Shown here: positions 1 to 64,000 of the stretch, piece after piece | Position numbering within the stretch: position 1 is the first letter of the stretch | Layout of the letters: each line of letters starts with the position of its first letter | NCBI GenBank assembly: GCA_947503005.1 | Contig: CANNCA010000003.1 | Coordinates: 124,001 to 188,000, forward strand | DNA: 64,000 nt | Origin: an uncultured Flavobacteriaceae bacterium | Lineage (GTDB): Bacteria; Bacteroidota; Bacteroidia; Flavobacteriales; Flavobacteriaceae | Reading direction: 5' to 3' | Translations under genes and position numbers: made by a program | Notes under the pieces: generated by a model | Database searches by the model: none | What the model was told of the DNA's origin: nothing | Seen by the model: only the letters and a program-made list of their open reading frames with translations

Positions 1-664
1 CGGCATCTCTTTGGCACTTCTGATTATTCTCTTTTTATTATTGAAGAAAAAGACGTTTAAAGTGCCAATTTTTCCAATGGCATCAGTTGTGGTTGTTGCG
101 ATACTTTTCTCCCTTTCTGTAAATTTTGTATTCAATAATGTGTTTGAGCAGCGACACCGAGACCGTTTCAGCCTTTGGCTACGCCTAGAGAAAGACCCGG
201 CAAAACTGGAAAAAATTCGTAAGACAATCGGCTACAATACCTATCAATCAGAAAAAGCAATTGAGTCCGGTGGATTCTTCGGAAAAGGTTTTTTAGAAGG
301 AACCAGAACAAAAGGAGATTTTGTACCCGAACAACACTCAGATTACATTTTTACTACCATCGGGGAAGAATGGGGCTTTGTGGGCACAACCACGGTAGTG
401 TTGTTATTTACACTTCTACTTTTGCGGCTGGTATATCTGGCAGAACGGCAAAAAAATCCATTTAGCAGAATGTATGGTTATGGTGTGATTTCGATTCTGT
501 TCGTTCATTATTTTGTCAACATAGGCATGGTTATTGGTCTACTACCAACTGTTGGAATTCCTTTGCCTTTTTCAAGTTATGGTGGTTCAAGCATGCTCGG
601 CTTTACCGCATTGCTCTTCATCTTTCTAAAACTTGATTCCAACCGATTGAAGGAAGGTTTCTAG
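1..664 (+). CDS. rodA: Rod shape-determining protein RodA, C-terminal part (5' end outside window)
   Basis: This is the C-terminal part of a SEDS-family peptidoglycan glycosyltransferase, the integral membrane polymerase that works with PBP2 in cell elongation. The reading frame is open from base 2, so the gene starts upstream of the window. The sequence shows several hydrophobic segments, the loop with QHSDYIF and GEEWGFVG, and the signature GIPLPFSSYGGSS near the C-terminus, all typical of RodA/FtsW. The serine-rich SSYGG motif and the short tail favour RodA over FtsW, but the lost N-terminus prevents a full check. It ends with TAG about 20 bases before the convergent nuclease gene. Confidence 0.9.
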   Translation, partial: GISLALLIILFLLLKKKTFKVPIFPMASVVVVAILFSLSVNFVFNNVFEQRHRDRFSLWLRLEKDPAKLEKIRKTIGYNTYQSEKAIESGGFFGKGFLEGTRTKGDFVPEQHSDYIFTTIGEEWGFVGTTTVVLLFTLLLLRLVYLAERQKNPFSRMYGYGVISILFVHYFVNIGMVIGLLPTVGIPLPFSSYGGSSMLGFTALLFIFLKLDSNRLKEGF

Positions 665-685
665 ACCCTCCTGTAAATTGACAAA

Positions 686-1507
686 CTAAAATTGCCAACC
701 AGAAGTATTCACTTTAGTTTCCATTTCATTCTCAAGATTATCCGGTAGTTCTTCAAAAAAATCTATTCCTGTTCGCTGTTCGATAGTATCAACAGGGACT
801 AGAAAGGACTTCAAGGGTTTTGAACTTTCTCTTCCCTCTATCAAAAAAGCCAGTACTTTTAAGTTATCCTTACTACCGCGCGCTATTATCTTATAATATT
901 GCCTTGGCACATCTACATCCTCTTCACCTATTTCTTCCAACCCCTGTTCGAGTACACCTGCAGTAATCACAAATAGTTCGCCGTGTTGTTTTGCCCATTG
1001 TCTCACTTGCAGTTCCAACCGGTTCCACACTCCGGCATTAAAATCGCGGTCTTGTGGACTTATGTTACTGGTATAAAAGGTTTCATTATATGCATATTCC
1101 GAAAATCGACGATCCCCGGCAGGGCAGAGATGTCCACGGTCATAGCCTGAACCTTTATAATTCCTCCAATCTGCTGACTTGGTCTTTACTTTGGGATCTT
1201 CAATGAAATAAGGTCGTTCACGGTCGTCATAGGTCAAATGACTTTTCTTAAGTGTGTAGGCCACCCATTCAGCCTGCTCATGAGGTTCACTATAGGATAA
1301 CAAAAAATGATCGTGCCTAATAATCTCCCCACTGGTGGAACTTGGCTGTATATACTCAGGAAAACTTGTTTGCACACCTGAGCCCTGTGGATTGGAATAG
1401 GTATCTGGCGTATAGAAATTTTCAAATAACCAAAAACCGACAACACAAACTAAAATTAAGATGGTGTAAACGGTTTTATTACTACCATACTTTTTTCGAT
1501 ATACCAT
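686..1507 (-). CDS. DNA/RNA non-specific endonuclease, membrane-anchored or secreted
   Basis: A 273-residue protein of the NUC1 (Serratia nuclease, beta-beta-alpha metal) family that cleaves DNA and RNA without sequence specificity. Residues about 13-30 form one hydrophobic segment, so the enzyme is probably an uncleaved anchor or exported. The active-site motif DRGH lies at residues 123-126, with His126 the expected general base. The downstream block NISPQ...FNAGVWNRLE carries the Asn expected to bind magnesium (near Asn162). Length fits the family. It is convergent with rodA and lies downstream of the ctp gene, from which it is separated by a terminator. A nutritional or DNA-uptake role is possible but not shown. 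Confidence 0.88.
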   Translation of the reverse strand: MVYRKKYGSNKTVYTILILVCVVGFWLFENFYTPDTYSNPQGSGVQTSFPEYIQPSSTSGEIIRHDHFLLSYSEPHEQAEWVAYTLKKSHLTYDDRERPYFIEDPKVKTKSADWRNYKGSGYDRGHLCPAGDRRFSEYAYNETFYTSNISPQDRDFNAGVWNRLELQVRQWAKQHGELFVITAGVLEQGLEEIGEEDVDVPRQYYKIIARGSKDNLKVLAFLIEGRESSKPLKSFLVPVDTIEQRTGIDFFEELPDNLENEMETKVNTSGWQF

Positions 1508-1581
1508 TTTTCAAATTTACTAGAATATGGATTTGTTCAGTCAATTCACACCAGTAAATTCTTGTCAAATGTCTATAAACA

Positions 1582-1608
1582 AAAAGTCCTGCATAAGACA
1601 GGACTTTT
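1582..1608 (-). terminator. Rho-independent terminator of the tail-specific protease gene
   Basis: A perfect 10-bp inverted repeat (AAAAGTCCTG / CAGGACTTTT) has a 7-base loop at 1592-1598. On the minus strand it is followed by a T-rich run. It lies 32 bases after the stop of the minus-strand protease gene and should end that transcript. Confidence 0.85.
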
Positions 1609-1639
1609 AATGATCATTATGTAATTATAAACTATTTAT

Positions 1640-3796
1640 TTAGCCTTTTACACTGGCCAATTTACCGTTTTTAATATTGTTCATTTTAAGATCTTGCAAG
1701 ACGTTTATCGCTTCTTCTACATATACATCTTTGGCCAAATCTTTATGCCATCGGTCTCTTTTTTCACGTAGTACAGAATCTTGGGTAAATAGTTCTTGTT
1801 CGTATTTCAATGATTCAAAAGTCAATTTAGAATCATATTCTTTCATTTTTTTGAAATATTCAGATTTCTCTTTATCCTTATTCTTCTCCGCTTTATAGCT
1901 TTCATAGTTCAATGAAATCACATCTTCTTCCTGCTGTGCCTTTATCCATTGCGCATTTTCCTCTATTAATTTAATTTGAGGGTTCATCGCCATCCTCGCC
2001 ATACTGTTGGCAATAGTTTGTTCATAATCGATATAACCATCCCAAGGTTCATAATCCGCAGGAGAAATCTTATCCCATCCCAATGGATTCGATTGGTCTC
2101 GTTCTCCTATATCAATATAGCTATACTTGTCTGGCACGACAACATCACTTTTTACACCTTCCAACTGTGTAGAACCTCCATTAATTCGATAGAACTTTTG
2201 TGTAGTAAGTTTGATAGCTCCTAAATCGCCATGCTCATTGCTACGTACGATATTACCCAAATCAATAACATTTTGAACCGTTCCTTTTCCGAAAGTTTGC
2301 TTGCTTCCAATGACCACTGCCCTTTTGTAGTCTTGCATAGCAGCTGCCAGAATTTCTGAGGCCGAGGCCGAAAGTTCATTTACTAAAATGACAAGAGGAC
2401 CATCCCACTGAATGCGTTCGTCCTTGTCATCGTAAACTTCTTTGCCCTTGCCGGACGAACGTACTTGAACTATAGGCCCTTCTTTTATAAAAAGTCCTGC
2501 CATTTCAACAACCGTTTTCAGGGATCCGCCACCATTGTCACGAAGATCCAAAATCAACCCTTCTGCACCTTCCTGCTTCAGACGCTCGATTTCCTTTGCT
2601 ACGTCAGTAGCACAATTTCTTTCGGTATAATCATCAAAATCAACGTAGAATTTAGGCAAGTTGATCAACCCAAAATTCAGATTATCCTTAGAAATCTTAG
2701 CGGATTTTGCAAATGACTCCTCCAACTCTACCACGTCTCTAGTCAATGATACCACATCAATTGAACCATCTATCTTTCGAACAGTAAGCTCAACCACAGT
2801 ACTTTCAGGGCCTTTAATCATTTTAATGGCATCATCCAATCGCATGCCGACAATATCGACAGGCACTTCACCTTGTTGGGCTACTTTTAGAATAATATCC
2901 CCTACTTCCAAACTCGCATCACGCCACACTGGACCTCCAGAAATAATATCAACTATTTTTGCACCTTCAGGCTTCTTTTGCAAACGCGCACCGATTCCTT
3001 CGAATTTACCTGACATGCTCGTATCGAACTTCTCTTTGTCTTCCGGAGCAAAATAGAAAGTGTGTGGGTCAAATTCATCAACAATCGTATTCAAGTACTG
3101 TACGAACCAATCTTTACGTTGTAAATCATCTACAAAATCAAAAAATTCATCCAATGTCTTTTTCGTTGAAGCACGAGCCGATTCTTCGGCCTCTTTTGGA
3201 TCCATTGGTTTATCCAATTCTGTATCATTATCATGAAAATCGGGTGCTTCATCCGGAGAATGCACATGTACGTTAGAGACTTTAGAGTCGTACGTATTCA
3301 ATGTTGCATATTTCAATTGCTGTCTCCACCGTTCTTTTAAATCTTTTCTTGATTCCGCAAAAGGCATTTCATCATATTCGATGTTGATATTCTCTTCTCT
3401 GTTATAATCAAATGGTTCTGCCAACACTTCCTGATAAATACTTTTAGCATCTTCCATTCGTTCCATCAAACGTGCATACACCAGATTGAAAAAGGTAATA
3501 TCCGTGTTCTTGATTTGATCATCGATTTGGAATTTTTGTTGTTCAAATTCCTTAATGTCCGAGTCTAGAAAATATCTTTTTGTTGGATCAATAACATCAA
3601 TAAAATCTTCGAACACATTCACCGAAAAGTCATCATTGATATCCTTTGGCTCATAATGTCCTTTATTTAGTACGTAGGTAATAAGATCCAGTAGAAGCTT
3701 GTCTTTATCATCATTTTCAAAAGTCTTGTTCGTAAAACTACATGATGCTGCAGCAACTAAGACTACAAATAGGCCAATGGCTAAATTCTTCTTCAT
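1640..3796 (-). CDS. prc: Carboxy-terminal processing (tail-specific) peptidase, S41 family lipoprotein
   Basis: A Tsp/Prc-like periplasmic serine protease that degrades or trims proteins from their C-termini. I chose the ATG at 3796 (MKKN...), not the one three codons upstream, because it directly precedes a lipoprotein signal with Cys at the AASC lipobox. Order: signal, long N-terminal helical region, PDZ domain (about residues 255-345), S41 core, and C-terminal helical domain as in E. coli Tsp. The catalytic Ser lies in SASASE (Ser478 by alignment with Tsp Ser430) and the Lys in FGKG (Lys504). Length 718 is usual for Bacteroidota. Monocistronic, with its own terminator. Confidence 0.93.
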   Translation of the reverse strand: MKKNLAIGLFVVLVAAASCSFTNKTFENDDKDKLLLDLITYVLNKGHYEPKDINDDFSVNVFEDFIDVIDPTKRYFLDSDIKEFEQQKFQIDDQIKNTDITFFNLVYARLMERMEDAKSIYQEVLAEPFDYNREENINIEYDEMPFAESRKDLKERWRQQLKYATLNTYDSKVSNVHVHSPDEAPDFHDNDTELDKPMDPKEAEESARASTKKTLDEFFDFVDDLQRKDWFVQYLNTIVDEFDPHTFYFAPEDKEKFDTSMSGKFEGIGARLQKKPEGAKIVDIISGGPVWRDASLEVGDIILKVAQQGEVPVDIVGMRLDDAIKMIKGPESTVVELTVRKIDGSIDVVSLTRDVVELEESFAKSAKISKDNLNFGLINLPKFYVDFDDYTERNCATDVAKEIERLKQEGAEGLILDLRDNGGGSLKTVVEMAGLFIKEGPIVQVRSSGKGKEVYDDKDERIQWDGPLVILVNELSASASEILAAAMQDYKRAVVIGSKQTFGKGTVQNVIDLGNIVRSNEHGDLGAIKLTTQKFYRINGGSTQLEGVKSDVVVPDKYSYIDIGERDQSNPLGWDKISPADYEPWDGYIDYEQTIANSMARMAMNPQIKLIEENAQWIKAQQEEDVISLNYESYKAEKNKDKEKSEYFKKMKEYDSKLTFESLKYEQELFTQDSVLREKRDRWHKDLAKDVYVEEAINVLQDLKMNNIKNGKLASVKG

Positions 3797-3967
3797 AAAA
3801 TGCATTTTTGTTATCCTGAAACGTGTTTAAAATTTGGGTTAGGGCGTTATGTTGAAAACAGGTTTTTAATCGATTCTCTAAGATACTGAAAAAACCATGC
3901 CAGTCTAAGGCCTTATGGCAATTTTTTCGATAATTGGGACGGGCGACACTATCTTTGTTTAAAAACG

Positions 3968-3975
3968 TATTTTTG
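3968..3975 (+). promoter_or_regulatory. Candidate -7 element upstream of surE
   Basis: TATTTTTG matches the Bacteroidota -7 consensus TAnnTTTG and lies 20 bases before the surE ATG. No TTTG sits at the usual 19-base distance upstream, so the -33 half is weak. Confidence 0.4.
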
Positions 3976-3994
3976 CGGCATAAATTATAGCTTT

Positions 3995-4771
3995 ATGCCA
4001 AAACCTTTAATCTTGGTTACCAATGACGACGGAATTACCGCTCCTGGCCTACGTGCTCTAGTTCGTTTTATGAAAGAATTGGGAGATGTTGTGGTAGTCG
4101 CACCCGATAGTCCCCAATCGGGTATGGGACATGCCATAACCATAGATAGCACACTATATGTAAAAAAAATGGCAATCGATCTTGAATACGGGGCCGAAGA
4201 TGAGTATAGTTGTAGTGGAACACCTGCCGATTGTGTAAAATTGGCATTGCAAGAGCTTTTAACAAGAACCCCGGATATCTGTGTCAGTGGAATAAATCAT
4301 GGGTCGAATTCATCAATAAATGTAATTTACTCTGGCACCATGAGTGCCGCAATAGAAGCTGGAATTGAAGGTGTACCCGCCATTGGTTTTTCTTTATGTG
4401 ACTATGCATGGGAAGCGGATTTCACACAGGCAGGAAATTATATCAAAACAATTGTCAAAGAGGCTATTATGAACAAGATGCCTCATGGAGTGGTTCTCAA
4501 CGTGAATATTCCAAATTTGAGAAAATCAGAAATCAGGGGAATTAAAATCGCACGCCAAGCACGTGCCAATTGGAAAGAGAAGTTTGATAAAAGAACCAAT
4601 CCCATGGGTAAGGATTATTACTGGTTGACCGGGGAATTCGAATTGCTCGACAAAGGTGAAGATACAGATGAGTGGGCCTTGGCAAATGGCTATATTTCTG
4701 TGGTACCCACCCAATTTGACCTCACGGCGCATCACGCCATTCAAAATCTAAATAATTGGAATCTACAGTAG
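3995..4771 (+). CDS. surE: 5'/3'-nucleotidase SurE
   Basis: A metal-dependent phosphatase that removes phosphate from nucleoside monophosphates. The 258-residue length and all metal-site motifs fit: Asp11 and Asp12 in TNDDG, Ser42 in PQSGMGHA, and Asn101 in SGINHGSN. The start ATG follows an A/T-rich leader and a TAnnTTTG element. A small membrane protein gene follows after 54 bases and then lpxB, so the three may share a transcript. Confidence 0.95.
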   Translation: MPKPLILVTNDDGITAPGLRALVRFMKELGDVVVVAPDSPQSGMGHAITIDSTLYVKKMAIDLEYGAEDEYSCSGTPADCVKLALQELLTRTPDICVSGINHGSNSSINVIYSGTMSAAIEAGIEGVPAIGFSLCDYAWEADFTQAGNYIKTIVKEAIMNKMPHGVVLNVNIPNLRKSEIRGIKIARQARANWKEKFDKRTNPMGKDYYWLTGEFELLDKGEDTDEWALANGYISVVPTQFDLTAHHAIQNLNNWNLQ

Positions 4772-4825
4772 TGAAAAGGCGAAATTTACTTATAGATTTC
4801 TAACAAACCAAAGCCGAAATTTAAA

Positions 4826-5125
4826 ATGCTTCCATCTAAAAAGAACATAAAGAAAGAGATAATCATAGGGTTTCTAGTAGGTATTATTGCCAATACAATT
4901 GGCACAATTTTATACATTTTGCTATTCTCAGACATGGGAATTCAAGAAACCTTTCAAGCAGCAATTCAGCAGGGTCATGTTGGCAGTTTGTTGGCTTTGG
5001 GCGCCATCTTAAATCTAATTGCTTTTTTTCTATTCCTTCGGATAAGAAGAGACAATCGGGCAAAGGGAGTTTTAGTCGCAACCATTTTAACCGCGTTAGT
5101 GATTCTATACTATAAAGTTTTTTAA
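4826..5125 (+). CDS. Small three-helix membrane protein, function unknown
   Basis: A 99-residue protein I do not recognise by function. It starts with a short lysine-rich N-terminus and then shows three hydrophobic stretches at about residues 10-32, 50-68 and 78-98, with an R-x-R-R-D-x-R loop between the last two, so it should be an inner membrane protein. Its position between surE and lpxB, on the same strand, supports a real gene. Similar small proteins are found beside surE/lpxB in other Flavobacteriaceae as far as I recall, but I cannot verify that here. Confidence 0.7.
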   Translation: MLPSKKNIKKEIIIGFLVGIIANTIGTILYILLFSDMGIQETFQAAIQQGHVGSLLALGAILNLIAFFLFLRIRRDNRAKGVLVATILTALVILYYKVF

Positions 5126-5136
5126 TCTATACTATC

Positions 5137-5189
5137 ATCCTGAGGGCGCTGAACTACAAAAGTCTTCAACTGCGCTCAGACTGACACTT
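5137..5189. repeat. Flavobacterial intergenic repeat, inverted pair
   Basis: The spacer before lpxB contains CCTGAGGGCGCTGAA and, about 15 bases later, TTCAACTGCGCTCAGACTGAC, which are imperfect inverted copies. The second arm, read on the minus strand, begins GTCAGTCTGAGCGCAGTTGAA. It belongs to the same family as copies at 41838, 53338 and 59211. Confidence 0.6.
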
Positions 5190-5199
5190 GAATTTGAAA

Positions 5200-6327
5200 A
5201 TGAAGTACTACATCATCGCAGGGGAAGCATCAGGAGACCTTCACGGTTCCAACCTCATCAAGGCATTAAAAGTTGCTGATGAAGGTGCTGCTATTCGTTT
5301 TTGGGGGGGCGATTTGATGCAACAAGCTGGTGGTACCTTAGTGAAACACTACAAAGAAATGGCCTTCATGGGCTTTCTTGAAGTACTGTTGAACATTCGC
5401 TCGATTTTCAAGAATATTAAATTTTGTAAACAGGATATTAGGGACTTCAATCCCGATGTTATCATTTTTATCGACTATTCGGGTTTCAATCTTCGTATTG
5501 CCAAATGGGCAAAAGTAGAAGGTTATAAAACCAACTACTACATTTCTCCACAAATTTGGGCTTCCCGCGAAGGGCGCATTGAAAAGATCAAGCGTGATAT
5601 CGATGACATGTATGTTATCCTTCCTTTTGAAAAAGAGTTTTACGAAGACAAACACGATTTTAGTGTGAATTTCGTGGGTCATCCTCTCATCGATGCCATT
5701 GATAATCGTCCTGAAATTGACGAACGTACTTTTCGAAAAGAAAATGACCTCAACCTAGAAAAACCGATTATCGCCCTTTTGCCCGGAAGTCGAAAACAGG
5801 AAGTTCAAAAAATGCTTTCCATCATGCTTTCCGTACTTGGTGATTTTTCCCAGTACCAATTTGTCATAGCCGGAGCACCGAGTTTAGACAATGAGTTCTA
5901 TGACCCCTTTCTAAAGAACCCGAATGTGGCTTTTGTAGCGAATAAAACCTATGAATTATTAAGTATCGCTCATGCTGCTTTGGTTACCAGCGGTACTGCA
6001 ACATTGGAAACTGCTCTTTTCAAAGTTCCACAAGTTGTTTGCTACAAAGCCAACTGGCTATCTTATCAAATCGCAAAGCGAATCATCACGTTAGACTATA
6101 TTTCACTGGTCAATTTAATCATGAAAAAAGAAGTGGTAAAAGAATTGATTCAAACGGACTTAACTTCACAAAGTCTTAAATCAGAATTAAATGACATTCT
6201 TGAAGGAACAAAGCGTGAATCTCAGCTTAAGGCCTATGAAGAACTGGAAAATAAGTTAGGTGGTAGTGGAGCAAGTGAAAAAGCCGCTACTCTAATTGTT
6301 CAAAATTTAAACTTAGAAAACGCTTAA
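5200..6327 (+). CDS. lpxB: Lipid-A-disaccharide synthase
   Basis: A GT19 glycosyltransferase that joins UDP-2,3-diacylglucosamine and lipid X into the lipid A disaccharide at the inner membrane. The ATG at 5200 gives the standard N-terminus MKYYIIAGEASGDLHG; a TTG four codons earlier lies in the preceding repeat and is unlikely. Other family motifs visible are YISPQIWAS near residue 115, VGHPL near 155, LLPGSRKQEV near 190, and TSGTATLE near 265. The 375-residue length fits. It is followed after 10 bases by the DUF885 lipoprotein gene. Confidence 0.95.
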   Translation: MKYYIIAGEASGDLHGSNLIKALKVADEGAAIRFWGGDLMQQAGGTLVKHYKEMAFMGFLEVLLNIRSIFKNIKFCKQDIRDFNPDVIIFIDYSGFNLRIAKWAKVEGYKTNYYISPQIWASREGRIEKIKRDIDDMYVILPFEKEFYEDKHDFSVNFVGHPLIDAIDNRPEIDERTFRKENDLNLEKPIIALLPGSRKQEVQKMLSIMLSVLGDFSQYQFVIAGAPSLDNEFYDPFLKNPNVAFVANKTYELLSIAHAALVTSGTATLETALFKVPQVVCYKANWLSYQIAKRIITLDYISLVNLIMKKEVVKELIQTDLTSQSLKSELNDILEGTKRESQLKAYEELENKLGGSGASEKAATLIVQNLNLENA

Positions 6328-6337
6328 ATACACAATC

Positions 6338-8200
6338 ATGAGAAACATAATTTTCAAAACAACCATCTATTTTACCATCTTGGCATTTTTAGTTCTTGGC
6401 TGCAAAGAGGAAGTGAAGGACAAAACAATCTATTCTCCAGAAGAAATGGCAAGTGCCTCAAAGGCTTTGAACGATTGGTTTCAAGAACAATGGGACGCTG
6501 AAATCGCCTTATCGCCTATGTTCCAAACATATCTTGGTGACAAAACAGATTATGACAAATGGGACGATCTTTCAAAAGAGAAGGAAGAGGCTGGGCATGA
6601 ACGCACCAAGGCACGTCTGCAATTCCTGAAAGACTCTGTAAATTATAATGCACTTGATGAAGCGACAAAACTAAGTTATAAACTGGCCCTTCAGCAAATG
6701 GAAGATGACATCGCGGATTATCAATATCGACTATACAATTATCCGGTAAATCAAATGTTCGGCATGCATTCACAGGTACCATCGTTTCTCATAAACATGC
6801 ACCAGATAACGGACAAGAGTGATGCGGAAGCATATATTTCACGATTGAACGGGGTAAATAGTATGTTCGACCAACTCATTGTAAATCTAAAGGAACGCGA
6901 AGAAGCCGGAATCATGCCTCCAAAATTTGTATTTCCTCGTGCTATAGAATCTTCTTCCAATATCCTAAAAGGAAAACCCTTCGAGAACTCAGGAGAAAAA
7001 AGTACGTTATTGGCGGATTTTACTTCGAAGCTTGAGAATTTGGATATTTCCAAAGAAGAAAAAGAAGCATTGATCGCCGATGCTGAAAAGGCAATGATCG
7101 TGTCTTTAAAGCCCGCCTATGGAAAATTGACTGCTTTTCTAGAAGGACAATCGGAAAGAGCTACCACAGATCAAGGAGCATGGAAATTTCCCAATGGGGA
7201 AGCTTATTATAACAACGCTCTGGCGCGAACTACCACCACTGATATGACTTCTGATGATATTCATGAATTAGGCCTTACCGAGGTAAAACGTATTCATGCT
7301 GAAATGAATGCTATCAAAGAGAAAGTGGGCTTCAAAGGAACATTGCAGGAATTTTTCACATTTATGAAAGTGGATAAACAGTTTTATTATCCTGATACCA
7401 AAGAGGGGCGTGAAGAATATATGAAGACGGCAACAATGCTCATTGATAGTATGAAAGGGCGTTTGGATGAACTTTTTCTCAGGAAACCCAAAGCGGATAT
7501 GATTGTGAAGGCGGTCGAACCTTTTCGCGAAAAATCAGCAGGAAAAGCTTTTTATCAAGCTCCAGCTCTTGACGGGTCGCGACCCGGAACATATTACGCT
7601 AATATGTATGACATCATGGCCATGCCCAAATATCAAATGGAAGCTTTGGCATATCACGAAGGTATCCCAGGGCATCATATGGAACGCGCCATGTCACAAG
7701 AATTGACTGATATTCCCATGTTTAGAAAAATGGGGGGTTACACAGCTTACACTGAAGGTTGGGGACTATATACTGAGTTTCTTCCAAAAGAAATGGGCAT
7801 GTATAGTGACCCTTATTCTGATTTTGGTCGCCTAGCGATGGAACTCTGGCGCGCATGCCGTTTAGTTGTTGATACTGGCATACATACCAAAAAATGGACA
7901 CGTGAAGAGGGTATCAAGTACTATGTTGATAATACCCCGAATGCTGAAAGCGATGCGATCAAAATGGTTGAACGGCATATTGTGATGCCTTCTCAGGCTA
8001 CCGCATATAAAGTAGGTATGAACAAAATACTGGAAGTTCGGGAAGATGCTAAAACCAAATTGGGTGATAAATTCGATATTCGTGAATTCCACGGAGTCGT
8101 GCTCGACAATGGTGCAGTACCGCTGAATGTTCTTGAAGACATGGTCGACGAATGGGTGACCATGAAACTCAATGACCGCGGGGAGATTTCGGATAAGTAA
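6338..8200 (+). CDS. DUF885 family lipoprotein, predicted metallopeptidase
   Basis: A 620-residue protein of the DUF885 family, related to zinc peptidases. The N-terminus is an SPII signal ending at Cys22 (LVLGC), so the protein is lipid-anchored in the envelope. The likely metal site is HEGIPGH at residues 440-446, with a second conserved block TEGWGLYTE near residues 472-480 supplying a Glu. These motifs and the length are typical of the family, which has few characterised members. Peptidase activity is inferred from the motif. It follows lpxB by 10 bases and may share its transcript. Confidence 0.85.
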   Translation: MRNIIFKTTIYFTILAFLVLGCKEEVKDKTIYSPEEMASASKALNDWFQEQWDAEIALSPMFQTYLGDKTDYDKWDDLSKEKEEAGHERTKARLQFLKDSVNYNALDEATKLSYKLALQQMEDDIADYQYRLYNYPVNQMFGMHSQVPSFLINMHQITDKSDAEAYISRLNGVNSMFDQLIVNLKEREEAGIMPPKFVFPRAIESSSNILKGKPFENSGEKSTLLADFTSKLENLDISKEEKEALIADAEKAMIVSLKPAYGKLTAFLEGQSERATTDQGAWKFPNGEAYYNNALARTTTTDMTSDDIHELGLTEVKRIHAEMNAIKEKVGFKGTLQEFFTFMKVDKQFYYPDTKEGREEYMKTATMLIDSMKGRLDELFLRKPKADMIVKAVEPFREKSAGKAFYQAPALDGSRPGTYYANMYDIMAMPKYQMEALAYHEGIPGHHMERAMSQELTDIPMFRKMGGYTAYTEGWGLYTEFLPKEMGMYSDPYSDFGRLAMELWRACRLVVDTGIHTKKWTREEGIKYYVDNTPNAESDAIKMVERHIVMPSQATAYKVGMNKILEVREDAKTKLGDKFDIREFHGVVLDNGAVPLNVLEDMVDEWVTMKLNDRGEISDK

Positions 8201-8203
8201 ACA

Positions 8204-8292
8204 ACCTCGGTGCAAGCCCAAGAGACATTCGTAAGGAAACGACTTAAAAATATCGAGGCAAGCCTCGGAGCATTTAAATCTCGATTATCGAG
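8204..8292. repeat. Palindrome-rich intergenic repeat-like segment
   Basis: Two near-perfect palindromes sit after the DUF885 gene: CGAGGC-AA-GCCTCG (8254-8267) and CTCGAT-T-ATCGAG (8280-8292), preceded by a further CCTCGGTGCAAGCC stretch. The density of CTCG/CGAG units resembles repetitive extragenic elements. A 69-codon GTG-start frame across it has no support as a gene. The rest of the 290-base spacer holds only the promoter listed next. Confidence 0.5.
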
Positions 8293-8454
8293 TAAAAAGC
8301 TTTTGTCCAAGTCTTGGTTCGGAAAAAAGAATAAATTAAAGATTTTGGAAATTGAGGTGGAGACAGCACTGGAGTGGTGGGGTCAAATCAACCTTCTCTT
8401 TTGCCGAGGCCTTTCATGACTTACAAAATTCGGTTTCACTAATAATAATTTCGT

Positions 8455-8462
8455 TAATTTTG
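8455..8462 (+). promoter_or_regulatory. Candidate -7 promoter element for the NlpC/P60 gene
   Basis: TAATTTTG fits the TAnnTTTG consensus and lies 30 bases before the ATG at 8493. A partial GTTTC occurs at the expected -33 distance. It would give a leader of about 25 bases. Confidence 0.45.
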
Positions 8463-8492
8463 AGTTTCAAGAGCTAGAGACACTTCTTGAAA

Positions 8493-9059
8493 ATGCAAAA
8501 ACTGCTTTACTTATTTCTTGGTTTTTTGATGTTAAACTGTGGCGTTAAGAAAAAGACGACCTATAGTAAGAGCAAAAACTATAGCAAGACCCGCAAAGTT
8601 ACCGTTGAAGCTTCTACTTCAAACCCAAATAATCCTCCGAATAGAAGTACCCGTAATTCATCAAAAGAACATTCAACCGTAGCGGATAACATTATTAATA
8701 CCGCTCTTACCTTTTCCGGAACACGTTACAAATATGGTGGCACCACTAAAAAAGGTATGGACTGTTCCGGCCTCCTTTTTGTATCATTTGGTGAACACGA
8801 TGTGAAATTACCAAGGGTCTCTTACCATATGGCGGAAGAAGGAAAAAAGGTTAAAATAAGGAATGTCGAAAAAGGAGATTTATTATTTTTCAAAACCAGA
8901 AAAAGAGCTCGAAGAATAAATCATGTGGGCATGGTAGTCGCAGTTGAAGGTGATGAAATCAAATTTATTCATGCGTCTACCTCGCGCGGAGTAATCGTTT
9001 CTTCATTACGTGAAGGATATTGGAACCATGCTTTTGTAAAGGCCACACGCGTTTTATAA
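8493..9059 (+). CDS. NlpC/P60 (C40) peptidoglycan hydrolase lipoprotein
   Basis: A 188-residue cell-wall endopeptidase of the C40 family, expected to cut D-Glu-gamma-meso-DAP bonds in peptidoglycan. I use the ATG at 8493; a TTG two codons upstream is less likely. The signal ends at Cys16 (LNC), a lipoprotein. A Ser/Thr/Asn-rich linker follows to about residue 60. The catalytic core has Cys91 in MDCSGL, His144 in NHVGMV and His160 in FIHAS, the full triad. Length and layout match Spr/NlpC-like lipoproteins. It is followed after 42 bases by comEC on the same strand. Confidence 0.92.
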   Translation: MQKLLYLFLGFLMLNCGVKKKTTYSKSKNYSKTRKVTVEASTSNPNNPPNRSTRNSSKEHSTVADNIINTALTFSGTRYKYGGTTKKGMDCSGLLFVSFGEHDVKLPRVSYHMAEEGKKVKIRNVEKGDLLFFKTRKRARRINHVGMVVAVEGDEIKFIHASTSRGVIVSSLREGYWNHAFVKATRVL

Positions 9060-9101
9060 ATAAACGATTATTTCATTACATTTAGCGTAAGATTTTACGC
9101 A

Positions 9102-11117
9102 ATGAGTCTTCTCCGATTTATCCCTATCAAATTGACACTTTTTTTGATTCTTGGGATATTAGTAGGAAAGTACCTCAACATTCCATTACCCTATTCTTTG
9201 ACCATTGCTGGAAGTGTTTTAATCCTATTGACTGCTATTTTCTTTACCTCTCAAAACCGTAATTCTATTTCCTTCGGAATTAGTGTCGCGTTTACCACAA
9301 TAAGTATCGGAATACTTTCCTACTCCATTTGGAAACCGCAAAATTGGAATAGTCATTATAGCAATTATGAAATAAATGAAGTAAATACGTTTAAGCTAAA
9401 AATCAGGGAAGTACTAAAGCCAAACGAGTTCTCGAACAGGTACTTGGCACAAATCAAGGAAACGAACGGACATAAAACATCCGGAAAGATTGTTCTGAAT
9501 TTACCCGTTGACAGCGTTCAAAACTTTCTTGAAGTAGATGATGAATTACTAACCTTCGGCAATTTAGTTGAAATAGGGCCTCCGCTGAATCCATATCAGT
9601 TTGACTATCGGAAGTATCTCGAAAATCTAGGTATTTCAAGGCAATTGAACGTTAAAAAGGATTCTTACTTCCTTTCAAAAACAAGTTCTGCTACTATTTT
9701 CGGTTTTGCCGCTACTACCAGAACCAAGATTATTCAAAAGTTGCAAGAGGCCGACTTTGGAGAAGAAGAGCTACCTATTATTCAAGCCTTGTTATTAGGG
9801 CAACGCAATTCAATATCCCAAGAAACTTATGAAAATTACAAAGATGCGGGAGCGGTTCATATTCTGGCAGTTTCCGGACTTCATATTGGCATCCTGCTTT
9901 TGCTACTACAATTTTTATTGGCTCCTTTAGAAAGATTACCAAACGGTAAACCACTTAAATTGGCCATCATCGTATTGCTGCTTTGGTGTTTTGCATTACT
10001 GGCCGGTTTTTCGGCATCGGTGGTTCGGGCGGTCACGATGTTTTCTTTTGTAGCCTATGCACTTTATTTGAACCGACCAAGCAATACCTTCAACATTTTG
10101 GCCCTATCGATGTTTTTCATTTTGTTGCTCTTCAACCCCATGCTTTTGTTTCAAGTCGGTTTTCAGATGAGCTATGCGGCCGTATTCGCCATTGTTTGGA
10201 TTTATCCCCTACTGCAACGATTTTGGTATCCTAAGAATCATAGCACTCGTAAAATATGGCAGTTACTTTCGGTGAGTTTTGCGGCTCAGTTGGGTGTACT
10301 TCCCATCAGTCTGTTTTATTTCCATCAATTTCCCGGGTTATTCTTTATCTCCAATTTACTGATCGTTCCTTTCTTGGGAGTCATTCTAGGGATGGGTATT
10401 TTAGTGCTGGTCTTGGCACTCTTAAATGTTTTACCCGATTTTCTAGTGAATTGGTACAATCAGATGATTCAATTCATGAACACCATCATTGAATTGGTGG
10501 CACAACAGGAAGCTTTTATATTTAAAAACATTTCTTTCGATGGCGTTCAACTTCTACTTGCTTATTCAATTATCGTTCTATTGGTCCTTACGTTGACCAA
10601 ACCTATACTTAAGCGCACAGTCGCTCTTCTTATCGCCGTGATCGGATTTCAATCTTGGATGCTCTTCGTTGCAATTGACGCTTCCAAAAAAGAACAACTT
10701 TTACTTCTTCATCAAACCAGAAACTCCATCTTATTCCATCGAAAAGGCAACCAACTTACCATTCATGCAACAAAACCAGAAACGACTCAAAGAACAAAAA
10801 CCGATTTTACAATAGGGGAACGCATCAAAGACGCCACGTATCAAAAACTAAGAAATAATTATCTTTTTGGTGACGGCCATTTGATTGTTATTGATAGTAC
10901 AGGTATATATTCTAACGACGAACAACCTGATTATCTATTACTGACCCAATCACCAAAACTGAATTTAGAACGCCTCATCGATTCCATCCAACCGAAAAAA
11001 ATACTGGCAGACGGAAGCAATTACAGAAGTGCTGTAGCCAGATGGAAAAAAACCTGTGCAAATAGAAAACTCCCTTTTCACTATACAGGTGAAAAGGGAG
11101 CATACTATTTTGAATAG
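9102..11117 (+). CDS. comEC: ComEC/Rec2 family DNA-uptake channel protein
   Basis: A 671-residue polytopic inner membrane protein of the ComEC family, which carries single-stranded DNA across the inner membrane during transformation. It has an N-terminal membrane pair, an OB-like soluble part (DUF4131, about residues 80-200), and the competence core starting with the hallmark LAVSGLHIG at residues 255-263, followed by many membrane segments up to about residue 525. The last about 145 residues are soluble and lack an evident full metallo-beta-lactamase domain, as is common in Bacteroidota. The final codons contain a perfect 12-bp inverted repeat (see terminator). Confidence 0.9.
   Translation: MSLLRFIPIKLTLFLILGILVGKYLNIPLPYSLTIAGSVLILLTAIFFTSQNRNSISFGISVAFTTISIGILSYSIWKPQNWNSHYSNYEINEVNTFKLKIREVLKPNEFSNRYLAQIKETNGHKTSGKIVLNLPVDSVQNFLEVDDELLTFGNLVEIGPPLNPYQFDYRKYLENLGISRQLNVKKDSYFLSKTSSATIFGFAATTRTKIIQKLQEADFGEEELPIIQALLLGQRNSISQETYENYKDAGAVHILAVSGLHIGILLLLLQFLLAPLERLPNGKPLKLAIIVLLLWCFALLAGFSASVVRAVTMFSFVAYALYLNRPSNTFNILALSMFFILLLFNPMLLFQVGFQMSYAAVFAIVWIYPLLQRFWYPKNHSTRKIWQLLSVSFAAQLGVLPISLFYFHQFPGLFFISNLLIVPFLGVILGMGILVLVLALLNVLPDFLVNWYNQMIQFMNTIIELVAQQEAFIFKNISFDGVQLLLAYSIIVLLVLTLTKPILKRTVALLIAVIGFQSWMLFVAIDASKKEQLLLLHQTRNSILFHRKGNQLTIHATKPETTQRTKTDFTIGERIKDATYQKLRNNYLFGDGHLIVIDSTGIYSNDEQPDYLLLTQSPKLNLERLIDSIQPKKILADGSNYRSAVARWKKTCANRKLPFHYTGEKGAYYFE
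11070..11100 (-). terminator. Terminator of the peptide transporter gene, embedded in the comEC 3' end
   Basis: A perfect 12-bp stem (CTCCCTTTTCAC / GTGAAAAGGGAG) with a 7-base loop lies inside the last comEC codons, 34 bases past the stop of the minus-strand POT gene. On the minus strand it is followed by GTTTTCTATTT. It should end POT transcription. Confidence 0.65.
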
Positions 11118-11133
11118 TTAGTATTAAAAAATA

Positions 11134-12636
11134 CTAGGTAACGTCTACCATCCATTTTTTGATAAACGGACTTGCTGCAAAAAATATAAGTCCCGCACCA
11201 ACAGAAACCCACACTACATTTAGAAAAATATTTGGCATTTCAAGCACGTTCTCTGGGTCAAAATTTCCACCAATCAGACCTGCAATTAAGTTACCCAATG
11301 CAGCGCCAACAAACCAAATACCCATCATCTGACCCAAATATTTTTTTGGAGATAATTTACTCGTAGCACTCAAACCCACTGGGCTTATGGTCAACTCTCC
11401 TATCGAATGTAAGAAGTATGTCAGTATCAATGCAAACATACCAGCTTTGGCTCCACTAGCCGCCACCTGCGCAGCTTCAACCATAACCCAAAACCCTAAT
11501 CCGAGCAAGATCAACCCAACGGCAAATTTAAAAGGAGTACGTACATTGATGTTTCTCGCGGCCAACTTCACCCATAGTGCACCAATAATTGGGGCAAAGA
11601 TGATTATAAAGCCAGAGTTAAAGGATTGTAACATACCCGCGGGCATTTCCCAACCACCAACAAAACGATCTGTAAAATCTCTAGCAAACAAGTTCAATGA
11701 TGAGGCGGCCTGTTCAAAACCGGACCAAAAAATAGCAATACCAACGAAAAGAATAAAAATCACTGTTACCTTCTTCTTCTCCACCAAATTCAAACCTCCA
11801 TTAAAAAGTATATTGATAAAATACCCCATAGTAATGACCACGATAATAAGTCCAAGAGCTTGCGCAATACCAGTAGCAGTAGTTACATCAATATAACCTA
11901 AGAATTGTAGGCTAACCAATAAAACAAGTATAAAGGCAATAATACCGAAGGTGACCGAGTTATTTGATTTTCCCGTTTTTTCTATTGATTTAGCCTTCGG
12001 TTCAATCCCAATCTCCTTCAAATATTTCGGAGCATAGACCTTATACGCTATTAAACCGAAAAACATTCCAACAGCTGCTAGCCCGAAACCCAAATGCCAG
12101 TTGTATTCCGCTAAAAGCGGAACGAATAATTGACCGAAAAATGAGCCCAAATTAATTCCCATATAGAAAATAGAAAATCCAGCATCTCGCTTAGCACCAT
12201 CCTCATTTTCATAAAGCTCCCCCACCAGTGTACTTATATTACCTTTTAACAAACCAGTTCCCAAAGCAACGAAGGCCAAACCTGTAAAGAATATTGCTGG
12301 AGAACCAGGAATCGCGAGAACTAAATGCCCTATCATAATAAGAACCCCACCGTAAAAAACAGCTCTTCGTTGTCCAAAAACATTATCCGCCAACCAACCA
12401 CCCGGTAAGGTCATTAAATACACAGATGCAGTGTATAGACCATACACAGCACCCGCCGTCTCGGTAGTCAAACCAAGGCCCTCAGCGGCCATGTCTGTAG
12501 TCATAAATAGAATGAGTATGGCACGCATACCGTAGTAACTGAATCGCTCCCACATCTCGGCGGTAAATAGCACATATAATCCTTTTGGATGACTAAATTT
12601 CTTTTTACCTCCCGTAGAATTTACAAGGTCTGACAT
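11134..12636 (-). CDS. POT family proton-dependent oligopeptide transporter
   Basis: A 500-residue MFS transporter of the POT/PTR (peptide) family, importing di- and tripeptides with protons. The diagnostic ExxERFxYYG motif is present near residue 28 (EMWERFSYYG), and further POT signatures follow (FSIFYMGINLGSF near 155 and the C-terminal GELTISPVGLS near 418). About 12-14 membrane segments are visible. It starts 16 bases after the stop of the DPP-IV-like peptidase gene on the same strand, so the two are most likely one operon: the peptidase makes dipeptides that this carrier takes up. Confidence 0.92.
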   Translation of the reverse strand: MSDLVNSTGGKKKFSHPKGLYVLFTAEMWERFSYYGMRAILILFMTTDMAAEGLGLTTETAGAVYGLYTASVYLMTLPGGWLADNVFGQRRAVFYGGVLIMIGHLVLAIPGSPAIFFTGLAFVALGTGLLKGNISTLVGELYENEDGAKRDAGFSIFYMGINLGSFFGQLFVPLLAEYNWHLGFGLAAVGMFFGLIAYKVYAPKYLKEIGIEPKAKSIEKTGKSNNSVTFGIIAFILVLLVSLQFLGYIDVTTATGIAQALGLIIVVITMGYFINILFNGGLNLVEKKKVTVIFILFVGIAIFWSGFEQAASSLNLFARDFTDRFVGGWEMPAGMLQSFNSGFIIIFAPIIGALWVKLAARNINVRTPFKFAVGLILLGLGFWVMVEAAQVAASGAKAGMFALILTYFLHSIGELTISPVGLSATSKLSPKKYLGQMMGIWFVGAALGNLIAGLIGGNFDPENVLEMPNIFLNVVWVSVGAGLIFFAASPFIKKWMVDVT

Positions 12637-12652
12637 ATATACTTGGTTTTAG

Positions 12653-14818
12653 TTATAAGTTCGTTTTAATAAAATTGGTCATCTTGTTGAACAAGTGAAT
12701 TCGGGTATTTCCACCGTAAATTCCATGATTTTTATCGGGGTAGATGGCCCAATCGAATTGCTTATTGGCTTGAATCAATGCTTCGATCATTCGCATGGAA
12801 TTCTGCACATGTACATTGTCGTCGCCCGAACCATGGACCAAAAGGTAATTTCCTTTTAATAATTCGGGATAGTTGAAAGGCGAATTGTCATCGTAACCGC
12901 TTGGGTTTTCAGCAGGCGTACGCATAAAACGTTCGGTATAAATCGTATCATAAAAACGCCATGAAGTTACCGGTGCTACGGCAATGGCCGTTTCAAAGAC
13001 ATCGTTTCCTTTAAGAATACTGTTGGTTGCCATATGACCACCAAAACTCCAGCCCCAAATTCCAGTGCGTTGCTCATCGATATAAGGAAGTTCGCTTAAC
13101 TTTTTTGCGGCAGCAATCTGATCTTCGGTCTCATATTTTACCAAATTCAAATAGGTGACTTTTTTAAAGTCCCGCCCTTTAAATCCTGTACCTCTGCCAT
13201 CAATACAAGCAATAACATAACCTTCAGAAACCAAACTTTGATGCCAATAGTCATTCGCACTATACCAAGAATTAGATACATTTTGAGAACCAGGCCCACT
13301 ATATTGATACATCAACAGTGGGTATTTCTTTGAAGCATTAAAATCATGGGGTTTAATTAGGTACATGTTCAGGTCATTCCCGTTAATCGATATTGTCGAA
13401 AACTCTTTTGGACTCATTTCATACCCCTTCAATTTATCCAATAGTTCACTATTGTTTTTGATATCTTTTATTTTTTTTCCGGAAAGGGCTTGATGTAATG
13501 TATACTTCGGAGGGGTTGTTGCGCTAGAATGATTATTAATAAAATAGGTGAAATCAGCGCTGAAATCAGCCCTATTCGTGCCCAATTCGATTGCCAAAGC
13601 CTTTTTATTCTTCCCACTACTTTCAATACTATAGATACCGCGGTTGGTTGAACCATTTTCAGTAGATTGATAGTAAATTCTGTCTTCGTTCTGGTCGTAG
13701 CCATAGTACTTTGTAACCTCCCAATCACCCTCAGTTACTTGGTTCATCAACGGTCCTTCTTCACTGTACAGGTAAATATGGTTCCAACCGTCTTCCTCGC
13801 TGGTCCATATAAAACTGTCATCGGCCAGAAATGTCAGATTATCGGTAATATCTACGTAGGCTTTGTCCGTCTCCTCTAACAAAATGGAAACCGAATTATC
13901 CGTAGCATTCACCGAATGTAATCTCAAATGATTTTGATGCCGATTGAGGGTCTGAACACTCAAGTGATTCGGATTGTTCATCCATTTTATTCTGGGAATA
14001 TAATACGCTTCCCCTAAATTTATATCGGAAATCCGACCAGTTTGCACGTTGTACATATGAAGTGAAACTTTGGCATTTTCTTCACCCGCTTTTGGGTATT
14101 TGAAAACTTCTTGAGTTTGGTATAGACCTGTTCCGTAAACATCCATTGAGAATTCAGGAACATTAGTTTCATCAAAACGAAGGAACGCAATTTTGGTTCC
14201 GTTCGAATTCCATTCAAAGGCACGAACAAAAGCGAATTCTTCTTCATAAACCCAATCGGTAATACCATTGATGATACTGTTCTTGCCACCATCATCGGTA
14301 ATCTGTTTTGTTGTACTGCTGGAGACATTGAAAAGGAAAAGGTTATTATCCAAACCGTAAGCCACCTGTTTCCCATCAGGTGAAAAAGTCGGTTCCTGTA
14401 TTTTATTTTCAGAAACCTTGGTTAGGGATTTTGAAGGAATATCGTACACATAGTAAATGCCAAGTTTAGACCTTCGGAAAATGGATTCAACATCAGTAGC
14501 CAGTAACAATTTAGATTCATCTGCACTAAACTCATAAGTTGAAAAAGATGTGACACCCTCCAAAGATTCAGAAGAAACTAAAGTTTCCAGTTTCTCAAGT
14601 GTTTGGTAGCTATACTTATCTATTTGTGTCGTTTTACTCCCACTATTGGCGTTCAACACGGTATATTCCTTACCATTTTTTAAGGATCGAAGCACATCTA
14701 GGCCTTCAGTTTGAAAAGCACCCTGATATATGTCTTCGACTGTAATTTTCTTGGTTTGGGCATTTACAGTAATAAAAACACCTAGTGTAAAAAGCAACAA
14801 AATGTTTAATTTCTTCAT
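12653..14818 (-). CDS. Dipeptidyl peptidase IV-like S9 serine peptidase
   Basis: A 721-residue S9B peptidase with a cleavable signal peptide (about 20 residues), so periplasmic. An eight-bladed propeller domain covers most of the first 470 residues and carries the WVYEEEF double-Glu motif that binds the free N-terminus of substrates. The alpha/beta hydrolase domain follows, with nucleophile Ser591 in GWSFGG, the Asp in HGSGDDNVH (666/667) and His698 in NHGIYG. These are the DPP-IV features for removing Xaa-Pro or Xaa-Ala dipeptides. It is the first gene of a two-gene unit with the POT carrier and is divergent from the HMG-CoA reductase gene. Confidence 0.93.
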   Translation of the reverse strand: MKKLNILLLFTLGVFITVNAQTKKITVEDIYQGAFQTEGLDVLRSLKNGKEYTVLNANSGSKTTQIDKYSYQTLEKLETLVSSESLEGVTSFSTYEFSADESKLLLATDVESIFRRSKLGIYYVYDIPSKSLTKVSENKIQEPTFSPDGKQVAYGLDNNLFLFNVSSSTTKQITDDGGKNSIINGITDWVYEEEFAFVRAFEWNSNGTKIAFLRFDETNVPEFSMDVYGTGLYQTQEVFKYPKAGEENAKVSLHMYNVQTGRISDINLGEAYYIPRIKWMNNPNHLSVQTLNRHQNHLRLHSVNATDNSVSILLEETDKAYVDITDNLTFLADDSFIWTSEEDGWNHIYLYSEEGPLMNQVTEGDWEVTKYYGYDQNEDRIYYQSTENGSTNRGIYSIESSGKNKKALAIELGTNRADFSADFTYFINNHSSATTPPKYTLHQALSGKKIKDIKNNSELLDKLKGYEMSPKEFSTISINGNDLNMYLIKPHDFNASKKYPLLMYQYSGPGSQNVSNSWYSANDYWHQSLVSEGYVIACIDGRGTGFKGRDFKKVTYLNLVKYETEDQIAAAKKLSELPYIDEQRTGIWGWSFGGHMATNSILKGNDVFETAIAVAPVTSWRFYDTIYTERFMRTPAENPSGYDDNSPFNYPELLKGNYLLVHGSGDDNVHVQNSMRMIEALIQANKQFDWAIYPDKNHGIYGGNTRIHLFNKMTNFIKTNL

Positions 14819-14970
14819 AAATGGATAAAATTGGTTGAATCTTTCAAGTTTAGTGATAATTATACGAATATCCTTGAATTGAGATTAAAAATAATTACGC
14901 ATAAAGCGATTTTTATACCGAATCACTTTTTAGCGTTTATACTTATCTTTACAGACTAACTGACAGCCCA

Positions 14971-16287
14971 ATGGTTTCACCTATTGAAGGATTTTCAAAA
15001 CTGACAAAAGAAGAAAAAATCGATTGGATTTCCGAGAATTATACGCAAGATAAGGATGCTTCAAAAGTCCTTTTAAAAAGATACTGGAATGATGATGGCG
15101 ACTTGCAAAAGCTACATGATGAGTTCATAGAGAATACAATCTCTAACTATTATCTTCCCTTTGGCATTGCCCCTAATTTCTTAATCAATGACAAGCTTTA
15201 TGCCATACCTATGGCCATAGAGGAAAGTTCAGTGGTAGCGGCGGCAAGTAAAGCTGCTAAATTTTGGTTGGAGCGAGGTGGATTTAAAACCGTGGTTTTA
15301 GGAACCGAAAAAATCGGTCAGGTACATTTTATGTATTCGGGGGATGTGGAGAAATTAGAATCCTTTTTTCGGGAAGTCAAACCCAAGCTAATTGAGGCTG
15401 CCACTTCAATTACGAAGAACATGGAAAAACGGGGTGGCGGCATTACCGATATTGTTCTGAAAAACAAATCGTCAAAACTCGATAACTACTTTCAATTACA
15501 CTGCACCTTTGAGACTCGCGATGCCATGGGTGCTAATTTTATCAACTCGTGTTTAGAGCAGTTCGCGACGACCTTAAAAGAGGAAGCGCGATTACATACC
15601 GATTTCAGCAAGGAAGAAAAAGACATTGAAATTGTCATGAGTATTTTGAGTAATTACGTTCCCAACTGTTTGGTACGTGCAGAAGTATCATGTTCGGTAG
15701 AAGATTTACAAATTGCCGGATCAACTTCTTCGCAGGAGTTTGCAGAAAAAATGGTTCAGGCAGTTGCTATCGCTAAAGTAGAACCTCATCGAGCCGTTAC
15801 TCACAACAAAGGTATCATGAACGGTATCGACGCGGTCATTTTAGCCACCGGAAACGATTTTAGGGCAGTTGAGGCGGGCATCCATGCCTATGCCGCACGT
15901 GAAGGAAGTTACACCAGCCTTACCGATGCCCGAATCGAAAATGGAAATTTTAAGTTTTGGATGGAAATTCCTTTGGCCCTTGGCACGGTTGGTGGTTTGA
16001 CCAGTCTACATCCCTTGGTGAAATTGGCATTGGAAATACTTCAGGAACCTTCAGCAGAAGAGCTCATGCAAATCGTGGCGGTAGCAGGTCTCGCGCAGAA
16101 TTTTGCCGCACTTCGTTCTTTGGTCACTACTGGTATTCAAGAAGGACATATGAAAATGCACTTACTGAATATCTTGAACCAATTGGGTGCAAACGAGGCA
16201 GAAAAAAAGACCTTGGTCGAGCACTTCAAAAAAAATGCCGCAACACATAGTGCCGTGGTGGAGGCGTTTGAAAATCTGAGAAATTAA
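14971..16287 (+). CDS. Hydroxymethylglutaryl-CoA reductase, class II
   Basis: This enzyme interconverts HMG-CoA and mevalonate, the committing step for isoprenoids by the mevalonate pathway. The 438 residues match class II enzymes. By alignment with Pseudomonas mevalonii HMGR (Glu83, Lys267, Asp283, His381), the catalytic set is Glu84 in MAIEESS, Lys280 in HNKGIMNG, Asp296 in ATGND and His393 in EGHMKMH. The dimer motif DAMGANF is also present. Although class II is often called degradative, the neighbour is a GHMP kinase, so a biosynthetic role is more likely. Its stop codon shares one base with the next start. Confidence 0.93.
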   Translation: MVSPIEGFSKLTKEEKIDWISENYTQDKDASKVLLKRYWNDDGDLQKLHDEFIENTISNYYLPFGIAPNFLINDKLYAIPMAIEESSVVAAASKAAKFWLERGGFKTVVLGTEKIGQVHFMYSGDVEKLESFFREVKPKLIEAATSITKNMEKRGGGITDIVLKNKSSKLDNYFQLHCTFETRDAMGANFINSCLEQFATTLKEEARLHTDFSKEEKDIEIVMSILSNYVPNCLVRAEVSCSVEDLQIAGSTSSQEFAEKMVQAVAIAKVEPHRAVTHNKGIMNGIDAVILATGNDFRAVEAGIHAYAAREGSYTSLTDARIENGNFKFWMEIPLALGTVGGLTSLHPLVKLALEILQEPSAEELMQIVAVAGLAQNFAALRSLVTTGIQEGHMKMHLLNILNQLGANEAEKKTLVEHFKKNAATHSAVVEAFENLRN

Positions 16288-17192
16288 TGCAAAAGTACTT
16301 CAGCAACGGCAAGTTATTACTATCTGGTGAGTATGCCGTACTAGACGGAGCAAAGGCATGGGCCGTACCAACAAAGTTCGGTCAATATTTACAGGTTTCT
16401 GAAACTGATTCGGGTCGACTGTCTTGGAAGAGTTTGGACGAAAATGGAACTGCATGGTTCAATGGAGTCTATAAAAAAGAATCATTAGTCGAAATTTCGA
16501 GTTCCGACAAAAACACCTCACTGACACTTCAAAAAATACTTCATGAGGCGAAACAATTGAATCCTTGGTTTTTAAATGATTCTAAGGGGTTCGAAATAGA
16601 AACAAAATTAACTTTCCCAAGAAACTGGGGGTTGGGTTCTTCATCAACGCTAATCAACAATATTGCCCAATGGGCGCAAGTTGATGCCTATCAACTATTA
16701 TGGAATGCTTTTTCGGGCAGTGGATATGATATTGCCTGTGCACAAAACAATTCACCGATTGTTTATCAGCTGGTAAAAGGCGTTCCAGCAGTCAATAAAA
16801 TCAATGTGAAACCCACTTTCTCTGATTCACTTTTCTTTGTTTATCTCAACAAAAAAAGAAATAGTAGAGAAGCCATTAACGCCTATCGTCAAAGGGTAAT
16901 CGACAAATCAGTACTTGTTGAAAAAATAAGCGACCTGACCGTTCAAATGATACATTGTTCCCAAATCAAGCAGTTCGAACACCTGGTAACACTTCATGAA
17001 AAGATTCTTTCAGAGGCACTTGGAATTCCGACAATCAAAGAGGAGCTGTTTTCCGACTACCAGAGAAGTATAAAAAGCCTCGGTGCTTGGGGCGGTGATT
17101 TTATTTTGGTGGTCGGGGATAACGGTTCCGCCGACTATTTTAGTACCAAAGGATATCAAACGGTAATTCCCTTTCAAGAAATGATTTTATAA
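16287..17192 (+). CDS. GYDIA family GHMP kinase
   Basis: A 301-residue GHMP-superfamily small-molecule kinase. The N-terminal SGEYAVLDGA motif and the ATP-binding loop GLGSSSTL (near residue 115) are typical of the mevalonate/galactokinase superfamily, and SGSGYDIA near residue 148 is the motif that names this Bacteroidota subfamily. The start ATG overlaps the stop of the HMG-CoA reductase gene by one base, so translation is coupled. The natural substrate is not settled as far as I know; the context suggests mevalonate or a phosphorylated derivative. Confidence 0.88.
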   Translation: MQKYFSNGKLLLSGEYAVLDGAKAWAVPTKFGQYLQVSETDSGRLSWKSLDENGTAWFNGVYKKESLVEISSSDKNTSLTLQKILHEAKQLNPWFLNDSKGFEIETKLTFPRNWGLGSSSTLINNIAQWAQVDAYQLLWNAFSGSGYDIACAQNNSPIVYQLVKGVPAVNKINVKPTFSDSLFFVYLNKKRNSREAINAYRQRVIDKSVLVEKISDLTVQMIHCSQIKQFEHLVTLHEKILSEALGIPTIKEELFSDYQRSIKSLGAWGGDFILVVGDNGSADYFSTKGYQTVIPFQEMIL

Positions 17193-17196
17193 AAAA

Positions 17197-17218
17197 GCCC
17201 CAACATCGCTGTTGGGGC
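17197..17218 (-). terminator. Terminator of the ppiD gene
   Basis: A perfect 8-bp stem GCCCCAAC / GTTGGGGC with a 6-base loop lies between the convergent GYDIA kinase and ppiD genes. The minus-strand reading is followed by TTTTTTATAAA, so it ends the ppiD transcript. The plus-strand side lacks a T run. Confidence 0.85.
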
Positions 17219-17243
17219 CGTGATTTATTCAACCGCGTTCATC

Positions 17244-19367
17244 TTAATAAAAAGCAGCTCGATTATCTTCTATTTCGGAAGCTTCTTTCAAGGCATTGTA
17301 AACCGCCGTGTTCACTTTACCTGCAGTCGTCGTTTTCAACGTATTCGCATACGTACTATAGTTATCCAATTTAGGTGCTTCTTCCTTCTTTGTCACTTTA
17401 ATCATGAATACCCCCGTATTCCCTTCTATCAAATCAGAAGTTTCGCCTTCTGCCATGGCAAATGCGGCACCGACTACGGCCGGTTCGCTACCCGCCCCAG
17501 GAATTGTTGGTGATTTCACCGTAAGTCCTGTAGCATTGGAAAGCGACTGAGAGGCATCGGAAACGATAGCTTCCATTGATTTACCCTTATGTTCGCCTAT
17601 GATCTGCGCAGCTTTGCGTTCCTTTCTGATTATTGGCAACACCGTTGCCGAAGCATCTTCTACCGACATCACGCCTTCTTTGTACTTCGCTACTAGCTGT
17701 ACCACAGCATAGCCATTGTTGATATTAAACCTGCGAATATCACCTATTTCAGTATCATCGTTAAACGCCCATTGTACAACGCTTCTTTGATTCGATAGAC
17801 CAGGTAAGTTTTCATCCAGAGCCTTAACCTTATAAACAGGCATCACAGTATATTTGTTTTCCTTTGCCAAATCGGTAAAAACCTTATCGCCTGAACTTGC
17901 GTCCATTTCAAATTTTGTAGCGTCGGTGAACAATGTATTGCTGGTTTCTTCAGAGGCTTCAATCGCTCTTGCCAAAGTCGCTATTTGTACAATATCCTCT
18001 TTATCGTCAACCCTTATGACGTGAAAACCGAAATCTGTCTCAACAAGGCCGATACTTCCTACCGAATTTCCAAATGCGAAATCATTAAACTTGGGCACCA
18101 TGGTGCCTTGCTGAAAATAACCCAAATCTCCTCCACTAGGTGCTGAAGGTCCGTCTGAATTGTCTCTGGCCAGTTGCGCAAAATCGGCATCACTTTTCTT
18201 TGCATCCCGCAACAATTCTTTGGCTTTTGCCTCAGCTTCTTCCTTTGTTCTTTTGATTTCAGGGTTTGCTCTTTGAGCACCCTCGTAAGCTATAAGTATA
18301 TGACTTGCCTTAACGGAACCATTCGGCTTTCGATCGACCATCTTTGAAACTTTAAAAAAGTCACCGTCCCGGTATGGACCAAATATCTCACCAACGTTCA
18401 AGGCCATTAAGGAATCTGCAAAAGAGGCGGGCAAATCCTTTTTGGCCTTATAAATAGTATCAAATTTAATATCTGAGTTTCGGTCAAGAAATGCAGCATA
18501 ATCCGAAGTATTTCTAAAACCCATTATGGTATCGTTCCTATCCGTCTTATTGTTGTACTCAACGGTATCTTCCAATAATGACAAAACGTTGGCCTCTACT
18601 GCGGCCTCGTCGGCAGCAGATGGTTTCTCCTCAAAATAAACAAACTGAATATCCCTTGACTTCTCTTGTTTGAAATCATCCTTATGTTCATTTATATAAG
18701 CAGCAATTTCACTTTTTGTAACGCTTATGGTGCTATCTGCTATGGAAGAAAACGGTATGCGCACGTACTGCAAGTCTACCTTATCATTGGCCAACTTATA
18801 TTCCAATTCACCTTCTTTTAGAGTGGCACCTACGCCCGCCTTGACAAGATTGAAATAGGTTTGTTCTTTACTACTTTGGATGATATTTTGTTCATCTTGT
18901 AGCCATAACTGATATTGTTGCGGATTGTTGACCCGCATATCTGAAATAAACTCCCTGAATTTATTTTCATCGAAAACACCATCCTCATTTTGAAATTGGG
19001 GTGCTTGATTGTACCCAGGCATGTTCTTAATATAATTCATGATTTGGTCTTCTTCAATATTGATTCCCAAATCTTCAAACTGCTCACCTAATATTGTGTT
19101 ACGCACCTCTTGGTCCCAAACTTGATTTATGGTTTGCATTGAGGATGCATTCGGGCCTACCCTACGAGATGCAGCTTCTATTTTTTGTCGAAATTCATCT
19201 ATTGAAATCTCATTGCCATTGATTTCGGCAACTGTGGAACCAACCTTTCCTCCCGTTCCAAAATTACTACTCGTAAAAACACCTGAAATCACAAAAGCAA
19301 ACAACGCCAGACCAATGATTAAAATCAAAATCGTGGTTCGCTTTCTAATATTTTCTAAAATCGCCAT
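17244..19367 (-). CDS. ppiD: PpiD/SurA-type peptidylprolyl isomerase, membrane-anchored periplasmic foldase
   Basis: A 707-residue periplasmic chaperone. One membrane anchor (residues about 12-31) is followed by a SurA-N/PpiD-N helical domain, including a typical QVWDQEVRN segment, and then a parvulin domain starting near residue 350 with the family motif KASHIL and the later DNSDGPSAPSGGDLGYF block. A second, degenerate parvulin-like region and a C-terminal helical part follow. Domain order and length match Bacteroidota PpiD-like foldases that help outer membrane proteins fold. It lies downstream of the CorC-like gene after a 141-base gap and probably has its own promoter. Confidence 0.92.
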   Translation of the reverse strand: MAILENIRKRTTILILIIGLALFAFVISGVFTSSNFGTGGKVGSTVAEINGNEISIDEFRQKIEAASRRVGPNASSMQTINQVWDQEVRNTILGEQFEDLGINIEEDQIMNYIKNMPGYNQAPQFQNEDGVFDENKFREFISDMRVNNPQQYQLWLQDEQNIIQSSKEQTYFNLVKAGVGATLKEGELEYKLANDKVDLQYVRIPFSSIADSTISVTKSEIAAYINEHKDDFKQEKSRDIQFVYFEEKPSAADEAAVEANVLSLLEDTVEYNNKTDRNDTIMGFRNTSDYAAFLDRNSDIKFDTIYKAKKDLPASFADSLMALNVGEIFGPYRDGDFFKVSKMVDRKPNGSVKASHILIAYEGAQRANPEIKRTKEEAEAKAKELLRDAKKSDADFAQLARDNSDGPSAPSGGDLGYFQQGTMVPKFNDFAFGNSVGSIGLVETDFGFHVIRVDDKEDIVQIATLARAIEASEETSNTLFTDATKFEMDASSGDKVFTDLAKENKYTVMPVYKVKALDENLPGLSNQRSVVQWAFNDDTEIGDIRRFNINNGYAVVQLVAKYKEGVMSVEDASATVLPIIRKERKAAQIIGEHKGKSMEAIVSDASQSLSNATGLTVKSPTIPGAGSEPAVVGAAFAMAEGETSDLIEGNTGVFMIKVTKKEEAPKLDNYSTYANTLKTTTAGKVNTAVYNALKEASEIEDNRAAFY

Positions 19368-19508
19368 ATCTATGGATATATTTAAAATTCTTTGTACTAT
19401 CGGGGTGCGAAATTACCATTTTCTTTTTACCTGTTCAAATTTATTGTAACAGTTAAAAATGGAGGTAATTCTTTCTAAATAAATTAATTGAAATGTATTT
19501 ACACTCCC

Positions 19509-20798
19509 TTAATCCTTATCTAAGACCTGTACTTTCACTAAGTCGATTTTGGTGTTGGATACTTCTAAAATGGTGAATAGGAAATTCTCTAGTGAAATTT
19601 CAGTATCCTGTTCCGGAATTTCACCTGTTTCATTGACAATAAGACCTCCCAAGGTTTCGTATTCATCACCCTCAGGAAGTTCAAGCCTATAGTTCTCATT
19701 TAGGTAGTCTACTTCCAGTCTTGCCGAAAAGGTGAACGTATTTTCGCTTAGCTGCTCCTCCAACAAATCAGTTGAATCGTGTTCATCTTCAATCTCCCCG
19801 AAGAGTTCTTCAACAATATCTTCAACGGTCATGATACCTGAAGTACCTCCGTATTCATCCAAAACCACCGCAATACTTTTTCTTTTTTTAGTCAAAACAT
19901 TCAAAATGTCCTGTATTAACATCGTCTCGGGAACGAACTCCACGGGCCGAAGAATACTTTTCACAGTTTTTGGTTTTTTGAACATTTCATAAGAATGCAC
20001 ATACCCAATGATATTATCAACGGTATCCTTAAAAATCAAAATTTTAGAATAGCCTGTATCGGTAAAAAGTTTGGTCAAGTTTTTGGGGGTTTCGTGCAAT
20101 TCAACAGCCGTAATTTCAGTTCTTGGAACCATCACTTCACGGGCCTTGACAGCACTGAATTCCAATGCGTTTTGAAAAATTTGTATTTCCGAGTCTACCT
20201 CATCTTCTTCTTCCACTGCTTCCATCTGTTCAGTGATATAGTCTCCTAATTCTAATTTACTGAATGCCAATTGCACTTCATCACCCTGGGTTTTGAAAAA
20301 AGCTTTTAATATAAAATCGGATATTTTAATTACAAAATCAGAAATCAACGAAAACAGCACGTAGAAGATATACGCCGGCACGGCAAGTACTTTAAGTAAG
20401 GTGTTCGAGTAAATTTGAAACAGCACTTTTGGCAGAAACTCAGCAGTAAGTAAAATAATGATGGTCGAAATAATGGTCTTGGTCACAAGGCTGAACTCAT
20501 TCAAATACTCCAAAAAGGGGATATCTCCCGAAGTCGAAAGGCTTAGTATCCAATCGGTCAAAAAATCGCCCATGAAAATACCATAGATGACCAAAGCAAT
20601 ATTGTTGCCGATAAGCATCGTGGCAATAAACTTAGAAGGTTTCTTGGTTAGGAGCGTCAAAATTTTTGCCAAAAAGCCTTCCTGCTTTTTTTCTATCTCT
20701 ATATGGATTTTATTCGCCGATATAAAAGCAATCTCCATCCCTGAAAAGAAAGCAGAAAACAATAGAGAAAGTACAATAATGAGTATTGAGGTATCCAA
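19509..20798 (-). CDS. CorC/HlyC (CNNM) family membrane protein with CBS domains
   Basis: A 429-residue protein with an N-terminal DUF21 membrane domain (about residues 1-180, four hydrophobic segments), a CBS pair (about 205-330) and a CorC_HlyC C-terminal domain (about 340-425). VLDEYGGTSGI and VEDIVEELFGEIEDEHD are diagnostic. The family is linked to magnesium or cobalt export and is loosely called hemolysin. Within Flavobacteriia it resembles GldE, but the position beside lptC rather than gldD argues for the general paralogue. It lies 2 bases downstream of the small membrane protein gene. Confidence 0.9.
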   Translation of the reverse strand: MDTSILIIVLSLLFSAFFSGMEIAFISANKIHIEIEKKQEGFLAKILTLLTKKPSKFIATMLIGNNIALVIYGIFMGDFLTDWILSLSTSGDIPFLEYLNEFSLVTKTIISTIIILLTAEFLPKVLFQIYSNTLLKVLAVPAYIFYVLFSLISDFVIKISDFILKAFFKTQGDEVQLAFSKLELGDYITEQMEAVEEEDEVDSEIQIFQNALEFSAVKAREVMVPRTEITAVELHETPKNLTKLFTDTGYSKILIFKDTVDNIIGYVHSYEMFKKPKTVKSILRPVEFVPETMLIQDILNVLTKKRKSIAVVLDEYGGTSGIMTVEDIVEELFGEIEDEHDSTDLLEEQLSENTFTFSARLEVDYLNENYRLELPEGDEYETLGGLIVNETGEIPEQDTEISLENFLFTILEVSNTKIDLVKVQVLDKD

Positions 20799-20800
20799 AA

Positions 20801-21004
20801 CTATTGTTGGTTATCGCGTTTTCGTTGCTCAAACTTTTTCAGGTAGTGTCTTCTAAAAAAGAACATAAAGCCAGTAATTACTGCCAAAAACACAAAGATG
20901 TAAGCTCTTGATCGATCTGTATTCCAAGTATTGAAGGCCATAATGGCTGATAGAATCGCAACCACCAGATTAACATAAATAGTGTATTTAAGGTATTTAT
21001 TCAT
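20801..21004 (-). CDS. Small two-helix membrane protein, function unknown
   Basis: A 67-residue protein with two hydrophobic segments (about residues 8-24 and 34-50) and a basic C-terminal tail (RRHYLKKFEQRKRD). It overlaps the end of lptC by 8 bases and ends 2 bases before the CorC-like gene, so it is tightly translationally coupled. I do not recognise a named family. The compact arrangement with lptC suggests an envelope role and makes a spurious ORF unlikely. Confidence 0.75.
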   Translation of the reverse strand: MNKYLKYTIYVNLVVAILSAIMAFNTWNTDRSRAYIFVFLAVITGFMFFFRRHYLKKFEQRKRDNQQ

Positions 21005-21623
21005 TAGTCTCTTCTTTTAGGTCTTCGTCTTTTATCAACATTAGTCCGTAGGTTTTATGTGCGCTAACATAACTGAGGCTCTTGTCATATTTAAGATCCA
21101 TGCCTTCGCCATCCATTATGGTGCCTTCTTCTGGATTCGTATACTTGAATTTTTCTTGAGTGAATATCCATTCATTGGTTTGATCATAGAACAGCTGGGG
21201 AGCTTCCAACTTCTTTCCATCATAACCATCTACCACCACATTGCCCTGTAAATCTATTAAATTCGTGGCGGAATATATAATACCGTAATCGGCACTTATG
21301 ACACTTTTTCGATTTTCAGCGTCATAAATATCCAGAACCAAGCCATTGGGAAAAGTTCTATATGGAAATTTAAGATTGGTGAAATCTTCACTAATCGGAC
21401 TTGTCAGTACCGAAATAACCTTGGATGATTTCACATCTTCCGAATCCAGGTTTTCGCGCAATTCGGTGTATGTCAAAACAAAGTTTTCGCCAATACCTTG
21501 GGGAAATATTTTCTTTTGAGCCTCTTCCCCAACTCTTTTGTAGGTATCGGAACACGACCAAAAAAGCATTGCCATGAAAATCATGGCAATGCTTAAAATA
21601 TTCTTCTCAAAGAATTTATTCAT
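20997..21623 (-). CDS. lptC: LPS export periplasmic protein LptC, lipoprotein type
   Basis: A 208-residue protein of the LptC/OstA-like family, which carries lipopolysaccharide from the LptBFG transporter to LptA across the periplasm. The signal ends in a lipobox Cys near residue 24 (LFWSC), so this version is a lipoprotein. The rest is the beta-jellyroll pattern, with ENRKSVISADYGIIYSATNLIDLQGNVVV split over alternating strands (about residues 108-137), typical of Bacteroidota LptC. It follows the TPR gene by one base and overlaps the small membrane gene. Confidence 0.88.
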   Translation of the reverse strand: MNKFFEKNILSIAMIFMAMLFWSCSDTYKRVGEEAQKKIFPQGIGENFVLTYTELRENLDSEDVKSSKVISVLTSPISEDFTNLKFPYRTFPNGLVLDIYDAENRKSVISADYGIIYSATNLIDLQGNVVVDGYDGKKLEAPQLFYDQTNEWIFTQEKFKYTNPEEGTIMDGEGMDLKYDKSLSYVSAHKTYGLMLIKDEDLKEETNE

Positions 21624-21624
21624 T

Positions 21625-22998
21625 TTACAAATTAGGCACTTTTATACTGCCACCGGCCCAACAACTGAATGATACCGTCTTACCAGCCATACCTGCTTCA
21701 AAAATCATCGCCTTGGTCGGGGCCCTTTCACTGTAGCTAGCAGCTGACTTGCTCGCCGTAGAACTTAAGGAAGGATCCACACGACCTGCCCTTCTGGCCA
21801 TATCCGCGGCTTTCCAATACATGGCACGTTTCTCAAAAGTAGTGCTGCCACAGTCGTTAGCACTAGAAGCATACAAATTAGCGATTAAAAGATATGCACG
21901 ACCATTTGATGAATTGGCATCGATCGCTTTTTGAGCATATTTGCGCGCTGTAGACTTGCTGCCTTTCCTCTTATTGATTACAGCAACTTTATAGGCGATA
22001 TTCGAACGTTTTCTGGCATCACTCTCCAATGAAAGTGCTTTATCAAAGTCTACCAGAGCTCCTTTCGAGTCTCCATTTTTCATTTTTAAAGTACCTCCGT
22101 AAACGTAAGCATCCGCTGAAGGATCCAAAGCTAACTGCGCTTCGAATAACTTCTGGAACATTGGGTCATCAGTACATTCTTTGTTGAACATCAAGCCCAC
22201 AGCTCTTTTCACCCAAACCACATTGGTTTTATTCTGTTCAAAGGTCTTTTCGTATAAAGGTATAAGGTTACCACAATCGGCTAACGGCCCTAATTTAGAA
22301 TCAATACTACCAGCAATCTTACCAAAAGATTCTGAGTTAGTATTGGCAGCTTTAAACTGCTTTTTCTCCTTTGAAGTCAAAGTTCCTGCCTCTTCCTTAG
22401 GAAGTAATTTTGAAATCACTTCTGTAAGTTTGGCATTCTCATCTTCAATCTTTTCCGTCACATTATCGTAGACGTCAAAAACTTCTTGAAGATCTTTTTT
22501 TCCAGCCTTGTGCAAATCGACCAAACTAGAAAAGTATAGGTAAAGTGCCTTCGGGTTTTTAAAATTGGCTAAATCTTCGTTAAAGCCCTTATCCAGCATC
22601 GAATAGATTTCATCATCTGCAATCATTTTGTTGTCATATTTCAACAACACCTTATCAATGATTACGGAAGCAAGCTTGGCTTTCTTTGGAAAATATTTCA
22701 TACTGCCATCGAAAAGCGCCATAAGATCATTAATGTAACCATCTTTCTCCGCGCCAGAAGACTTCTTGATTTTGTCCTTTAATATTCTTTCCCCATAAAG
22801 GAAATTTGCATAATTCAATTCAGGACAAGTTTCATACACCATTTTCCATGGAGTATAGGCCGCATCGTAGTTTTTAACTTTTACATGCTCGGTGTAAATT
22901 GAAAGATTGGTCATACACTCCGGATTTTGAGCCTGAGCATTACCCATCATCATACATCCTAAAAGCATAAAGACCGTAGAGTAGAATTTTGTTTTCAT
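21625..22998 (-). CDS. Periplasmic tetratricopeptide repeat protein
   Basis: A 457-residue exported protein: the first about 23 residues are a cleavable signal ending in AQA. Helical TPR-like units are visible throughout, clearest at about residues 285-390 (LALDPSADAYVYGGTLK, then DFDKALSLES, then ARKYAQKAIDAN). No catalytic motif is seen, so it is probably a scaffold for protein interactions in the periplasm. It lies between an outer membrane barrel gene and lptC in one minus-strand run, which suggests a part in outer membrane biogenesis. The exact partner is unknown. Confidence 0.85.
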   Translation of the reverse strand: MKTKFYSTVFMLLGCMMMGNAQAQNPECMTNLSIYTEHVKVKNYDAAYTPWKMVYETCPELNYANFLYGERILKDKIKKSSGAEKDGYINDLMALFDGSMKYFPKKAKLASVIIDKVLLKYDNKMIADDEIYSMLDKGFNEDLANFKNPKALYLYFSSLVDLHKAGKKDLQEVFDVYDNVTEKIEDENAKLTEVISKLLPKEEAGTLTSKEKKQFKAANTNSESFGKIAGSIDSKLGPLADCGNLIPLYEKTFEQNKTNVVWVKRAVGLMFNKECTDDPMFQKLFEAQLALDPSADAYVYGGTLKMKNGDSKGALVDFDKALSLESDARKRSNIAYKVAVINKRKGSKSTARKYAQKAIDANSSNGRAYLLIANLYASSANDCGSTTFEKRAMYWKAADMARRAGRVDPSLSSTASKSAASYSERAPTKAMIFEAGMAGKTVSFSCWAGGSIKVPNL

Positions 22999-23038
22999 TT
23001 TGATATCAGTTTAAAGTGGTTAATGTACTAAATTTTTT

Positions 23039-24346
23039 TCAGTTTATTTTTGCCTTGCGGAACCATTGGTCATTCAACGAAAGACCTATATTAATCTGAA
23101 AGTATCCTTCTTCAATTAAATTAGCATCTGTTGTGCCTCGTTTTCCAAATTCAAAACCGAGATTAAGGTTTGAAAAACTTCTGCTCAGCGGTAGTCCAAC
23201 TCCAAAAGTTATGCCAAAGTTGTCAATTTCAGTGTCATTGACCATCATACCGGTGTTTTCCATTCGTAAACCTGCACGATAGGTGATTCTTTGAAAATAC
23301 TTGAATGAAGTATGGTCCGGAACATAAAATCCGCCAAAAGCAATAGTGCTTGCCTGTTGATACTGCAAGTTGTCGAATTGTAAAAAAGGATTCACGTAAT
23401 CGCCTAAATCTTGAAAGCTATATTCAGCCCCTAAAAACCATTTCGAATCCTCACCAAAACCAAGTCCCAAAGTAGTAGTTGTGGGTATTTTCACCTCGGT
23501 TTCCTTTAGTCCACTAGCCTCTAAGTTCACTTCAGAAACTTCAAGCTCCGTACCCAAAACAGGACTCTGATCATCAGCCACTACCGAACCGATTCGCTGC
23601 TTATTACGTGCCGTAAGGTTTGCCTGCGTATTTACACGGATAGAAGTGTGTAATCTATATTTATCCTTAAATCTTGGCGTATAGTTCAAAGCGTAGTTCA
23701 AGTCAGCACCGTTTATTCTGGACTCTCTTTCATCGAACGTAGCCAACTGTACATTTTCAACCAATTGCAGTCGTTCGCTTTCCAAAGTGCCAAAATTAAA
23801 ATTCGCTGTGACCCCTATCCTAAGATTCGGGGTGATTCCCCAACCTATTGATCCGTACACCCTATTAAGACCTCCCGTTCCGCTATATCTATTTGTAATT
23901 AAAGTACCCGCTTCATCGTCTTGTTGAATAATCGATTCTAAGTTATAACCTACTGATGATAGCGGCATAATACCAAAGCCAACGCCCAAATTCTCACGCA
24001 GTGTAAAGGCAAGGGCCAAATAATCCAAATTAGTCAAACGGCTGTTCTCTTCGGCGGACGCACTTTTCAAGGTCAGCTGTTTGTATGAAATACCAGCTGT
24101 ATAAGTCGTTAACCCAAAAGTTTCCCCAAACCGAACACCTAAATCCGAATAGGCCGCAGGATTTTGTAGGTTCACGTGAATACTATCAGTATACATACCT
24201 ATGCCGCCCATCATTTGGTTCTCGACCGTGGTCGCAGACCTCAATTCACCAATACCGAAATAGGAATAAGGGGATACCGTACCATCTTGAGCATACGAGC
24301 CAAAACAGGCCAGACATACTATTGCAAATCCAATTTTTTTGATCAT
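23039..24346 (-). CDS. Outer membrane beta-barrel protein
   Basis: A 435-residue exported protein with a signal peptide of about 19 residues (cut after SYA). The mature part begins GTVSPYSYFGIGELRSA and continues as alternating strands with many Gly/aromatic turns. It resembles the FadL/PorV-like barrels common in Bacteroidota. The start codon directly follows the coaX stop with no gap, so the two are co-translated. The substrate is unknown; a role in outer membrane transport or as a structural barrel is inference. Confidence 0.8.
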   Translation of the reverse strand: MIKKIGFAIVCLACFGSYAQDGTVSPYSYFGIGELRSATTVENQMMGGIGMYTDSIHVNLQNPAAYSDLGVRFGETFGLTTYTAGISYKQLTLKSASAEENSRLTNLDYLALAFTLRENLGVGFGIMPLSSVGYNLESIIQQDDEAGTLITNRYSGTGGLNRVYGSIGWGITPNLRIGVTANFNFGTLESERLQLVENVQLATFDERESRINGADLNYALNYTPRFKDKYRLHTSIRVNTQANLTARNKQRIGSVVADDQSPVLGTELEVSEVNLEASGLKETEVKIPTTTTLGLGFGEDSKWFLGAEYSFQDLGDYVNPFLQFDNLQYQQASTIAFGGFYVPDHTSFKYFQRITYRAGLRMENTGMMVNDTEIDNFGITFGVGLPLSRSFSNLNLGFEFGKRGTTDANLIEEGYFQINIGLSLNDQWFRKAKIN

Positions 24347-25075
24347 TCAGTGCTTGTTGTATTCCAGCAAGTAGTTAAGTCCCCTAAGGAGAAATTTGGA
24401 ATCCGCAAATATGGTATTTTTTAATCGTTTTGACAAAAATTGGGCGTCACCGCCTGTTAAAATAACTGTTAAATCTGCAAAACGTGATTTATATTGGTCG
24501 ATTAACCCATCGATTTCGGCAGAGACGCCGTTGACAACCCCACTGTGCATGCTGCTCTCGGTTGAATTTCCGATAAGGTCTAAAGGTGTTTCTTTCTCCA
24601 ATAAAGGTAATTTCGAGGTCTGTTCATGCATGGCTTTGTAGCGCATATTAATTCCAGGTGAAATAGCACCCCCAAGATATTCTCCATAGTCATTAACCAT
24701 GTCATAGGTGATACAGGTACCGGCATCGATCGCCAAGGTATTACTGTTTGGATTATGATAAAATGAAGCCGTTGCCAATGCTATTCGGTCAACACCTAAA
24801 GTTTGTGGAGTAGCATATGAATTTTTAAAAGGCACCTTTGTGGTTCGGTCTAAGATTTGAACTTCACAAAAAACCGAGAGTGCTGCCAGTTCTTTGAAAT
24901 CAAACTTACCGACTGAGGAAACAATACCATGACCAATATCAGTATATTGACCGAAGATCTCTTTGACTTTTTCGATTAGCCTTGTATGTTCTATCGCTTC
25001 ATCGTACAGTAGTCTACCTCGACGAAAAACGGCCAACTTGGTCGAAGTATTTCCAACATCGATAATTAAGTTCAT
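24347..25075 (-). CDS. coaX: Type III pantothenate kinase
   Basis: CoaX phosphorylates pantothenate in the first step of coenzyme A synthesis. The 242 residues carry the ASKHA-fold motifs of this type: IDVGNTSTKLA at residues 4-14 (phosphate 1), TLGVDRIALA near 92, AIDAGTCITYD near 116 and GGAISPGI near 134. It is the first gene of the minus-strand envelope run and abuts the barrel gene. Upstream is the divergent tRNA-Phe gene. Confidence 0.95.
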   Translation of the reverse strand: MNLIIDVGNTSTKLAVFRRGRLLYDEAIEHTRLIEKVKEIFGQYTDIGHGIVSSVGKFDFKELAALSVFCEVQILDRTTKVPFKNSYATPQTLGVDRIALATASFYHNPNSNTLAIDAGTCITYDMVNDYGEYLGGAISPGINMRYKAMHEQTSKLPLLEKETPLDLIGNSTESSMHSGVVNGVSAEIDGLIDQYKSRFADLTVILTGGDAQFLSKRLKNTIFADSKFLLRGLNYLLEYNKH

Positions 25076-25202
25076 ATTTCAAAGATCATATATTCAGCTA
25101 AAAAAACCTCTTGTTCTTCCTATAAAAGGTACTATTTTCCGTTCAGAGCAAAAACATTAATTGCAATCAATGAAAAAACAATTTCCTTTTTTCTTGTTTT
25201 TG

Positions 25203-25233
25203 TTTGTATATCCTAAATTTGAAATTATATTTG
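25203..25233 (+). promoter_or_regulatory. Promoter of tRNA-Phe (TTTG-N19-TATATTTG)
   Basis: TTTG at 25203-25206 and TATATTTG at 25226-25233 are separated by exactly 19 bases, a perfect match to the Bacteroidota housekeeping promoter. Transcription should start near 25240, about 12 bases before the tRNA. Confidence 0.8.
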
Positions 25234-25251
25234 CAGCCCATTTTAGGGTAT

Positions 25252-25324
25252 GGTGCCTTAGCTCAGTTGGTAGAGCAATGGACTGAAAATCCATGTGTCC
25301 CTGGTTCGATTCCTGGAGGCACCA
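25252..25324 (+). tRNA. tRNA-Phe (anticodon GAA)
   Basis: A full 73-base cloverleaf: acceptor arms GGTGCCT / AGGCACC, D-arm GCTCAGTTGGTAGAGC, anticodon stem ATGGA / TCCAT with loop CTGAAAA and anticodon GAA at 25285-25287, T-arm CTGGTTCGATTCCTGG, and discriminator A. CCA is not encoded. A promoter and a terminator flank it, so it is a single-gene unit. Confidence 0.97.
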
Positions 25325-25328
25325 CATT

Positions 25329-25362
25329 AAAAACCGCAACTTTAACTAGTCGCGGTTTTTTT
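25329..25362 (+). terminator. Terminator of tRNA-Phe
   Basis: AAAAACCGC (25329-25337) pairs with GCGGTTTTT (25352-25360), followed by more T. It starts 5 bases after the tRNA. Confidence 0.85.
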
Positions 25363-25398
25363 GTTTCTTTACTTTCAAACTTTTTCAAACCGCAACAA

Positions 25399-25845
25399 AT
25401 GATTGTTCAAACATTGAGTAAGCTCTTTAAAAGAGACCTAAATAGGTTAAAAGCCGAAGTAGAAGCCTATACAGCCGAGGATAAGTTATGGCTTTCCGCA
25501 ACGGGAATTTCCAATTGTGGCGGCAACCTTTGTTTACACCTCATCGGCAACCTCAATGCATTTATCGGAGCGGAACTAGGCAACACGGGCTATGTACGCC
25601 AACGTGAGCTCGAATTTTCTCAAAAAAATGTGCCAAGAGTAGAATTGATCTCACAAATCGAAAATACCATCCAGATGGTGGATTCTACTTTAGAAAAGCT
25701 ATCCGAAGAAAACCTCAATAATGAATACCCGCTTATAGTCTTAAAAGAAAAGATGACCACTGGGTTTTTTCTAATGTATTTAACGACTCATCTTGCCTAT
25801 CACTTAGGGCAGGTCAATTACCACCGCCGATTGTTGGATCATTAA
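25399..25845 (+). CDS. DinB/DUF1572-like four-helix protein
   Basis: A 148-residue protein of the DinB/YfiT-like metal-binding superfamily. The longer open frame runs back through the tRNA and its terminator, so I place the start at the ATG at 25399, just past the terminator. Visible features are a four-helix pattern and a likely metal triad made of His47 (LCLHLIGN) with His131 and His135 (THLAYHLGQ). Family members are thiol-dependent transferases or hydrolases, but the activity here is unknown. The kinase gene follows after 10 bases. Confidence 0.8.
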   Translation: MIVQTLSKLFKRDLNRLKAEVEAYTAEDKLWLSATGISNCGGNLCLHLIGNLNAFIGAELGNTGYVRQRELEFSQKNVPRVELISQIENTIQMVDSTLEKLSEENLNNEYPLIVLKEKMTTGFFLMYLTTHLAYHLGQVNYHRRLLDH

Positions 25846-25855
25846 AAATAGCACA

Positions 25856-26827
25856 TTGAAAAATTTAGATTGCAATACGCCCATTCCAGAACTACAAGAC
25901 TATTTAATATCTAGAGGATGGATGGACTCCAGCGAGGAAATTTCATCCTTAGAAAAACCCGGCGAGGGCAATATGAATGTTGTACTTCGAATCAAAACGA
26001 ACAAACGATCCTTTATTTTAAAACAATCTAGGCCCTTTGTACAAAAATACCAACAGATCGAGGCACCTTTAGATCGCATTGCTGTTGAATATGATTTTTA
26101 CAAGACTGTGAGCAGTGAAGCTTTGCAACCACATCTCCCTGAAATTTTGGGATATGATGCAAAAAATCATGTGCTGCTAATGGAAGATTTGGGCCATTGT
26201 GATGATTTGTCTTCAATTTACTCGAGTCGCAGCATAGATGCCAATAATTTGAAAAAACTAGTCAATGTCCTTGGGCTGATTCATCAAAACGAAGTGCCTG
26301 AAGACTTTCCTGAGAATTCAGAAATGCGCCAACTAAACCATCAGCACATATTCGTACTTCCCTTTTTGGAGGACAATGGTTTTCAATTAGATGATATACA
26401 AGATGGATTGCAAGCCCTTTCCTTGAGTTATAAGAAGGATGAAAAGCTTAAATATATTATCAATGAGATGGGGAACCTCTACCTATCTAAGGGCGAAACC
26501 CTTCTGCATGGCGACTACTACCCTGGAAGTTGGATGACTGAAGCGGATAACCTTTACATTATCGACCCGGAATTCGGTTTTGCCGGTTTTGCGGAATTCG
26601 ATTTGGGAGTAATGGTGGCCCATACAATTATAGCTACTGCTGATGAGAGGTATCTCGAAACAATTATTGATTTATATAGTAGAAATGCGGACAAGTCTTT
26701 AGTTAAAAAAGTAGCGGGTATCGAAATAATGCGACGCTTGATAGGTTTAGCACAACTACCTTTGGAGCATACTATAGCGGAAAAACAGTACCTTTTACAA
26801 ACAGCACATGAAATGATTTTGTCATGA
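25856..26827 (+). CDS. Aminoglycoside phosphotransferase-like small-molecule kinase
   Basis: A 323-residue APH-fold kinase. The start is a TTG, since there is no earlier in-frame ATG and later Met codons would cut into the conserved N-terminal lobe. The nucleotide-binding lobe shows GEGNMNVV near residue 38 and the Lys of FILKQSRP near 59. The catalytic loop is LLHGDYYPGSWM near 216 and the metal motif IDPEFGFAG near 235. The phrase EGNMNVVLR resembles methylthioribose kinases, but the substrate is not proved. It overlaps the next gene by 4 bases (ATGA), so the two are coupled. Confidence 0.82.
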   Translation: MKNLDCNTPIPELQDYLISRGWMDSSEEISSLEKPGEGNMNVVLRIKTNKRSFILKQSRPFVQKYQQIEAPLDRIAVEYDFYKTVSSEALQPHLPEILGYDAKNHVLLMEDLGHCDDLSSIYSSRSIDANNLKKLVNVLGLIHQNEVPEDFPENSEMRQLNHQHIFVLPFLEDNGFQLDDIQDGLQALSLSYKKDEKLKYIINEMGNLYLSKGETLLHGDYYPGSWMTEADNLYIIDPEFGFAGFAEFDLGVMVAHTIIATADERYLETIIDLYSRNADKSLVKKVAGIEIMRRLIGLAQLPLEHTIAEKQYLLQTAHEMILS

Positions 26828-28110
26828 TAAAGTATTTTTTCTTTTTAAGTTGTTTTCTAATCGCGTGTTCGTCCTGCAAGGAGAAAAGTCCTGAAATCGA
26901 ACTAAGTTCCCCAAAAAAAGTGGCGTATGCGGAAGACACCTTACAACTTTCAAAAGAGGAACGCTACGACAAAATTCTAGGGGCTTTGGTAGGTTCCGCC
27001 ATAGGTGATGCTATGGGTGCTTCGACCGAGATGTGGCATCGAAAAGACATTCAACTCAAATATGGCTACATCACGGGCCTGACCCCTGCTGTTCGCGAAC
27101 AATCGCCCGAAGGAACTTGGGAACACAATTTAACGGCCGGTGCAACTACGGATGACACCCGATGGAAATACCTTATGGTCAAATACCTATCGGCTCACAA
27201 ATCAGATAGAAACGCATCGACCTTCGCCAAATTTATAACCGATTATTATGGAGGTCTGGTCGAGACTCTCGACAAAACTGAGATGAAGACCGACCCCGAC
27301 TTGCTAGATGCTCAAATCGAAAAAATAGATTGGGTTAAAGAATGGGCACGTGTAGCCCTGGCCTACCAAAGAAGTGCTGAGGAGTACCAGAAAGCTCAAA
27401 ATAGGTTCTATGGGGGTGAAATGTCTTGTGCGGGGCAATTGTATACACCCATGTTCGGTCTGGTGGCGGAAACTCCGGAAGATGCCTATTCTATTGCGTA
27501 CGACCATGCTATTTTTGATTTAGGCTATGCGAAGGATATTTCGGCCTTGGTCTCGGCAATGACACAAATGGCCCTGCGCACTCAAAATATGGACTCCATT
27601 CTCAACACCGCTATCTTCGTTGACCCCAACGGATATCAAGATAGCAGATTGGTAGGGCGAATTGCTTCCGCAACGTCCGACGAAGCTATCAAAAAAGTTT
27701 TGGCCATAAAACAACTCTTGCTTGTCGATTCCTTGGTGACAAAAGATACCTTACTTTTTAGAATGCCGAAAGGTTTTCAAGGCTCCCAAAAAGATTGGGT
27801 CCGACAAGAAATGGTATACCGTCTATTAGAAAAAGACGAAAAGGCCATCGCTTTTCACTCCGGTGAAATATGGCAAATACTGGTTATCGGTATGCAGTTC
27901 GGGGAAGGAGACTTTCAAAAAACATTACAATTTATCGTCAATTATGGCCGTGATAATGATACCGTTGCCGCTGTCGCGGGAATGATTCTTGGCGCAAAAG
28001 ACGGTTTTGGCAATTTACCAAAAACGCTTCGCGAAGAAGTTGTCAAGGTAAGTCGAGAACAAATGGGTATCGACTTGGAGTCATTGGCGGAAGAAATGGT
28101 AAATCAATAG
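26824..28110 (+). CDS. ADP-ribosylglycohydrolase family lipoprotein
   Basis: A 428-residue protein of the ARH (DraG-like) family, which removes ADP-ribose or related N- or O-glycosides using two magnesium ions. The N-terminus is an SPII signal with Cys15 (LIAC), so it acts outside the cytoplasm. The first metal motif is TTDDT at residues 108-112; the second is DNDT at 377-380 followed by VAAVAGMILGA. The fold motif GALVGSAIGDAMGA lies at 53-66. An exported ARH protein is notable because known cytosolic members act on protein or nucleic acid. It is coupled to the kinase gene and ends base-to-base with the convergent GH32 gene. Confidence 0.88.
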   Translation: MIKYFFFLSCFLIACSSCKEKSPEIELSSPKKVAYAEDTLQLSKEERYDKILGALVGSAIGDAMGASTEMWHRKDIQLKYGYITGLTPAVREQSPEGTWEHNLTAGATTDDTRWKYLMVKYLSAHKSDRNASTFAKFITDYYGGLVETLDKTEMKTDPDLLDAQIEKIDWVKEWARVALAYQRSAEEYQKAQNRFYGGEMSCAGQLYTPMFGLVAETPEDAYSIAYDHAIFDLGYAKDISALVSAMTQMALRTQNMDSILNTAIFVDPNGYQDSRLVGRIASATSDEAIKKVLAIKQLLLVDSLVTKDTLLFRMPKGFQGSQKDWVRQEMVYRLLEKDEKAIAFHSGEIWQILVIGMQFGEGDFQKTLQFIVNYGRDNDTVAAVAGMILGAKDGFGNLPKTLREEVVKVSREQMGIDLESLAEEMVNQ

Positions 28111-29697
28111 CTACCAAACCCCTTCAATTTCGCTAATCTGAAAATCATTCAAATCAATCGCAGAACTACCGATATTATCAACCGTGAAATCAGTATAGTT
28201 TTCATTTGGAAATAACTGAGCCGTCATCACATACTGCCCTTTGTTGATGAATACTTCGATTGAAGATCGGTCAATCAATATACGAACCTCATACTCCCCT
28301 ATTGGTAAATTCTCCACGGGCATACCTTGATTGTTGGCGAAGTCCTTTTGAAATTTAACTTTTCCGGAATTGGTTCGGTCTAGAAAAAACTGGTCTTCTT
28401 CTATCATGGTGAGACCTACTTCATCATTTAAATCATTGCTCAATTTCAGTTGAAAATTCTTTGAACTGGTTTTGAACTTCACCTCTGCTTGATTCAAACC
28501 ATCGAAAGTAATAACTTCCTTTGCTCCTCCGTTCAAGGTGATATCCTTCTTGTCCTTTCGGTCTATGATCGTCTCAAGATTTTCAACCGGATAAATGAAA
28601 AGCGTATAATCATTCCCAACTTTCTGCAAGGTCAATTTTCTAGGCACCGTCATAGCGCTTCTCCATTTTTCGGTTGGTGTATCTCGTGCATAGGCCCAAT
28701 TACTCATCCACCCAATGAAAATACGATCTTGCTTGGGGTCATTTTCATAGGTATCGCCATAGTAATCTTTCGGTAGCACATTATAGGTTACGCCAGCATA
28801 ATTGTCCGTTCCCCAATCTAGCCATTTGATTTGGGTCTGATCGGTTGTAAATTTTTCACCGTCAAAATCACCTATAAAATATTGGGTGCCACTACCGCCA
28901 TTTGGCGCTCCGGGATTAATACTAATCAACAGCACCCATTTCTCTTCATCACTACCTTCGACTTTTAAGGGAAATAAATCTGGACATTCCCAAACTCCGC
29001 CATGAGCACCTTTGTCTTTTCCGAATTCGCTTAGTTTCGTCCATTTTTTCAAATCCCCTGACCCCCATAATTGTAAATGGTCGCCTGCTACCAAACTCAT
29101 TATCCATTGGTTATTTTCATCATCCCAAAAAACCTTTGGATCGCGAAAATCTTTGATACCATCATTTCCTATCACCGGATTTCCTTCATACTTCACCCAA
29201 GTATCACCATTATCCAAACTGTAAGCAATGCCTTGGGTTTGAAAATCTTTTCTTCCCGCTTTTTCTCCATCCATCAAATGGTAAGTGAATATAGCAACCA
29301 AAGGCGGATTGTCGATAGTTCCAAATCCAGAGGTATTACTGAAATCAACTACGGCACTTCCAGAAAAAATCAATCCATGTTCATCAGGAAAAAGCGCGAT
29401 AGGTTTATGCTCCCAATGCACCAAATCTTTGCTTGTTGCATGGCCCCAATGCATAGGTCCCCAAACAATATCCTCTGGATAATATTGATAGAAAAGATGA
29501 TAAACCCCTTTGTGATAGACCATGCCATTGGGGTCGTTCATCCACTTTTCCTCAGGAGTAAAATGAAATTGCGGTCGGTAAGTTTCGGTATAGTAATCGG
29601 ACATAACGGTTTCGGCAGCAACGGTATTTTCTTTCTTCTTTTCCTGACAGGAAAATAGAAGTAGTACTAATAAAAGGGTGGTGAATGATTTTTGCAT
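28111..29697 (-). CDS. Glycoside hydrolase family 32 lipoprotein (levanase/invertase type)
   Basis: A 528-residue beta-fructosidase, splitting fructose from sucrose, inulin or levan. I start at the ATG at 29697, which directly precedes a lipoprotein signal (Cys17, LFSC); the longer frame has no signal. The three catalytic carboxylates are visible: nucleophile Asp55 in WMNDPNG, transition-state Asp186 in FRDPK and acid/base Glu237 in WECPD. The five-blade propeller is followed by a C-terminal beta-sandwich from about residue 380. No SusC/SusD genes are adjacent. Substrate range cannot be told from this. Confidence 0.93.
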   Translation of the reverse strand: MQKSFTTLLLVLLLFSCQEKKKENTVAAETVMSDYYTETYRPQFHFTPEEKWMNDPNGMVYHKGVYHLFYQYYPEDIVWGPMHWGHATSKDLVHWEHKPIALFPDEHGLIFSGSAVVDFSNTSGFGTIDNPPLVAIFTYHLMDGEKAGRKDFQTQGIAYSLDNGDTWVKYEGNPVIGNDGIKDFRDPKVFWDDENNQWIMSLVAGDHLQLWGSGDLKKWTKLSEFGKDKGAHGGVWECPDLFPLKVEGSDEEKWVLLISINPGAPNGGSGTQYFIGDFDGEKFTTDQTQIKWLDWGTDNYAGVTYNVLPKDYYGDTYENDPKQDRIFIGWMSNWAYARDTPTEKWRSAMTVPRKLTLQKVGNDYTLFIYPVENLETIIDRKDKKDITLNGGAKEVITFDGLNQAEVKFKTSSKNFQLKLSNDLNDEVGLTMIEEDQFFLDRTNSGKVKFQKDFANNQGMPVENLPIGEYEVRILIDRSSIEVFINKGQYVMTAQLFPNENYTDFTVDNIGSSAIDLNDFQISEIEGVW

Positions 29698-29755
29698 GTG
29701 TATTATTTTTAAAATTTTGCGATTGCCCAGCGTTAAGAGGACACCTCTAAAATAG

Positions 29756-29763
29756 TATCTTTG
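29756..29763 (+). promoter_or_regulatory. Candidate -7 element for the rhodanese gene
   Basis: TATCTTTG matches TAnnTTTG and lies 21 bases before the ATG at 29785. The -33 half is weak. Confidence 0.4.
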
Positions 29764-29784
29764 CACGTATCATTTAAATATAAT

Positions 29785-30291
29785 ATGAGATTTCTTTTTA
29801 CAGTAGTGGTGGTAATAATAGTTGTGTTTTCGGCTTCCGGTCAAAAGAAGTTGGAACGTACCTTAAAACAATTGAATTCAGGTAGTGTACCGTACATCTA
29901 CGTGAACGAGCTTGAATCCGCTCAGAACCAGATTATCTTGGATACTCGAAAAAGAGAAGAATATGAAGTGAGTCATCTCAAAGATGCCATTTGGGTCGGT
30001 TATAAGGACTTTCAAAAAGACTCTGTAATCAATAAAATCACTGACAAAAATAGACCCATCGTTGTGTACTGTTCCATTGGTGTGCGTTCTGAAGATATTG
30101 GCGAAAAACTTCAAAAAGCCGGTTTCACCCACGTCCAAAATTTGTATGGCGGAATTTTTGAATGGAAAAATCAAGGAAATTCCGTTTACACAAACAACAG
30201 AGAAACCGATAGCGTACACACCTTCAACAAACAATGGGGGAAACTTTTGAATGCCGGTGTCAAAGTTTATGATACCAAAAAGGACAATTAA
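29785..30291 (+). CDS. Exported single-domain rhodanese-like protein
   Basis: A 168-residue sulfurtransferase-like protein. The ATG at 29785 starts a signal peptide ending SASG-Q near residue 20, so the domain is periplasmic. The rhodanese core has ILDTRKREEYEVSHLKDA at 51-68 and the active-site Cys96 in YCSIGVRSE, which could carry a persulfide (or bind arsenate or thiol oxyanions). It is 41 bases before the first arsenosugar gene and on the same strand, so a link to arsenic or sulfur chemistry is possible, but is inference only. Confidence 0.85.
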   Translation: MRFLFTVVVVIIVVFSASGQKKLERTLKQLNSGSVPYIYVNELESAQNQIILDTRKREEYEVSHLKDAIWVGYKDFQKDSVINKITDKNRPIVVYCSIGVRSEDIGEKLQKAGFTHVQNLYGGIFEWKNQGNSVYTNNRETDSVHTFNKQWGKLLNAGVKVYDTKKDN

Positions 30292-30332
30292 CCCTTACTT
30301 ACCATCTGCTCCACTATAAAGAATGCCATTGC

Positions 30333-31004
30333 ATGAGTATTATTCTCCCAAAACAAAAACAGAAAGTGCAAGCTAGCGTACATTATCACCAAGTAAACTC
30401 TAAGAATTTGTTGCTGATATTTACCAGAAACCCAGAAATTGGTAAGTGTAAGACCCGATTGGCGGCAACAGTAGGGGACAAAACCGCACTCGAAATCTAT
30501 AAGTTTCTTTTGCGACATACCGCTACGCTGACCAAAGACGTCAACGCAGCAAAGCAGGTATGGTACTCCGATGAGATTTGGGAAGACGATATTTGGGAAA
30601 ATAGCATTTTTGATAAAAAATTACAGGAAGGGGCTGACTTGGGCATGCGTATGGCCCATGCTTTTCAAGAAGGGTTTGCAGCTGGTTTTGAGCGCATTAT
30701 CGTTATCGGAAGTGATATGTTTGACCTGTCCGTGGAGGAAGTTGACCATGCGTTTACCCTATTGGAAAGCAAAGAGTTTGTAATTGGTCCAGCGGAGGAC
30801 GGAGGTTATTACCTACTTGGAATGAACATCTTTACAGAAGCTGTTTTCAGTAATAAATCGTGGGGCACAGAAACAGTTTTACGAGATACTTTGAATGATT
30901 TGAAAGACAAAAATATACACCTGTTGGAAACTCGAAATGATGTGGATATTTATGAGGATATTAAAGACATTGAAGTTTTCCAACCTTATTTAAAAAATGT
31001 ATGA
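30333..31004 (+). CDS. TIGR04282-type glycosyltransferase (rSAM/selenodomain-associated transferase 1)
   Basis: A 223-residue transferase of the GT-A-like family that NCBI names TIGR04282, arsenosugar biosynthesis glycosyltransferase. Visible motifs are LLIFTRNPEIGKCKTRLA near residue 26 (nucleotide site), IIVIGSDMFDL near 128 and GPAEDGGYYLLGMN near 153. It overlaps the nucleoside phosphorylase gene by 4 bases (ATGA), so both are coupled. With ArsM and the second transferase downstream, it is expected to attach an aglycone sugar or alcohol to an arsenic-containing ribose. Confidence 0.88.
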   Translation: MSIILPKQKQKVQASVHYHQVNSKNLLLIFTRNPEIGKCKTRLAATVGDKTALEIYKFLLRHTATLTKDVNAAKQVWYSDEIWEDDIWENSIFDKKLQEGADLGMRMAHAFQEGFAAGFERIIVIGSDMFDLSVEEVDHAFTLLESKEFVIGPAEDGGYYLLGMNIFTEAVFSNKSWGTETVLRDTLNDLKDKNIHLLETRNDVDIYEDIKDIEVFQPYLKNV

Positions 31005-31822
31005 GATTAACCGAAAAACAACTTCAAGAATCAACTGAATACCTCAAAAGCAAAGGATTTGATGCTCCAGAAATTGGAATAGTTTTGGGAACCGGCTTAG
31101 GTAAGTTGGCAGATGAAATCGAAAGCCCGATCGAAGCACATTATAATCACATTCCCTTCTTTCCTTTGGCCACTGTCGAGTTCCATTCTGGCAAGCTGAT
31201 ATATGGCAATTTTGAAGGAAAGAAAGTAGTGGTTATGCAAGGTCGTTTCCATCTTTATGAAGGCTATGATCTGATGGATGTTACCTACCCCATCAGGGTA
31301 ATGCACAGACTTGGCATTAAAAAACTATTCATTTCAAACGCGTCTGGTGCCATTAATCTCGAATTTAAAAAAGGCGATATGATGCTTATCGAAGATCACA
31401 TCAACCTGCAAGGCAGTTCTCCATTGGCCTTTAAAAATGTTGCTCAATTTGGCGACCGCTTTGTCGACATGCTCGAACCTTACGATTTGGGCATGCGTAG
31501 CGAACTGATTAAAATTGCGAAAAAGGAAGGTATTACACTTCAAAGAGGGGTTTACGCCTCTGTCGTTGGTCCACAACTGGAAACTAAAGCAGAATACCGA
31601 ATGTTAAGAACTATTGGCGCCGATGCCGTAGGAATGAGTACCGTACCAGAAGTAATTGTTGCCAATCATTTACGACTACCCATTGTAGCCGTTTCGGTTT
31701 TAACCGATGAGTGTGACCCTGATAATTTACAAGCTGTTGATATTCAAGATATTATTGGAATAGCGGAACGAACAGAACCAAAAATGGTAAAGCTGTTTAG
31801 AGAATTGATAAAAGTAATTTAA
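31001..31822 (+). CDS. Purine-nucleoside phosphorylase
   Basis: A 273-residue trimeric-type purine nucleoside phosphorylase, which splits inosine or guanosine with phosphate. Motifs: GIVLGTGLGKLA near residue 25 (phosphate loop), MQGRFHLYEGYD near 78, FISNASGAIN near 109 and VVGPQLETKAEYR near 188 (purine site). Its place inside an arsenosugar locus suggests it removes adenine from a 5'-dimethylarsinoyl-adenosine intermediate, but general purine salvage is equally possible. The start overlaps the previous stop. Confidence 0.93.
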   Translation: MRLTEKQLQESTEYLKSKGFDAPEIGIVLGTGLGKLADEIESPIEAHYNHIPFFPLATVEFHSGKLIYGNFEGKKVVVMQGRFHLYEGYDLMDVTYPIRVMHRLGIKKLFISNASGAINLEFKKGDMMLIEDHINLQGSSPLAFKNVAQFGDRFVDMLEPYDLGMRSELIKIAKKEGITLQRGVYASVVGPQLETKAEYRMLRTIGADAVGMSTVPEVIVANHLRLPIVAVSVLTDECDPDNLQAVDIQDIIGIAERTEPKMVKLFRELIKVI

Positions 31823-31912
31823 TTAAAAAAATCAAGTTGGAAGCATGCTGCAAAATAGATTCAAACTTTGCGCTCCGCACTTTCGACCATTCGAAAACAA
31901 TAAAATAAAACA

Positions 31913-32878
31913 ATGAGTTACTTAGAAGCAACTAACGATTTATACAAAGAGGCCGCCTTGACCCCTGATGTGGGACTTTGTTGTACGACCAATCCTATTT
32001 GGCAATTTCCGGGCTTGTCAATTCCCAAAATAATGCAAGAAATGAACTATGGTTGCGGAAGTACCGTATCCGCTCAAGACCTTATCAAAAACCCAAAAGT
32101 TTTATATGTAGGTGTGGGTGGAGGAATGGAATTATTGCAATTCTCGTATTTCTCAAGACAAAAAGGAGGTGTGACCGGTGTCGATGTAGTAGATGAAATG
32201 TTAGAGGCTTCCAGGCAAAATTTCAAGATTGCAGAAATAGAGAACGATTGGTTCAAAAGCGAATTTGTCAATCTAGTTAAAGGTGATGCATTGAACCTTC
32301 CTGTAGAGGATGAAAGCATAGATGTAGCGGCCCAAAACTGCCTTTTCAATATTTTTAAAATGGAGGATTTGAAAAAAGCAGTTGCCGAAATGTATCGTGT
32401 TTTGAAGCCCCATGGCCGTTTGGTGATGAGCGATCCTACCTGTGAACAACCCATGAACGACACGCTTAGAAATGACGATCGTTTGCGAGCATTGTGTTTA
32501 AGCGGAAGTATTCCAATAAAAGACTATGTGAAGATATTGACAGACGCTGGTTTCGGCACCATCGAAATAAGAGCTAGAAAATCATATCGTGTGTTATCTC
32601 CAAATCACTATCCTACGGATGAACTCATATTTATCGAATCCATAGAAATTGCAGCCATCAAGGACCCAATGCCAGAAGATGGCCCCTGCATGTTTACTGG
32701 AAAAACCGCGATTTATTACGGAGATGAGGAATATTTCGATGACAAGAATGGGCACGTATTGATGCCAAACCAACCGCTGGCTGTATGTGATAAAACTGCT
32801 GCCGCTTTAAGCAAGGCTAGTGATGACATACATATCAGTGAGAGTACATGGCACTACAATGGGGGAGGATGTTGCTAA
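31913..32878 (+). CDS. arsM: Arsenite S-adenosylmethionine methyltransferase, arsenosugar type
   Basis: A 321-residue class I methyltransferase that methylates trivalent arsenic. The SAM loop is VGVGGGMELLQ at residues 66-76, followed by acid VTGVDVV. Cysteines sit at 23 and 24 (LCCTTNP), 48 (YGCGS), 177 (DPTCEQP) and 195, and a terminal GGGCC (320-321) matches the arsenosugar ArsM subfamily. These bind arsenite between protein thiols. The gene is followed after 10 bases by TIGR04283. The gap before it (90 bases) is too small to hold arsS, which usually occurs in such clusters. Confidence 0.88.
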   Translation: MSYLEATNDLYKEAALTPDVGLCCTTNPIWQFPGLSIPKIMQEMNYGCGSTVSAQDLIKNPKVLYVGVGGGMELLQFSYFSRQKGGVTGVDVVDEMLEASRQNFKIAEIENDWFKSEFVNLVKGDALNLPVEDESIDVAAQNCLFNIFKMEDLKKAVAEMYRVLKPHGRLVMSDPTCEQPMNDTLRNDDRLRALCLSGSIPIKDYVKILTDAGFGTIEIRARKSYRVLSPNHYPTDELIFIESIEIAAIKDPMPEDGPCMFTGKTAIYYGDEEYFDDKNGHVLMPNQPLAVCDKTAAALSKASDDIHISESTWHYNGGGCC

Positions 32879-32888
32879 AATGAATTGA

Positions 32889-33593
32889 ATGAAGGTCCAA
32901 AACCCGCAAATTAGCATTATCATACCCGTTTTAAACGAGGAAAAGTGTATTGAACGTGTAATACGATTTCTTAAGCGAAACAGTGACCGTAAAAACATCA
33001 AAGAAATTTTGGTGATTGATGGGGGCAGCTCAGACAGTACCGTTGAAATTGCTTCAGGGTTGGGCGTACACACCGTTCAAGCCCCAAAGGGAAGGGCGAA
33101 ACAGCTGAATATTGGGGCAAAAATAGCTCAAGGTGAAATTCTATACTTTTTACATGTTGATACACTTCCTCCAAAAGACTTCGATGCTTCGATTTTGAGT
33201 GCCATACATACCGATGATGCCGCTGGTTGTTTTAGAATGAAATTTGACAGTCAGAGTAAATTTCTAGCATTTTTTGCTTGGTTCACCAAATTGAACTTCA
33301 AAGTTTGTCGCGGTGGGGATCAATCACTTTTTATTACCAAAACATTGTTTGAAAAAGCAGGAGGTTTTAATGAAAACTATACTGTTTACGAGGATATTGA
33401 ATTTACCGATAGACTTTATAATTTTGTTGATTTCAAAATCTTGCCCAGACATGTGATTACCTCTGCGAGAAGATATGAAGAAAGAGGCAAAGTAGCATTA
33501 CAGTACCACTTTGGAATGATTCATTTAAAAAATTATCTTGGAGCGGGGCCTGAAGAATTATATGAATACTACAAACGAAAAATAGCGATTTAA
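32889..33593 (+). CDS. TIGR04283-type glycosyltransferase (rSAM/selenodomain-associated transferase 2)
   Basis: A 234-residue GT2-family enzyme. Motifs: ISIIIPVLNEE near residue 9, VIDGGSSDST near 44 and FLHVDT near 87 (metal DxD-like), with CRGGDQSLF near 141. These define the TIGR04283 family, which is found with TIGR04282 and ArsM in arsenosugar loci. It ends with TAA overlapping the stop codon of the convergent amidase gene by four bases, so there is no spacer for a classical terminator. Confidence 0.87.
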   Translation: MKVQNPQISIIIPVLNEEKCIERVIRFLKRNSDRKNIKEILVIDGGSSDSTVEIASGLGVHTVQAPKGRAKQLNIGAKIAQGEILYFLHVDTLPPKDFDASILSAIHTDDAAGCFRMKFDSQSKFLAFFAWFTKLNFKVCRGGDQSLFITKTLFEKAGGFNENYTVYEDIEFTDRLYNFVDFKILPRHVITSARRYEERGKVALQYHFGMIHLKNYLGAGPEELYEYYKRKIAI

Positions 33594-34657
33594 CGAATCG
33601 GTCCGATTTCACCACCTTCAAAGTCTAGCAGTACACCTTCTGCAATCCATTTGGCAAGTGCTTGGCGATTATCAGGAACTAAAATACGTTTTTGATCCTT
33701 TTTATTTCTGATATTTCCGATTTCGATAAAGGTCATGGCGGGGTGGGTTTTTTTTACCAAGTACAACGAGGTGCGATCTTCAAAAGTACCCGTATAGGTG
33801 CGATTCGGTTGGTATTTTTTATATTTTTTCTGGAAGGTTTTGTGAATACTTTCCGCAAGCTTTTTACCGTTTTTACTTTTCTCATGATGATAGAAAAATA
33901 CATCAATGTTTTGCCCCTTGCTTCTACTATCAACATGAGTTACAATCAACCGCTGAAATTGACCCCGATGCTTTCGGTGTAACTTGTTTATTATTTCCAC
34001 ACGCTGCCTCAATCGCGCCACTTGATTTAGGGGAATCACTTTATCTCCATATGCTACCTCATCATGATCAATTTCAAGGATACGTTCGTCGCGAATACCA
34101 TCATTTAAATCACGAATAATAATATAAACCGTGGCGCCATGTGCCAATAATTCTTTTGCCAAGCGAAGGGTAATATCATAGGCATATTCATCTTCAGCCA
34201 AAGATTTTCCCGCATACACGGCCATTGCCCCAGGGTCAGGACCTCCATGACCGGATACCAGATAATATACCGCATTTTTCAATTGTTCGCTTTTGGGGAT
34301 TACCGCAGCATGCTTGTTACCGAAAATCTCATAGTCTTTACCAACTAATTTTTTGATTTCAGTGGTTTGTTTTTGAATGGAATCTACTACGGGAATTGTA
34401 TCCAAATTAAAAGGAGGAATTCTGTACGCTCGACCGGCATACAAGTGTACACTATCTCTCAGGTTTTCCATGTTCATGGCGATGAAATCATCATAATGGT
34501 CATACGGATTGACCCCTTGCTTGCGAAGTAAAGAAAGAATTCCGTCTCCCTTTTCCGCAGTGACCGTGGAGAATGAATCTTGGGCCACTATGTTCATACA
34601 CATAGCGAACAGTCCGAAAAAACAAAGAACCTGCTTATAAAATGGCGTTAATGTCAT
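33590..34657 (-). CDS. N-acetylmuramoyl-L-alanine amidase (Amidase_3 type)
   Basis: A zinc amidase that cuts the bond between MurNAc and the peptide in peptidoglycan. I prefer the ATG at 34657 (MTLTPFYKQ), because it puts a signal peptide directly at the N-terminus ending VAQ; the longer frame adds ten residues. The N-terminal region is LysM-like (AEKGDGILSLLRK). Zinc ligands fit: His in SGHGGPDPGA, Glu in AEDEYA, His in VTHVDSR; catalytic Glu in FIEIGN. About 355 residues, ordinary for the family. Confidence 0.88.
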   Translation of the reverse strand: MTLTPFYKQVLCFFGLFAMCMNIVAQDSFSTVTAEKGDGILSLLRKQGVNPYDHYDDFIAMNMENLRDSVHLYAGRAYRIPPFNLDTIPVVDSIQKQTTEIKKLVGKDYEIFGNKHAAVIPKSEQLKNAVYYLVSGHGGPDPGAMAVYAGKSLAEDEYAYDITLRLAKELLAHGATVYIIIRDLNDGIRDERILEIDHDEVAYGDKVIPLNQVARLRQRVEIINKLHRKHRGQFQRLIVTHVDSRSKGQNIDVFFYHHEKSKNGKKLAESIHKTFQKKYKKYQPNRTYTGTFEDRTSLYLVKKTHPAMTFIEIGNIRNKKDQKRILVPDNRQALAKWIAEGVLLDFEGGEIGPIR

Positions 34658-34687
34658 CAAGAAATTTTTGTAAAAGGCAAACTCCAA

Positions 34688-35335
34688 AAACAGTGCCTAA
34701 AAGTAATTCTGCGGCTACAAAATTAATTAACAAGGTTGAATCAGCATAGAAGGTTTGAAAAAATAGTTAACGATTTATTCAACAATACCAAAGAAATTGT
34801 TTCGAAGCGGTTGGATTACTCCCTTTTGTTCCGTTGCAATCTGCACGCTATTCAAATCAGTCAGTTTGCACTATAATTTCCCAAAAAATGTCTTCGAAGA
34901 TGAAATTATAGTATGCAGAAACTGTGCGTTTCATCGAAATTTAGACCTCACTTACAGACCACTAAGTTGGTATACTAATAAACTACCTTTCGTATAGAAG
35001 CGCTGTCCAAATGAACAATAATCCGCTTACAGCCTATGTTATGGGAAGTCTTTCGCATCAAGACCATTAGTTTGTCCCCTAAATACAGCTTTTAAGTCAT
35101 TGAAACCTTCTCTACAGAGCTCCTATAAACCGACTTGAAGGTCTGACAATAAATAGGCCATTTTTATATTTATTATTTCTCTTTATGAGTCTTATTGCCT
35201 CCGGTTTTCTGTACCAAATACGTCATGCAGATAGTTTTAAATGTGTGTTTCATCTTACTTAGGAGAGATGCGAAAATTGCATACGGTTCGAGTTTAATAT
35301 GGAAATAGAATAGTTAATAAAGGAATTACTGAAAC
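34688..35335. other. Spacer of about 0.65 kb without a recognisable gene
   Basis: No credible gene is present on either strand: the longest frame (34797-34997) starts with TTG and has no recognisable domain. The stretch is not simple or low-complexity. It holds the stem-loop listed at 34866-34934. A string near 35265 (ATGCGAAAATTGCAT followed by ACGGTTCGAG) faintly recalls a group II intron domain V, but the loop is wrong for that, so I do not call it. It may be a decayed mobile element or gene. Confidence 0.5.
34866..34934. other. Structured stem-loop with alternative pairings
   Basis: CTATAATTTC (34870-34879) and GAAATTATAG (34901-34910) form a perfect 10-bp stem. TGCA on each side extends it past a 2-base bulge. 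Inside the loop is the palindrome TCTTCGAAGA (34890-34899). GATGAAA (34898-34904) can also pair with TTTCATC (34928-34934), which excludes the first stem. GAAAC/GTTTC (34917-34931) is a third option. Orientation and function are unknown. Confidence 0.45.
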
Positions 35336-36598
35336 CTAAAAATACTGTCCAATTCCGAAGACAAGTCCCCTTGAAGCATCTTTGGTTATACCGTAACCAT
35401 AGTCAATGCGAAAGATGGCATTGAATATTTTTTTATGCATAAAACGGAGTCCGACACCGGGATAGATGCGAATGTTCTGGCTATCGGCAAAATCACCAAA
35501 ACCTCCTCCAGGGTTTCTCCACGAACCACCATCGATAAAAATATTACTCTGTAGTACGAACCAATTTTTATCGATTAATGTATGGCGATATTCAGTATTG
35601 AAGACGATAGCTCCAGTTCCTCGATCTATAGTATTTCCTACACCGCGAATATTTAAATTGTTATCAACGGTAAATGGCGCAAAAGGAGTATCGACATTGC
35701 TTGCAAGTCCTAATCGCAAACGACTTGCCCAATTGCCTCTTTCGCCAATCCTGGCGAAATAAGCAAAATCATTAAACCCGATTAAAAACTCGGGAAGCGC
35801 TGTATCGGTACTTCCTACGTACTGAAAATTCAACGTACTGCGAAAACCCGCTAAATATTGGTAGAAGTATGAAATATCGTCATAATTGTAAATCAGTTTT
35901 ATCAAGTGCTTATCGACCTTCAACATTTGAGGCACATTCGGGTTTGTAGCACCTTCCAAGTACTCATAGTCTTCTGTAAATAAACTAAAGCCCAATTCAA
36001 CGCGATTTTGAAAGTTGATCTCATAAAGACCTAGAAGTTCAAACCCTTCGTTATTGTATTTATAATCAGCAGTGGTATTATCAAAGAAAACAGGTTCTAA
36101 AGTCGTAAAATTCTGATAGACAAAGGCCAGCCCTAACTTGTTCGTGAAGAGAAAGGGCGCCCGAATGCTAGCCCCGTAAGAATCGAAAACATCGTGTTGA
36201 TAAAAACCTCCCAACGTTATATTTCTTCCTAACAGATTGAATTCTTGCAACCCGATTCGAAACGCAAAATCATCATTACTTGAGCTAAATAAATTGGCGA
36301 AGGGAATCAAGGTGAAATTTTCTTCAATATGGTAAAAGACATTATGATTTCCACCGGCCGTGGAAAAAACCTGAAAATAGGCATGCGAAATGGACGGCAA
36401 TCGTTTCAATCGCTCCATATCTTCTTCCATGACAACCGAATCCAAAACCGAACCTGATTCTACTTGAATCAGTTTCTTTAAGAATTGAACCTTAGTCCTT
36501 TTCGTGCCATTTATCTTAATATCCGTAACCAGATTTTCTTGGGCATAACCCAAAATCGCAGTCAAAAGGAATATAAAGGTTAAGAAAGGGCGAATCAT
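35336..36598 (-). CDS. BamA/TamA-like outer membrane barrel (surface antigen D15 family)
   Basis: A 420-residue protein with a signal peptide (cut near residue 19, GYA), one N-terminal POTRA-like segment (about 21-95, including TDIKINGTKRTK and VESGSVLDS) and a 16-strand-type barrel. The C-terminal block RFMHKKIFNAIFRIDYG and final aromatic residue fit the Omp85 superfamily. It is far shorter than BamA, which has five POTRA units, so it is a short accessory homologue of unknown role. No partner gene is adjacent; upstream is the GH113 group, also on the minus strand. Confidence 0.8.
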   Translation of the reverse strand: MIRPFLTFIFLLTAILGYAQENLVTDIKINGTKRTKVQFLKKLIQVESGSVLDSVVMEEDMERLKRLPSISHAYFQVFSTAGGNHNVFYHIEENFTLIPFANLFSSSNDDFAFRIGLQEFNLLGRNITLGGFYQHDVFDSYGASIRAPFLFTNKLGLAFVYQNFTTLEPVFFDNTTADYKYNNEGFELLGLYEINFQNRVELGFSLFTEDYEYLEGATNPNVPQMLKVDKHLIKLIYNYDDISYFYQYLAGFRSTLNFQYVGSTDTALPEFLIGFNDFAYFARIGERGNWASRLRLGLASNVDTPFAPFTVDNNLNIRGVGNTIDRGTGAIVFNTEYRHTLIDKNWFVLQSNIFIDGGSWRNPGGGFGDFADSQNIRIYPGVGLRFMHKKIFNAIFRIDYGYGITKDASRGLVFGIGQYF

Positions 36599-36692
36599 GA
36601 AATTCTTGAAGTGTTAAAGACCAAAGATACTCTTTAGGTGTAACAAAGAAATCACGGCGATGATGAAATTGCGCAGGCTGAAAATTGATTCC

Positions 36693-37421
36693 CTAGTTGA
36701 TGGTAAACTGTTTTTCTGCGATCATGTTCACCCAATTATCCTCGCTTACCGCCATTAACGTAATGTTATTGGAGCTACCCACAGCTAACGGATTAGGAGT
36801 GCCTTTGGTGATGTTCAACACCACATTATCAAGATTATAAAACTGAAAAGTCTTATCGAAGGTGTAGGTTCCTGAAATCAAATTATTCTGGGAATCGGAA
36901 ATTACCTGAAAATAGATTTTGGTATCATCATGTCGACCATCTTCCCAGTTAAAAATAGGGGAGCTTGAAGATTCGGCGACCGAAAGGTTTTGTGGTAAAT
37001 ACTCGGTTGGCTTGGAAAACTGCTTTAATCGAATCGGGTTAGATAGATGGGTTTTGCCATTCTCATCAAAGGCAACAATCGCCCATTTTTCTTCCGATGC
37101 TGACACCTCAAATTTTTGGAGATATCCATTAAAAACATTTTGTAGAGGTTTGATGACCACTGAATAGTTTTCCAAATCATTTTTATCTACATCTGTATTT
37201 TCTGTTTCGAAATATTGAATATTTGTAACCCCAGGTCGTGGGTAAAAGAAAACACTAATGTTCTCGTTGTTTTGATTGAGCGCTGCGCAAGCGATTACAT
37301 TGTCAATGACCACTTCTTTGCTGGCCAGAGAATTCTCCAAAATATTAACGTCTTCTTGAAGTGCATCCGTGGAGCAACCTAAAATTAGTAATGCGACAAT
37401 GAGGGAACAAAATCGAAACAT
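36693..37421 (-). CDS. Lipoprotein of unknown function, beta-rich
   Basis: A 242-residue lipoprotein. The frame is longer, but the ATG at 37421 directly precedes a good SPII signal (LILGCST), and lies immediately after the stop of the GH113 gene on the same strand, so this start is chosen. The mature part shows alternating hydrophobic residues typical of beta-sandwich domains, without a catalytic motif I can identify. It appears to be co-transcribed with the GH113 enzyme and may bind or present a glycan at the cell surface; this is inference. Confidence 0.75.
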   Translation of the reverse strand: MFRFCSLIVALLILGCSTDALQEDVNILENSLASKEVVIDNVIACAALNQNNENISVFFYPRPGVTNIQYFETENTDVDKNDLENYSVVIKPLQNVFNGYLQKFEVSASEEKWAIVAFDENGKTHLSNPIRLKQFSKPTEYLPQNLSVAESSSSPIFNWEDGRHDDTKIYFQVISDSQNNLISGTYTFDKTFQFYNLDNVVLNITKGTPNPLAVGSSNNITLMAVSEDNWVNMIAEKQFTIN

Positions 37422-37422
37422 A

Positions 37423-38424
37423 TCAATGGTTTTTATAGACTTCCGATATGATTTGCTGAGCGGGCTTGTTCTGAGGTGTAAAACGATTGTCTTCTCCACC
37501 CCCTGCTTTATCATGCTGAATAAACCATTTCCAAACGTAACCTCCTGCAAACCAGTCTTCTGACCAAAATTCGGCAAAAATAGCTTTTTTAGCATTTACC
37601 TGTGCCTCTAAATTGACGTTTTCATCGTTTCTATCGACCAACCACGGTTTTTTTCCAGTATAATCCATACTTCGGTAACCGAATTCGGTAAAGAGCACTT
37701 GCTTATTCTTGGCCTTCGACAAAGCGAGGATTTTTTCTTTCCAAGGTTGCCAACCAGTCCGTAACTGATCAACTGTGGGGGTTTTTTCATCGGATAATGG
37801 AAAATAAGCGTCTATTCCGATATAATCCAAATCTTCCCAAAAGGTAGTTCTTGGATACTCGTCCCAATTCGCAGCATAGGTCAGTTTGCCCTTATACACC
37901 GCTCTGATTTTTTGAATCAATTTTTTCCAATAATCGGGTCTAGCCTTTACGAATTGCTCCAGCTCCGTACCGATACAAAGTAATTCGGCATTCGTATCCT
38001 GGGCCAATTGCGCGTAGGTCAATATAAAGTCATCATAAGAAGCTTCTAATTGCTTCCAATGTTCTTCCGAGTTCATTTTTAGTGTACCTGTGAATTCACC
38101 TTTCCATATCCAGATTTGGGGTTTGACCATTACCTGAACGCCATTCTTCTGAAGCATTTCGATGTATTGCTTCGCACCGTTCCTGGTCTCACCGAACCAC
38201 TGACGATCCGTATTATGAATAATTTCTGGAGAATTAATATCCCTTATAAACCCAAAAGGCATTACGGCCGCATGGTTCGCATTAACTTTTAAAACCTCAT
38301 CAATATGTAATTGGGCTACCTCCTCTCGGGACGCTACAAAACTGACTCCATTGATTTTTTTGGTAATCTGACTGGAGCAGGAAAGTTGTAAAAAACACAA
38401 TATGAAAAAACCTAAGGCCCTCAT
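37423..38424 (-). CDS. GH113-like glycosidase lipoprotein
   Basis: A 333-residue TIM-barrel enzyme of the GH113 type; the family includes endo-beta-mannanases. The signal has lipobox Cys16 (LQLSC). The acid/base is probably Glu154 in GTELEQF and the nucleophile Glu247 in FTEFGYRS, a spacing usual for clan GH-A. Length is close to the family. The gene forms a minus-strand unit with a lipoprotein gene (stop to start with 1 base between) and follows a barrel gene by 47 bases. Substrate is not proven. Confidence 0.8.
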   Translation of the reverse strand: MRALGFFILCFLQLSCSSQITKKINGVSFVASREEVAQLHIDEVLKVNANHAAVMPFGFIRDINSPEIIHNTDRQWFGETRNGAKQYIEMLQKNGVQVMVKPQIWIWKGEFTGTLKMNSEEHWKQLEASYDDFILTYAQLAQDTNAELLCIGTELEQFVKARPDYWKKLIQKIRAVYKGKLTYAANWDEYPRTTFWEDLDYIGIDAYFPLSDEKTPTVDQLRTGWQPWKEKILALSKAKNKQVLFTEFGYRSMDYTGKKPWLVDRNDENVNLEAQVNAKKAIFAEFWSEDWFAGGYVWKWFIQHDKAGGGEDNRFTPQNKPAQQIISEVYKNH

Positions 38425-38471
38425 TCAATTGCAATTAAGAACTTCAAAAATAGGTCATTTCAAAGGATTTT

Positions 38472-39434
38472 CTACAAAATAGCTCGTAGGCCTAAGCTAA
38501 AAGTCTGACCAAGACCTTGAAAATTACTTCCTCTAATGAATTTATTATAAGAAAGTTCAATGTTCAAAGCATTGGTAAGTTGATACTTTCCACCGAAACC
38601 TAAGGCCGTATAATTTTGAGAAAAATTTTCACCACCATCATTTGGATTGTCATATCCTATGAAAAAATTATGTTGCCCATTGATAAAAATAGTTGACTTG
38701 GAAGATGGGAAATAACTGAGAAAAACACTCAATGGTACAGCTAAACTATTGTTTGCAAAGCGTTCACTTTCATTTACTTGAGCAGCATCGGCATCTTGTC
38801 TTTTTTCTCCAAAATTAAAGCCAAGGTCAGCCTCTGTGAACAACTGCCATTTGTTTCCTCCGAATGTCTTATCGTAGAAAAATTTCGTTTCCCAAAAAAC
38901 ACTTCTTTTGTCTAAATATGGCACATTCGGTACATCTTTAAATACCGGTAAAAACAATGAACTTGTAAAAGAAAAGTTTCCAATATTCTTAAAAGGTTGT
39001 ACTCGAATCGATGGTGCAATGGTCGTCAAACCACTTCTGGCATCGGTCTCGTTATCCTCGAAACTAAAAACACTGGTTGCTTTTGCCCCGTTATACGTAT
39101 TTGCCCTCACTTGAAAAACAAAACCGATGTTGATCCTTGAATTTTCACTTACTCCCGTATAGATTTCAGTAGTATTGGTGAAAAAATTCTGCCTAGGAAT
39201 GTCTTGCGCTTTGCTACCTCCATCAGTCTGTTTAGTTTGTGTATACAATCCGTTGAAGAATTTAATATCCCATTGACCTTTCTTTAACAACTTTGACGGA
39301 GTGTATTCCTGAACGTTGCTTTTTTCTTGTTCAGGTTCATCTACCATCTCCTTTTCATTCGAATTGTCCTGCGCAAAAGCAATTAAAGAAAAAAAGAGGG
39401 TCAGTATAAATAGATTTATTTTTGCTTGTTGCAT
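38472..39434 (-). CDS. Outer membrane beta-barrel protein, function unknown
   Basis: A 320-residue exported protein with a signal ending about residue 21 (AFAQ). An acidic, Glu-rich stretch (residues 24-41) follows, then alternating strands with a strongly amphipathic C-terminus (ELSYNKFIRG, later LGLRAIL). It resembles uncharacterised Bacteroidota porin-like barrels. It is the first gene of a minus-strand set with the GH113 enzyme and the lipoprotein, so glycan uptake is a reasonable but unproven guess. Confidence 0.72.
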   Translation of the reverse strand: MQQAKINLFILTLFFSLIAFAQDNSNEKEMVDEPEQEKSNVQEYTPSKLLKKGQWDIKFFNGLYTQTKQTDGGSKAQDIPRQNFFTNTTEIYTGVSENSRINIGFVFQVRANTYNGAKATSVFSFEDNETDARSGLTTIAPSIRVQPFKNIGNFSFTSSLFLPVFKDVPNVPYLDKRSVFWETKFFYDKTFGGNKWQLFTEADLGFNFGEKRQDADAAQVNESERFANNSLAVPLSVFLSYFPSSKSTIFINGQHNFFIGYDNPNDGGENFSQNYTALGFGGKYQLTNALNIELSYNKFIRGSNFQGLGQTFSLGLRAIL

Positions 39435-39524
39435 TTCAAATGTTTTTAAAATTGAAGAAATTGTTTCCGTTGAAATTCAATCCGAAGAAAATTCAACTGT
39501 AATTTTTTACAAACTATATTGCGC

Positions 39525-40238
39525 TTAATTTGCCTCGTTCAACGTCCAATCATACGGATAGTGAGACACTTTGGCTTTTTCGGGAAGTTTCTCCGACTTG
39601 TATTTATTGATGAAATCCACCACTCTCCCATCATGTTCGAAATCGCCTTTGTACCATTCGAAAATCTGTGAAATTTTCACCTTGTTCTTGTTTACTTGAA
39701 TGAAATTGGCATCGTTTAGGGCGAGAATGGTCTGCTTTTCCAATTGGGCATCCAAAGTTGATGGCTTATATGCGGCGTTGATGATTGGAGGACAACCTAA
39801 CCCTCCGCAAACCAGCACAAAATGAAATCGAGGTTCTTTCGGAAAGTTTTTTCGAAGCAGTTTGTTCTCAATATCATTAAGGGTAATACTGGTTCCACCT
39901 ATTTCATTTTTGTTTTTATCAAAAAAGCCCGGTTTATCCAAAGGAGATTTTATAGGGTAGTTTTTCACGATTCCGTCAATTACAAGAAGATTATAACCAT
40001 TAATCCAAAATGCTTGATACTCGTTGGCATTCTCTTTAGTTACCGTAATGCTTTTTGCCATCTCGAGCAACTCGTTTAGTGCTGCTGGATTTGACTTAAT
40101 AGCTTTATACGCCACTCTGCCATTTTTAACGTTCGTCATAAAAAAGGCATCGGACTTCGAAAAGAAATCGGTGGTACTTTGCGAATATCCAAATGAAATG
40201 GATGCTATTAATAAGACTAGTAATGAGACCTTTTTCAT
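39525..40238 (-). CDS. DUF547 domain protein, exported
   Basis: A 237-residue protein of the DUF547 family. I use the ATG at 40238 (MKKVSLL...), which starts a signal peptide ending GYSQ; the longer frame adds an unlikely N-terminus. Family motifs: QAFWINGYNLLVI near residue 72, then NDIENKLLR near 117 and FHFVLVCGGLGCPPI near 133. The latter, with conserved Cys and Gly, suggests a thiol-related active site, but the biochemical function is not known. It is divergent from the FAD oxidoreductase gene. Confidence 0.82.
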   Translation of the reverse strand: MKKVSLLVLLIASISFGYSQSTTDFFSKSDAFFMTNVKNGRVAYKAIKSNPAALNELLEMAKSITVTKENANEYQAFWINGYNLLVIDGIVKNYPIKSPLDKPGFFDKNKNEIGGTSITLNDIENKLLRKNFPKEPRFHFVLVCGGLGCPPIINAAYKPSTLDAQLEKQTILALNDANFIQVNKNKVKISQIFEWYKGDFEHDGRVVDFINKYKSEKLPEKAKVSHYPYDWTLNEAN

Positions 40239-40480
40239 TATCGTTGATGTTAATTGTTGGTATAAAACTGAAACCTCTGTCGAATATATATTTACAACCC
40301 TACAAAAAAAATCAATTTTTATACCTTTTTTTAAAATTTTAGAAATCAAGGGCTTACAAGTTCGATAGACTTATTGAACCTTACAAAATAGGTTTCTATT
40401 TAAATTGTTTCTAAATTAAGCAATGCTATTAAGTTCTTACGTCTAGTAACGACCTAATTTTCATTGACCAACAAAATCAC

Positions 40481-41827
40481 ATGGAACATATTGTCATTAT
40501 AGGAAACGGAATTGCCGGTATAACTGCCGCCAGGCATATTCGAAAAAATTCTGATAAAAAGATTACGGTGGTTTCAGCAGAAACTAAATATTTCTTTTCG
40601 CGTACTGCACTCATGTACGTTTACATGGGGCATATGAAATTCGAGCACACGCAGCCCTACGAGAATTGGTTCTGGAAAAAGAACAGAATCGATTTGGTCA
40701 ACGGTTATGTAACCACTGTAGACCATAAAAATAAAAAGCTGGTTTTAAAGGATGGAAGTAACATTCAATATCATAAACTCATCATTGCAACGGGTTCAAA
40801 ACCCAATAAATTCGGTTGGCCTGGACAAGATTTACCAGGGGTTCAAGGTCTTTATTCCAAACAAGATTTAGATCATCTCGAAGCTAATGCACCTGATAAC
40901 AAAACCTGTAAGCGAGCGGTAATCGTAGGTGGTGGATTAATAGGAATCGAAATGGCCGAAATGCTGCGCAGTAGAAAAATACCTGTTACCTTTTTAGTTC
41001 GAGAAACTAGTTTTTGGAACGGGGTCTTGCCCGCTGGAGAATCCGCGATGATCAACGAACACATTCTAGAACATCACATCGATTTAAGACTAGCCACCAA
41101 TTTAGTAGAAATTTTGGCCGATGAAAACGGTAGGGCAAGAGCGGTGACTACTGATAAGGGAGATACCATTGAATGTTCGGTTGTGGGTCTCACAGCTGGA
41201 GTTTCTCCCAATATCGATTTTTTGAAAGAATCAGGGATTGAACTAGATCGTGGGGTCAAAGTCAATCGTCATTTAGAAACTAACATCAAAGATGTTTATG
41301 CCATTGGCGACTGTGCCGAGCAACATGAAGGCATTGGGCAAAGAAGACCTATTGAGGCTGTTTGGTACACGGGTAGAATGATGGGTGAAACGGTTGCCCA
41401 AACCATCTGTGGAAATAAGATTGAATATAAACCGGGACATTGGTTCAATTCCGCCAAATTCCTTGATATTGAATATCAAACCTATGGTTGGGTTTTTAGT
41501 GAACGTGGCATGAAAGAAAATGAACAACATTTTCATTGGCGGGATGACAAAGAGAAAATATGTATTACCGTATCTTTTGATAAAGAAACAAAGCAGTTTC
41601 TAGGAATCAACACTTTTGGCATTCGAATGCGACATGAAATATTTGACCGCTGGCTAACAGAAAAACGGGATGTCAATCATGTGATGGAATATTTAAAGGA
41701 TGCCAATTTTGATCCTGAGTTCTACACGCAATATGAAGGTAAAATCGTTTCAAAATTCAATTCTGAGTTCGGAACAAACATCTCCCCGAAGAAAAAAAGT
41801 TGGAAACGAATTTTTAGCAACGCTTAA
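40481..41827 (+). CDS. FAD-dependent pyridine nucleotide oxidoreductase
   Basis: A 448-residue flavoprotein of the class with nitrite reductase NirB-N and rubredoxin reductase. Motifs: FAD-binding GNGIAGITAAR near residue 8, NAD(P)-binding VGGGLIGIEMAE near 148 and the FAD ribityl motif YAIGDCAE near 271. A C-terminal extension of about 110 residues follows the Pyr_redox_2 core. It lacks an evident redox-active CxxxxC, so electrons probably go to a partner; the membrane polyferredoxin gene lies 94 bases downstream with a repeat in between. Confidence 0.85.
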   Translation: MEHIVIIGNGIAGITAARHIRKNSDKKITVVSAETKYFFSRTALMYVYMGHMKFEHTQPYENWFWKKNRIDLVNGYVTTVDHKNKKLVLKDGSNIQYHKLIIATGSKPNKFGWPGQDLPGVQGLYSKQDLDHLEANAPDNKTCKRAVIVGGGLIGIEMAEMLRSRKIPVTFLVRETSFWNGVLPAGESAMINEHILEHHIDLRLATNLVEILADENGRARAVTTDKGDTIECSVVGLTAGVSPNIDFLKESGIELDRGVKVNRHLETNIKDVYAIGDCAEQHEGIGQRRPIEAVWYTGRMMGETVAQTICGNKIEYKPGHWFNSAKFLDIEYQTYGWVFSERGMKENEQHFHWRDDKEKICITVSFDKETKQFLGINTFGIRMRHEIFDRWLTEKRDVNHVMEYLKDANFDPEFYTQYEGKIVSKFNSEFGTNISPKKKSWKRIFSNA

Positions 41828-41837
41828 GTAGTATGTC

Positions 41838-41911
41838 TGGTCGCGCAGAGTCTAGACCTACTAAAGAAAATAAGATTAAAAAGATTCCGGCCTTCGCCGG
41901 AATGACAATAA
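41838..41911. repeat. Flavobacterial intergenic repeat, with CCGG hairpin
   Basis: The spacer carries GGTCGCGCAGAGTCTAGACC followed by an 8-bp hairpin ATTCCGGC / GCCGGAAT with loop CTTC (41884-41903) and then GACA. The same two-part layout is at 53338 and 59211. It lies just before the polyferredoxin gene. Confidence 0.65.
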
Positions 41912-41920
41912 ACATTTTTA

Positions 41921-43501
41921 ATGAAAGCAATACAAAATCTAGGTATAGCCATCTTTTTAGTCGGACTAGGTATTTTCTCAGCCTTACCTTTTTTAGGATC
42001 GTTCCAATTAGATCAAGGCACTTTTAACGAGATAGTTGAAGAGAAACGAATAAAGAGCGAACTTTTCATTGAAGATATTCAACAAAATGTGGTTGGAAAA
42101 GAATTTAGCGGAATGGTCGATTTATCTTCAAAAATCTCCAACGCACTCGATAATGCCAATGCCACCCATGGAAAGAAAAAAGAATACAATAAGAAGATTT
42201 ACACAAAGTCGAGTGAGATGGCTTCCATCATTGGTAAAAAGTCCGGAACGGGATATATTGCCAATAACAAGGGTATGATGTGGTTTCTAACTTTTGGCTT
42301 AGGAATTATCGGAGCACTCATGTTCATCGTACCTCAAATAGTTACTTTGGGTCAAAAAGGAATAAAGAATGATGGTGTTTATCATCAAAGCTCAACCGGT
42401 CAAGGTTGGATTGCTTGGCTGGTATTTTTCTTTTTGATTTCCTTTTACTTGGTCTTGTATTTCGGTTCGGAATATGCTGTAAACTGGACCTATCTCGTCG
42501 ACCCAATCTCAAAAAGTTTAAGCGGAAATCCTGCCGGTCATTGGTTCGTTTATGGTTTTATGTATTGCGTGGTAATGACCGTTATGGCCGTTCGAATGTA
42601 CATCAAATACCGCCACAATGTATATCAAATGGTGCGTACGACATCGGTACTTTTTTTTCAAATCGTGTTCGCCTTTTTGATTCCTGAAATTATGGTGCGC
42701 TTGCAAATGCCTTATTATGATTTCAAAAATGCTTTCCCATTGGATTATGACTTCTTTTTCCAATGGAATTTGAAATCCCTTTTAGATAGTGGAGGTATCG
42801 GACTGTTCATCTTAGTATGGGGAATTGTTTTAACTTTAGTCATAGTTCCTGTTATGGTATACTTCTTCGGAAAAAGATGGTACTGTTCATGGGTTTGTGG
42901 TTGCGGAGGATTAGCAGAAACTTTAGGAGACCCCTATAGACAACACTCGAGTAAGTCATTATTTTCTTGGAAAGTTGAAAGATGGTTAATTCATGGGGTT
43001 TTAGTCTTCGCCGTTGTGATGACAGGAATGACGCTTTATAGTTTCTTTACCGAAACAAGCACCGTTCTTGGAATCAAAACTTCCAGTATTCAAAACACGT
43101 ATAGTGTATATATAGGCTCCATATTTGCGGGTGTTATCGGAACAGGCTTCTATCCTATTTTTGGTAATCGGATGTGGTGTCGTTTCGGTTGCCCTCTGGC
43201 TGCGTATTTAGGTTTTGTACAACGTTTCAAATCAAGATTTAGAATTACCACCAATGGAGGTCAATGTATTTCTTGCGGTAACTGTTCTACCTATTGCGAG
43301 CAAGGTATAGATGTCAGGGCCTATGCTCAAAAAGGCGAAAATATTGTTCGTTCAAGCTGCGTGGGTTGTGGTATTTGTTCTGCGGTTTGCCCTCGTGGCG
43401 TGTTGAAATTGGAAAATGGACCTGAGCAAGGACGTATTAATCCTACTGAAGTACTGTTGGGTAATGATGTTGATTTGATGGAATTGGTGAATAAAAAATA
43501 A
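41921..43501 (+). CDS. Membrane-bound polyferredoxin (NapH/NosR-like 4Fe-4S protein)
   Basis: A 526-residue integral membrane protein with several hydrophobic segments (about residues 8-26, 125-140, 165-180, 205-220, 240-255, 290-315, 350-370) and a family loop WVCGCGGLAETLGDPY near 325. A second cysteine loop MWCRFGCPLAAY lies near 416. Two 4Fe-4S motifs follow: CISCGNCSTYC near 450 and CVGCGICSAVC near 484. It transfers electrons across or along the membrane. With the FAD reductase before it, an NAD(P)H-driven electron chain is likely, but the final acceptor is unknown. Confidence 0.85.
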   Translation: MKAIQNLGIAIFLVGLGIFSALPFLGSFQLDQGTFNEIVEEKRIKSELFIEDIQQNVVGKEFSGMVDLSSKISNALDNANATHGKKKEYNKKIYTKSSEMASIIGKKSGTGYIANNKGMMWFLTFGLGIIGALMFIVPQIVTLGQKGIKNDGVYHQSSTGQGWIAWLVFFFLISFYLVLYFGSEYAVNWTYLVDPISKSLSGNPAGHWFVYGFMYCVVMTVMAVRMYIKYRHNVYQMVRTTSVLFFQIVFAFLIPEIMVRLQMPYYDFKNAFPLDYDFFFQWNLKSLLDSGGIGLFILVWGIVLTLVIVPVMVYFFGKRWYCSWVCGCGGLAETLGDPYRQHSSKSLFSWKVERWLIHGVLVFAVVMTGMTLYSFFTETSTVLGIKTSSIQNTYSVYIGSIFAGVIGTGFYPIFGNRMWCRFGCPLAAYLGFVQRFKSRFRITTNGGQCISCGNCSTYCEQGIDVRAYAQKGENIVRSSCVGCGICSAVCPRGVLKLENGPEQGRINPTEVLLGNDVDLMELVNKK

Positions 43502-43620
43502 GACTTCCATAGGCTTTAATAATTGCTGTGGTCCTAATTGGTATTATTATTATTGATTTCCAAAACATCCATGTTAGTTCCAATCCATAACTTCGACAAA
43601 AAATAAAGACCTGTTTCACA

Positions 43621-44124
43621 ATGTTCTGGAAATTATTCTTTCTAGCTACTTTTTTATCCTTCGGAAATCCATCCGAGACCTTGCCCGACATCCGACCGGA
43701 AAACGTCATGTACCATAAAGAATACTACGAAACGGGAAGAAAAAAAGCCGAAGGTTGGTTAAGGAAGGGAGCAAGAGAAGGGTATTGGCGATTGTACCAT
43801 GAAAATGGAAGGCTAGCCGAAAAAGGCCACTACCAAAATGGAAATCGCGTAGCTTATTGGTATTTTTACACGGATAAAGGCCGACCGCAACAAGAAGGCC
43901 ATTTCAAAAAAGGAAAGATGGCTGATTGGTGGCTTTTTTACGACTCTAGCGGAAAGGTTAACCATAAATGTCAGTTAAACGAAGGAATTAGAAATGGTTA
44001 CTGCCTGCAATACTTAAACGAAAAACTGACTTCGGCCGAGAAGTACAAAAATGGAAAAAAAGTGAAGAAATGGACGAGTTTCAGCAGTTTCAGACGCGAG
44101 AACAAACTATCCGATCTTAAATAA
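43621..44124 (+). CDS. MORN-repeat protein (YwqK-like)
   Basis: A 167-residue exported protein with a signal of about 18 residues and four to five MORN_2 units, seen as recurrent G-x-W-x-x-Y-x-x-x-G patterns (EGYWRLYHENG, VAYWYFYTDKG, ADWWLFYDSSG). NCBI calls this family YwqK-type antitoxin, but no toxin is beside it here, so I do not infer toxin-antitoxin function. The stop overlaps the start of the next glycosyltransferase by one base, suggesting a role connected with glycan or lipid modification. Confidence 0.82.
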   Translation: MFWKLFFLATFLSFGNPSETLPDIRPENVMYHKEYYETGRKKAEGWLRKGAREGYWRLYHENGRLAEKGHYQNGNRVAYWYFYTDKGRPQQEGHFKKGKMADWWLFYDSSGKVNHKCQLNEGIRNGYCLQYLNEKLTSAEKYKNGKKVKKWTSFSSFRRENKLSDLK

Positions 44125-44834
44125 TGACAGCAGCTTTTGAAGTAAACCCAGATATAAGGGTCATTATTCCCGCTTTTAACGAAGCGGACTCCATCGCCGC
44201 CGTTATCAAAGAAATCCCAAATTCGGTTACGGAAATTATCGTTGTTAACAACAACTCCTCCGATGACACGGTAATCAATGCCGAAAAAGCTGGTGCCACG
44301 GTACTGACTGAAGACCGGAGGGGATACGGCTATGCTTGCTTAAAAGGAATGGATTACATTGCCAAACAGTCCAATCCACCTAGTATTATCGTATTTATTG
44401 ATGGAGACTATTCCGATTACCCTGAAGAGCTTGACAAAATCGTAGAACCTATTTTGAAAAATGGTTATGATTTTGTAATCGGAGCTCGGGTTAAGAGACT
44501 AAGAGAGGAAGGTAGCATGACCCCCCAGCAAATTTTTGGTAATTGGCTGGCTACCTTTTTAATGAAATTGTTCTTTGGGGCAACATTTACCGACCTTGGC
44601 CCGTTTAGGGCTATAAAGTATGACAAGCTACTTGATTTGCAAATGGAGGATAAGACCTATGGTTGGACCGTTGAAATGCAGTTGAAAGCGCTGAAAAAAA
44701 AACTGTCATATGTCGAAATACCAGTACGTTACAAGAAAAGAATTGGTGTTTCGAAGGTGTCAGGAACTGTAAAAGGTAGTATATTTGCAGGCATAAAAAT
44801 TTTGGGTTGGATTTTCAAATACAGCATTAAGTAA
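44124..44834 (+). CDS. DPM1-like GT2 glycosyltransferase
   Basis: A 236-residue GT2 enzyme resembling dolichol-phosphate mannose synthases. Motifs: VIIPAFNEADSI near residue 13, VVNNNSSDDT near 40, the metal site IDGDYSD near 91, and RYKKRIGVSKVSG near 206 at the lipid-facing end. It probably makes a polyprenyl-phosphate sugar donor for a membrane glycosyltransferase. It is tightly coupled to the MORN gene upstream and lies 1 base from the next GT2 gene. Confidence 0.85.
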   Translation: MTAAFEVNPDIRVIIPAFNEADSIAAVIKEIPNSVTEIIVVNNNSSDDTVINAEKAGATVLTEDRRGYGYACLKGMDYIAKQSNPPSIIVFIDGDYSDYPEELDKIVEPILKNGYDFVIGARVKRLREEGSMTPQQIFGNWLATFLMKLFFGATFTDLGPFRAIKYDKLLDLQMEDKTYGWTVEMQLKALKKKLSYVEIPVRYKKRIGVSKVSGTVKGSIFAGIKILGWIFKYSIK

Positions 44835-44835
44835 T

Positions 44836-46320
44836 ATGGGATTATTGATCACTTACATCATTCTTGCAGTATACAGTATCGCTCTGTTGTTGATTTTCTT
44901 CTACAGTCTTGCGCAATTGAACTTATTGGTCAATTATCTCGGCAATAAACGGCAGAATGAAACAGCGCCTAAATTCAACCTTCTTGACCCCAAGGAAATT
45001 CCACATGTGACCATACAACTTCCTGTTTATAATGAAGAGTATGTAATGGACCGTCTTTTGGAAAATATTGCAAAAATCGAATATCCAAAAAGTAAATTGG
45101 AAATTCAGGTGCTTGATGATTCTACCGATGATACAGTCATCGATACCGCCAAACACGTTAAGAAATTACAAGAAACGGGACTAGATATTACCCATATACG
45201 TCGTGAGAACCGTCAAGGGTTTAAAGCTGGGGCTTTAAAAGAAGGGTTAGAAATCGCCAAAGGTGAATTCATTGCGATTTTTGATGCTGATTTCCTTCCA
45301 GATGGTGATTGGTTGAAAAAGACCGTGGTTTATTTCAAAGACCCGGAAATCGGAGTGGTACAGACCCGTTGGGGACATATCAACAGAGATTATTCGACCT
45401 TGACCCGTATTCAAGCTTTTGCTTTAGACGCGCACTTTACCTTAGAGCAAGTCGGAAGAAACTCGAAAGGACATTTCATCAATTTTAACGGTACGGCCGG
45501 TATCTGGAGAAAAGAATGTATTCTCGATGCAGGTAATTGGGAGGGTGATACCTTGACAGAAGACCTGGATTTAAGCTATCGTGCCCAATTGAAAGACTGG
45601 AAATTCAAATATTTGGAAGATGTTGAAACTCCGGCAGAGCTTCCAGTTGTTATCAGTGCTGCACGCTCGCAACAATTTCGTTGGAACAAAGGTGGTGCAG
45701 AAAACTTTAGAAAAACGGTTTGGAGCGTACTTTCCGCTAAAAACATTTCCTTTAAAACAAAATTTCATGGGGTGATGCACTTGCTAAATAGCTCTATGTT
45801 CTTATGTGTGTTCTTGGTTTCTTTATTGAGTATTCCTGCCATGTACATAAAGGCGCTATTTCCACACTTAGATTGGGTGTTTTCGGTACTTAGTTTCTTT
45901 GTTTTAAGTACGATTATCCTTTTTGTTTGTTATTGGTTCACCTATAAAAGTATTCAAGGCAGTGGCTTTGACAACTTTGTAGATTATATCAAAATATTCT
46001 TTACGTTTTTCTCGGTTGCTTTGGGCTTTTCATTGCACAACTCCATTGCTGTTTTAGAAGGTCATATGGGCAAGCGTAGTGAATTTGTACGTACCCCAAA
46101 ATTCAACCTCAACAACATTACCGATAGCTGGAAGGGCAATAAATACCTCGCCAAGAAACTTTCTCCAAATATGATTTTAGAGGCAGTTCTGATGTTGTAC
46201 TTCCTATTTGGCATGTACAGTGCTATACCCTTAAATGATTTCGGTCTCTTCCCGTTTCATTTTATGCTGTTTCTTGGGTTTGGGTTTGTGTTTACAAAGT
46301 CTTTGACGGCTAGGGCTTAG
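44836..46320 (+). CDS. Processive GT2 glycosyltransferase, cellulose synthase-like
   Basis: A 494-residue membrane glycosyltransferase. Processive-type motifs are all present: DDS (94-96), DAD at 150-152, TED at 241-243 and QQFRW at 279-283. One hydrophobic segment precedes and four follow the GT domain. These features match cellulose or glucosylceramide synthase-like enzymes that add sugars to lipids or make linear polymers. It is the last gene of the coupled set before a 154-base gap. Product unknown. Confidence 0.85.
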   Translation: MGLLITYIILAVYSIALLLIFFYSLAQLNLLVNYLGNKRQNETAPKFNLLDPKEIPHVTIQLPVYNEEYVMDRLLENIAKIEYPKSKLEIQVLDDSTDDTVIDTAKHVKKLQETGLDITHIRRENRQGFKAGALKEGLEIAKGEFIAIFDADFLPDGDWLKKTVVYFKDPEIGVVQTRWGHINRDYSTLTRIQAFALDAHFTLEQVGRNSKGHFINFNGTAGIWRKECILDAGNWEGDTLTEDLDLSYRAQLKDWKFKYLEDVETPAELPVVISAARSQQFRWNKGGAENFRKTVWSVLSAKNISFKTKFHGVMHLLNSSMFLCVFLVSLLSIPAMYIKALFPHLDWVFSVLSFFVLSTIILFVCYWFTYKSIQGSGFDNFVDYIKIFFTFFSVALGFSLHNSIAVLEGHMGKRSEFVRTPKFNLNNITDSWKGNKYLAKKLSPNMILEAVLMLYFLFGMYSAIPLNDFGLFPFHFMLFLGFGFVFTKSLTARA

Positions 46321-46387
46321 TGATTTTCTACAGATTTTTAAAAATATCGCTTACTGATTTGTTCTCCCACCTCGTATTTTCGTTTTC

Positions 46388-46407
46388 AATATGATTGAAA
46401 TCATATT
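46388..46407. promoter_or_regulatory. Perfect 20-base palindrome, possible operator
   Basis: AATATGATT and AATCATATT are perfect inverted 9-mers with a 2-base centre, 68 bases upstream of the next gene. It could bind a dimeric regulator. No T-run follows, so it is not an obvious terminator. Confidence 0.35.
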
Positions 46408-46474
46408 CTCCATCTGATTTATTCTCTAACATTGCAACATAACTGCTTTTTTCAAAAGGCCATTAAACATCCCA

Positions 46475-46978
46475 ATGAAACAAGTGACTTTATTTTGGGT
46501 ATTAGTACTCCCAATTTTGTTTGCGAGGGTAAATATTTACTCCCCTGAAGAAAACCTAGAAATAGCAAGTGCAAAAAGAATTTCGCTACAAAATCCGAGA
46601 ATTGCTTTTTTAACATTCAATATTTCCAAGAAACCCAATGAAAAAATAGTCATAGAGCTTCTGGACAAGGTCGTTGTAAAGGGTACATTGAAAAAAGAAA
46701 ACTTGGACATAAAAGGAGCTAAGCAAGGTGATTTAATCTGTATGGTTCTTGATAGGGATTCAACGGTCCAGAAAACGAAAATCATTTCTAACCCACTTAA
46801 ACGAAGTGTTGAGCACGTAAATACCTCGGGTGAATTTCAACGTAAAGAGGTGATTTCTGATAATGAACAATTCTCAATAAGGCTGCAATTACTAAAAAAC
46901 TCAAAGTATGTTATCATAAAACAAGTCGATGTACTAACCAATCAAAGTCCCGTGCTTTTTAGTATCGAAATTGACTAA
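46475..46978 (+). CDS. Exported protein of unknown function
   Basis: A 167-residue protein with a hydrophobic N-terminus (residues 4-16, probable signal). The rest is beta-rich, with hydrophobic residues alternating and many Lys/Glu. I recognise no domain. It overlaps or abuts the secreted peptidase gene (1 base between stop and ATG), so it probably belongs to the same transcript. Confidence 0.65.
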   Translation: MKQVTLFWVLVLPILFARVNIYSPEENLEIASAKRISLQNPRIAFLTFNISKKPNEKIVIELLDKVVVKGTLKKENLDIKGAKQGDLICMVLDRDSTVQKTKIISNPLKRSVEHVNTSGEFQRKEVISDNEQFSIRLQLLKNSKYVIIKQVDVLTNQSPVLFSIEID

Positions 46979-46979
46979 G

Positions 46980-48920
46980 ATGAAAAATATCCTTACTTTT
47001 TTATTTTCACTCTTAAGCTTGGGCACTATTGTTTCTCAAACCTTTGAAACAAAGAGTATTTTTTTTTCCGGAGAAATTGACAAACGGATAAACTTCGTGA
47101 TTTTGAGTGATGGCTACCTTGAAAGTGAGCTTTCCAAATTTGAAGTCGATGCAAACGCATTTGTTACGCTTTTGTTCAACGAAACTCCCTACAAAGAGTA
47201 CAAAAATTATTTCAATGTTTTTATTATTAAGGTACCTTCAATCGAAAGTGGTGCCAGTCATCCAGGTACAGCTACAGATGTAATTGAACCTTATCACCCG
47301 ATAAAGAACGTTAATAATTATTTCGGCTCTTCCTTTGATAACGATGGCATTCACCGCTCATTGGCTGTTACCAACAAGGTAGCTGTTAGCCGAGTACTTG
47401 CGGAGAATTTTCCATTCTTTGACAAGACTTTAATATTGGTAAATTCTCCATATTATGGCGGTAGTGGCGGTACTTTTCCAGTAGCCTCGACTTCTCCTGA
47501 ATCTGCCGAAATAGCAATTCATGAAATGGCTCATTCTTTTGCAGATTTAACTGATGAATATTATCCTGGTGACCAATTTGCAAGAGAAGCTCGGAACATG
47601 ACCCAAGAAACCGACCCCGAAAAGGTCAAATGGAAAAATTGGTACAATGATATGGGCATTGGTATTTACCAACATTGTTGCGGTGGTAATTCTGCACTAT
47701 GGTATCGGCCTCATAATAATTGTAAAATGCGTGTGCTAGGAGCACCATTTTGTGCTGTATGTACTGAGGTAATAGTTGAAAAAATTCATTCAATTGTTAA
47801 ACCTATCGATTCGTATTCTCCTACCAAAGAAATTCTTGAAGACATTTCTTTTCCTCTTGAATTTAAGACCAACTTAGTATCCCTTTTAGACTCTACTTTA
47901 CGAATTACTTGGAAACTCAACGATACTATTTTAAACATAACAACACCGACATTATCCTTAGAAAGGGAAAATTTAAGCTATGGAAACAATGTACTTGAGG
48001 TCACCGTTAAAGATCTTTCGCCATTAGTCCGTATTGAAGACTATAATTCAAAAAATGAGCAGTCCCTTTCATGGATTATTAAAAATCCGCCACCGGAACC
48101 CATTCTAGATGACGATGACGATGGAATTGTAAATGCAGCTGACCAGTGTCCGGATACCCCTATCGGTCAAACAGTTGACGAAAATGGTTGTCTGGTATTT
48201 TCTTTTGATGCCTTTAAAGTTTATACAGAAACCGCTTCTTGCCCAAATACGGACAATGGGTTGATCAAAATTTCAACAACGGAAGAAGCAGCAGGCTATG
48301 ACTTTGATGTGAAGATAGATTACAATGGGAAACTTACTCATTATCCGAAATCGCTGTCTATAAATTCTCAATTGTCTATTGCTGGTCTACCATCTGGCAC
48401 CTATTCAATTACAATTAGTTTGGACGAGCGCGATATTCGGGTTTTCAACCGGGTATTTATAGATATGTTCAAAGATATCTCCGCAAAAATTGAGATCATA
48501 AACCCGCAGGCCAAAGTAGCCCGGTACACAGTATCCGGTAATAATTTATATGCTGTGACCGTAAATACAAAAACTTACGAGTATGCTGCTAAGAATAGCG
48601 AAGAGGCTACCATTCTAGTCAATCTGGAGCAGGGTACAAACGTTATTTCGATAAAAGGGTTGGAATGCCAATCCATTTTTAAGGATGTTATCGCGCTAGA
48701 TGAGCACAAGATTTATCCGAATCCAGTTAAAAATGATTTCAGAATTACCAACGGTTATAGTGGAAAAATTATGATCTATGATGCCCAAGGAGCACTCGCA
48801 AAGGAGATGAACATAACCAATACTTCGCAAAATATTGATATATCTGAATTAGCGACCGGCCTTTACTATGTTCATTTTTTAGAAAGCAAAATCGAAATCT
48901 TGAAAATTATAAAGTTATGA
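46980..48920 (+). CDS. Secreted M64-like metallopeptidase with T9SS sorting domain
   Basis: A 646-residue secreted protein. I use the ATG at 46980; a TTG three codons earlier is less likely. Domain order: signal (about 1-20), M64-like peptidase domain with zinc motif HEMAH at residues 181-185 and further LTDEYY, a Cys-rich block (YQHCCGG, PFCAVCT), a thrombospondin type 3-like stretch DDDDDG...DQCPDTP near 380, beta domains, and a C-terminal T9SS type A domain (KIYPNPVKN, later GLYYVHF). It should be secreted by the type IX system and anchored or released at the surface. Confidence 0.9.
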   Translation: MKNILTFLFSLLSLGTIVSQTFETKSIFFSGEIDKRINFVILSDGYLESELSKFEVDANAFVTLLFNETPYKEYKNYFNVFIIKVPSIESGASHPGTATDVIEPYHPIKNVNNYFGSSFDNDGIHRSLAVTNKVAVSRVLAENFPFFDKTLILVNSPYYGGSGGTFPVASTSPESAEIAIHEMAHSFADLTDEYYPGDQFAREARNMTQETDPEKVKWKNWYNDMGIGIYQHCCGGNSALWYRPHNNCKMRVLGAPFCAVCTEVIVEKIHSIVKPIDSYSPTKEILEDISFPLEFKTNLVSLLDSTLRITWKLNDTILNITTPTLSLERENLSYGNNVLEVTVKDLSPLVRIEDYNSKNEQSLSWIIKNPPPEPILDDDDDGIVNAADQCPDTPIGQTVDENGCLVFSFDAFKVYTETASCPNTDNGLIKISTTEEAAGYDFDVKIDYNGKLTHYPKSLSINSQLSIAGLPSGTYSITISLDERDIRVFNRVFIDMFKDISAKIEIINPQAKVARYTVSGNNLYAVTVNTKTYEYAAKNSEEATILVNLEQGTNVISIKGLECQSIFKDVIALDEHKIYPNPVKNDFRITNGYSGKIMIYDAQGALAKEMNITNTSQNIDISELATGLYYVHFLESKIEILKIIKL

Positions 48921-49603
48921 ACCGGTATCTGAGATATAGCATTTCAATTCTTTCCATTATAGCGTTGACTGCCTGCGGGTCAAAGGATGATCCTCCTGAA
49001 ATCAAAATACTTCCTGAAAATTTTTCCTTGGTTTTTCCTTCAAATAATTCTATTTGCCAAGCGGGTGACTTGATTGCAGACCAGCCTGACAAACTTGGAA
49101 TTACAATGAAATGGGAAAAATCAAATAATGCAACGTTGTATAGACTTTCTATTACCGACTTAGCCACAGGTTTCGAAGAGGTGAAACTAGAAACAAATAA
49201 CAACATAGCCGAAGTGGTTTTGACGAAAGCAACTTTGTACCAATGGAAGATTACTGCAACCAACAAGAATGGCCAAAATGAATCCACGCTATGGAGTTTT
49301 TATACCGAAGGTGAGGGTATTGGAAATCACGTTCCATATCCTGCATATGACTTCAGATTCTCCATCGAGACAATGGCCATGCTTACTGTTGATTGGAAAG
49401 CGTCAGATGAGGATAATGACCTTCTGCTATATGATGTGACGGTATTTGAAAATGATACGGTGCTAGAAGTCTTTACCGATCTTGTTGATAAGCAGGTCTC
49501 AAATATGGCTATTACCCTAGGGTCAACATACTATCTCACGGTTACGGTTAAAGATGGTGTCAGTGAAACTACTACCACCTCGCCGGCCTTTACCTACAAT
49601 TAA
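48917..49603 (+). CDS. Lipoprotein with fibronectin III-like repeats, unknown function
   Basis: A 228-residue lipoprotein: the signal ends LTACGS with Cys20. Two beta-sandwich-like halves follow, each with an NATLYRLSI or DLLLYDVTV strand, suggestive of fibronectin III or similar folds. The ATG overlaps the stop of the M64 gene by 4 bases, so the two are co-translated; it may anchor, inhibit or assist the peptidase. No catalytic residues are seen. Confidence 0.72.
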   Translation: MNRYLRYSISILSIIALTACGSKDDPPEIKILPENFSLVFPSNNSICQAGDLIADQPDKLGITMKWEKSNNATLYRLSITDLATGFEEVKLETNNNIAEVVLTKATLYQWKITATNKNGQNESTLWSFYTEGEGIGNHVPYPAYDFRFSIETMAMLTVDWKASDEDNDLLLYDVTVFENDTVLEVFTDLVDKQVSNMAITLGSTYYLTVTVKDGVSETTTTSPAFTYN

Positions 49604-49872
49604 AAAGTGTAAATCAAGATTACGTATTAATTGTTTAACGATTAAAATATCTCCTCCATCCATTATTTAACCAACACGAAAGCTGATTTAGAATTTGAAT
49701 CGATATCATTCTGCCACACACTATCAGCTATGCAGTGTCCAAAACATTTCGGTATTCCCAGCTTGGATTTATAGCTTTTTATAATTTGGATAGCTTTTTC
49801 AGCTCGCTTTTAAAAAGGTCCTTAGGTTCTCCATCAAATACCCTAAATTAGTCAGGTAGAAGCGAACCAATA

Positions 49873-51216
49873 ATGCCAAAACGCCTGACCACTTATCTGA
49901 AGCTACACAAAGTATCCATATTGTTGGCAATACTAAGTTTGGCCTTCTACTTTACATTCGCCTACCATTTAGAGAGAACCGAGTTTATAAAATTACTCTC
50001 CCTATTTGCAGCACTTTTCTTCTTATGTTTCAAACTCGTTCAATTCGAAAAATACAATTTCAAATTTCTACTTGGTATCGGTATCATTTTTCGCTTGGTA
50101 TTTCTTATTGCAGAACCAAATCTATCCCAAGATTTTTATCGCTTTATTTGGGATGGGGAATTGGTTAGCCATTTTATCAATCCGTATCTGAAAGTGCCTA
50201 ATGCCTTAATCGAGCAAAAAGATTTGGTTGTCGTCAATGCCCGGGAGTTATATGATGGCATGGGAAGTTTAAGCGCAAAACACTTTAGCAATTACCCACC
50301 ATTGAACCAAATCTTTTTTGCGCTAGCAGCTCTTCTTGGCGGAAAAAGCATCCTTGGTTCGATAATTGTCATGCGAAGTACAATAATTCTAGCGGATATC
50401 GGGATTTTCTACTTTGGGAGGAAACTCCTAAAAAATATCAACCAGTCACCACACTTGATATTTTGGTATTTTTTAAATCCTCTTGTTATCGTAGAATTGA
50501 CAGGAAACCTTCATTTTGAAGGCGTCATGCTCTTCTTTTTCGTGTGGTCTCTTTATCTGCTTTCAGTTCACAAATGGCAATGGGCAGCAGTAGTTTATGC
50601 CTGTTCCATTTCGGTAAAACTAGTCCCGCTATTGTTTCTTCCGCTCTTCTTAAAACATTTTAAGTTGAAGAAAAGTATTTTGTTTTATGCTATTATCGGA
50701 CTGACTTCCCTGTTGCTATTCGCTCCTTTTTATTCCACTGAATTTATAAACAACTATTCGAAAACCATCGGACTATGGTTTTCCAACTTCGAGTTCAACG
50801 CGGGGATATATAATGCCGTGAAACAAATTGCAATTCAGTTCGATGCCAAACCTTGGGAATTGATTAAAACGTACGGAAAAATAACTCCGATACTAACAGT
50901 TATTGCAGTTTTGCTTTTTACTTTCCTTAGAAAAAATGAAAAACTATCAGTACTGATTACATCCATGCTCTGGGTATTGACTTTGTATTATTTCATGTCC
51001 GCAACGGTGCATCCTTGGTATATTATCTTTCTAGTGGTTTTGACCGCTTTCACTAAATATCGTTATGCATTTATATGGTCTGCAGCCATCGTTCTGAGTT
51101 ATTTTGCCTATTCCTTAGCCGACTTTAAAGAAAACCTATGGTTAGTCGCTATTGAGTATCTCGCAGTTTTCTCTTTCTTAATTTATGAATTGGTGGCATA
51201 TCGTAACAAATCATGA
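49873..51216 (+). CDS. GT-C membrane mannosyltransferase-like protein
   Basis: A 447-residue protein with about ten hydrophobic segments and the GT-C loop SQDFYRFIWDGELV after the second or third helix (near residues 80-95), plus NPYLKVP next to it. It matches the GT87/DUF2029-like family that uses polyprenyl-phosphate mannose as donor. The preceding 270 bases show no gene. The DPM1-like enzyme at 44124 may supply its donor. It ends in the region just before the arginine leader. Confidence 0.82.
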   Translation: MPKRLTTYLKLHKVSILLAILSLAFYFTFAYHLERTEFIKLLSLFAALFFLCFKLVQFEKYNFKFLLGIGIIFRLVFLIAEPNLSQDFYRFIWDGELVSHFINPYLKVPNALIEQKDLVVVNARELYDGMGSLSAKHFSNYPPLNQIFFALAALLGGKSILGSIIVMRSTIILADIGIFYFGRKLLKNINQSPHLIFWYFLNPLVIVELTGNLHFEGVMLFFFVWSLYLLSVHKWQWAAVVYACSISVKLVPLLFLPLFLKHFKLKKSILFYAIIGLTSLLLFAPFYSTEFINNYSKTIGLWFSNFEFNAGIYNAVKQIAIQFDAKPWELIKTYGKITPILTVIAVLLFTFLRKNEKLSVLITSMLWVLTLYYFMSATVHPWYIIFLVVLTAFTKYRYAFIWSAAIVLSYFAYSLADFKENLWLVAIEYLAVFSFLIYELVAYRNKS

Positions 51217-51280
51217 AGTTTTTGTAAAAAATATCATCTGGATTAGGTGAATTAAAGATAATTTGTACATTTACTCCGTA

Positions 51281-51364
51281 ATGAACGCACAAAACAATAT
51301 ATTTTCTACCATGAGCATCACTGCTCCCGTACGTCCGTTCGCGCCCCGTCGCCGTCGCCCGTAA
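51281..51364 (+). CDS. Arginine-rich leader peptide (candidate arg operon attenuator)
   Basis: A 27-codon ORF, too short for ordinary gene calls, with ATG at 51281 and TAA at 51362. The peptide starts MNAQNNIF and ends RPFAPRRRRP. It has five Arg codons (Arg18, then Arg23-26 read CGT, CGC, CGT, CGC), four of them consecutive just before the stop. It begins 172 bases before the first gene of a complete arginine operon. Such a run of the end-product amino acid is the hallmark of leader peptides that control their operon by ribosome stalling. Start and amino acid content are directly seen; the regulatory role is inference. Confidence 0.8.
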   Translation: MNAQNNIFSTMSITAPVRPFAPRRRRP

Positions 51365-51440
51365 GGGTACGATACATTTCATGGAACTAGGTGAGTCCAG
51401 TTCCGCACAACCACATCACATTTTTATTTTCATCTTTTAA
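51326..51440 (+). promoter_or_regulatory. Candidate attenuator structures downstream of and within the leader ORF
   Basis: CCCGTACG (51326-51333) can pair with CGTAAGGG (51360-51367) with one mismatch; the Arg run lies in the loop and the stop codon in the 3' arm. A second hairpin GGAACT / AGTTCC lies at 51383-51404 with a 10-base loop, followed from 51421 by ATTTTTATTTTCATCTTTT. A ribosome waiting on the Arg codons would keep the first hairpin open. Which structure terminates is not decidable by eye. Confidence 0.5.
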
Positions 51441-51452
51441 TTAATCATAGCA

Positions 51453-52070
51453 ATGAACATTATTGTTGCTAACACATCACATTTTAAGTACGCGCAAATC
51501 ATTTGTGACACCATAGCTGACTCTGCCAAGGTTAGAGGAACGGGTATCGCCAAGCGTACGCCTGAGTATATTCGAAAGAAGCTAGAAAACGGTAACGCTG
51601 TAATCGCTTTGGATGATGATATTTTCGCTGGTTTCTGCTACATCGAAATTTGGGGACATGAAAAGTATGTTGCTAACTCGGGATTAATTGTCCACCCCGA
51701 TTACAGGGGAAAAGGGTTGGCCAAACAAATCAAGGCAAGTATTTTTAAATTGTCACAAGAGAAATTTCCCGATGCTAAAATATTTGGTATTACTACAGGT
51801 CTTCCAGTGATGAAAATCAACTACGAACTAGGGTACAAACCTGTAACATTCTCTGAACTTACAGACGATCCTGAATTCTGGAAAGGGTGTCAAACTTGTA
51901 AAAACTTTGATGTCTTGACGAGAACAGATCAAAAAATGTGCCTGTGTACGGGCATGTTATACGATCCAACATCAAAATCAAAGGAGAAAGAAAAGAAGGT
52001 GAATAGTAGAGCATTTAAAAGATTGAAAAGCATTAAGGAGAGTTTGTTTTTGAAGAAGAAAACGAAATAA
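51453..52070 (+). CDS. GNAT-family acyltransferase, candidate N-acylglutamate synthase
   Basis: A 205-residue GNAT enzyme, first gene of the arginine operon. The acetyl-CoA fold shows the signature region SGLIVHPDYRGKGLAKQIK near residues 70-90 and a C-terminal basic Lys-rich tail. The operon has no argA, argJ or other first-step enzyme, so this protein is the best candidate to acylate glutamate with acetyl- or succinyl-CoA. It has a cysteine pair CQTCKNF and CLCTG near 145-165, unusual for the family. Function rests on context. Confidence 0.7.
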   Translation: MNIIVANTSHFKYAQIICDTIADSAKVRGTGIAKRTPEYIRKKLENGNAVIALDDDIFAGFCYIEIWGHEKYVANSGLIVHPDYRGKGLAKQIKASIFKLSQEKFPDAKIFGITTGLPVMKINYELGYKPVTFSELTDDPEFWKGCQTCKNFDVLTRTDQKMCLCTGMLYDPTSKSKEKEKKVNSRAFKRLKSIKESLFLKKKTK

Positions 52071-52074
52071 GACC

Positions 52075-52094
52075 TCCCTCCAAACAAGGAGGGA
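52075..52094. repeat. CCTCC/GGAGG hairpin in the GNAT-argG gap
   Basis: TCCCTCC (52075-52081) pairs with GGAGGGA (52088-52094) around a 6-base loop; a second GAGAGG follows. No T run. It looks like an intergenic repeat element rather than a terminator. Confidence 0.5.
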
Positions 52095-52148
52095 TTGAGA
52101 GAGGTGTAAAACAGATTTTCCTCTTCAGGGAAATGAAAATAAAATATT

Positions 52149-53330
52149 ATGAAGTTAGTTTTAGCATATAGTGGCGGGTTAGATACATCATACTGCGCCA
52201 AATACTTATCCAAAGAAAAAGGGTACGAGGTGCATGCAGTCAGTGTAAATACAGGAGGCTTCTCAGCCGAAGAAATTAAAAACATAGAGGACAAGGCATT
52301 GCAATTGGGAGCTACCTCCTATACCTCAATCGATGCCGTTCAAACTTTTTACAATAAAGTAGTAAAGTATCTAATCTTCGGGAATGTCCTAAAAAACAAT
52401 ACGTATCCATTATCCGTAAGTGCTGAACGAATTGTTCAAGCCATTGAAATCGTCAATTACGCTAAGAAAGTAGGTGCTCAATATATCGCACATGGCAGCA
52501 CAGGCGCTGGAAACGACCAGGTACGGTTTGATATGATTTTTCAGATTATTGCTCCTGAAATTGAAATCATCACTCCAATACGAGACAATAGACTATCAAG
52601 AGAGACGGAAATAGAATACCTTAAAGCAAACGGGGTCGACTATCCTTGGGAAAAAGCAAAATACTCTATTAACCGGGGACTTTGGGGAACCTCAGTTGGT
52701 GGCGAAGAAACATTGACGTCAGAAAAACCGCTTCCAGATTCGGCATACCCAAGTCAGTTACAGGAAAAGAATCCGTCCGAAGTAAAACTCACATTTGAAA
52801 AAGGCGAGTTAGTAGCAATTAATGGCGTAAAAGAAAATCCCGTCGCTAATATCGAGAAGCTTGAGGCTATGGCTTCTAAATATGCCATTGGGCGAGATAT
52901 TCATGTGGGCGATACTATTATCGGTATTAAAGGACGGGTAGGTTTTGAAGCTCCTGCCTCTCTAATAATTATAAAGGCGCATCATTTGTTGGAGAAACAT
53001 ACGCTTACCAAATGGCAGCAATATCAAAAAGAACAACAGGGTAATTTCTACGGAATGTTATTGCACGAAGGCAACTATCTCGATGCAGTGATGCGGAATA
53101 TTGAAGCCTTCCTGACCGACACTCAAAAGACCGTTTCAGGAGATGTGTTCGTGGGCTTGTATCCATTTCAATTCAGATTGAACGGAATCTCCTCCAAGCA
53201 CGATTTGATGAACGCCTCTTTCGGAAGCTACGGGGAAATGAACAAAGGTTGGTCTGCGGATGAAGCTAAAGGGTTTATTAAAATATTAGCTAATTCAGGG
53301 AAGATTTATAATCACGTAAATAAAGAATAA
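52149..53330 (+). CDS. argG: Argininosuccinate synthase
   Basis: A 393-residue ATP-dependent ligase that joins citrulline and aspartate. Motifs: the ATP P-loop LAYSGGLDTSY at residues 4-14, STGAGNDQVRFD near 117 and INRGLWG near 176. The length is that of the normal family. It is second in the operon, separated from the GNAT gene by 78 bases holding a hairpin and from argC by 86 bases holding a repeat. Confidence 0.95.
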   Translation: MKLVLAYSGGLDTSYCAKYLSKEKGYEVHAVSVNTGGFSAEEIKNIEDKALQLGATSYTSIDAVQTFYNKVVKYLIFGNVLKNNTYPLSVSAERIVQAIEIVNYAKKVGAQYIAHGSTGAGNDQVRFDMIFQIIAPEIEIITPIRDNRLSRETEIEYLKANGVDYPWEKAKYSINRGLWGTSVGGEETLTSEKPLPDSAYPSQLQEKNPSEVKLTFEKGELVAINGVKENPVANIEKLEAMASKYAIGRDIHVGDTIIGIKGRVGFEAPASLIIIKAHHLLEKHTLTKWQQYQKEQQGNFYGMLLHEGNYLDAVMRNIEAFLTDTQKTVSGDVFVGLYPFQFRLNGISSKHDLMNASFGSYGEMNKGWSADEAKGFIKILANSGKIYNHVNKE

Positions 53331-53337
53331 AATGAAT

Positions 53338-53399
53338 GTTCAGTCAGGTCGAGTGCAGTCGAGACCTAATCTAACAGATTCCCGCCTTCTCGGGAATGA
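53338..53399. repeat. Flavobacterial intergenic repeat in the argG-argC gap
   Basis: GTCAGGTCGAGTGCAGTCGAGACC is followed by a 7-bp hairpin ATTCCCG / CGGGAAT (53378-53397, loop CCTTCT) and GA. It is the same two-part unit as at 41838 and 59211. Confidence 0.65.
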
Positions 53400-53416
53400 A
53401 AAAACAAACCTAAGTA

Positions 53417-54391
53417 ATGATTAAAGCAGGCATAATAGGCGGTTCAGGATACACAGGTGGAGAATTGATTCGAATCCTATTGAATCATTCCCAGACAGAA
53501 ATAGATTTTGTGTTCAGTACAACACGAGCAGGAAAGGCGGTTTCATCAACGCATTCAGATTTGTTGGGCACAACCGATTTAAATTTTACGGGAACTATAA
53601 ATTCAAACGTAGATGTGGTTTTTCTGTGTCTAGGACATGGAAATTCTACGAAATTCCTAAATGAAAATCAGTTTTCGGATGGGACAAAAATCATCGATTT
53701 AAGTAACGATTTTAGGCTGCAGGCAGACTCCAATCTTAATGGAAAACATTTTGTTTATGGATTACCAGAACTGAATAAAACAGAAATCAAGAAAGCAAAT
53801 TATATAGCGAATCCAGGATGTTTTGCAACTGCAATTCAATTGGCATTACTTCCATTGGCGAAAGCTGGATTATTGGGTAATGATATACATGTTAACGCCG
53901 TCACCGGAAGTACTGGTGCAGGCGTGAGTCCATCTGGAACAACGCATTTCAGTTGGCGAAACAACAATGTGAGTTGGTACAAGCCTTTTACGCACCAACA
54001 TTTGGGTGAAATTAACGAGAGTTTAAAATCCTTACAAAAAAATACAAGTGAGTTATTTTTTCTTCCCACCCGAGGAAATTTCACTAGAGGAATATTAGCA
54101 ACCGCCTATACCCAATTCAAGGGACGAGAAACAGAAGCAATTCAATTGTACAAAGAATTTTATACAGACGCTGAATTCACACAAATCGCGGCTGAACCCA
54201 TCCATCTAAAACAGGTGGTGAACACGAATCAATGTCATATTCACTTGTATAAACATGAAGACACCATACTTATTACATCGGCCATTGATAACTTATTAAA
54301 AGGAGCATCAGGACAAGCCGTTCAGAATATGAATTTAATGTTCGGGTTTGAGGAAAGTGAAGCATTGAAATTAAAGGCGGGAGTATTCTAA
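53417..54391 (+). CDS. argC: N-acyl-gamma-glutamyl-phosphate reductase
   Basis: A 324-residue NADPH-dependent dehydrogenase of the arginine pathway, giving acylglutamate semialdehyde. The Rossmann motif GGSGYTGGELIR is at residues 8-19 and the catalytic Cys is Cys135 in NPGCFAT. Also visible is TGSTGAGVSPSG near 164. Length is as expected. It precedes proC with a 92-base gap that holds a short direct repeat. Confidence 0.95.
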   Translation: MIKAGIIGGSGYTGGELIRILLNHSQTEIDFVFSTTRAGKAVSSTHSDLLGTTDLNFTGTINSNVDVVFLCLGHGNSTKFLNENQFSDGTKIIDLSNDFRLQADSNLNGKHFVYGLPELNKTEIKKANYIANPGCFATAIQLALLPLAKAGLLGNDIHVNAVTGSTGAGVSPSGTTHFSWRNNNVSWYKPFTHQHLGEINESLKSLQKNTSELFFLPTRGNFTRGILATAYTQFKGRETEAIQLYKEFYTDAEFTQIAAEPIHLKQVVNTNQCHIHLYKHEDTILITSAIDNLLKGASGQAVQNMNLMFGFEESEALKLKAGVF

Positions 54392-54443
54392 AGTAGGAAA
54401 TACAAAGTTAGAGAAACTAAGTAAAATTGAATATTATAAGCAA

Positions 54444-54469
54444 GCGTATAGCGAAGGGCGTTTAGCGAA
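54444..54469 (+). repeat. Short tandem repeat before proC
   Basis: GCGTATAGCGAA (54444-54455) and GCGTTTAGCGAA (54458-54469) are near-identical 12-mers in the argC-proC gap, differing in one base. Confidence 0.5.
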
Positions 54470-54483
54470 AAGCATATAAAATC

Positions 54484-55278
54484 ATGAAAATAGCCATCAT
54501 AGGAACAGGAAACCTAGGTCTCTCCATTGCAAAGGGCGTGCTACATAGTAACGGGGCCACTAGCATGTATATGACCAAAAGAAACATCGAGTCGATCAAA
54601 GACTTTGAAAGCTACGGAAATGTAATGGTCACTACCGACAACAGAGAAGCAGTACAACAATCCGACATCCTGATTTTTGCAGTGCAACCAGGGCATTTTG
54701 CTCAGATTTTGGAAGACATCAAGGATCTATTGACTGAAAAGCACGTGGTCATTTCCACAATTACGGGGTTCAGCATTGCAAAAATTGAGAGCATTATCGG
54801 TAAAGACAATTACATCGTTCGAAGTATGCCCAATACGGCGATTTCCGTGGGCAAATCAATGACCTGTATCTGTGCCAATGAAATGGGTAAAAAACGTATC
54901 GATTTGGCAAAGGCCATATTCAATCGAATGGGGCATTCCTTGGAAATTCCTGAAGAGCAAATGCAGGCGGCAACGGTCATCTGCGCGAGCGGAATTGCCT
55001 TTTGGATGCGATTGATCCGTGCTACCACACAAGGAGCCATTCAGCTTGGCTTTGATGCCAAGGAAGCACAAGAATTGGCTATGTACACTTGTGAAGGAGC
55101 AGCTAATCTATTAGTTGAATCTGGCAATCACCCAGAAGAAGAAATTGACAGGGTTACCACACCTATGGGCTGCACCATTCAGGGCCTCAATGAAATGGAA
55201 CATCAAGGTTTGAGTTCCTCTTTGATTCGAGGAATCGTGGCATCATTTGATAAAATAACAGAGTTTAAAACAAAGTAG
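54484..55278 (+). CDS. proC: Pyrroline-5-carboxylate reductase
   Basis: A 264-residue reductase making proline from pyrroline-5-carboxylate. Motifs: Rossmann GTGNLGLSIAKG at residues 7-18, VRSMPNTAISVGKS near 113, and the C-terminal block TTPMGCTIQGLNEM near 228. It lies inside the arginine operon, eight bases before argD. It probably links glutamate semialdehyde pools of the two pathways; whether it takes another substrate is not known. Confidence 0.93.
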   Translation: MKIAIIGTGNLGLSIAKGVLHSNGATSMYMTKRNIESIKDFESYGNVMVTTDNREAVQQSDILIFAVQPGHFAQILEDIKDLLTEKHVVISTITGFSIAKIESIIGKDNYIVRSMPNTAISVGKSMTCICANEMGKKRIDLAKAIFNRMGHSLEIPEEQMQAATVICASGIAFWMRLIRATTQGAIQLGFDAKEAQELAMYTCEGAANLLVESGNHPEEEIDRVTTPMGCTIQGLNEMEHQGLSSSLIRGIVASFDKITEFKTK

Positions 55279-55285
55279 AGCAGTT

Positions 55286-56416
55286 ATGAATTTATTTGAT
55301 GTGTATCCACTTTATGATGTGACTCCAGTTTCCGCTCAGGGTATCGTAGTAACTGATGATAAAGGCCAAGAATACCTCGACTTCTACGGAGGGCATGCCG
55401 TAATTTCTATAGGACATTCACATCCTCATTATGTAAAATGCTTGAAAGACCAATTGGATAAAATCGGGTTTTATAGCAATGCCGTTCAGAATCCGTTGCA
55501 AAAGGAATTAGCGACTAAACTTGGAAAGTTATCCAATTGTGAAAACTATAATTTATTCCTATGTAATTCAGGTGCCGAAGCCAATGAAAATGCTTTGAAA
55601 ATGGCTTCTTTTCAGACAGGAAAGTCACGAATTATTGCCTTCAAAAATGGCTTTCACGGTAGGACTTCTGCTGCGGTCGCAGCAACGGACAATGAGAAAA
55701 TAAATGCTCCCTTAAACAAGCAACAAAAGGTTACTATTCTACCTTTTAATGACAGCACAGCTTTCAAATCGGAAATAGAAAAAGGAGATGTTTGTAGTGT
55801 GATAATCGAAGCTATTCAAGGTGTTGGCGGACTAGATGAGCCCTCGACAAAATTCTATCAAGAAGTCGCACAACTTTGCCATCTAAATAATGTAGTACTA
55901 ATTGCTGATGAAGTACAATCAGGTTTCGGACGTAGTGGGAAGTTTTTCGGATTTCAACATCACGGCATTGAACCGGATATTATTTCAATAGCAAAAGGCA
56001 TGGGCAACGGATTTCCAGTTGGTGGCATTCTCATCCATGATAACATTAAAGCTTCTTATGGCTTATTAGGTACGACATTTGGAGGCAACCATTTGGCTTG
56101 TGTGGCAACAATGGCTGTGTTAGAGGTCTTAGAAAAAGAAAATCTGGTCGAAAATGCCAAAATGTTGGGGGAATATTTTAAAGAAAAAGCATTAGCAATA
56201 CCGCAGGTAAAAAGAATAAAAGGTCGTGGGCTCATGCTTGGGTTAGAATTCGATTTTGAAGTGGCCGAACTTCGAAAAAAATTGATTTACGAAAATCATT
56301 TATTTACAGGAGGCGCAAAAGATAAACACGTCTTGCGGATTTTACCTGCACTGAATATTGCCAAAGAACATTTAGATGTATTTTTTAAAAAGTTGAAAAT
56401 CGCATTAGACCAATAG
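55286..56416 (+). CDS. argD: Acylornithine aminotransferase
   Basis: A 376-residue PLP-dependent class III aminotransferase, converting acylglutamate semialdehyde into acylornithine. The PLP lysine is Lys237 in ISIAKGMGNGFPVGG. Other motifs: CNSGAEANENALK near 93 and ADEVQSGFGRSG near 207. Length matches ArgD. It follows proC by 7 bases and precedes argF' by 8. Confidence 0.95.
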   Translation: MNLFDVYPLYDVTPVSAQGIVVTDDKGQEYLDFYGGHAVISIGHSHPHYVKCLKDQLDKIGFYSNAVQNPLQKELATKLGKLSNCENYNLFLCNSGAEANENALKMASFQTGKSRIIAFKNGFHGRTSAAVAATDNEKINAPLNKQQKVTILPFNDSTAFKSEIEKGDVCSVIIEAIQGVGGLDEPSTKFYQEVAQLCHLNNVVLIADEVQSGFGRSGKFFGFQHHGIEPDIISIAKGMGNGFPVGGILIHDNIKASYGLLGTTFGGNHLACVATMAVLEVLEKENLVENAKMLGEYFKEKALAIPQVKRIKGRGLMLGLEFDFEVAELRKKLIYENHLFTGGAKDKHVLRILPALNIAKEHLDVFFKKLKIALDQ

Positions 56417-56424
56417 TAGATAAA

Positions 56425-57360
56425 ATGAAACACTACCTATCCATAAAAGATATCGACTCCTTGCCAGATTGGGTTTCGGAAGCTCGAAAGTTAAAGGCAA
56501 ATCCGACCTCTAATAAAAGTTTGGGGGAAGGAAAAACCATTTGTTTACTCTTCTTCAACAATAGCCTAAGAACACGTCTCAGCACTCAAAAGGCGGCATT
56601 GAATTTAGGCATGGAGGTAATGGTGATGAATTTTGGAAGCGAAGGTTGGCAATTAGAATTCGAGGATGGCGTTGTCATGGACCAAGGAAAATCAGAACAT
56701 ATTAAAGAAGCTGCACAGGTAGTTTCTCAATATTGTGATATAGTTGCTATTCGCGCTTTCGCATCCCTAACGGATAAAAATAAGGACGAGGCAGAATTGG
56801 TTTTGAACGGATTTGTAAAACATGCTTCCATTCCTGTCGTCAATATGGAAAGTTCTATCGGGCATCCTTTACAGGCTTTGGCAGACGCAATAACGTTGAC
56901 AGAAAATAATGTCGGAACTCGACCCAAAGTGGTATTATCTTGGGCGCCACATCCAAAGGCATTGCCACATGCTGTTGCGAACTCATTTGTTGAAATGATG
57001 CGATTACAAGATGCAGAGTTTGTGATTACACATCCTGAGGGTTATGAACTGAATAAGGAAATAACTAAAGATGTTCTCATCGAATATGACCAAAAGAAAG
57101 CATGTGAAAATGCGGACTTCATCTACGTCAAGAACTGGAGCAGTTATACCGACTACGGAAAAGTTCTAAGCCAAGATTCGGATTGGATGATGACTTATGA
57201 AAAATTGGGCAAAGCAAAGTTTATGCATTGCTTACCAGTTCGAAGAAATGTGGTAGTAGAAGATGCTGTTTTAGATGCAACGCAATCGTTAGTCATTGAG
57301 CAGGCGAATAACCGGACTTTTGCTGCTCAGGTTGTTTTGAAAAAGATATTGGAGTCATGA
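56425..57360 (+). CDS. argF': N-acyl-L-ornithine carbamoyltransferase (succinyl/acetyl type)
   Basis: A 311-residue carbamoyltransferase of the special Bacteroidota class that carbamoylates N-succinyl- or N-acetylornithine rather than free ornithine. The carbamoyl-phosphate motif is SLRTR at residues 47-51. The later HCLPVRRN block is conserved. The residue that in the Bacteroides fragilis succinyl enzyme is Pro90 is Ser90 here (GKSEH), so substrate choice cannot be assigned. It overlaps argB by 4 bases (ATGA). Confidence 0.92.
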   Translation: MKHYLSIKDIDSLPDWVSEARKLKANPTSNKSLGEGKTICLLFFNNSLRTRLSTQKAALNLGMEVMVMNFGSEGWQLEFEDGVVMDQGKSEHIKEAAQVVSQYCDIVAIRAFASLTDKNKDEAELVLNGFVKHASIPVVNMESSIGHPLQALADAITLTENNVGTRPKVVLSWAPHPKALPHAVANSFVEMMRLQDAEFVITHPEGYELNKEITKDVLIEYDQKKACENADFIYVKNWSSYTDYGKVLSQDSDWMMTYEKLGKAKFMHCLPVRRNVVVEDAVLDATQSLVIEQANNRTFAAQVVLKKILES

Positions 57361-58136
57361 GACAAAAATTATCAATAGTAAAAATCGGCGGAAACGTCAT
57401 TGAAAACAAAACGGAGCTTTCCAAATTCTTAAAGCTTTTTGCCTGCCTTGACGGACTTAAAATATTAGTCCATGGTGGTGGCAAATTAGCAACGCAATTA
57501 GCAACTAAACTCGGTATCGAATCAAAAATGATCGGTGGTAGACGAATAACCAATGCAGAAACGCTTGAAGTAATTACTATGGTGTATGCGGGATTGTCCA
57601 ACAAAAACATTATTGCCGAATTACAAGCAAATAACTGTAATGCAATAGGCCTGAGTGGAGCTGATGGAGATGCGATTCAGGCTCACAAACGACCCGTAAA
57701 AGAAATCGATTATGGTTTTGTTGGAGATGTTGATGGAGTGAATAGCCAAATGATTACTATATTACTGGAAGCAGATTTGACACCAGTTTTTTGTGCCTTG
57801 ACCCACGATGGTAACGGACAATTATTGAACACCAATGCAGATACTATTGCTTCCGAATTGGCAATAGGCATGAGTGAACTTTATGACACCACGCTTTATT
57901 ACTGTTTCGAAAAGAAAGGGGTTTTGAAAGATATCAAAAATGAAGATTCCGTTGTAAAATATATCGATTCACAAACCTATCAACAACTTCTCGCTGATGG
58001 AATTATTGCTGACGGAATGCTTCCAAAACTCGAAAATTGTTTTCATGCCCTGAACAAAAAAGTGAGTAAAGTTTGTATAGGCCATCCTTCCATGCTGAAC
58101 TCAGAAAATGAACTTTTTACAACGATTACCCTTTAA
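57357..58136 (+). CDS. argB: N-acylglutamate kinase
   Basis: A 259-residue amino acid kinase phosphorylating acylglutamate. Motifs: VKIGGNVIE at residues 7-15 (Lys8), LVHGGGK near 35-41, GRR near 59, and NTNADTIASELA near 158. The start overlaps argF' by 4 bases and argE follows after 1 base. Confidence 0.94.
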   Translation: MRQKLSIVKIGGNVIENKTELSKFLKLFACLDGLKILVHGGGKLATQLATKLGIESKMIGGRRITNAETLEVITMVYAGLSNKNIIAELQANNCNAIGLSGADGDAIQAHKRPVKEIDYGFVGDVDGVNSQMITILLEADLTPVFCALTHDGNGQLLNTNADTIASELAIGMSELYDTTLYYCFEKKGVLKDIKNEDSVVKYIDSQTYQQLLADGIIADGMLPKLENCFHALNKKVSKVCIGHPSMLNSENELFTTITL

Positions 58137-58137
58137 G

Positions 58138-59208
58138 ATGACACAAACACAACTTACTGATAAGGCTTTGGATTTATTAAAACATTTGATTTCAATTCAA
58201 TCCTATTCATCCGAAGAGGATAAAACCGCTGATGCTATTCAGAATTGGTTCCAAGAATTCGATATTCCATTTGAACGCATACATAACAATGTGTTTGCAA
58301 AGAACAAATTCTGGGATGATAGTAAACCCACCCTCCTTCTAAATTCACATCACGATACCGTAAAACCCAATCAAGCGTATACCAAAGATCCTTTTCATCC
58401 GCACGTAGAAGAAGGCAAATTGTACGGTTTAGGAAGCAATGACGCAGGGGGTTGCTTGGTTTCACTCTTGGCCACTTTCGTTCATTTTTACAATGCTGAC
58501 AATCTCAACCATAATATCTTGATGGTAGCTTCGATGGAAGAAGAAAGTGCAGGCGAAAATAGCCTGAGAGGATTACTTCCAAGTCTTCCTGAAATTGATG
58601 TGGCCATCGTTGGAGAACCTACTTTGATGGATTTGGCCATTGCAGAAAAGGGATTGATCGTATTTGATGCCGTTGTAAAAGGAACTCCCTCACATGCTGC
58701 TCATCCGAACGATAATAATTCCATTTATAATACGATTGAAGTATTGGAGTGGTTCAAGAATTACAAATTCGAAAAATCTTCTGAAGCCTTGGGCGATGTA
58801 AAAATGACTGTAACACAAATCAATGCCGGAAGTCAGCATAATGTAGTTCCATCACAAGTAGAATTGGTCATTGATGTACGAGTGAACGATGCATATACCA
58901 ACCAAGAAATTGCGGATTTATTAAAATCGGAGGCTCCTTGTGAATTGCAGGAACGTGGACTCAAACTCAACTCGTCAAAAATAGATAAAAATCACCCTTT
59001 GGTACAATCAGGCATTGCTTTAGGAAGAAAAACGTACGGTTCCCCTACCCTATCCGACCAAGCCGCATTGACCTGTCAGTCCTTAAAACTAGGACCAGGA
59101 GATAGTACCCGTTCCCACTCTGCAGATGAGTATATTTACGTGCATGAAATAGAAGAGGGGGTTGATTTGTATATTAAAATATTGGAAGGATTTTTAAAAC
59201 AAACCTGA
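58138..59208 (+). CDS. argE: Acylornithine (acylcitrulline) deacylase, M20 family
   Basis: A 356-residue zinc peptidase of the M20 family. The ATG at 58138 lies one base after the argB stop; an upstream in-frame start would overlap argB by ten codons. Metal motifs visible: NSHHDTV (His/Asp, near residue 73), GSNDAGG near 101, EEES near 136 and GEP near 160. It removes the acyl group from ornithine or citrulline, which fits a linear pathway without ArgJ. A 127-base gap with a repeat follows. Confidence 0.92.
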   Translation: MTQTQLTDKALDLLKHLISIQSYSSEEDKTADAIQNWFQEFDIPFERIHNNVFAKNKFWDDSKPTLLLNSHHDTVKPNQAYTKDPFHPHVEEGKLYGLGSNDAGGCLVSLLATFVHFYNADNLNHNILMVASMEEESAGENSLRGLLPSLPEIDVAIVGEPTLMDLAIAEKGLIVFDAVVKGTPSHAAHPNDNNSIYNTIEVLEWFKNYKFEKSSEALGDVKMTVTQINAGSQHNVVPSQVELVIDVRVNDAYTNQEIADLLKSEAPCELQERGLKLNSSKIDKNHPLVQSGIALGRKTYGSPTLSDQAALTCQSLKLGPGDSTRSHSADEYIYVHEIEEGVDLYIKILEGFLKQT

Positions 59209-59210
59209 TG

Positions 59211-59318
59211 TCACCTCGAGCGGAGTTGATATGTATTTTTCAAACCAACTAGTTCAAAACTCTGCTTCAACTGACATACTTATAAAAATGAAAAAATTCC
59301 GGCCTTCTCCGGAATGAC
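59211..59318. repeat. Flavobacterial intergenic repeat in the argE-argH gap
   Basis: An inverted pair (TCACCTCGAGCGGAGTTGA and, later, TCTGCTTCAACTGACAT) is followed by a 7-bp hairpin ATTCCGG / CCGGAAT (59296-59315, loop CCTTCT) and GACA. It combines both halves seen in the other copies. Confidence 0.65.
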
Positions 59319-59335
59319 ATAAAAGAACATGATTT

Positions 59336-60613
59336 ATGAAACTCTGGGACAAAGGCTTTAGCACTGATAAAAAAATAGATCATTTTACCGTAGGTAACGA
59401 CCGTGAACTTGACCTAAACTTGGCAAAGTATGATGTAATCGCCTCAAAAGCTCACGCCAAAATGTTGGGTAATATCGGATTGTTAACTAAAGATGAAACG
59501 ATGGCCTTAGTGAAGGAATTAGACCAGATTGCTAATAAAATCGAAGATGGCACGTTTACAATCGAGGATAATTTTGAGGATATGCACTCTAAAATCGAGT
59601 TTCAGCTGACCTTGGCTTTGGGAGATACTGGAAAGAAAATACATACAGCACGTTCTCGAAACGACCAAGTTCTGGTGGCTATGCATCTGTATCTAAAAGA
59701 TGAACTCGAAGAAATCAAAACACAAACCAAAACCTTGTTCGACCTTTTATTGAACCTGGCCGATAAATATAAACGAGTCCTCTTACCTGGATATACGCAC
59801 TTGCAAATTGCCATGCCCTCATCATTTGGATTGTGGTTTTCAGCATACGCGGAAAGTTTAATCGACGATTTGTATTTTATAAACGCAGCTTACAAAGTAG
59901 CGGACCAAAACCCTCTAGGAAGTGCCGCTGGCTATGGAAGCTCCTTTCCAATTGATAGAACTTTTACGACCAAAGAAATGGGTTTTGAAACCCTGAAGTA
60001 CAACGTAGTAGCTGCTCAAATGGGGCGCGGAAAGGTGGAAAAAGCCACCGCTTTCGGAATGTCTTCGATTGCCGCAACCCTATCAAAAATGGCAATGGAT
60101 ATCTGTTTGTACATGAGTCAAAATTTTGATTTCATCTCTTTCCCCGATGAGTTGACAACGGGTTCTAGTATCATGCCACATAAAAAAAATCCCGATGTTT
60201 TTGAATTGATTCGAGCAAAATGTAACAAGTTACAAGCGGTACCGAATCAATTGACCTTGATAATAAATAATCTGCCCAGCGGTTACCATAGAGATTTACA
60301 GTTGGTGAAGGAAATTATTGTGCCGGCGATTCAAGACATGAAAGCCTGTTTGGAGATTCTAACGTTCAGCTTAAAAGAAATCCGCATCAATGAGAATATT
60401 CTGGACGATCCAAAATACGATTATTTGTTCAGCGTAGACACCTTGAATGAATTAGTTCAAAACGGAATGCCTTTCCGTGATGCGTATAAACAAATGGGGC
60501 AAGAAATTCAAGCAAGTACTTTTACACCAAAACGAAATATCAAACATACCCATGAAGGTAGCTTAGGCAATTTGTGTTTGGCTGAGATTCGAAAAAAAAT
60601 GAACGACCATTGA
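59336..60613 (+). CDS. argH: Argininosuccinate lyase
   Basis: A 425-residue lyase splitting argininosuccinate into arginine and fumarate, the last step. Motifs: HTARSRNDQV near residue 102, PGYTHLQIAMP near 150 and the signature GSSIMPHKKNPD near 277, whose Ser is catalytic. Length is slightly short of the usual 450-460 but both ends are intact. It is the last gene of the operon. Confidence 0.95.
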   Translation: MKLWDKGFSTDKKIDHFTVGNDRELDLNLAKYDVIASKAHAKMLGNIGLLTKDETMALVKELDQIANKIEDGTFTIEDNFEDMHSKIEFQLTLALGDTGKKIHTARSRNDQVLVAMHLYLKDELEEIKTQTKTLFDLLLNLADKYKRVLLPGYTHLQIAMPSSFGLWFSAYAESLIDDLYFINAAYKVADQNPLGSAAGYGSSFPIDRTFTTKEMGFETLKYNVVAAQMGRGKVEKATAFGMSSIAATLSKMAMDICLYMSQNFDFISFPDELTTGSSIMPHKKNPDVFELIRAKCNKLQAVPNQLTLIINNLPSGYHRDLQLVKEIIVPAIQDMKACLEILTFSLKEIRINENILDDPKYDYLFSVDTLNELVQNGMPFRDAYKQMGQEIQASTFTPKRNIKHTHEGSLGNLCLAEIRKKMNDH

Positions 60614-60685
60614 CGCTATTATAAAAAAAATAGTTTGGTAATTCACACTATTGGGTAAATTCGAAACAGTTTAAATCTCAAAAAG

Positions 60686-62287
60686 ATGAGTACAAATTTC
60701 AAATCAATTCGCTACATAGTTGTTGCAGGGTTACTTTATCTTCCTATTACTTTTTTAAATGGGCAAGATACATACCAAAGAAATAGTTCGGCAGATATTC
60801 AATCTTATATTTTCAATCTCGCTTTGAACGATTCAACTAATAGTATTGACGGTGAAGCAGAGATTACTATACAATTCAAAAATGATGTCAATCAGTTTGC
60901 TTTGGACCTTATAGAAAAAGGGGGCACCTACGGGGTGGAAATCAATAGTGTTTTGGAAGACGATATAATAGCAAATTACAGCTATGAAAACAACAAAATT
61001 AAAATCACGCCCTCTTCAAAAGAAGAAAGGAACCGAACGTACAAAATAAAATATCAAGGAATTGCTGAAAAAGGTCTGGTCATCGACACTACGAAATTTG
61101 GAGAACGCTCTTTCTTCGGCGATAATTGGCCGAATCTGGCAAGACATTGGTTGCCTTCTGTTGACCATCCTTCTGATAAAGCTTCTATCGAATTTAGAAT
61201 TACCGCGCCAGACCATTACGATGTCGTAGCCACAGGAGAAAGAATTGAAGAAAGCAATTTAGATAACGGTTACAAACTTACTATTTATAAAGAACCTGCG
61301 CCTGTTGCCATGAAAGTTGCGACCATAGGTGTGACAAAGTTTGCCAGTAGACTTTTAGATGAAATTGAGGGAATTCCTGTTTCGGCATGGGTATATCCCG
61401 AAAATCGATTGGATGGCTTTTCCGATTATAGTGTGGCTACGAAAGTCCTAAAATATTTTATTGTAAATATTGGTCCATATTCCTATGCCAAGCTTGCCAA
61501 CATGCAAGCGAAAACGCAATGGGGAGGCTTGGAGAACGCCGGTACTATTGCTTATTTTGAAAATTCGGTAACTGGAAAAAATGAGGTAGAAGGTCTTATA
61601 GCCCATGAAATTGCCCATCAATGGTTTGGCAATTCCGCTTCCGAAAATGACTGGAACCATGTTTGGTTAAGTGAAGGTTTTGCAACGTATTTTGCTATTC
61701 TTTATCAAGAAAGTGTTTATGGAGATGAAAAGCGCAAAGAAGAACTCGCTCTAGATCGAAAGCAGATTATTGATTATTACAAGAAGAATCCTTCACCCAT
61801 AGTCGACCCGAGTATCAAAGACCCAATGAAAGTATTGAGCACCAATACGTATCAGAAAGGTGGTTGGGTTTTAAACATGCTCCGTCATAAATTGGGTGAT
61901 GAAACTTATTGGAAAGGTATTCGTAAGTACTATTTAGACTTTCAAAATTCAAACGCCATGACTGCTGATTTTCAAAAAGTTATGGAAGAAGTATCTGGTA
62001 AGAACCTCGAAGCTTTTTTTCAACAATGGATTTTCACCAAAGGGCATCCTGAAATCAAATGGGATTGGACCTATAAAAAAGGGAAAGTTAAACTAAACAT
62101 TGAGCAAGTTCAAGATCATCATATTTTTCACTTCCCCTTGGAAATCGAAATTCAAAAAGATGATAAATCCATAATTTCGACCGTCCAAGTGAATCAAGAA
62201 AAGTCCACTTTTGAAATTAAAACTGACGCCTGTCCCGACAACATTCTTTTAGATCCAAATCTTTGGCTTTTATTCGAAAAAAAATAG
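60686..62287 (+). CDS. M1 family aminopeptidase, exported
   Basis: A 533-residue zinc aminopeptidase with a signal peptide (residues about 7-26, cut after NGQ). The exopeptidase motif GGLENAG is at 280-286 and the zinc site HEIAHQW has His307, Glu308, His311, with the third ligand Glu330 in WLSEGF, giving the exact HExxH-18-E spacing. The C-terminal beta domain is short. It is not part of the arginine operon, being 72 bases after argH, and could add amino acids from peptides. Confidence 0.92.
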   Translation: MSTNFKSIRYIVVAGLLYLPITFLNGQDTYQRNSSADIQSYIFNLALNDSTNSIDGEAEITIQFKNDVNQFALDLIEKGGTYGVEINSVLEDDIIANYSYENNKIKITPSSKEERNRTYKIKYQGIAEKGLVIDTTKFGERSFFGDNWPNLARHWLPSVDHPSDKASIEFRITAPDHYDVVATGERIEESNLDNGYKLTIYKEPAPVAMKVATIGVTKFASRLLDEIEGIPVSAWVYPENRLDGFSDYSVATKVLKYFIVNIGPYSYAKLANMQAKTQWGGLENAGTIAYFENSVTGKNEVEGLIAHEIAHQWFGNSASENDWNHVWLSEGFATYFAILYQESVYGDEKRKEELALDRKQIIDYYKKNPSPIVDPSIKDPMKVLSTNTYQKGGWVLNMLRHKLGDETYWKGIRKYYLDFQNSNAMTADFQKVMEEVSGKNLEAFFQQWIFTKGHPEIKWDWTYKKGKVKLNIEQVQDHHIFHFPLEIEIQKDDKSIISTVQVNQEKSTFEIKTDACPDNILLDPNLWLLFEKK

Positions 62288-62329
62288 CTTAAAAAGCTCA
62301 ATTTCTATATTCATAGAAAACCGCAAACG

Positions 62330-62389
62330 CGTTCCCAGTATCGATGGGAATTCCCCGTTCTCATTATCTGTAACACCCTGTTTTCAGGG
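62330..62389. other. Two hairpins in the gap before the BspA-like gene
   Basis: TTCCCA / TGGGAA (62332-62350, 7-base loop) and CCCTG / CAGGG (62376-62389, loop TTTT) lie in the 230-base spacer. Neither has a T run, so they are weak terminator candidates for the M1 gene. Confidence 0.35.
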
Positions 62390-62517
62390 ATATAATTGAC
62401 TTTCTTCCTTCAGAAATTTGTGTTTTCACAACAAAACAAGTGATACACGAAATATTTCAAAAAGCGACTCGTTATCGACAGACCTCCTATTTTGGAATAT
62501 ACAAACCTATAGTCCCC

Positions 62518-64000
62518 ATGCTTAAAAACTTACTGCTCACCCTACTGATATCCCTCATTAGTGCAACTACATTTTCCCAGTCTTTTAACTCGATTTGGAA
62601 TACCACCAACATAAGTACTGGTTCTTCGGCCAACAATGAAGTTACAATACCGACCAACCCAGCCTATACTACTTATAATTATGATGTTGATTGGGGCGAT
62701 GGCCAGTCTGACTCAGGAGTAACAGGTGACATTACGCATTCTTATGCAGCTCAAGGTACGTACACCATTATGATTAGTGGTACGTTTCCAGCTATTTACT
62801 TCAATGATACCGGTGACCGAAACAAGATAATTGAAATTTTGAGTTGGGGTAATATCCAATGGCAAACTATGGAAGATGCTTTTCATGGCTGTGAAAATAT
62901 AAATTTCGATGCCATAGATGCACCAGATCTTTCCCAAGCGACCAGTTTGCAGAACATGTTCAGGGATTGTATAAGTTTCAATGGAATTGTCAATAATTGG
63001 GATGTAAGTACGATAACCAATTTATCAGGTTTATTTAGAGGAGCAAGAATTTTCAATAGACCGTTAGACACTTGGAATACCAGTGCTGTTACCGATATGT
63101 CAGAGACATTTTATTCGGCATCAGCCTTCAATGAACCCCTAGATAATTGGAATACCGGTGCTGTTACCAATATGTCGGGAATGTTTCAGGGTACTTCATT
63201 CAATCAAAACATAAATAACTGGAATGTTGCCCAAGTAACCGACATGTCAGGCACATTTCACAACGCTTATAATTTCAATTTTCCCTTAAACAATTGGAAT
63301 GTGAGCAATGTAACCAATATGTCACATATGTTTGATAATTCTGGCTTTAACCTACCCATTGCCAATTGGGATGTAAGTAGTGTAACCGATATGTCAAGCA
63401 TGTTCGCCCAAGCAAGATTTAATCAACCCATTGGCAATTGGGATATTTCTTCTGTTATCGACATCTCTGCAATGTTCCAGAGAAACAGAACTTTCAATCA
63501 ACCTTTGAATACATGGAATGTCAGTAATGTAACTAACATGTCAGGTGTTTTTGATGGATTTTATTGGGATCAAGTCTATAACCAACCTTTAGACAATTGG
63601 AACGTAAGCAATGTTACCAACATGAGCTATATGTTTCGAGATAATTCCGCCTTCAATCAGGACATCAGTGGATGGGATGTAAGCAACGTGACCAACATGC
63701 AGGGCATGTTCAGCCAGACAGATGTATTCAACCAGAACATTAGCGGTTGGAACGTGAGCAATGTTACCAATATGGCGAATATGTTTCAACGAGCATTAGC
63801 CTTTAATCAGCCTTTGAATAGCTGGATTGTAACGAACGTAACCAATATTTCGGCAATGTTCAACAATGCCACGGCCTTCAATCAGCCATTGAACTCTTGG
63901 AATTTAAGCAACGTAACAAGTTTTCAAAGCCTTTTTTACCAAGCTACATCCTTCAATCAGGATATTAGCGGTTGGAATACCGCAGCGGTTACCAACATGT
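62518..64000 (+). CDS. BspA-like repeat surface protein (DUF285), 3' end outside window
   Basis: An open frame from ATG at 62518 to the window edge (494 codons, no stop), so the gene is cut off. Signal peptide about residues 1-20, ending TFSQ. A PKD-like region follows (DVDWGDGQSD, HSYAAQGTYT). From about residue 158 there are 14 units of about 24-27 residues, each with the pattern F-N-x-x-[LI]-x-x-W-[ND]-V-S-x-V-T-N-M-S-x-M-F. This is the BspA-like leucine-rich type (DUF285) known in adhesins. A T9SS domain would be expected at the missing C-terminus. Confidence 0.88.
   Translation, partial: MLKNLLLTLLISLISATTFSQSFNSIWNTTNISTGSSANNEVTIPTNPAYTTYNYDVDWGDGQSDSGVTGDITHSYAAQGTYTIMISGTFPAIYFNDTGDRNKIIEILSWGNIQWQTMEDAFHGCENINFDAIDAPDLSQATSLQNMFRDCISFNGIVNNWDVSTITNLSGLFRGARIFNRPLDTWNTSAVTDMSETFYSASAFNEPLDNWNTGAVTNMSGMFQGTSFNQNINNWNVAQVTDMSGTFHNAYNFNFPLNNWNVSNVTNMSHMFDNSGFNLPIANWDVSSVTDMSSMFAQARFNQPIGNWDISSVIDISAMFQRNRTFNQPLNTWNVSNVTNMSGVFDGFYWDQVYNQPLDNWNVSNVTNMSYMFRDNSAFNQDISGWDVSNVTNMQGMFSQTDVFNQNISGWNVSNVTNMANMFQRALAFNQPLNSWIVTNVTNISAMFNNATAFNQPLNSWNLSNVTSFQSLFYQATSFNQDISGWNTAAVTNM

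Follow-up and report, generated by a model that had tools for sequence, protein, structure and literature searches.

The arginine biosynthetic operon in the window (the whole stretch of DNA analysed, 64,000 nucleotides from a marine member of the Flavobacteriaceae) is preceded by a tiny conserved ORF, which very probably serves the operon as a built-in gauge of arginine. We propose, with a probability of roughly 0.6, that this arg element attenuates the operon in cis as an arginine leader peptide and that the outcome is read not by an intrinsic terminator but by other means, most likely Rho. The coding nature of the ORF, the conservation of its Arg codons, and the hairpin P2 were supported by the data, and the scans reported below found neither an intrinsic terminator nor ArgR. 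Judged from its sequence, the element combines a short ORF of end-product codons, coding selection on that ORF, and a position ahead of a biosynthetic operon, by which leader attenuators are recognized.

Leader ORF, operon layout, and conservation

The features of the locus, given in window positions, are as follows.

51259..51273, plus strand: putative -7 promoter element(s), TAATTTGT (51259-51266) and/or TACATTTA (51266-51273), from motif scoring
51281..51364, plus strand: arginine leader peptide ORF, MNAQNNIFSTMSITAPVRPFAPRRRRP followed by the stop, from ORF reading, its retention in the best 80 of 534 relatives, and pN/pS
51313..51326, plus strand: P0, hairpin inside the ORF, GAGCA-UCAC-UGCUC, from folding and a synonymous-shuffle test
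51347..51361, plus strand: Arg-Arg-Arg-Arg-Pro codons, CGT CGC CGT CGC CCG
51353..51371, plus strand: P1, hairpin with the last Arg and the Pro codons as 5' arm, the stop in a GUAA loop, and GGGU(ACG) as 3' arm, from RNAalifold
51383..51404, plus strand: P2, hairpin GGAACU-A-GG-UGAGU-CC-AGUUCC, from covariation and the count of loci
51405..51452, plus strand: G-poor tract from P2 to the first structural gene, a candidate Rho loading/elongation region, from base composition
51453..52070, plus strand: GNAT N-acetyltransferase, the first structural gene, from a weak PRK07757 match below the cut-off of that model
52149..60613, plus strand: argG, argC, proC, argD, N-acetylornithine carbamoyltransferase, argB, argE-like deacylase, and argH, from NCBIfam matches

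The ORF comprises 27 codons, five of them for Arg, of which four stand consecutively ahead of Pro-TAA; this matched exactly what the earlier note, made from the DNA letters, had described. Its stop lies 88 nt upstream of the GNAT gene, and the 172 bases that had been counted to the first gene are those from the leader ATG to the GNAT ATG at 51453. NCBIfam matches agreed with the arginine operon claimed downstream, the order being GNAT-argG-argC-proC-argD-argF'-argB-argE-argH, where argF' is the N-acetylornithine carbamoyltransferase; argG, argC, proC, argB, and argH scored over the cut-off, and the best matches of argD, the carbamoyltransferase, and the argE-like gene lay under the curated cut-off. 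At the gathering score, the sole Rfam match in the whole window was a tRNA, and the arg leader matched no Rfam family. By eye, a G/C-rich inverted repeat, CCTCCCTCC ... GGAGGG, was seen at 52070-52110 in the GNAT-argG gap, with no T run after it.

A TTTGTA-ATTT block stood at a near-constant spacing upstream of the leader ATG. Passages of a study on Flavobacterium psychrophilum (PMC9723704) give -7 motifs as TAnnTTTG or TAnnTTGY at -12 to -5. The best -7 score was 5 or 6 of 6 in 81/81 leaders and lay at -15 in 66, against a weak control in which 48/106 other 60-nt stretches (approximately 81 internal to GNAT genes and 25 elsewhere in the genome of the window) also scored at least 5. We infer that the transcript starts approximately 3-10 nt upstream of the leader ATG.

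Public genomes were scanned with the GNAT protein, which gave 534 relatives; the analysis used the best 80 of them, which are the closest loci, so that strong conservation is expected among them. They include Maribacter, Zobellia, Muricauda/Flagellimonas, Arenibacter, and Cellulophaga. Within these best 80 of 534, a simple search recovered an upstream ORF containing three or more Arg at 79 loci, and the leader of the eightieth (L035) ends in YRRP-stop. The Arg-Arg-Pro-stop end was present in 80/80, as was the ORF-end pattern CGNCGCCCGTA[AG]GGG together with the P2 pattern. When the genome of the window was included, the 81 leaders gave 72 distinct peptides, all ending in RRP, and a third Arg was found in 69 of the 72. 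pN/pS was calculated pair by pair within three length groups of the 72 distinct sequences, 5 of the 81 leaders being left out for their rarer lengths; it was 0.56-0.69 in frame and 0.88-1.63 in the other two frames. By segment, the last four codons gave 0.00-0.18, the last ten 0.44-0.49, and the codons ahead of those 0.54-0.99. The check suggested in the earlier note, whether the Arg run is held while the other codons drift, thus gave a positive answer: by this measure, selection is concentrated on the Arg end of the leader and the rest drifts.

Leader Arg codons were CGT or CGC in 338/351 cases, compared with 184/604 over the 5'-terminal 600 bases of the GNAT genes. An aromatic residue is located 7-9 places from the stop in 67/72 peptides, with F encoded by both TTT and TTC; F and P differ at some loci. 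The distance from the leader stop to GNAT took every value from 84 to 93 across 54 loci, i.e., it did not change in multiples of three.

RNA structures, terminators, and ArgR

For the RNA structures, 96 loci (L001-L081, L122-L135, and L142), chosen as element-bearing and anchored by the P1/P2 patterns, were reduced to 54 non-redundant loci, and structural alignments were made of 50 sequences and then of 33 of 81. On these comparative grounds P2 is a supported RNA element, and P1 and P0 are less strongly supported. P2 corresponds to the second hairpin that had been pointed out at 51383-51404, which proved real and conserved. Both-sided changes (A-U/G-C and A-U/C-G) were found at 2/14 model pairs, in 8 cells; the cell count was reached by 0/500 shuffles and the pair count by 215/500. 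The inner GG/CC is replaced by GA/UC in L135 and L142, all six outer pairs are formed without gaps in 39/54 loci, and the loop in the clade reads UGAGU or UGUGU.

The four core pairs of P1 were invariant in the 33 sequences, and covariation is thus silent for P1 in the clade because these pairs never vary. They form in 51/54 loci, a count that is not independent, since the anchoring pattern already demanded CC...GG. By eye, the stem is retained in L129 and L132, where the loops are UUU and UUUU and the reading frame ends elsewhere, and L140 has a compensated stem, CAGGCC-GUAA-GGUCUG. As for P0, the real codons folded better than synonymous shuffles in 37/43 non-redundant leaders (mean z -1.25), although these 43, drawn from the 54 loci, are interrelated and do not amount to 43 independent tests. 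The folding of the whole leader region was not unusual (z -1.11), and P0 was not reported by RNAalifold.

The first hairpin of the earlier note, 51326-51333 with 51360-51367, can indeed pair by eye (7/8), but it is not conserved: all 8 pairs were present in 0/54 non-redundant loci and 7 pairs in 3, and it was rejected as a conserved element. Among pairings that would compete with P1 or P2, the best candidates were CGCC with GGUG and GGGU with GUCC, all among nearly invariant bases, and in the 54 loci none was shown to exclude P1 or P2.

Other roles for P2 were considered and discarded. Pairing of its loop with the 3' end of 16S rRNA, as suggested by eye by the Shine-Dalgarno-like AGGUGA, was dropped in view of L135 and L142, which read GAUG with a compensated stem. 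A T-box-like CGY codon in the loop, also considered by eye, was dropped in view of the UGAGU/UGUGU loops of the clade. P2 is not a genome-wide element either: GGTGAGTCC occurred 25 times exactly in the genome of the window, compared with 16 occurrences of the reversed pattern, and by eye its arg context was unique. The same search revealed, by eye, no second arg-type element in that genome.

A pattern scan found 0 terminator-like sites at 51100-51600 of the window. Ahead of the operons of the best 80 of 534 relatives, with 200 nt scanned, an intrinsic terminator was found at 1/80 arg loci, where it lies within the ORF. The T-rich DNA that had been placed after the second hairpin is present, but it starts approximately 13 nt after the hairpin, and no terminator-like site was found there. 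By comparison, the his leaders of the same genome and its relatives had a His-rich ORF plus a terminator-like site in 16/16 loci (450 nt scanned; 18 of 20 hisG places taken, two short ones set aside). The hisG leader of the genome of the window, MKNKNTHHHLSTGCQAR (L175, G000:C2), is His-rich and is followed by a clean hairpin and a T run, and the same arrangement was found for a Phe-rich pheA leader candidate, MIKQYFFNGYFFYFFKRGEGLL (L176, G000:C6). No Thr leader was evident in two stretches of this genome, viewed cursorily. Leader-type attenuation is likely to be in use in this genome. Since the his and phe leaders have terminators and none was found for the arg leader, the latter represents a different design within one genome. 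The switch of the trp/his type envisaged in the earlier note, with an intrinsic terminator, is therefore not borne out; of the reading given there, the leader peptide for arginine in front of the operon stands, and the first hairpin and the terminator switch fall.

Class-wide, a terminator-like site was located downstream in 5/57 leaders. One of these is in family f5 and probably belongs to no Arg leader; the four Arg leaders outside f5 that have such sites are compatible with attenuation, and two leaders with such sites in family f53 look genuine.

The tract after P2 contained 5.9% G across 54 loci, compared with 13.5% upstream of 32 other ORFs of the window, and C was not enriched (17.5% vs 19.2%). 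The failure to find a terminator, together with the low G content of this tract, makes Rho the favored readout; the tract argues only weakly for a Rho site, since it is G-poor yet not C-rich.

Bacterial arginine operons are textbook cases of ArgR control. The ArgR model TIGR01529 scored over the cut-off in 0/246 genomes of the order, including that of the window; one weak partial match was obtained in another genome of the order and none in that of the window. As a control, the model matched in 9/14 known genomes, 7 of them over the cut-off; these 9 include Escherichia coli and Bacteroides ihuae. The present operon is like ArgR-repressed ones in operon type and presumed signal, and it differs in that ArgR, over the cut-off in none of the 246 genomes, does not offer itself as the usual explanation; a different regulator may act.

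Occurrence in the order and the class

A P1-P2 model, R1, matched 15/246 genomes of the order, from 12 genera that all belong to the family of the window. Each match was at one place per genome, directly upstream of the GNAT match; the GNAT gene itself was matched in 121/246 genomes. Arg-rich leaders ahead of the same gene were also found in other families, beyond the reach of R1. For these, 79 upstream regions from 32 families and 64 genera were hand-picked; they leave out most of genus g2 as well as f16, a family of reduced genomes. An ORF with four or more Arg among its last 12 codons was present in 35/79 of the chosen regions and 17/32 families, compared with 2.4% of dinucleotide shuffles, the last-12-codon criterion having been set after part of the peptides had been viewed. 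The next residue by such pile-up at the leader end was leucine, in 17 regions of the 79. Outside f5, 56 leaders had three or more Arg; their Arg codons were CGC (67), AGG (56), CGA (45), CGT (36), AGA (20), and CGG (3), and because all six kinds occur there, arginine itself appears to be selected. In 20 further loci (7 of family f17, 1 of f81, and 12 of f56), 16 had at least three Arg, compared with approximately 14% of shuffles; f17 and f56 had been sampled earlier too, and one of the 20 had just 100 nt upstream.

The number and spacing of the Arg residues differ widely between families. In family f56, the pattern [VA]R[PA]x[FY]x[IL]RR-stop was found in 11/14 loci fetched, and pN/pS was 0.37 in the last nine codons compared with 0.81 before them, a low value that is partly built in, as the 11 loci were picked by the motif. 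In genus g2, which we take to be Flavobacterium, 18 of the 21 genomes with a GNAT match were viewed; 15/18 had a conserved leader similar to MNKISLHITSLSRTNSPITSPEVRMLSL, in which two to four Arg occur but form no run, L140 had an RRRFRP leader, and L165 and L166 were without an Arg leader. The leader end TCTCCCGARGTACGG is nearly fixed at the DNA level in this genus (L136-L139, L141, L143-L150, L170, and L250), and by eye an apparently covarying hairpin surrounds the leader stop codon. The regions of family f5 viewed had no Arg-run leader. By the criterion, 23/79 chosen regions were without a leader, although by eye an RR end is present in a few (L209, L247).

Tandem arginine leaders were observed in some genera, in which a second, distal Arg-rich ORF, e.g., MHTSNKTNQISLRRRRPMRRS, lies upstream of the proximal one. 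This ORF was seen in L127, L129, L131, L132, L133, and L135, ending 222-282 nt before GNAT, and also in L134 and L142. A palindrome, AGAT-(A/T)3-7-ATCT, was found upstream of GNAT in 4/23 regions without an Arg leader and 0/56 with one (0.24 and 0.53 expected, respectively). The four are L156, L161, L162, and L209, the last of which also has an RR-ending ORF by eye; outside that set it was found in L165, L166, L167, and L169, and it was absent from L154, L155, and L163. These palindromes are possibly operators of some regulator. Finally, UNNGY pentaloop hairpins followed the Arg-leader stop in L140, L151, L159, L160, L201, L203, L206, L211, L216, L219, and L226; they made up 11/47 pentaloop hairpins, compared with 0.74 of 22.9 in shuffles and 2/46 on the reverse strand. 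A universal UNNGY hairpin was rejected, since a second set gave 1/13 (0.08 expected), with none in f17 and f56 there.

Proposed mechanism, rival explanations, and known systems

The sensors of trp and his operons carry a run of codons for one amino acid. Because such runs mark sensors of this kind, sensing through the translation of the Arg codons is favored. Transcription would begin a few bases upstream of the leader ATG, and a ribosome on the 27-codon leader would reach the CGY-CGY-CGY-CGY run, presumably read by one arginine tRNA species, just ahead of Pro-stop. When arginine is ample, the ribosome would reach the stop and depart, P1 would form across the stop, P2 would stand alone, and the downstream RNA would be left unprotected; elongation into the operon would then be cut, most likely by Rho. 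When arginine is scarce, low Arg-tRNA would stall the ribosome, which would linger on the Arg codons, cover the 5' arm of P1, and stay near RNA polymerase, so that the operon would be transcribed.

The main rival is an arrest peptide, in which the nascent chain, together with the ribosome, would sense free arginine (or ornithine) near the stop and would contact the tunnel through its Arg and aromatic residues. Nascent chains sense a ligand together with the ribosome in SpeFL and TnaC of Escherichia coli and in the fungal arginine attenuator peptide. By analogy, the RP-stop end resembles TnaC, and the F held 7-9 places before the stop in 67/72 peptides argues against a pure codon sensor, which would not need this aromatic residue; the VRPxFxIRR-like peptides of family f56, with their low last-nine pN/pS in motif-picked loci, point the same way. 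However, the runs of CGY codons for a single tRNA (338/351) fit codon sensing, F and P are not constant at all loci, and the count and spacing of Arg vary widely among families. We regard an arrest peptide as possible but doubtful.

Somewhat less probable is a wider reading, in which an old, class-wide arginine leader peptide would govern the arg operon in Bacteroidia without ArgR, the nascent chain as well as the codons would sense arginine or ornithine, and the signal would be read through a dedicated hairpin (with a UNNGY pentaloop in several families) and Rho or another factor, not an intrinsic terminator, with tandem leaders in some genera. We offer it as a tentative extension.

P2 might instead be a site for an RNA-binding protein, or, being an inverted repeat, for a DNA-binding one, the leader merely modulating access to it. 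The loop bases UG[A/U]GU are held in the clade and UNNGY pentaloops recur in other families, but the latter were first noticed on some of the same loci and appeared once in the second set of 13, and there is no candidate protein; we consider this unlikely. Translational attenuation, in which the leader RNA structure would hide or free the GNAT start, is very improbable. Although the GNAT start lies within a weak local hairpin at many loci, none of P0, P1, and P2 overlaps it. Sequestration of the start was not borne out, since masking of P1, or of P1 and P2, left its mean accessibility unaffected (0.425, 0.435, and 0.430; 54 loci), with 0.12 as the largest change at a single locus on masking of P1. 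That the ORF codes for a small protein functional in its own right, or arose by chance, is hardly credible, since, although the ORF is conserved, the codons before the last ten drift as the Arg end is held and it stands ahead of the arg operon at the loci viewed.

The preferred reading, an arginine leader-peptide attenuator read out other than by an intrinsic terminator, shares with the trp, his, and phe attenuators a short ORF near the transcript start, with end-product codons, ahead of a biosynthetic operon. It differs from them in having P1 across the stop and P2 with fixed loop bases, with no intrinsic terminator found after the leader. The Rho-dependent tnaC, mgtL, corL, and speFL likewise have a leader ORF without an intrinsic terminator close downstream, and TnaC shares the Pro-stop end; the arg operon, however, is biosynthetic, the role of Rho in it is predicted, and no clear C-rich rut site was found. 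With the fungal arginine attenuator peptide of arg-2/CPA1 it has in common a short peptide ahead of an arginine gene and, as proposed, arginine sensing, though the fungal system is a eukaryotic translational control and the likeness is one of description. The comparative study of attenuation by Lopatovskaya et al. (2010) may mention related cases.

Full-text searches of an open-access library, with subscription papers mostly outside its scope, yielded no description of this arg element. The remark of the earlier note that it knew of no described arginine case in Flavobacteriaceae is thus uncontradicted, with the closest account being that of F. psychrophilum, where passages give strong indications that amino-acid operons are attenuated through leader peptides and describe structured 5' elements ahead of pheA, hisG, and other genes (PMC9723704). 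These structured 5' regions are alike in kind, but the passages do not name arg, and the single mention of arginine in the main text concerns cyanophycin (PMC9723704). Leader-like small ORFs have been reported in Bacteroides thetaiotaomicron, in a main text from which arginine is absent (PMC7366714), and a passage of PMC4833913 cites the 2010 comparative attenuation study of Lopatovskaya et al. Flavobacteria are also described, in passages of PMC9723704, as lacking Shine-Dalgarno sequences.

An order without detected ArgR appears to use a translated leader for its arginine operon, and not the terminator design that the genome of the window has at its his and phe leaders. This makes the coupling of translation and transcription in flavobacteria, without Shine-Dalgarno sequences, a tractable question, and the natural series of leader peptides could separate codon sensing from peptide sensing of one amino acid.
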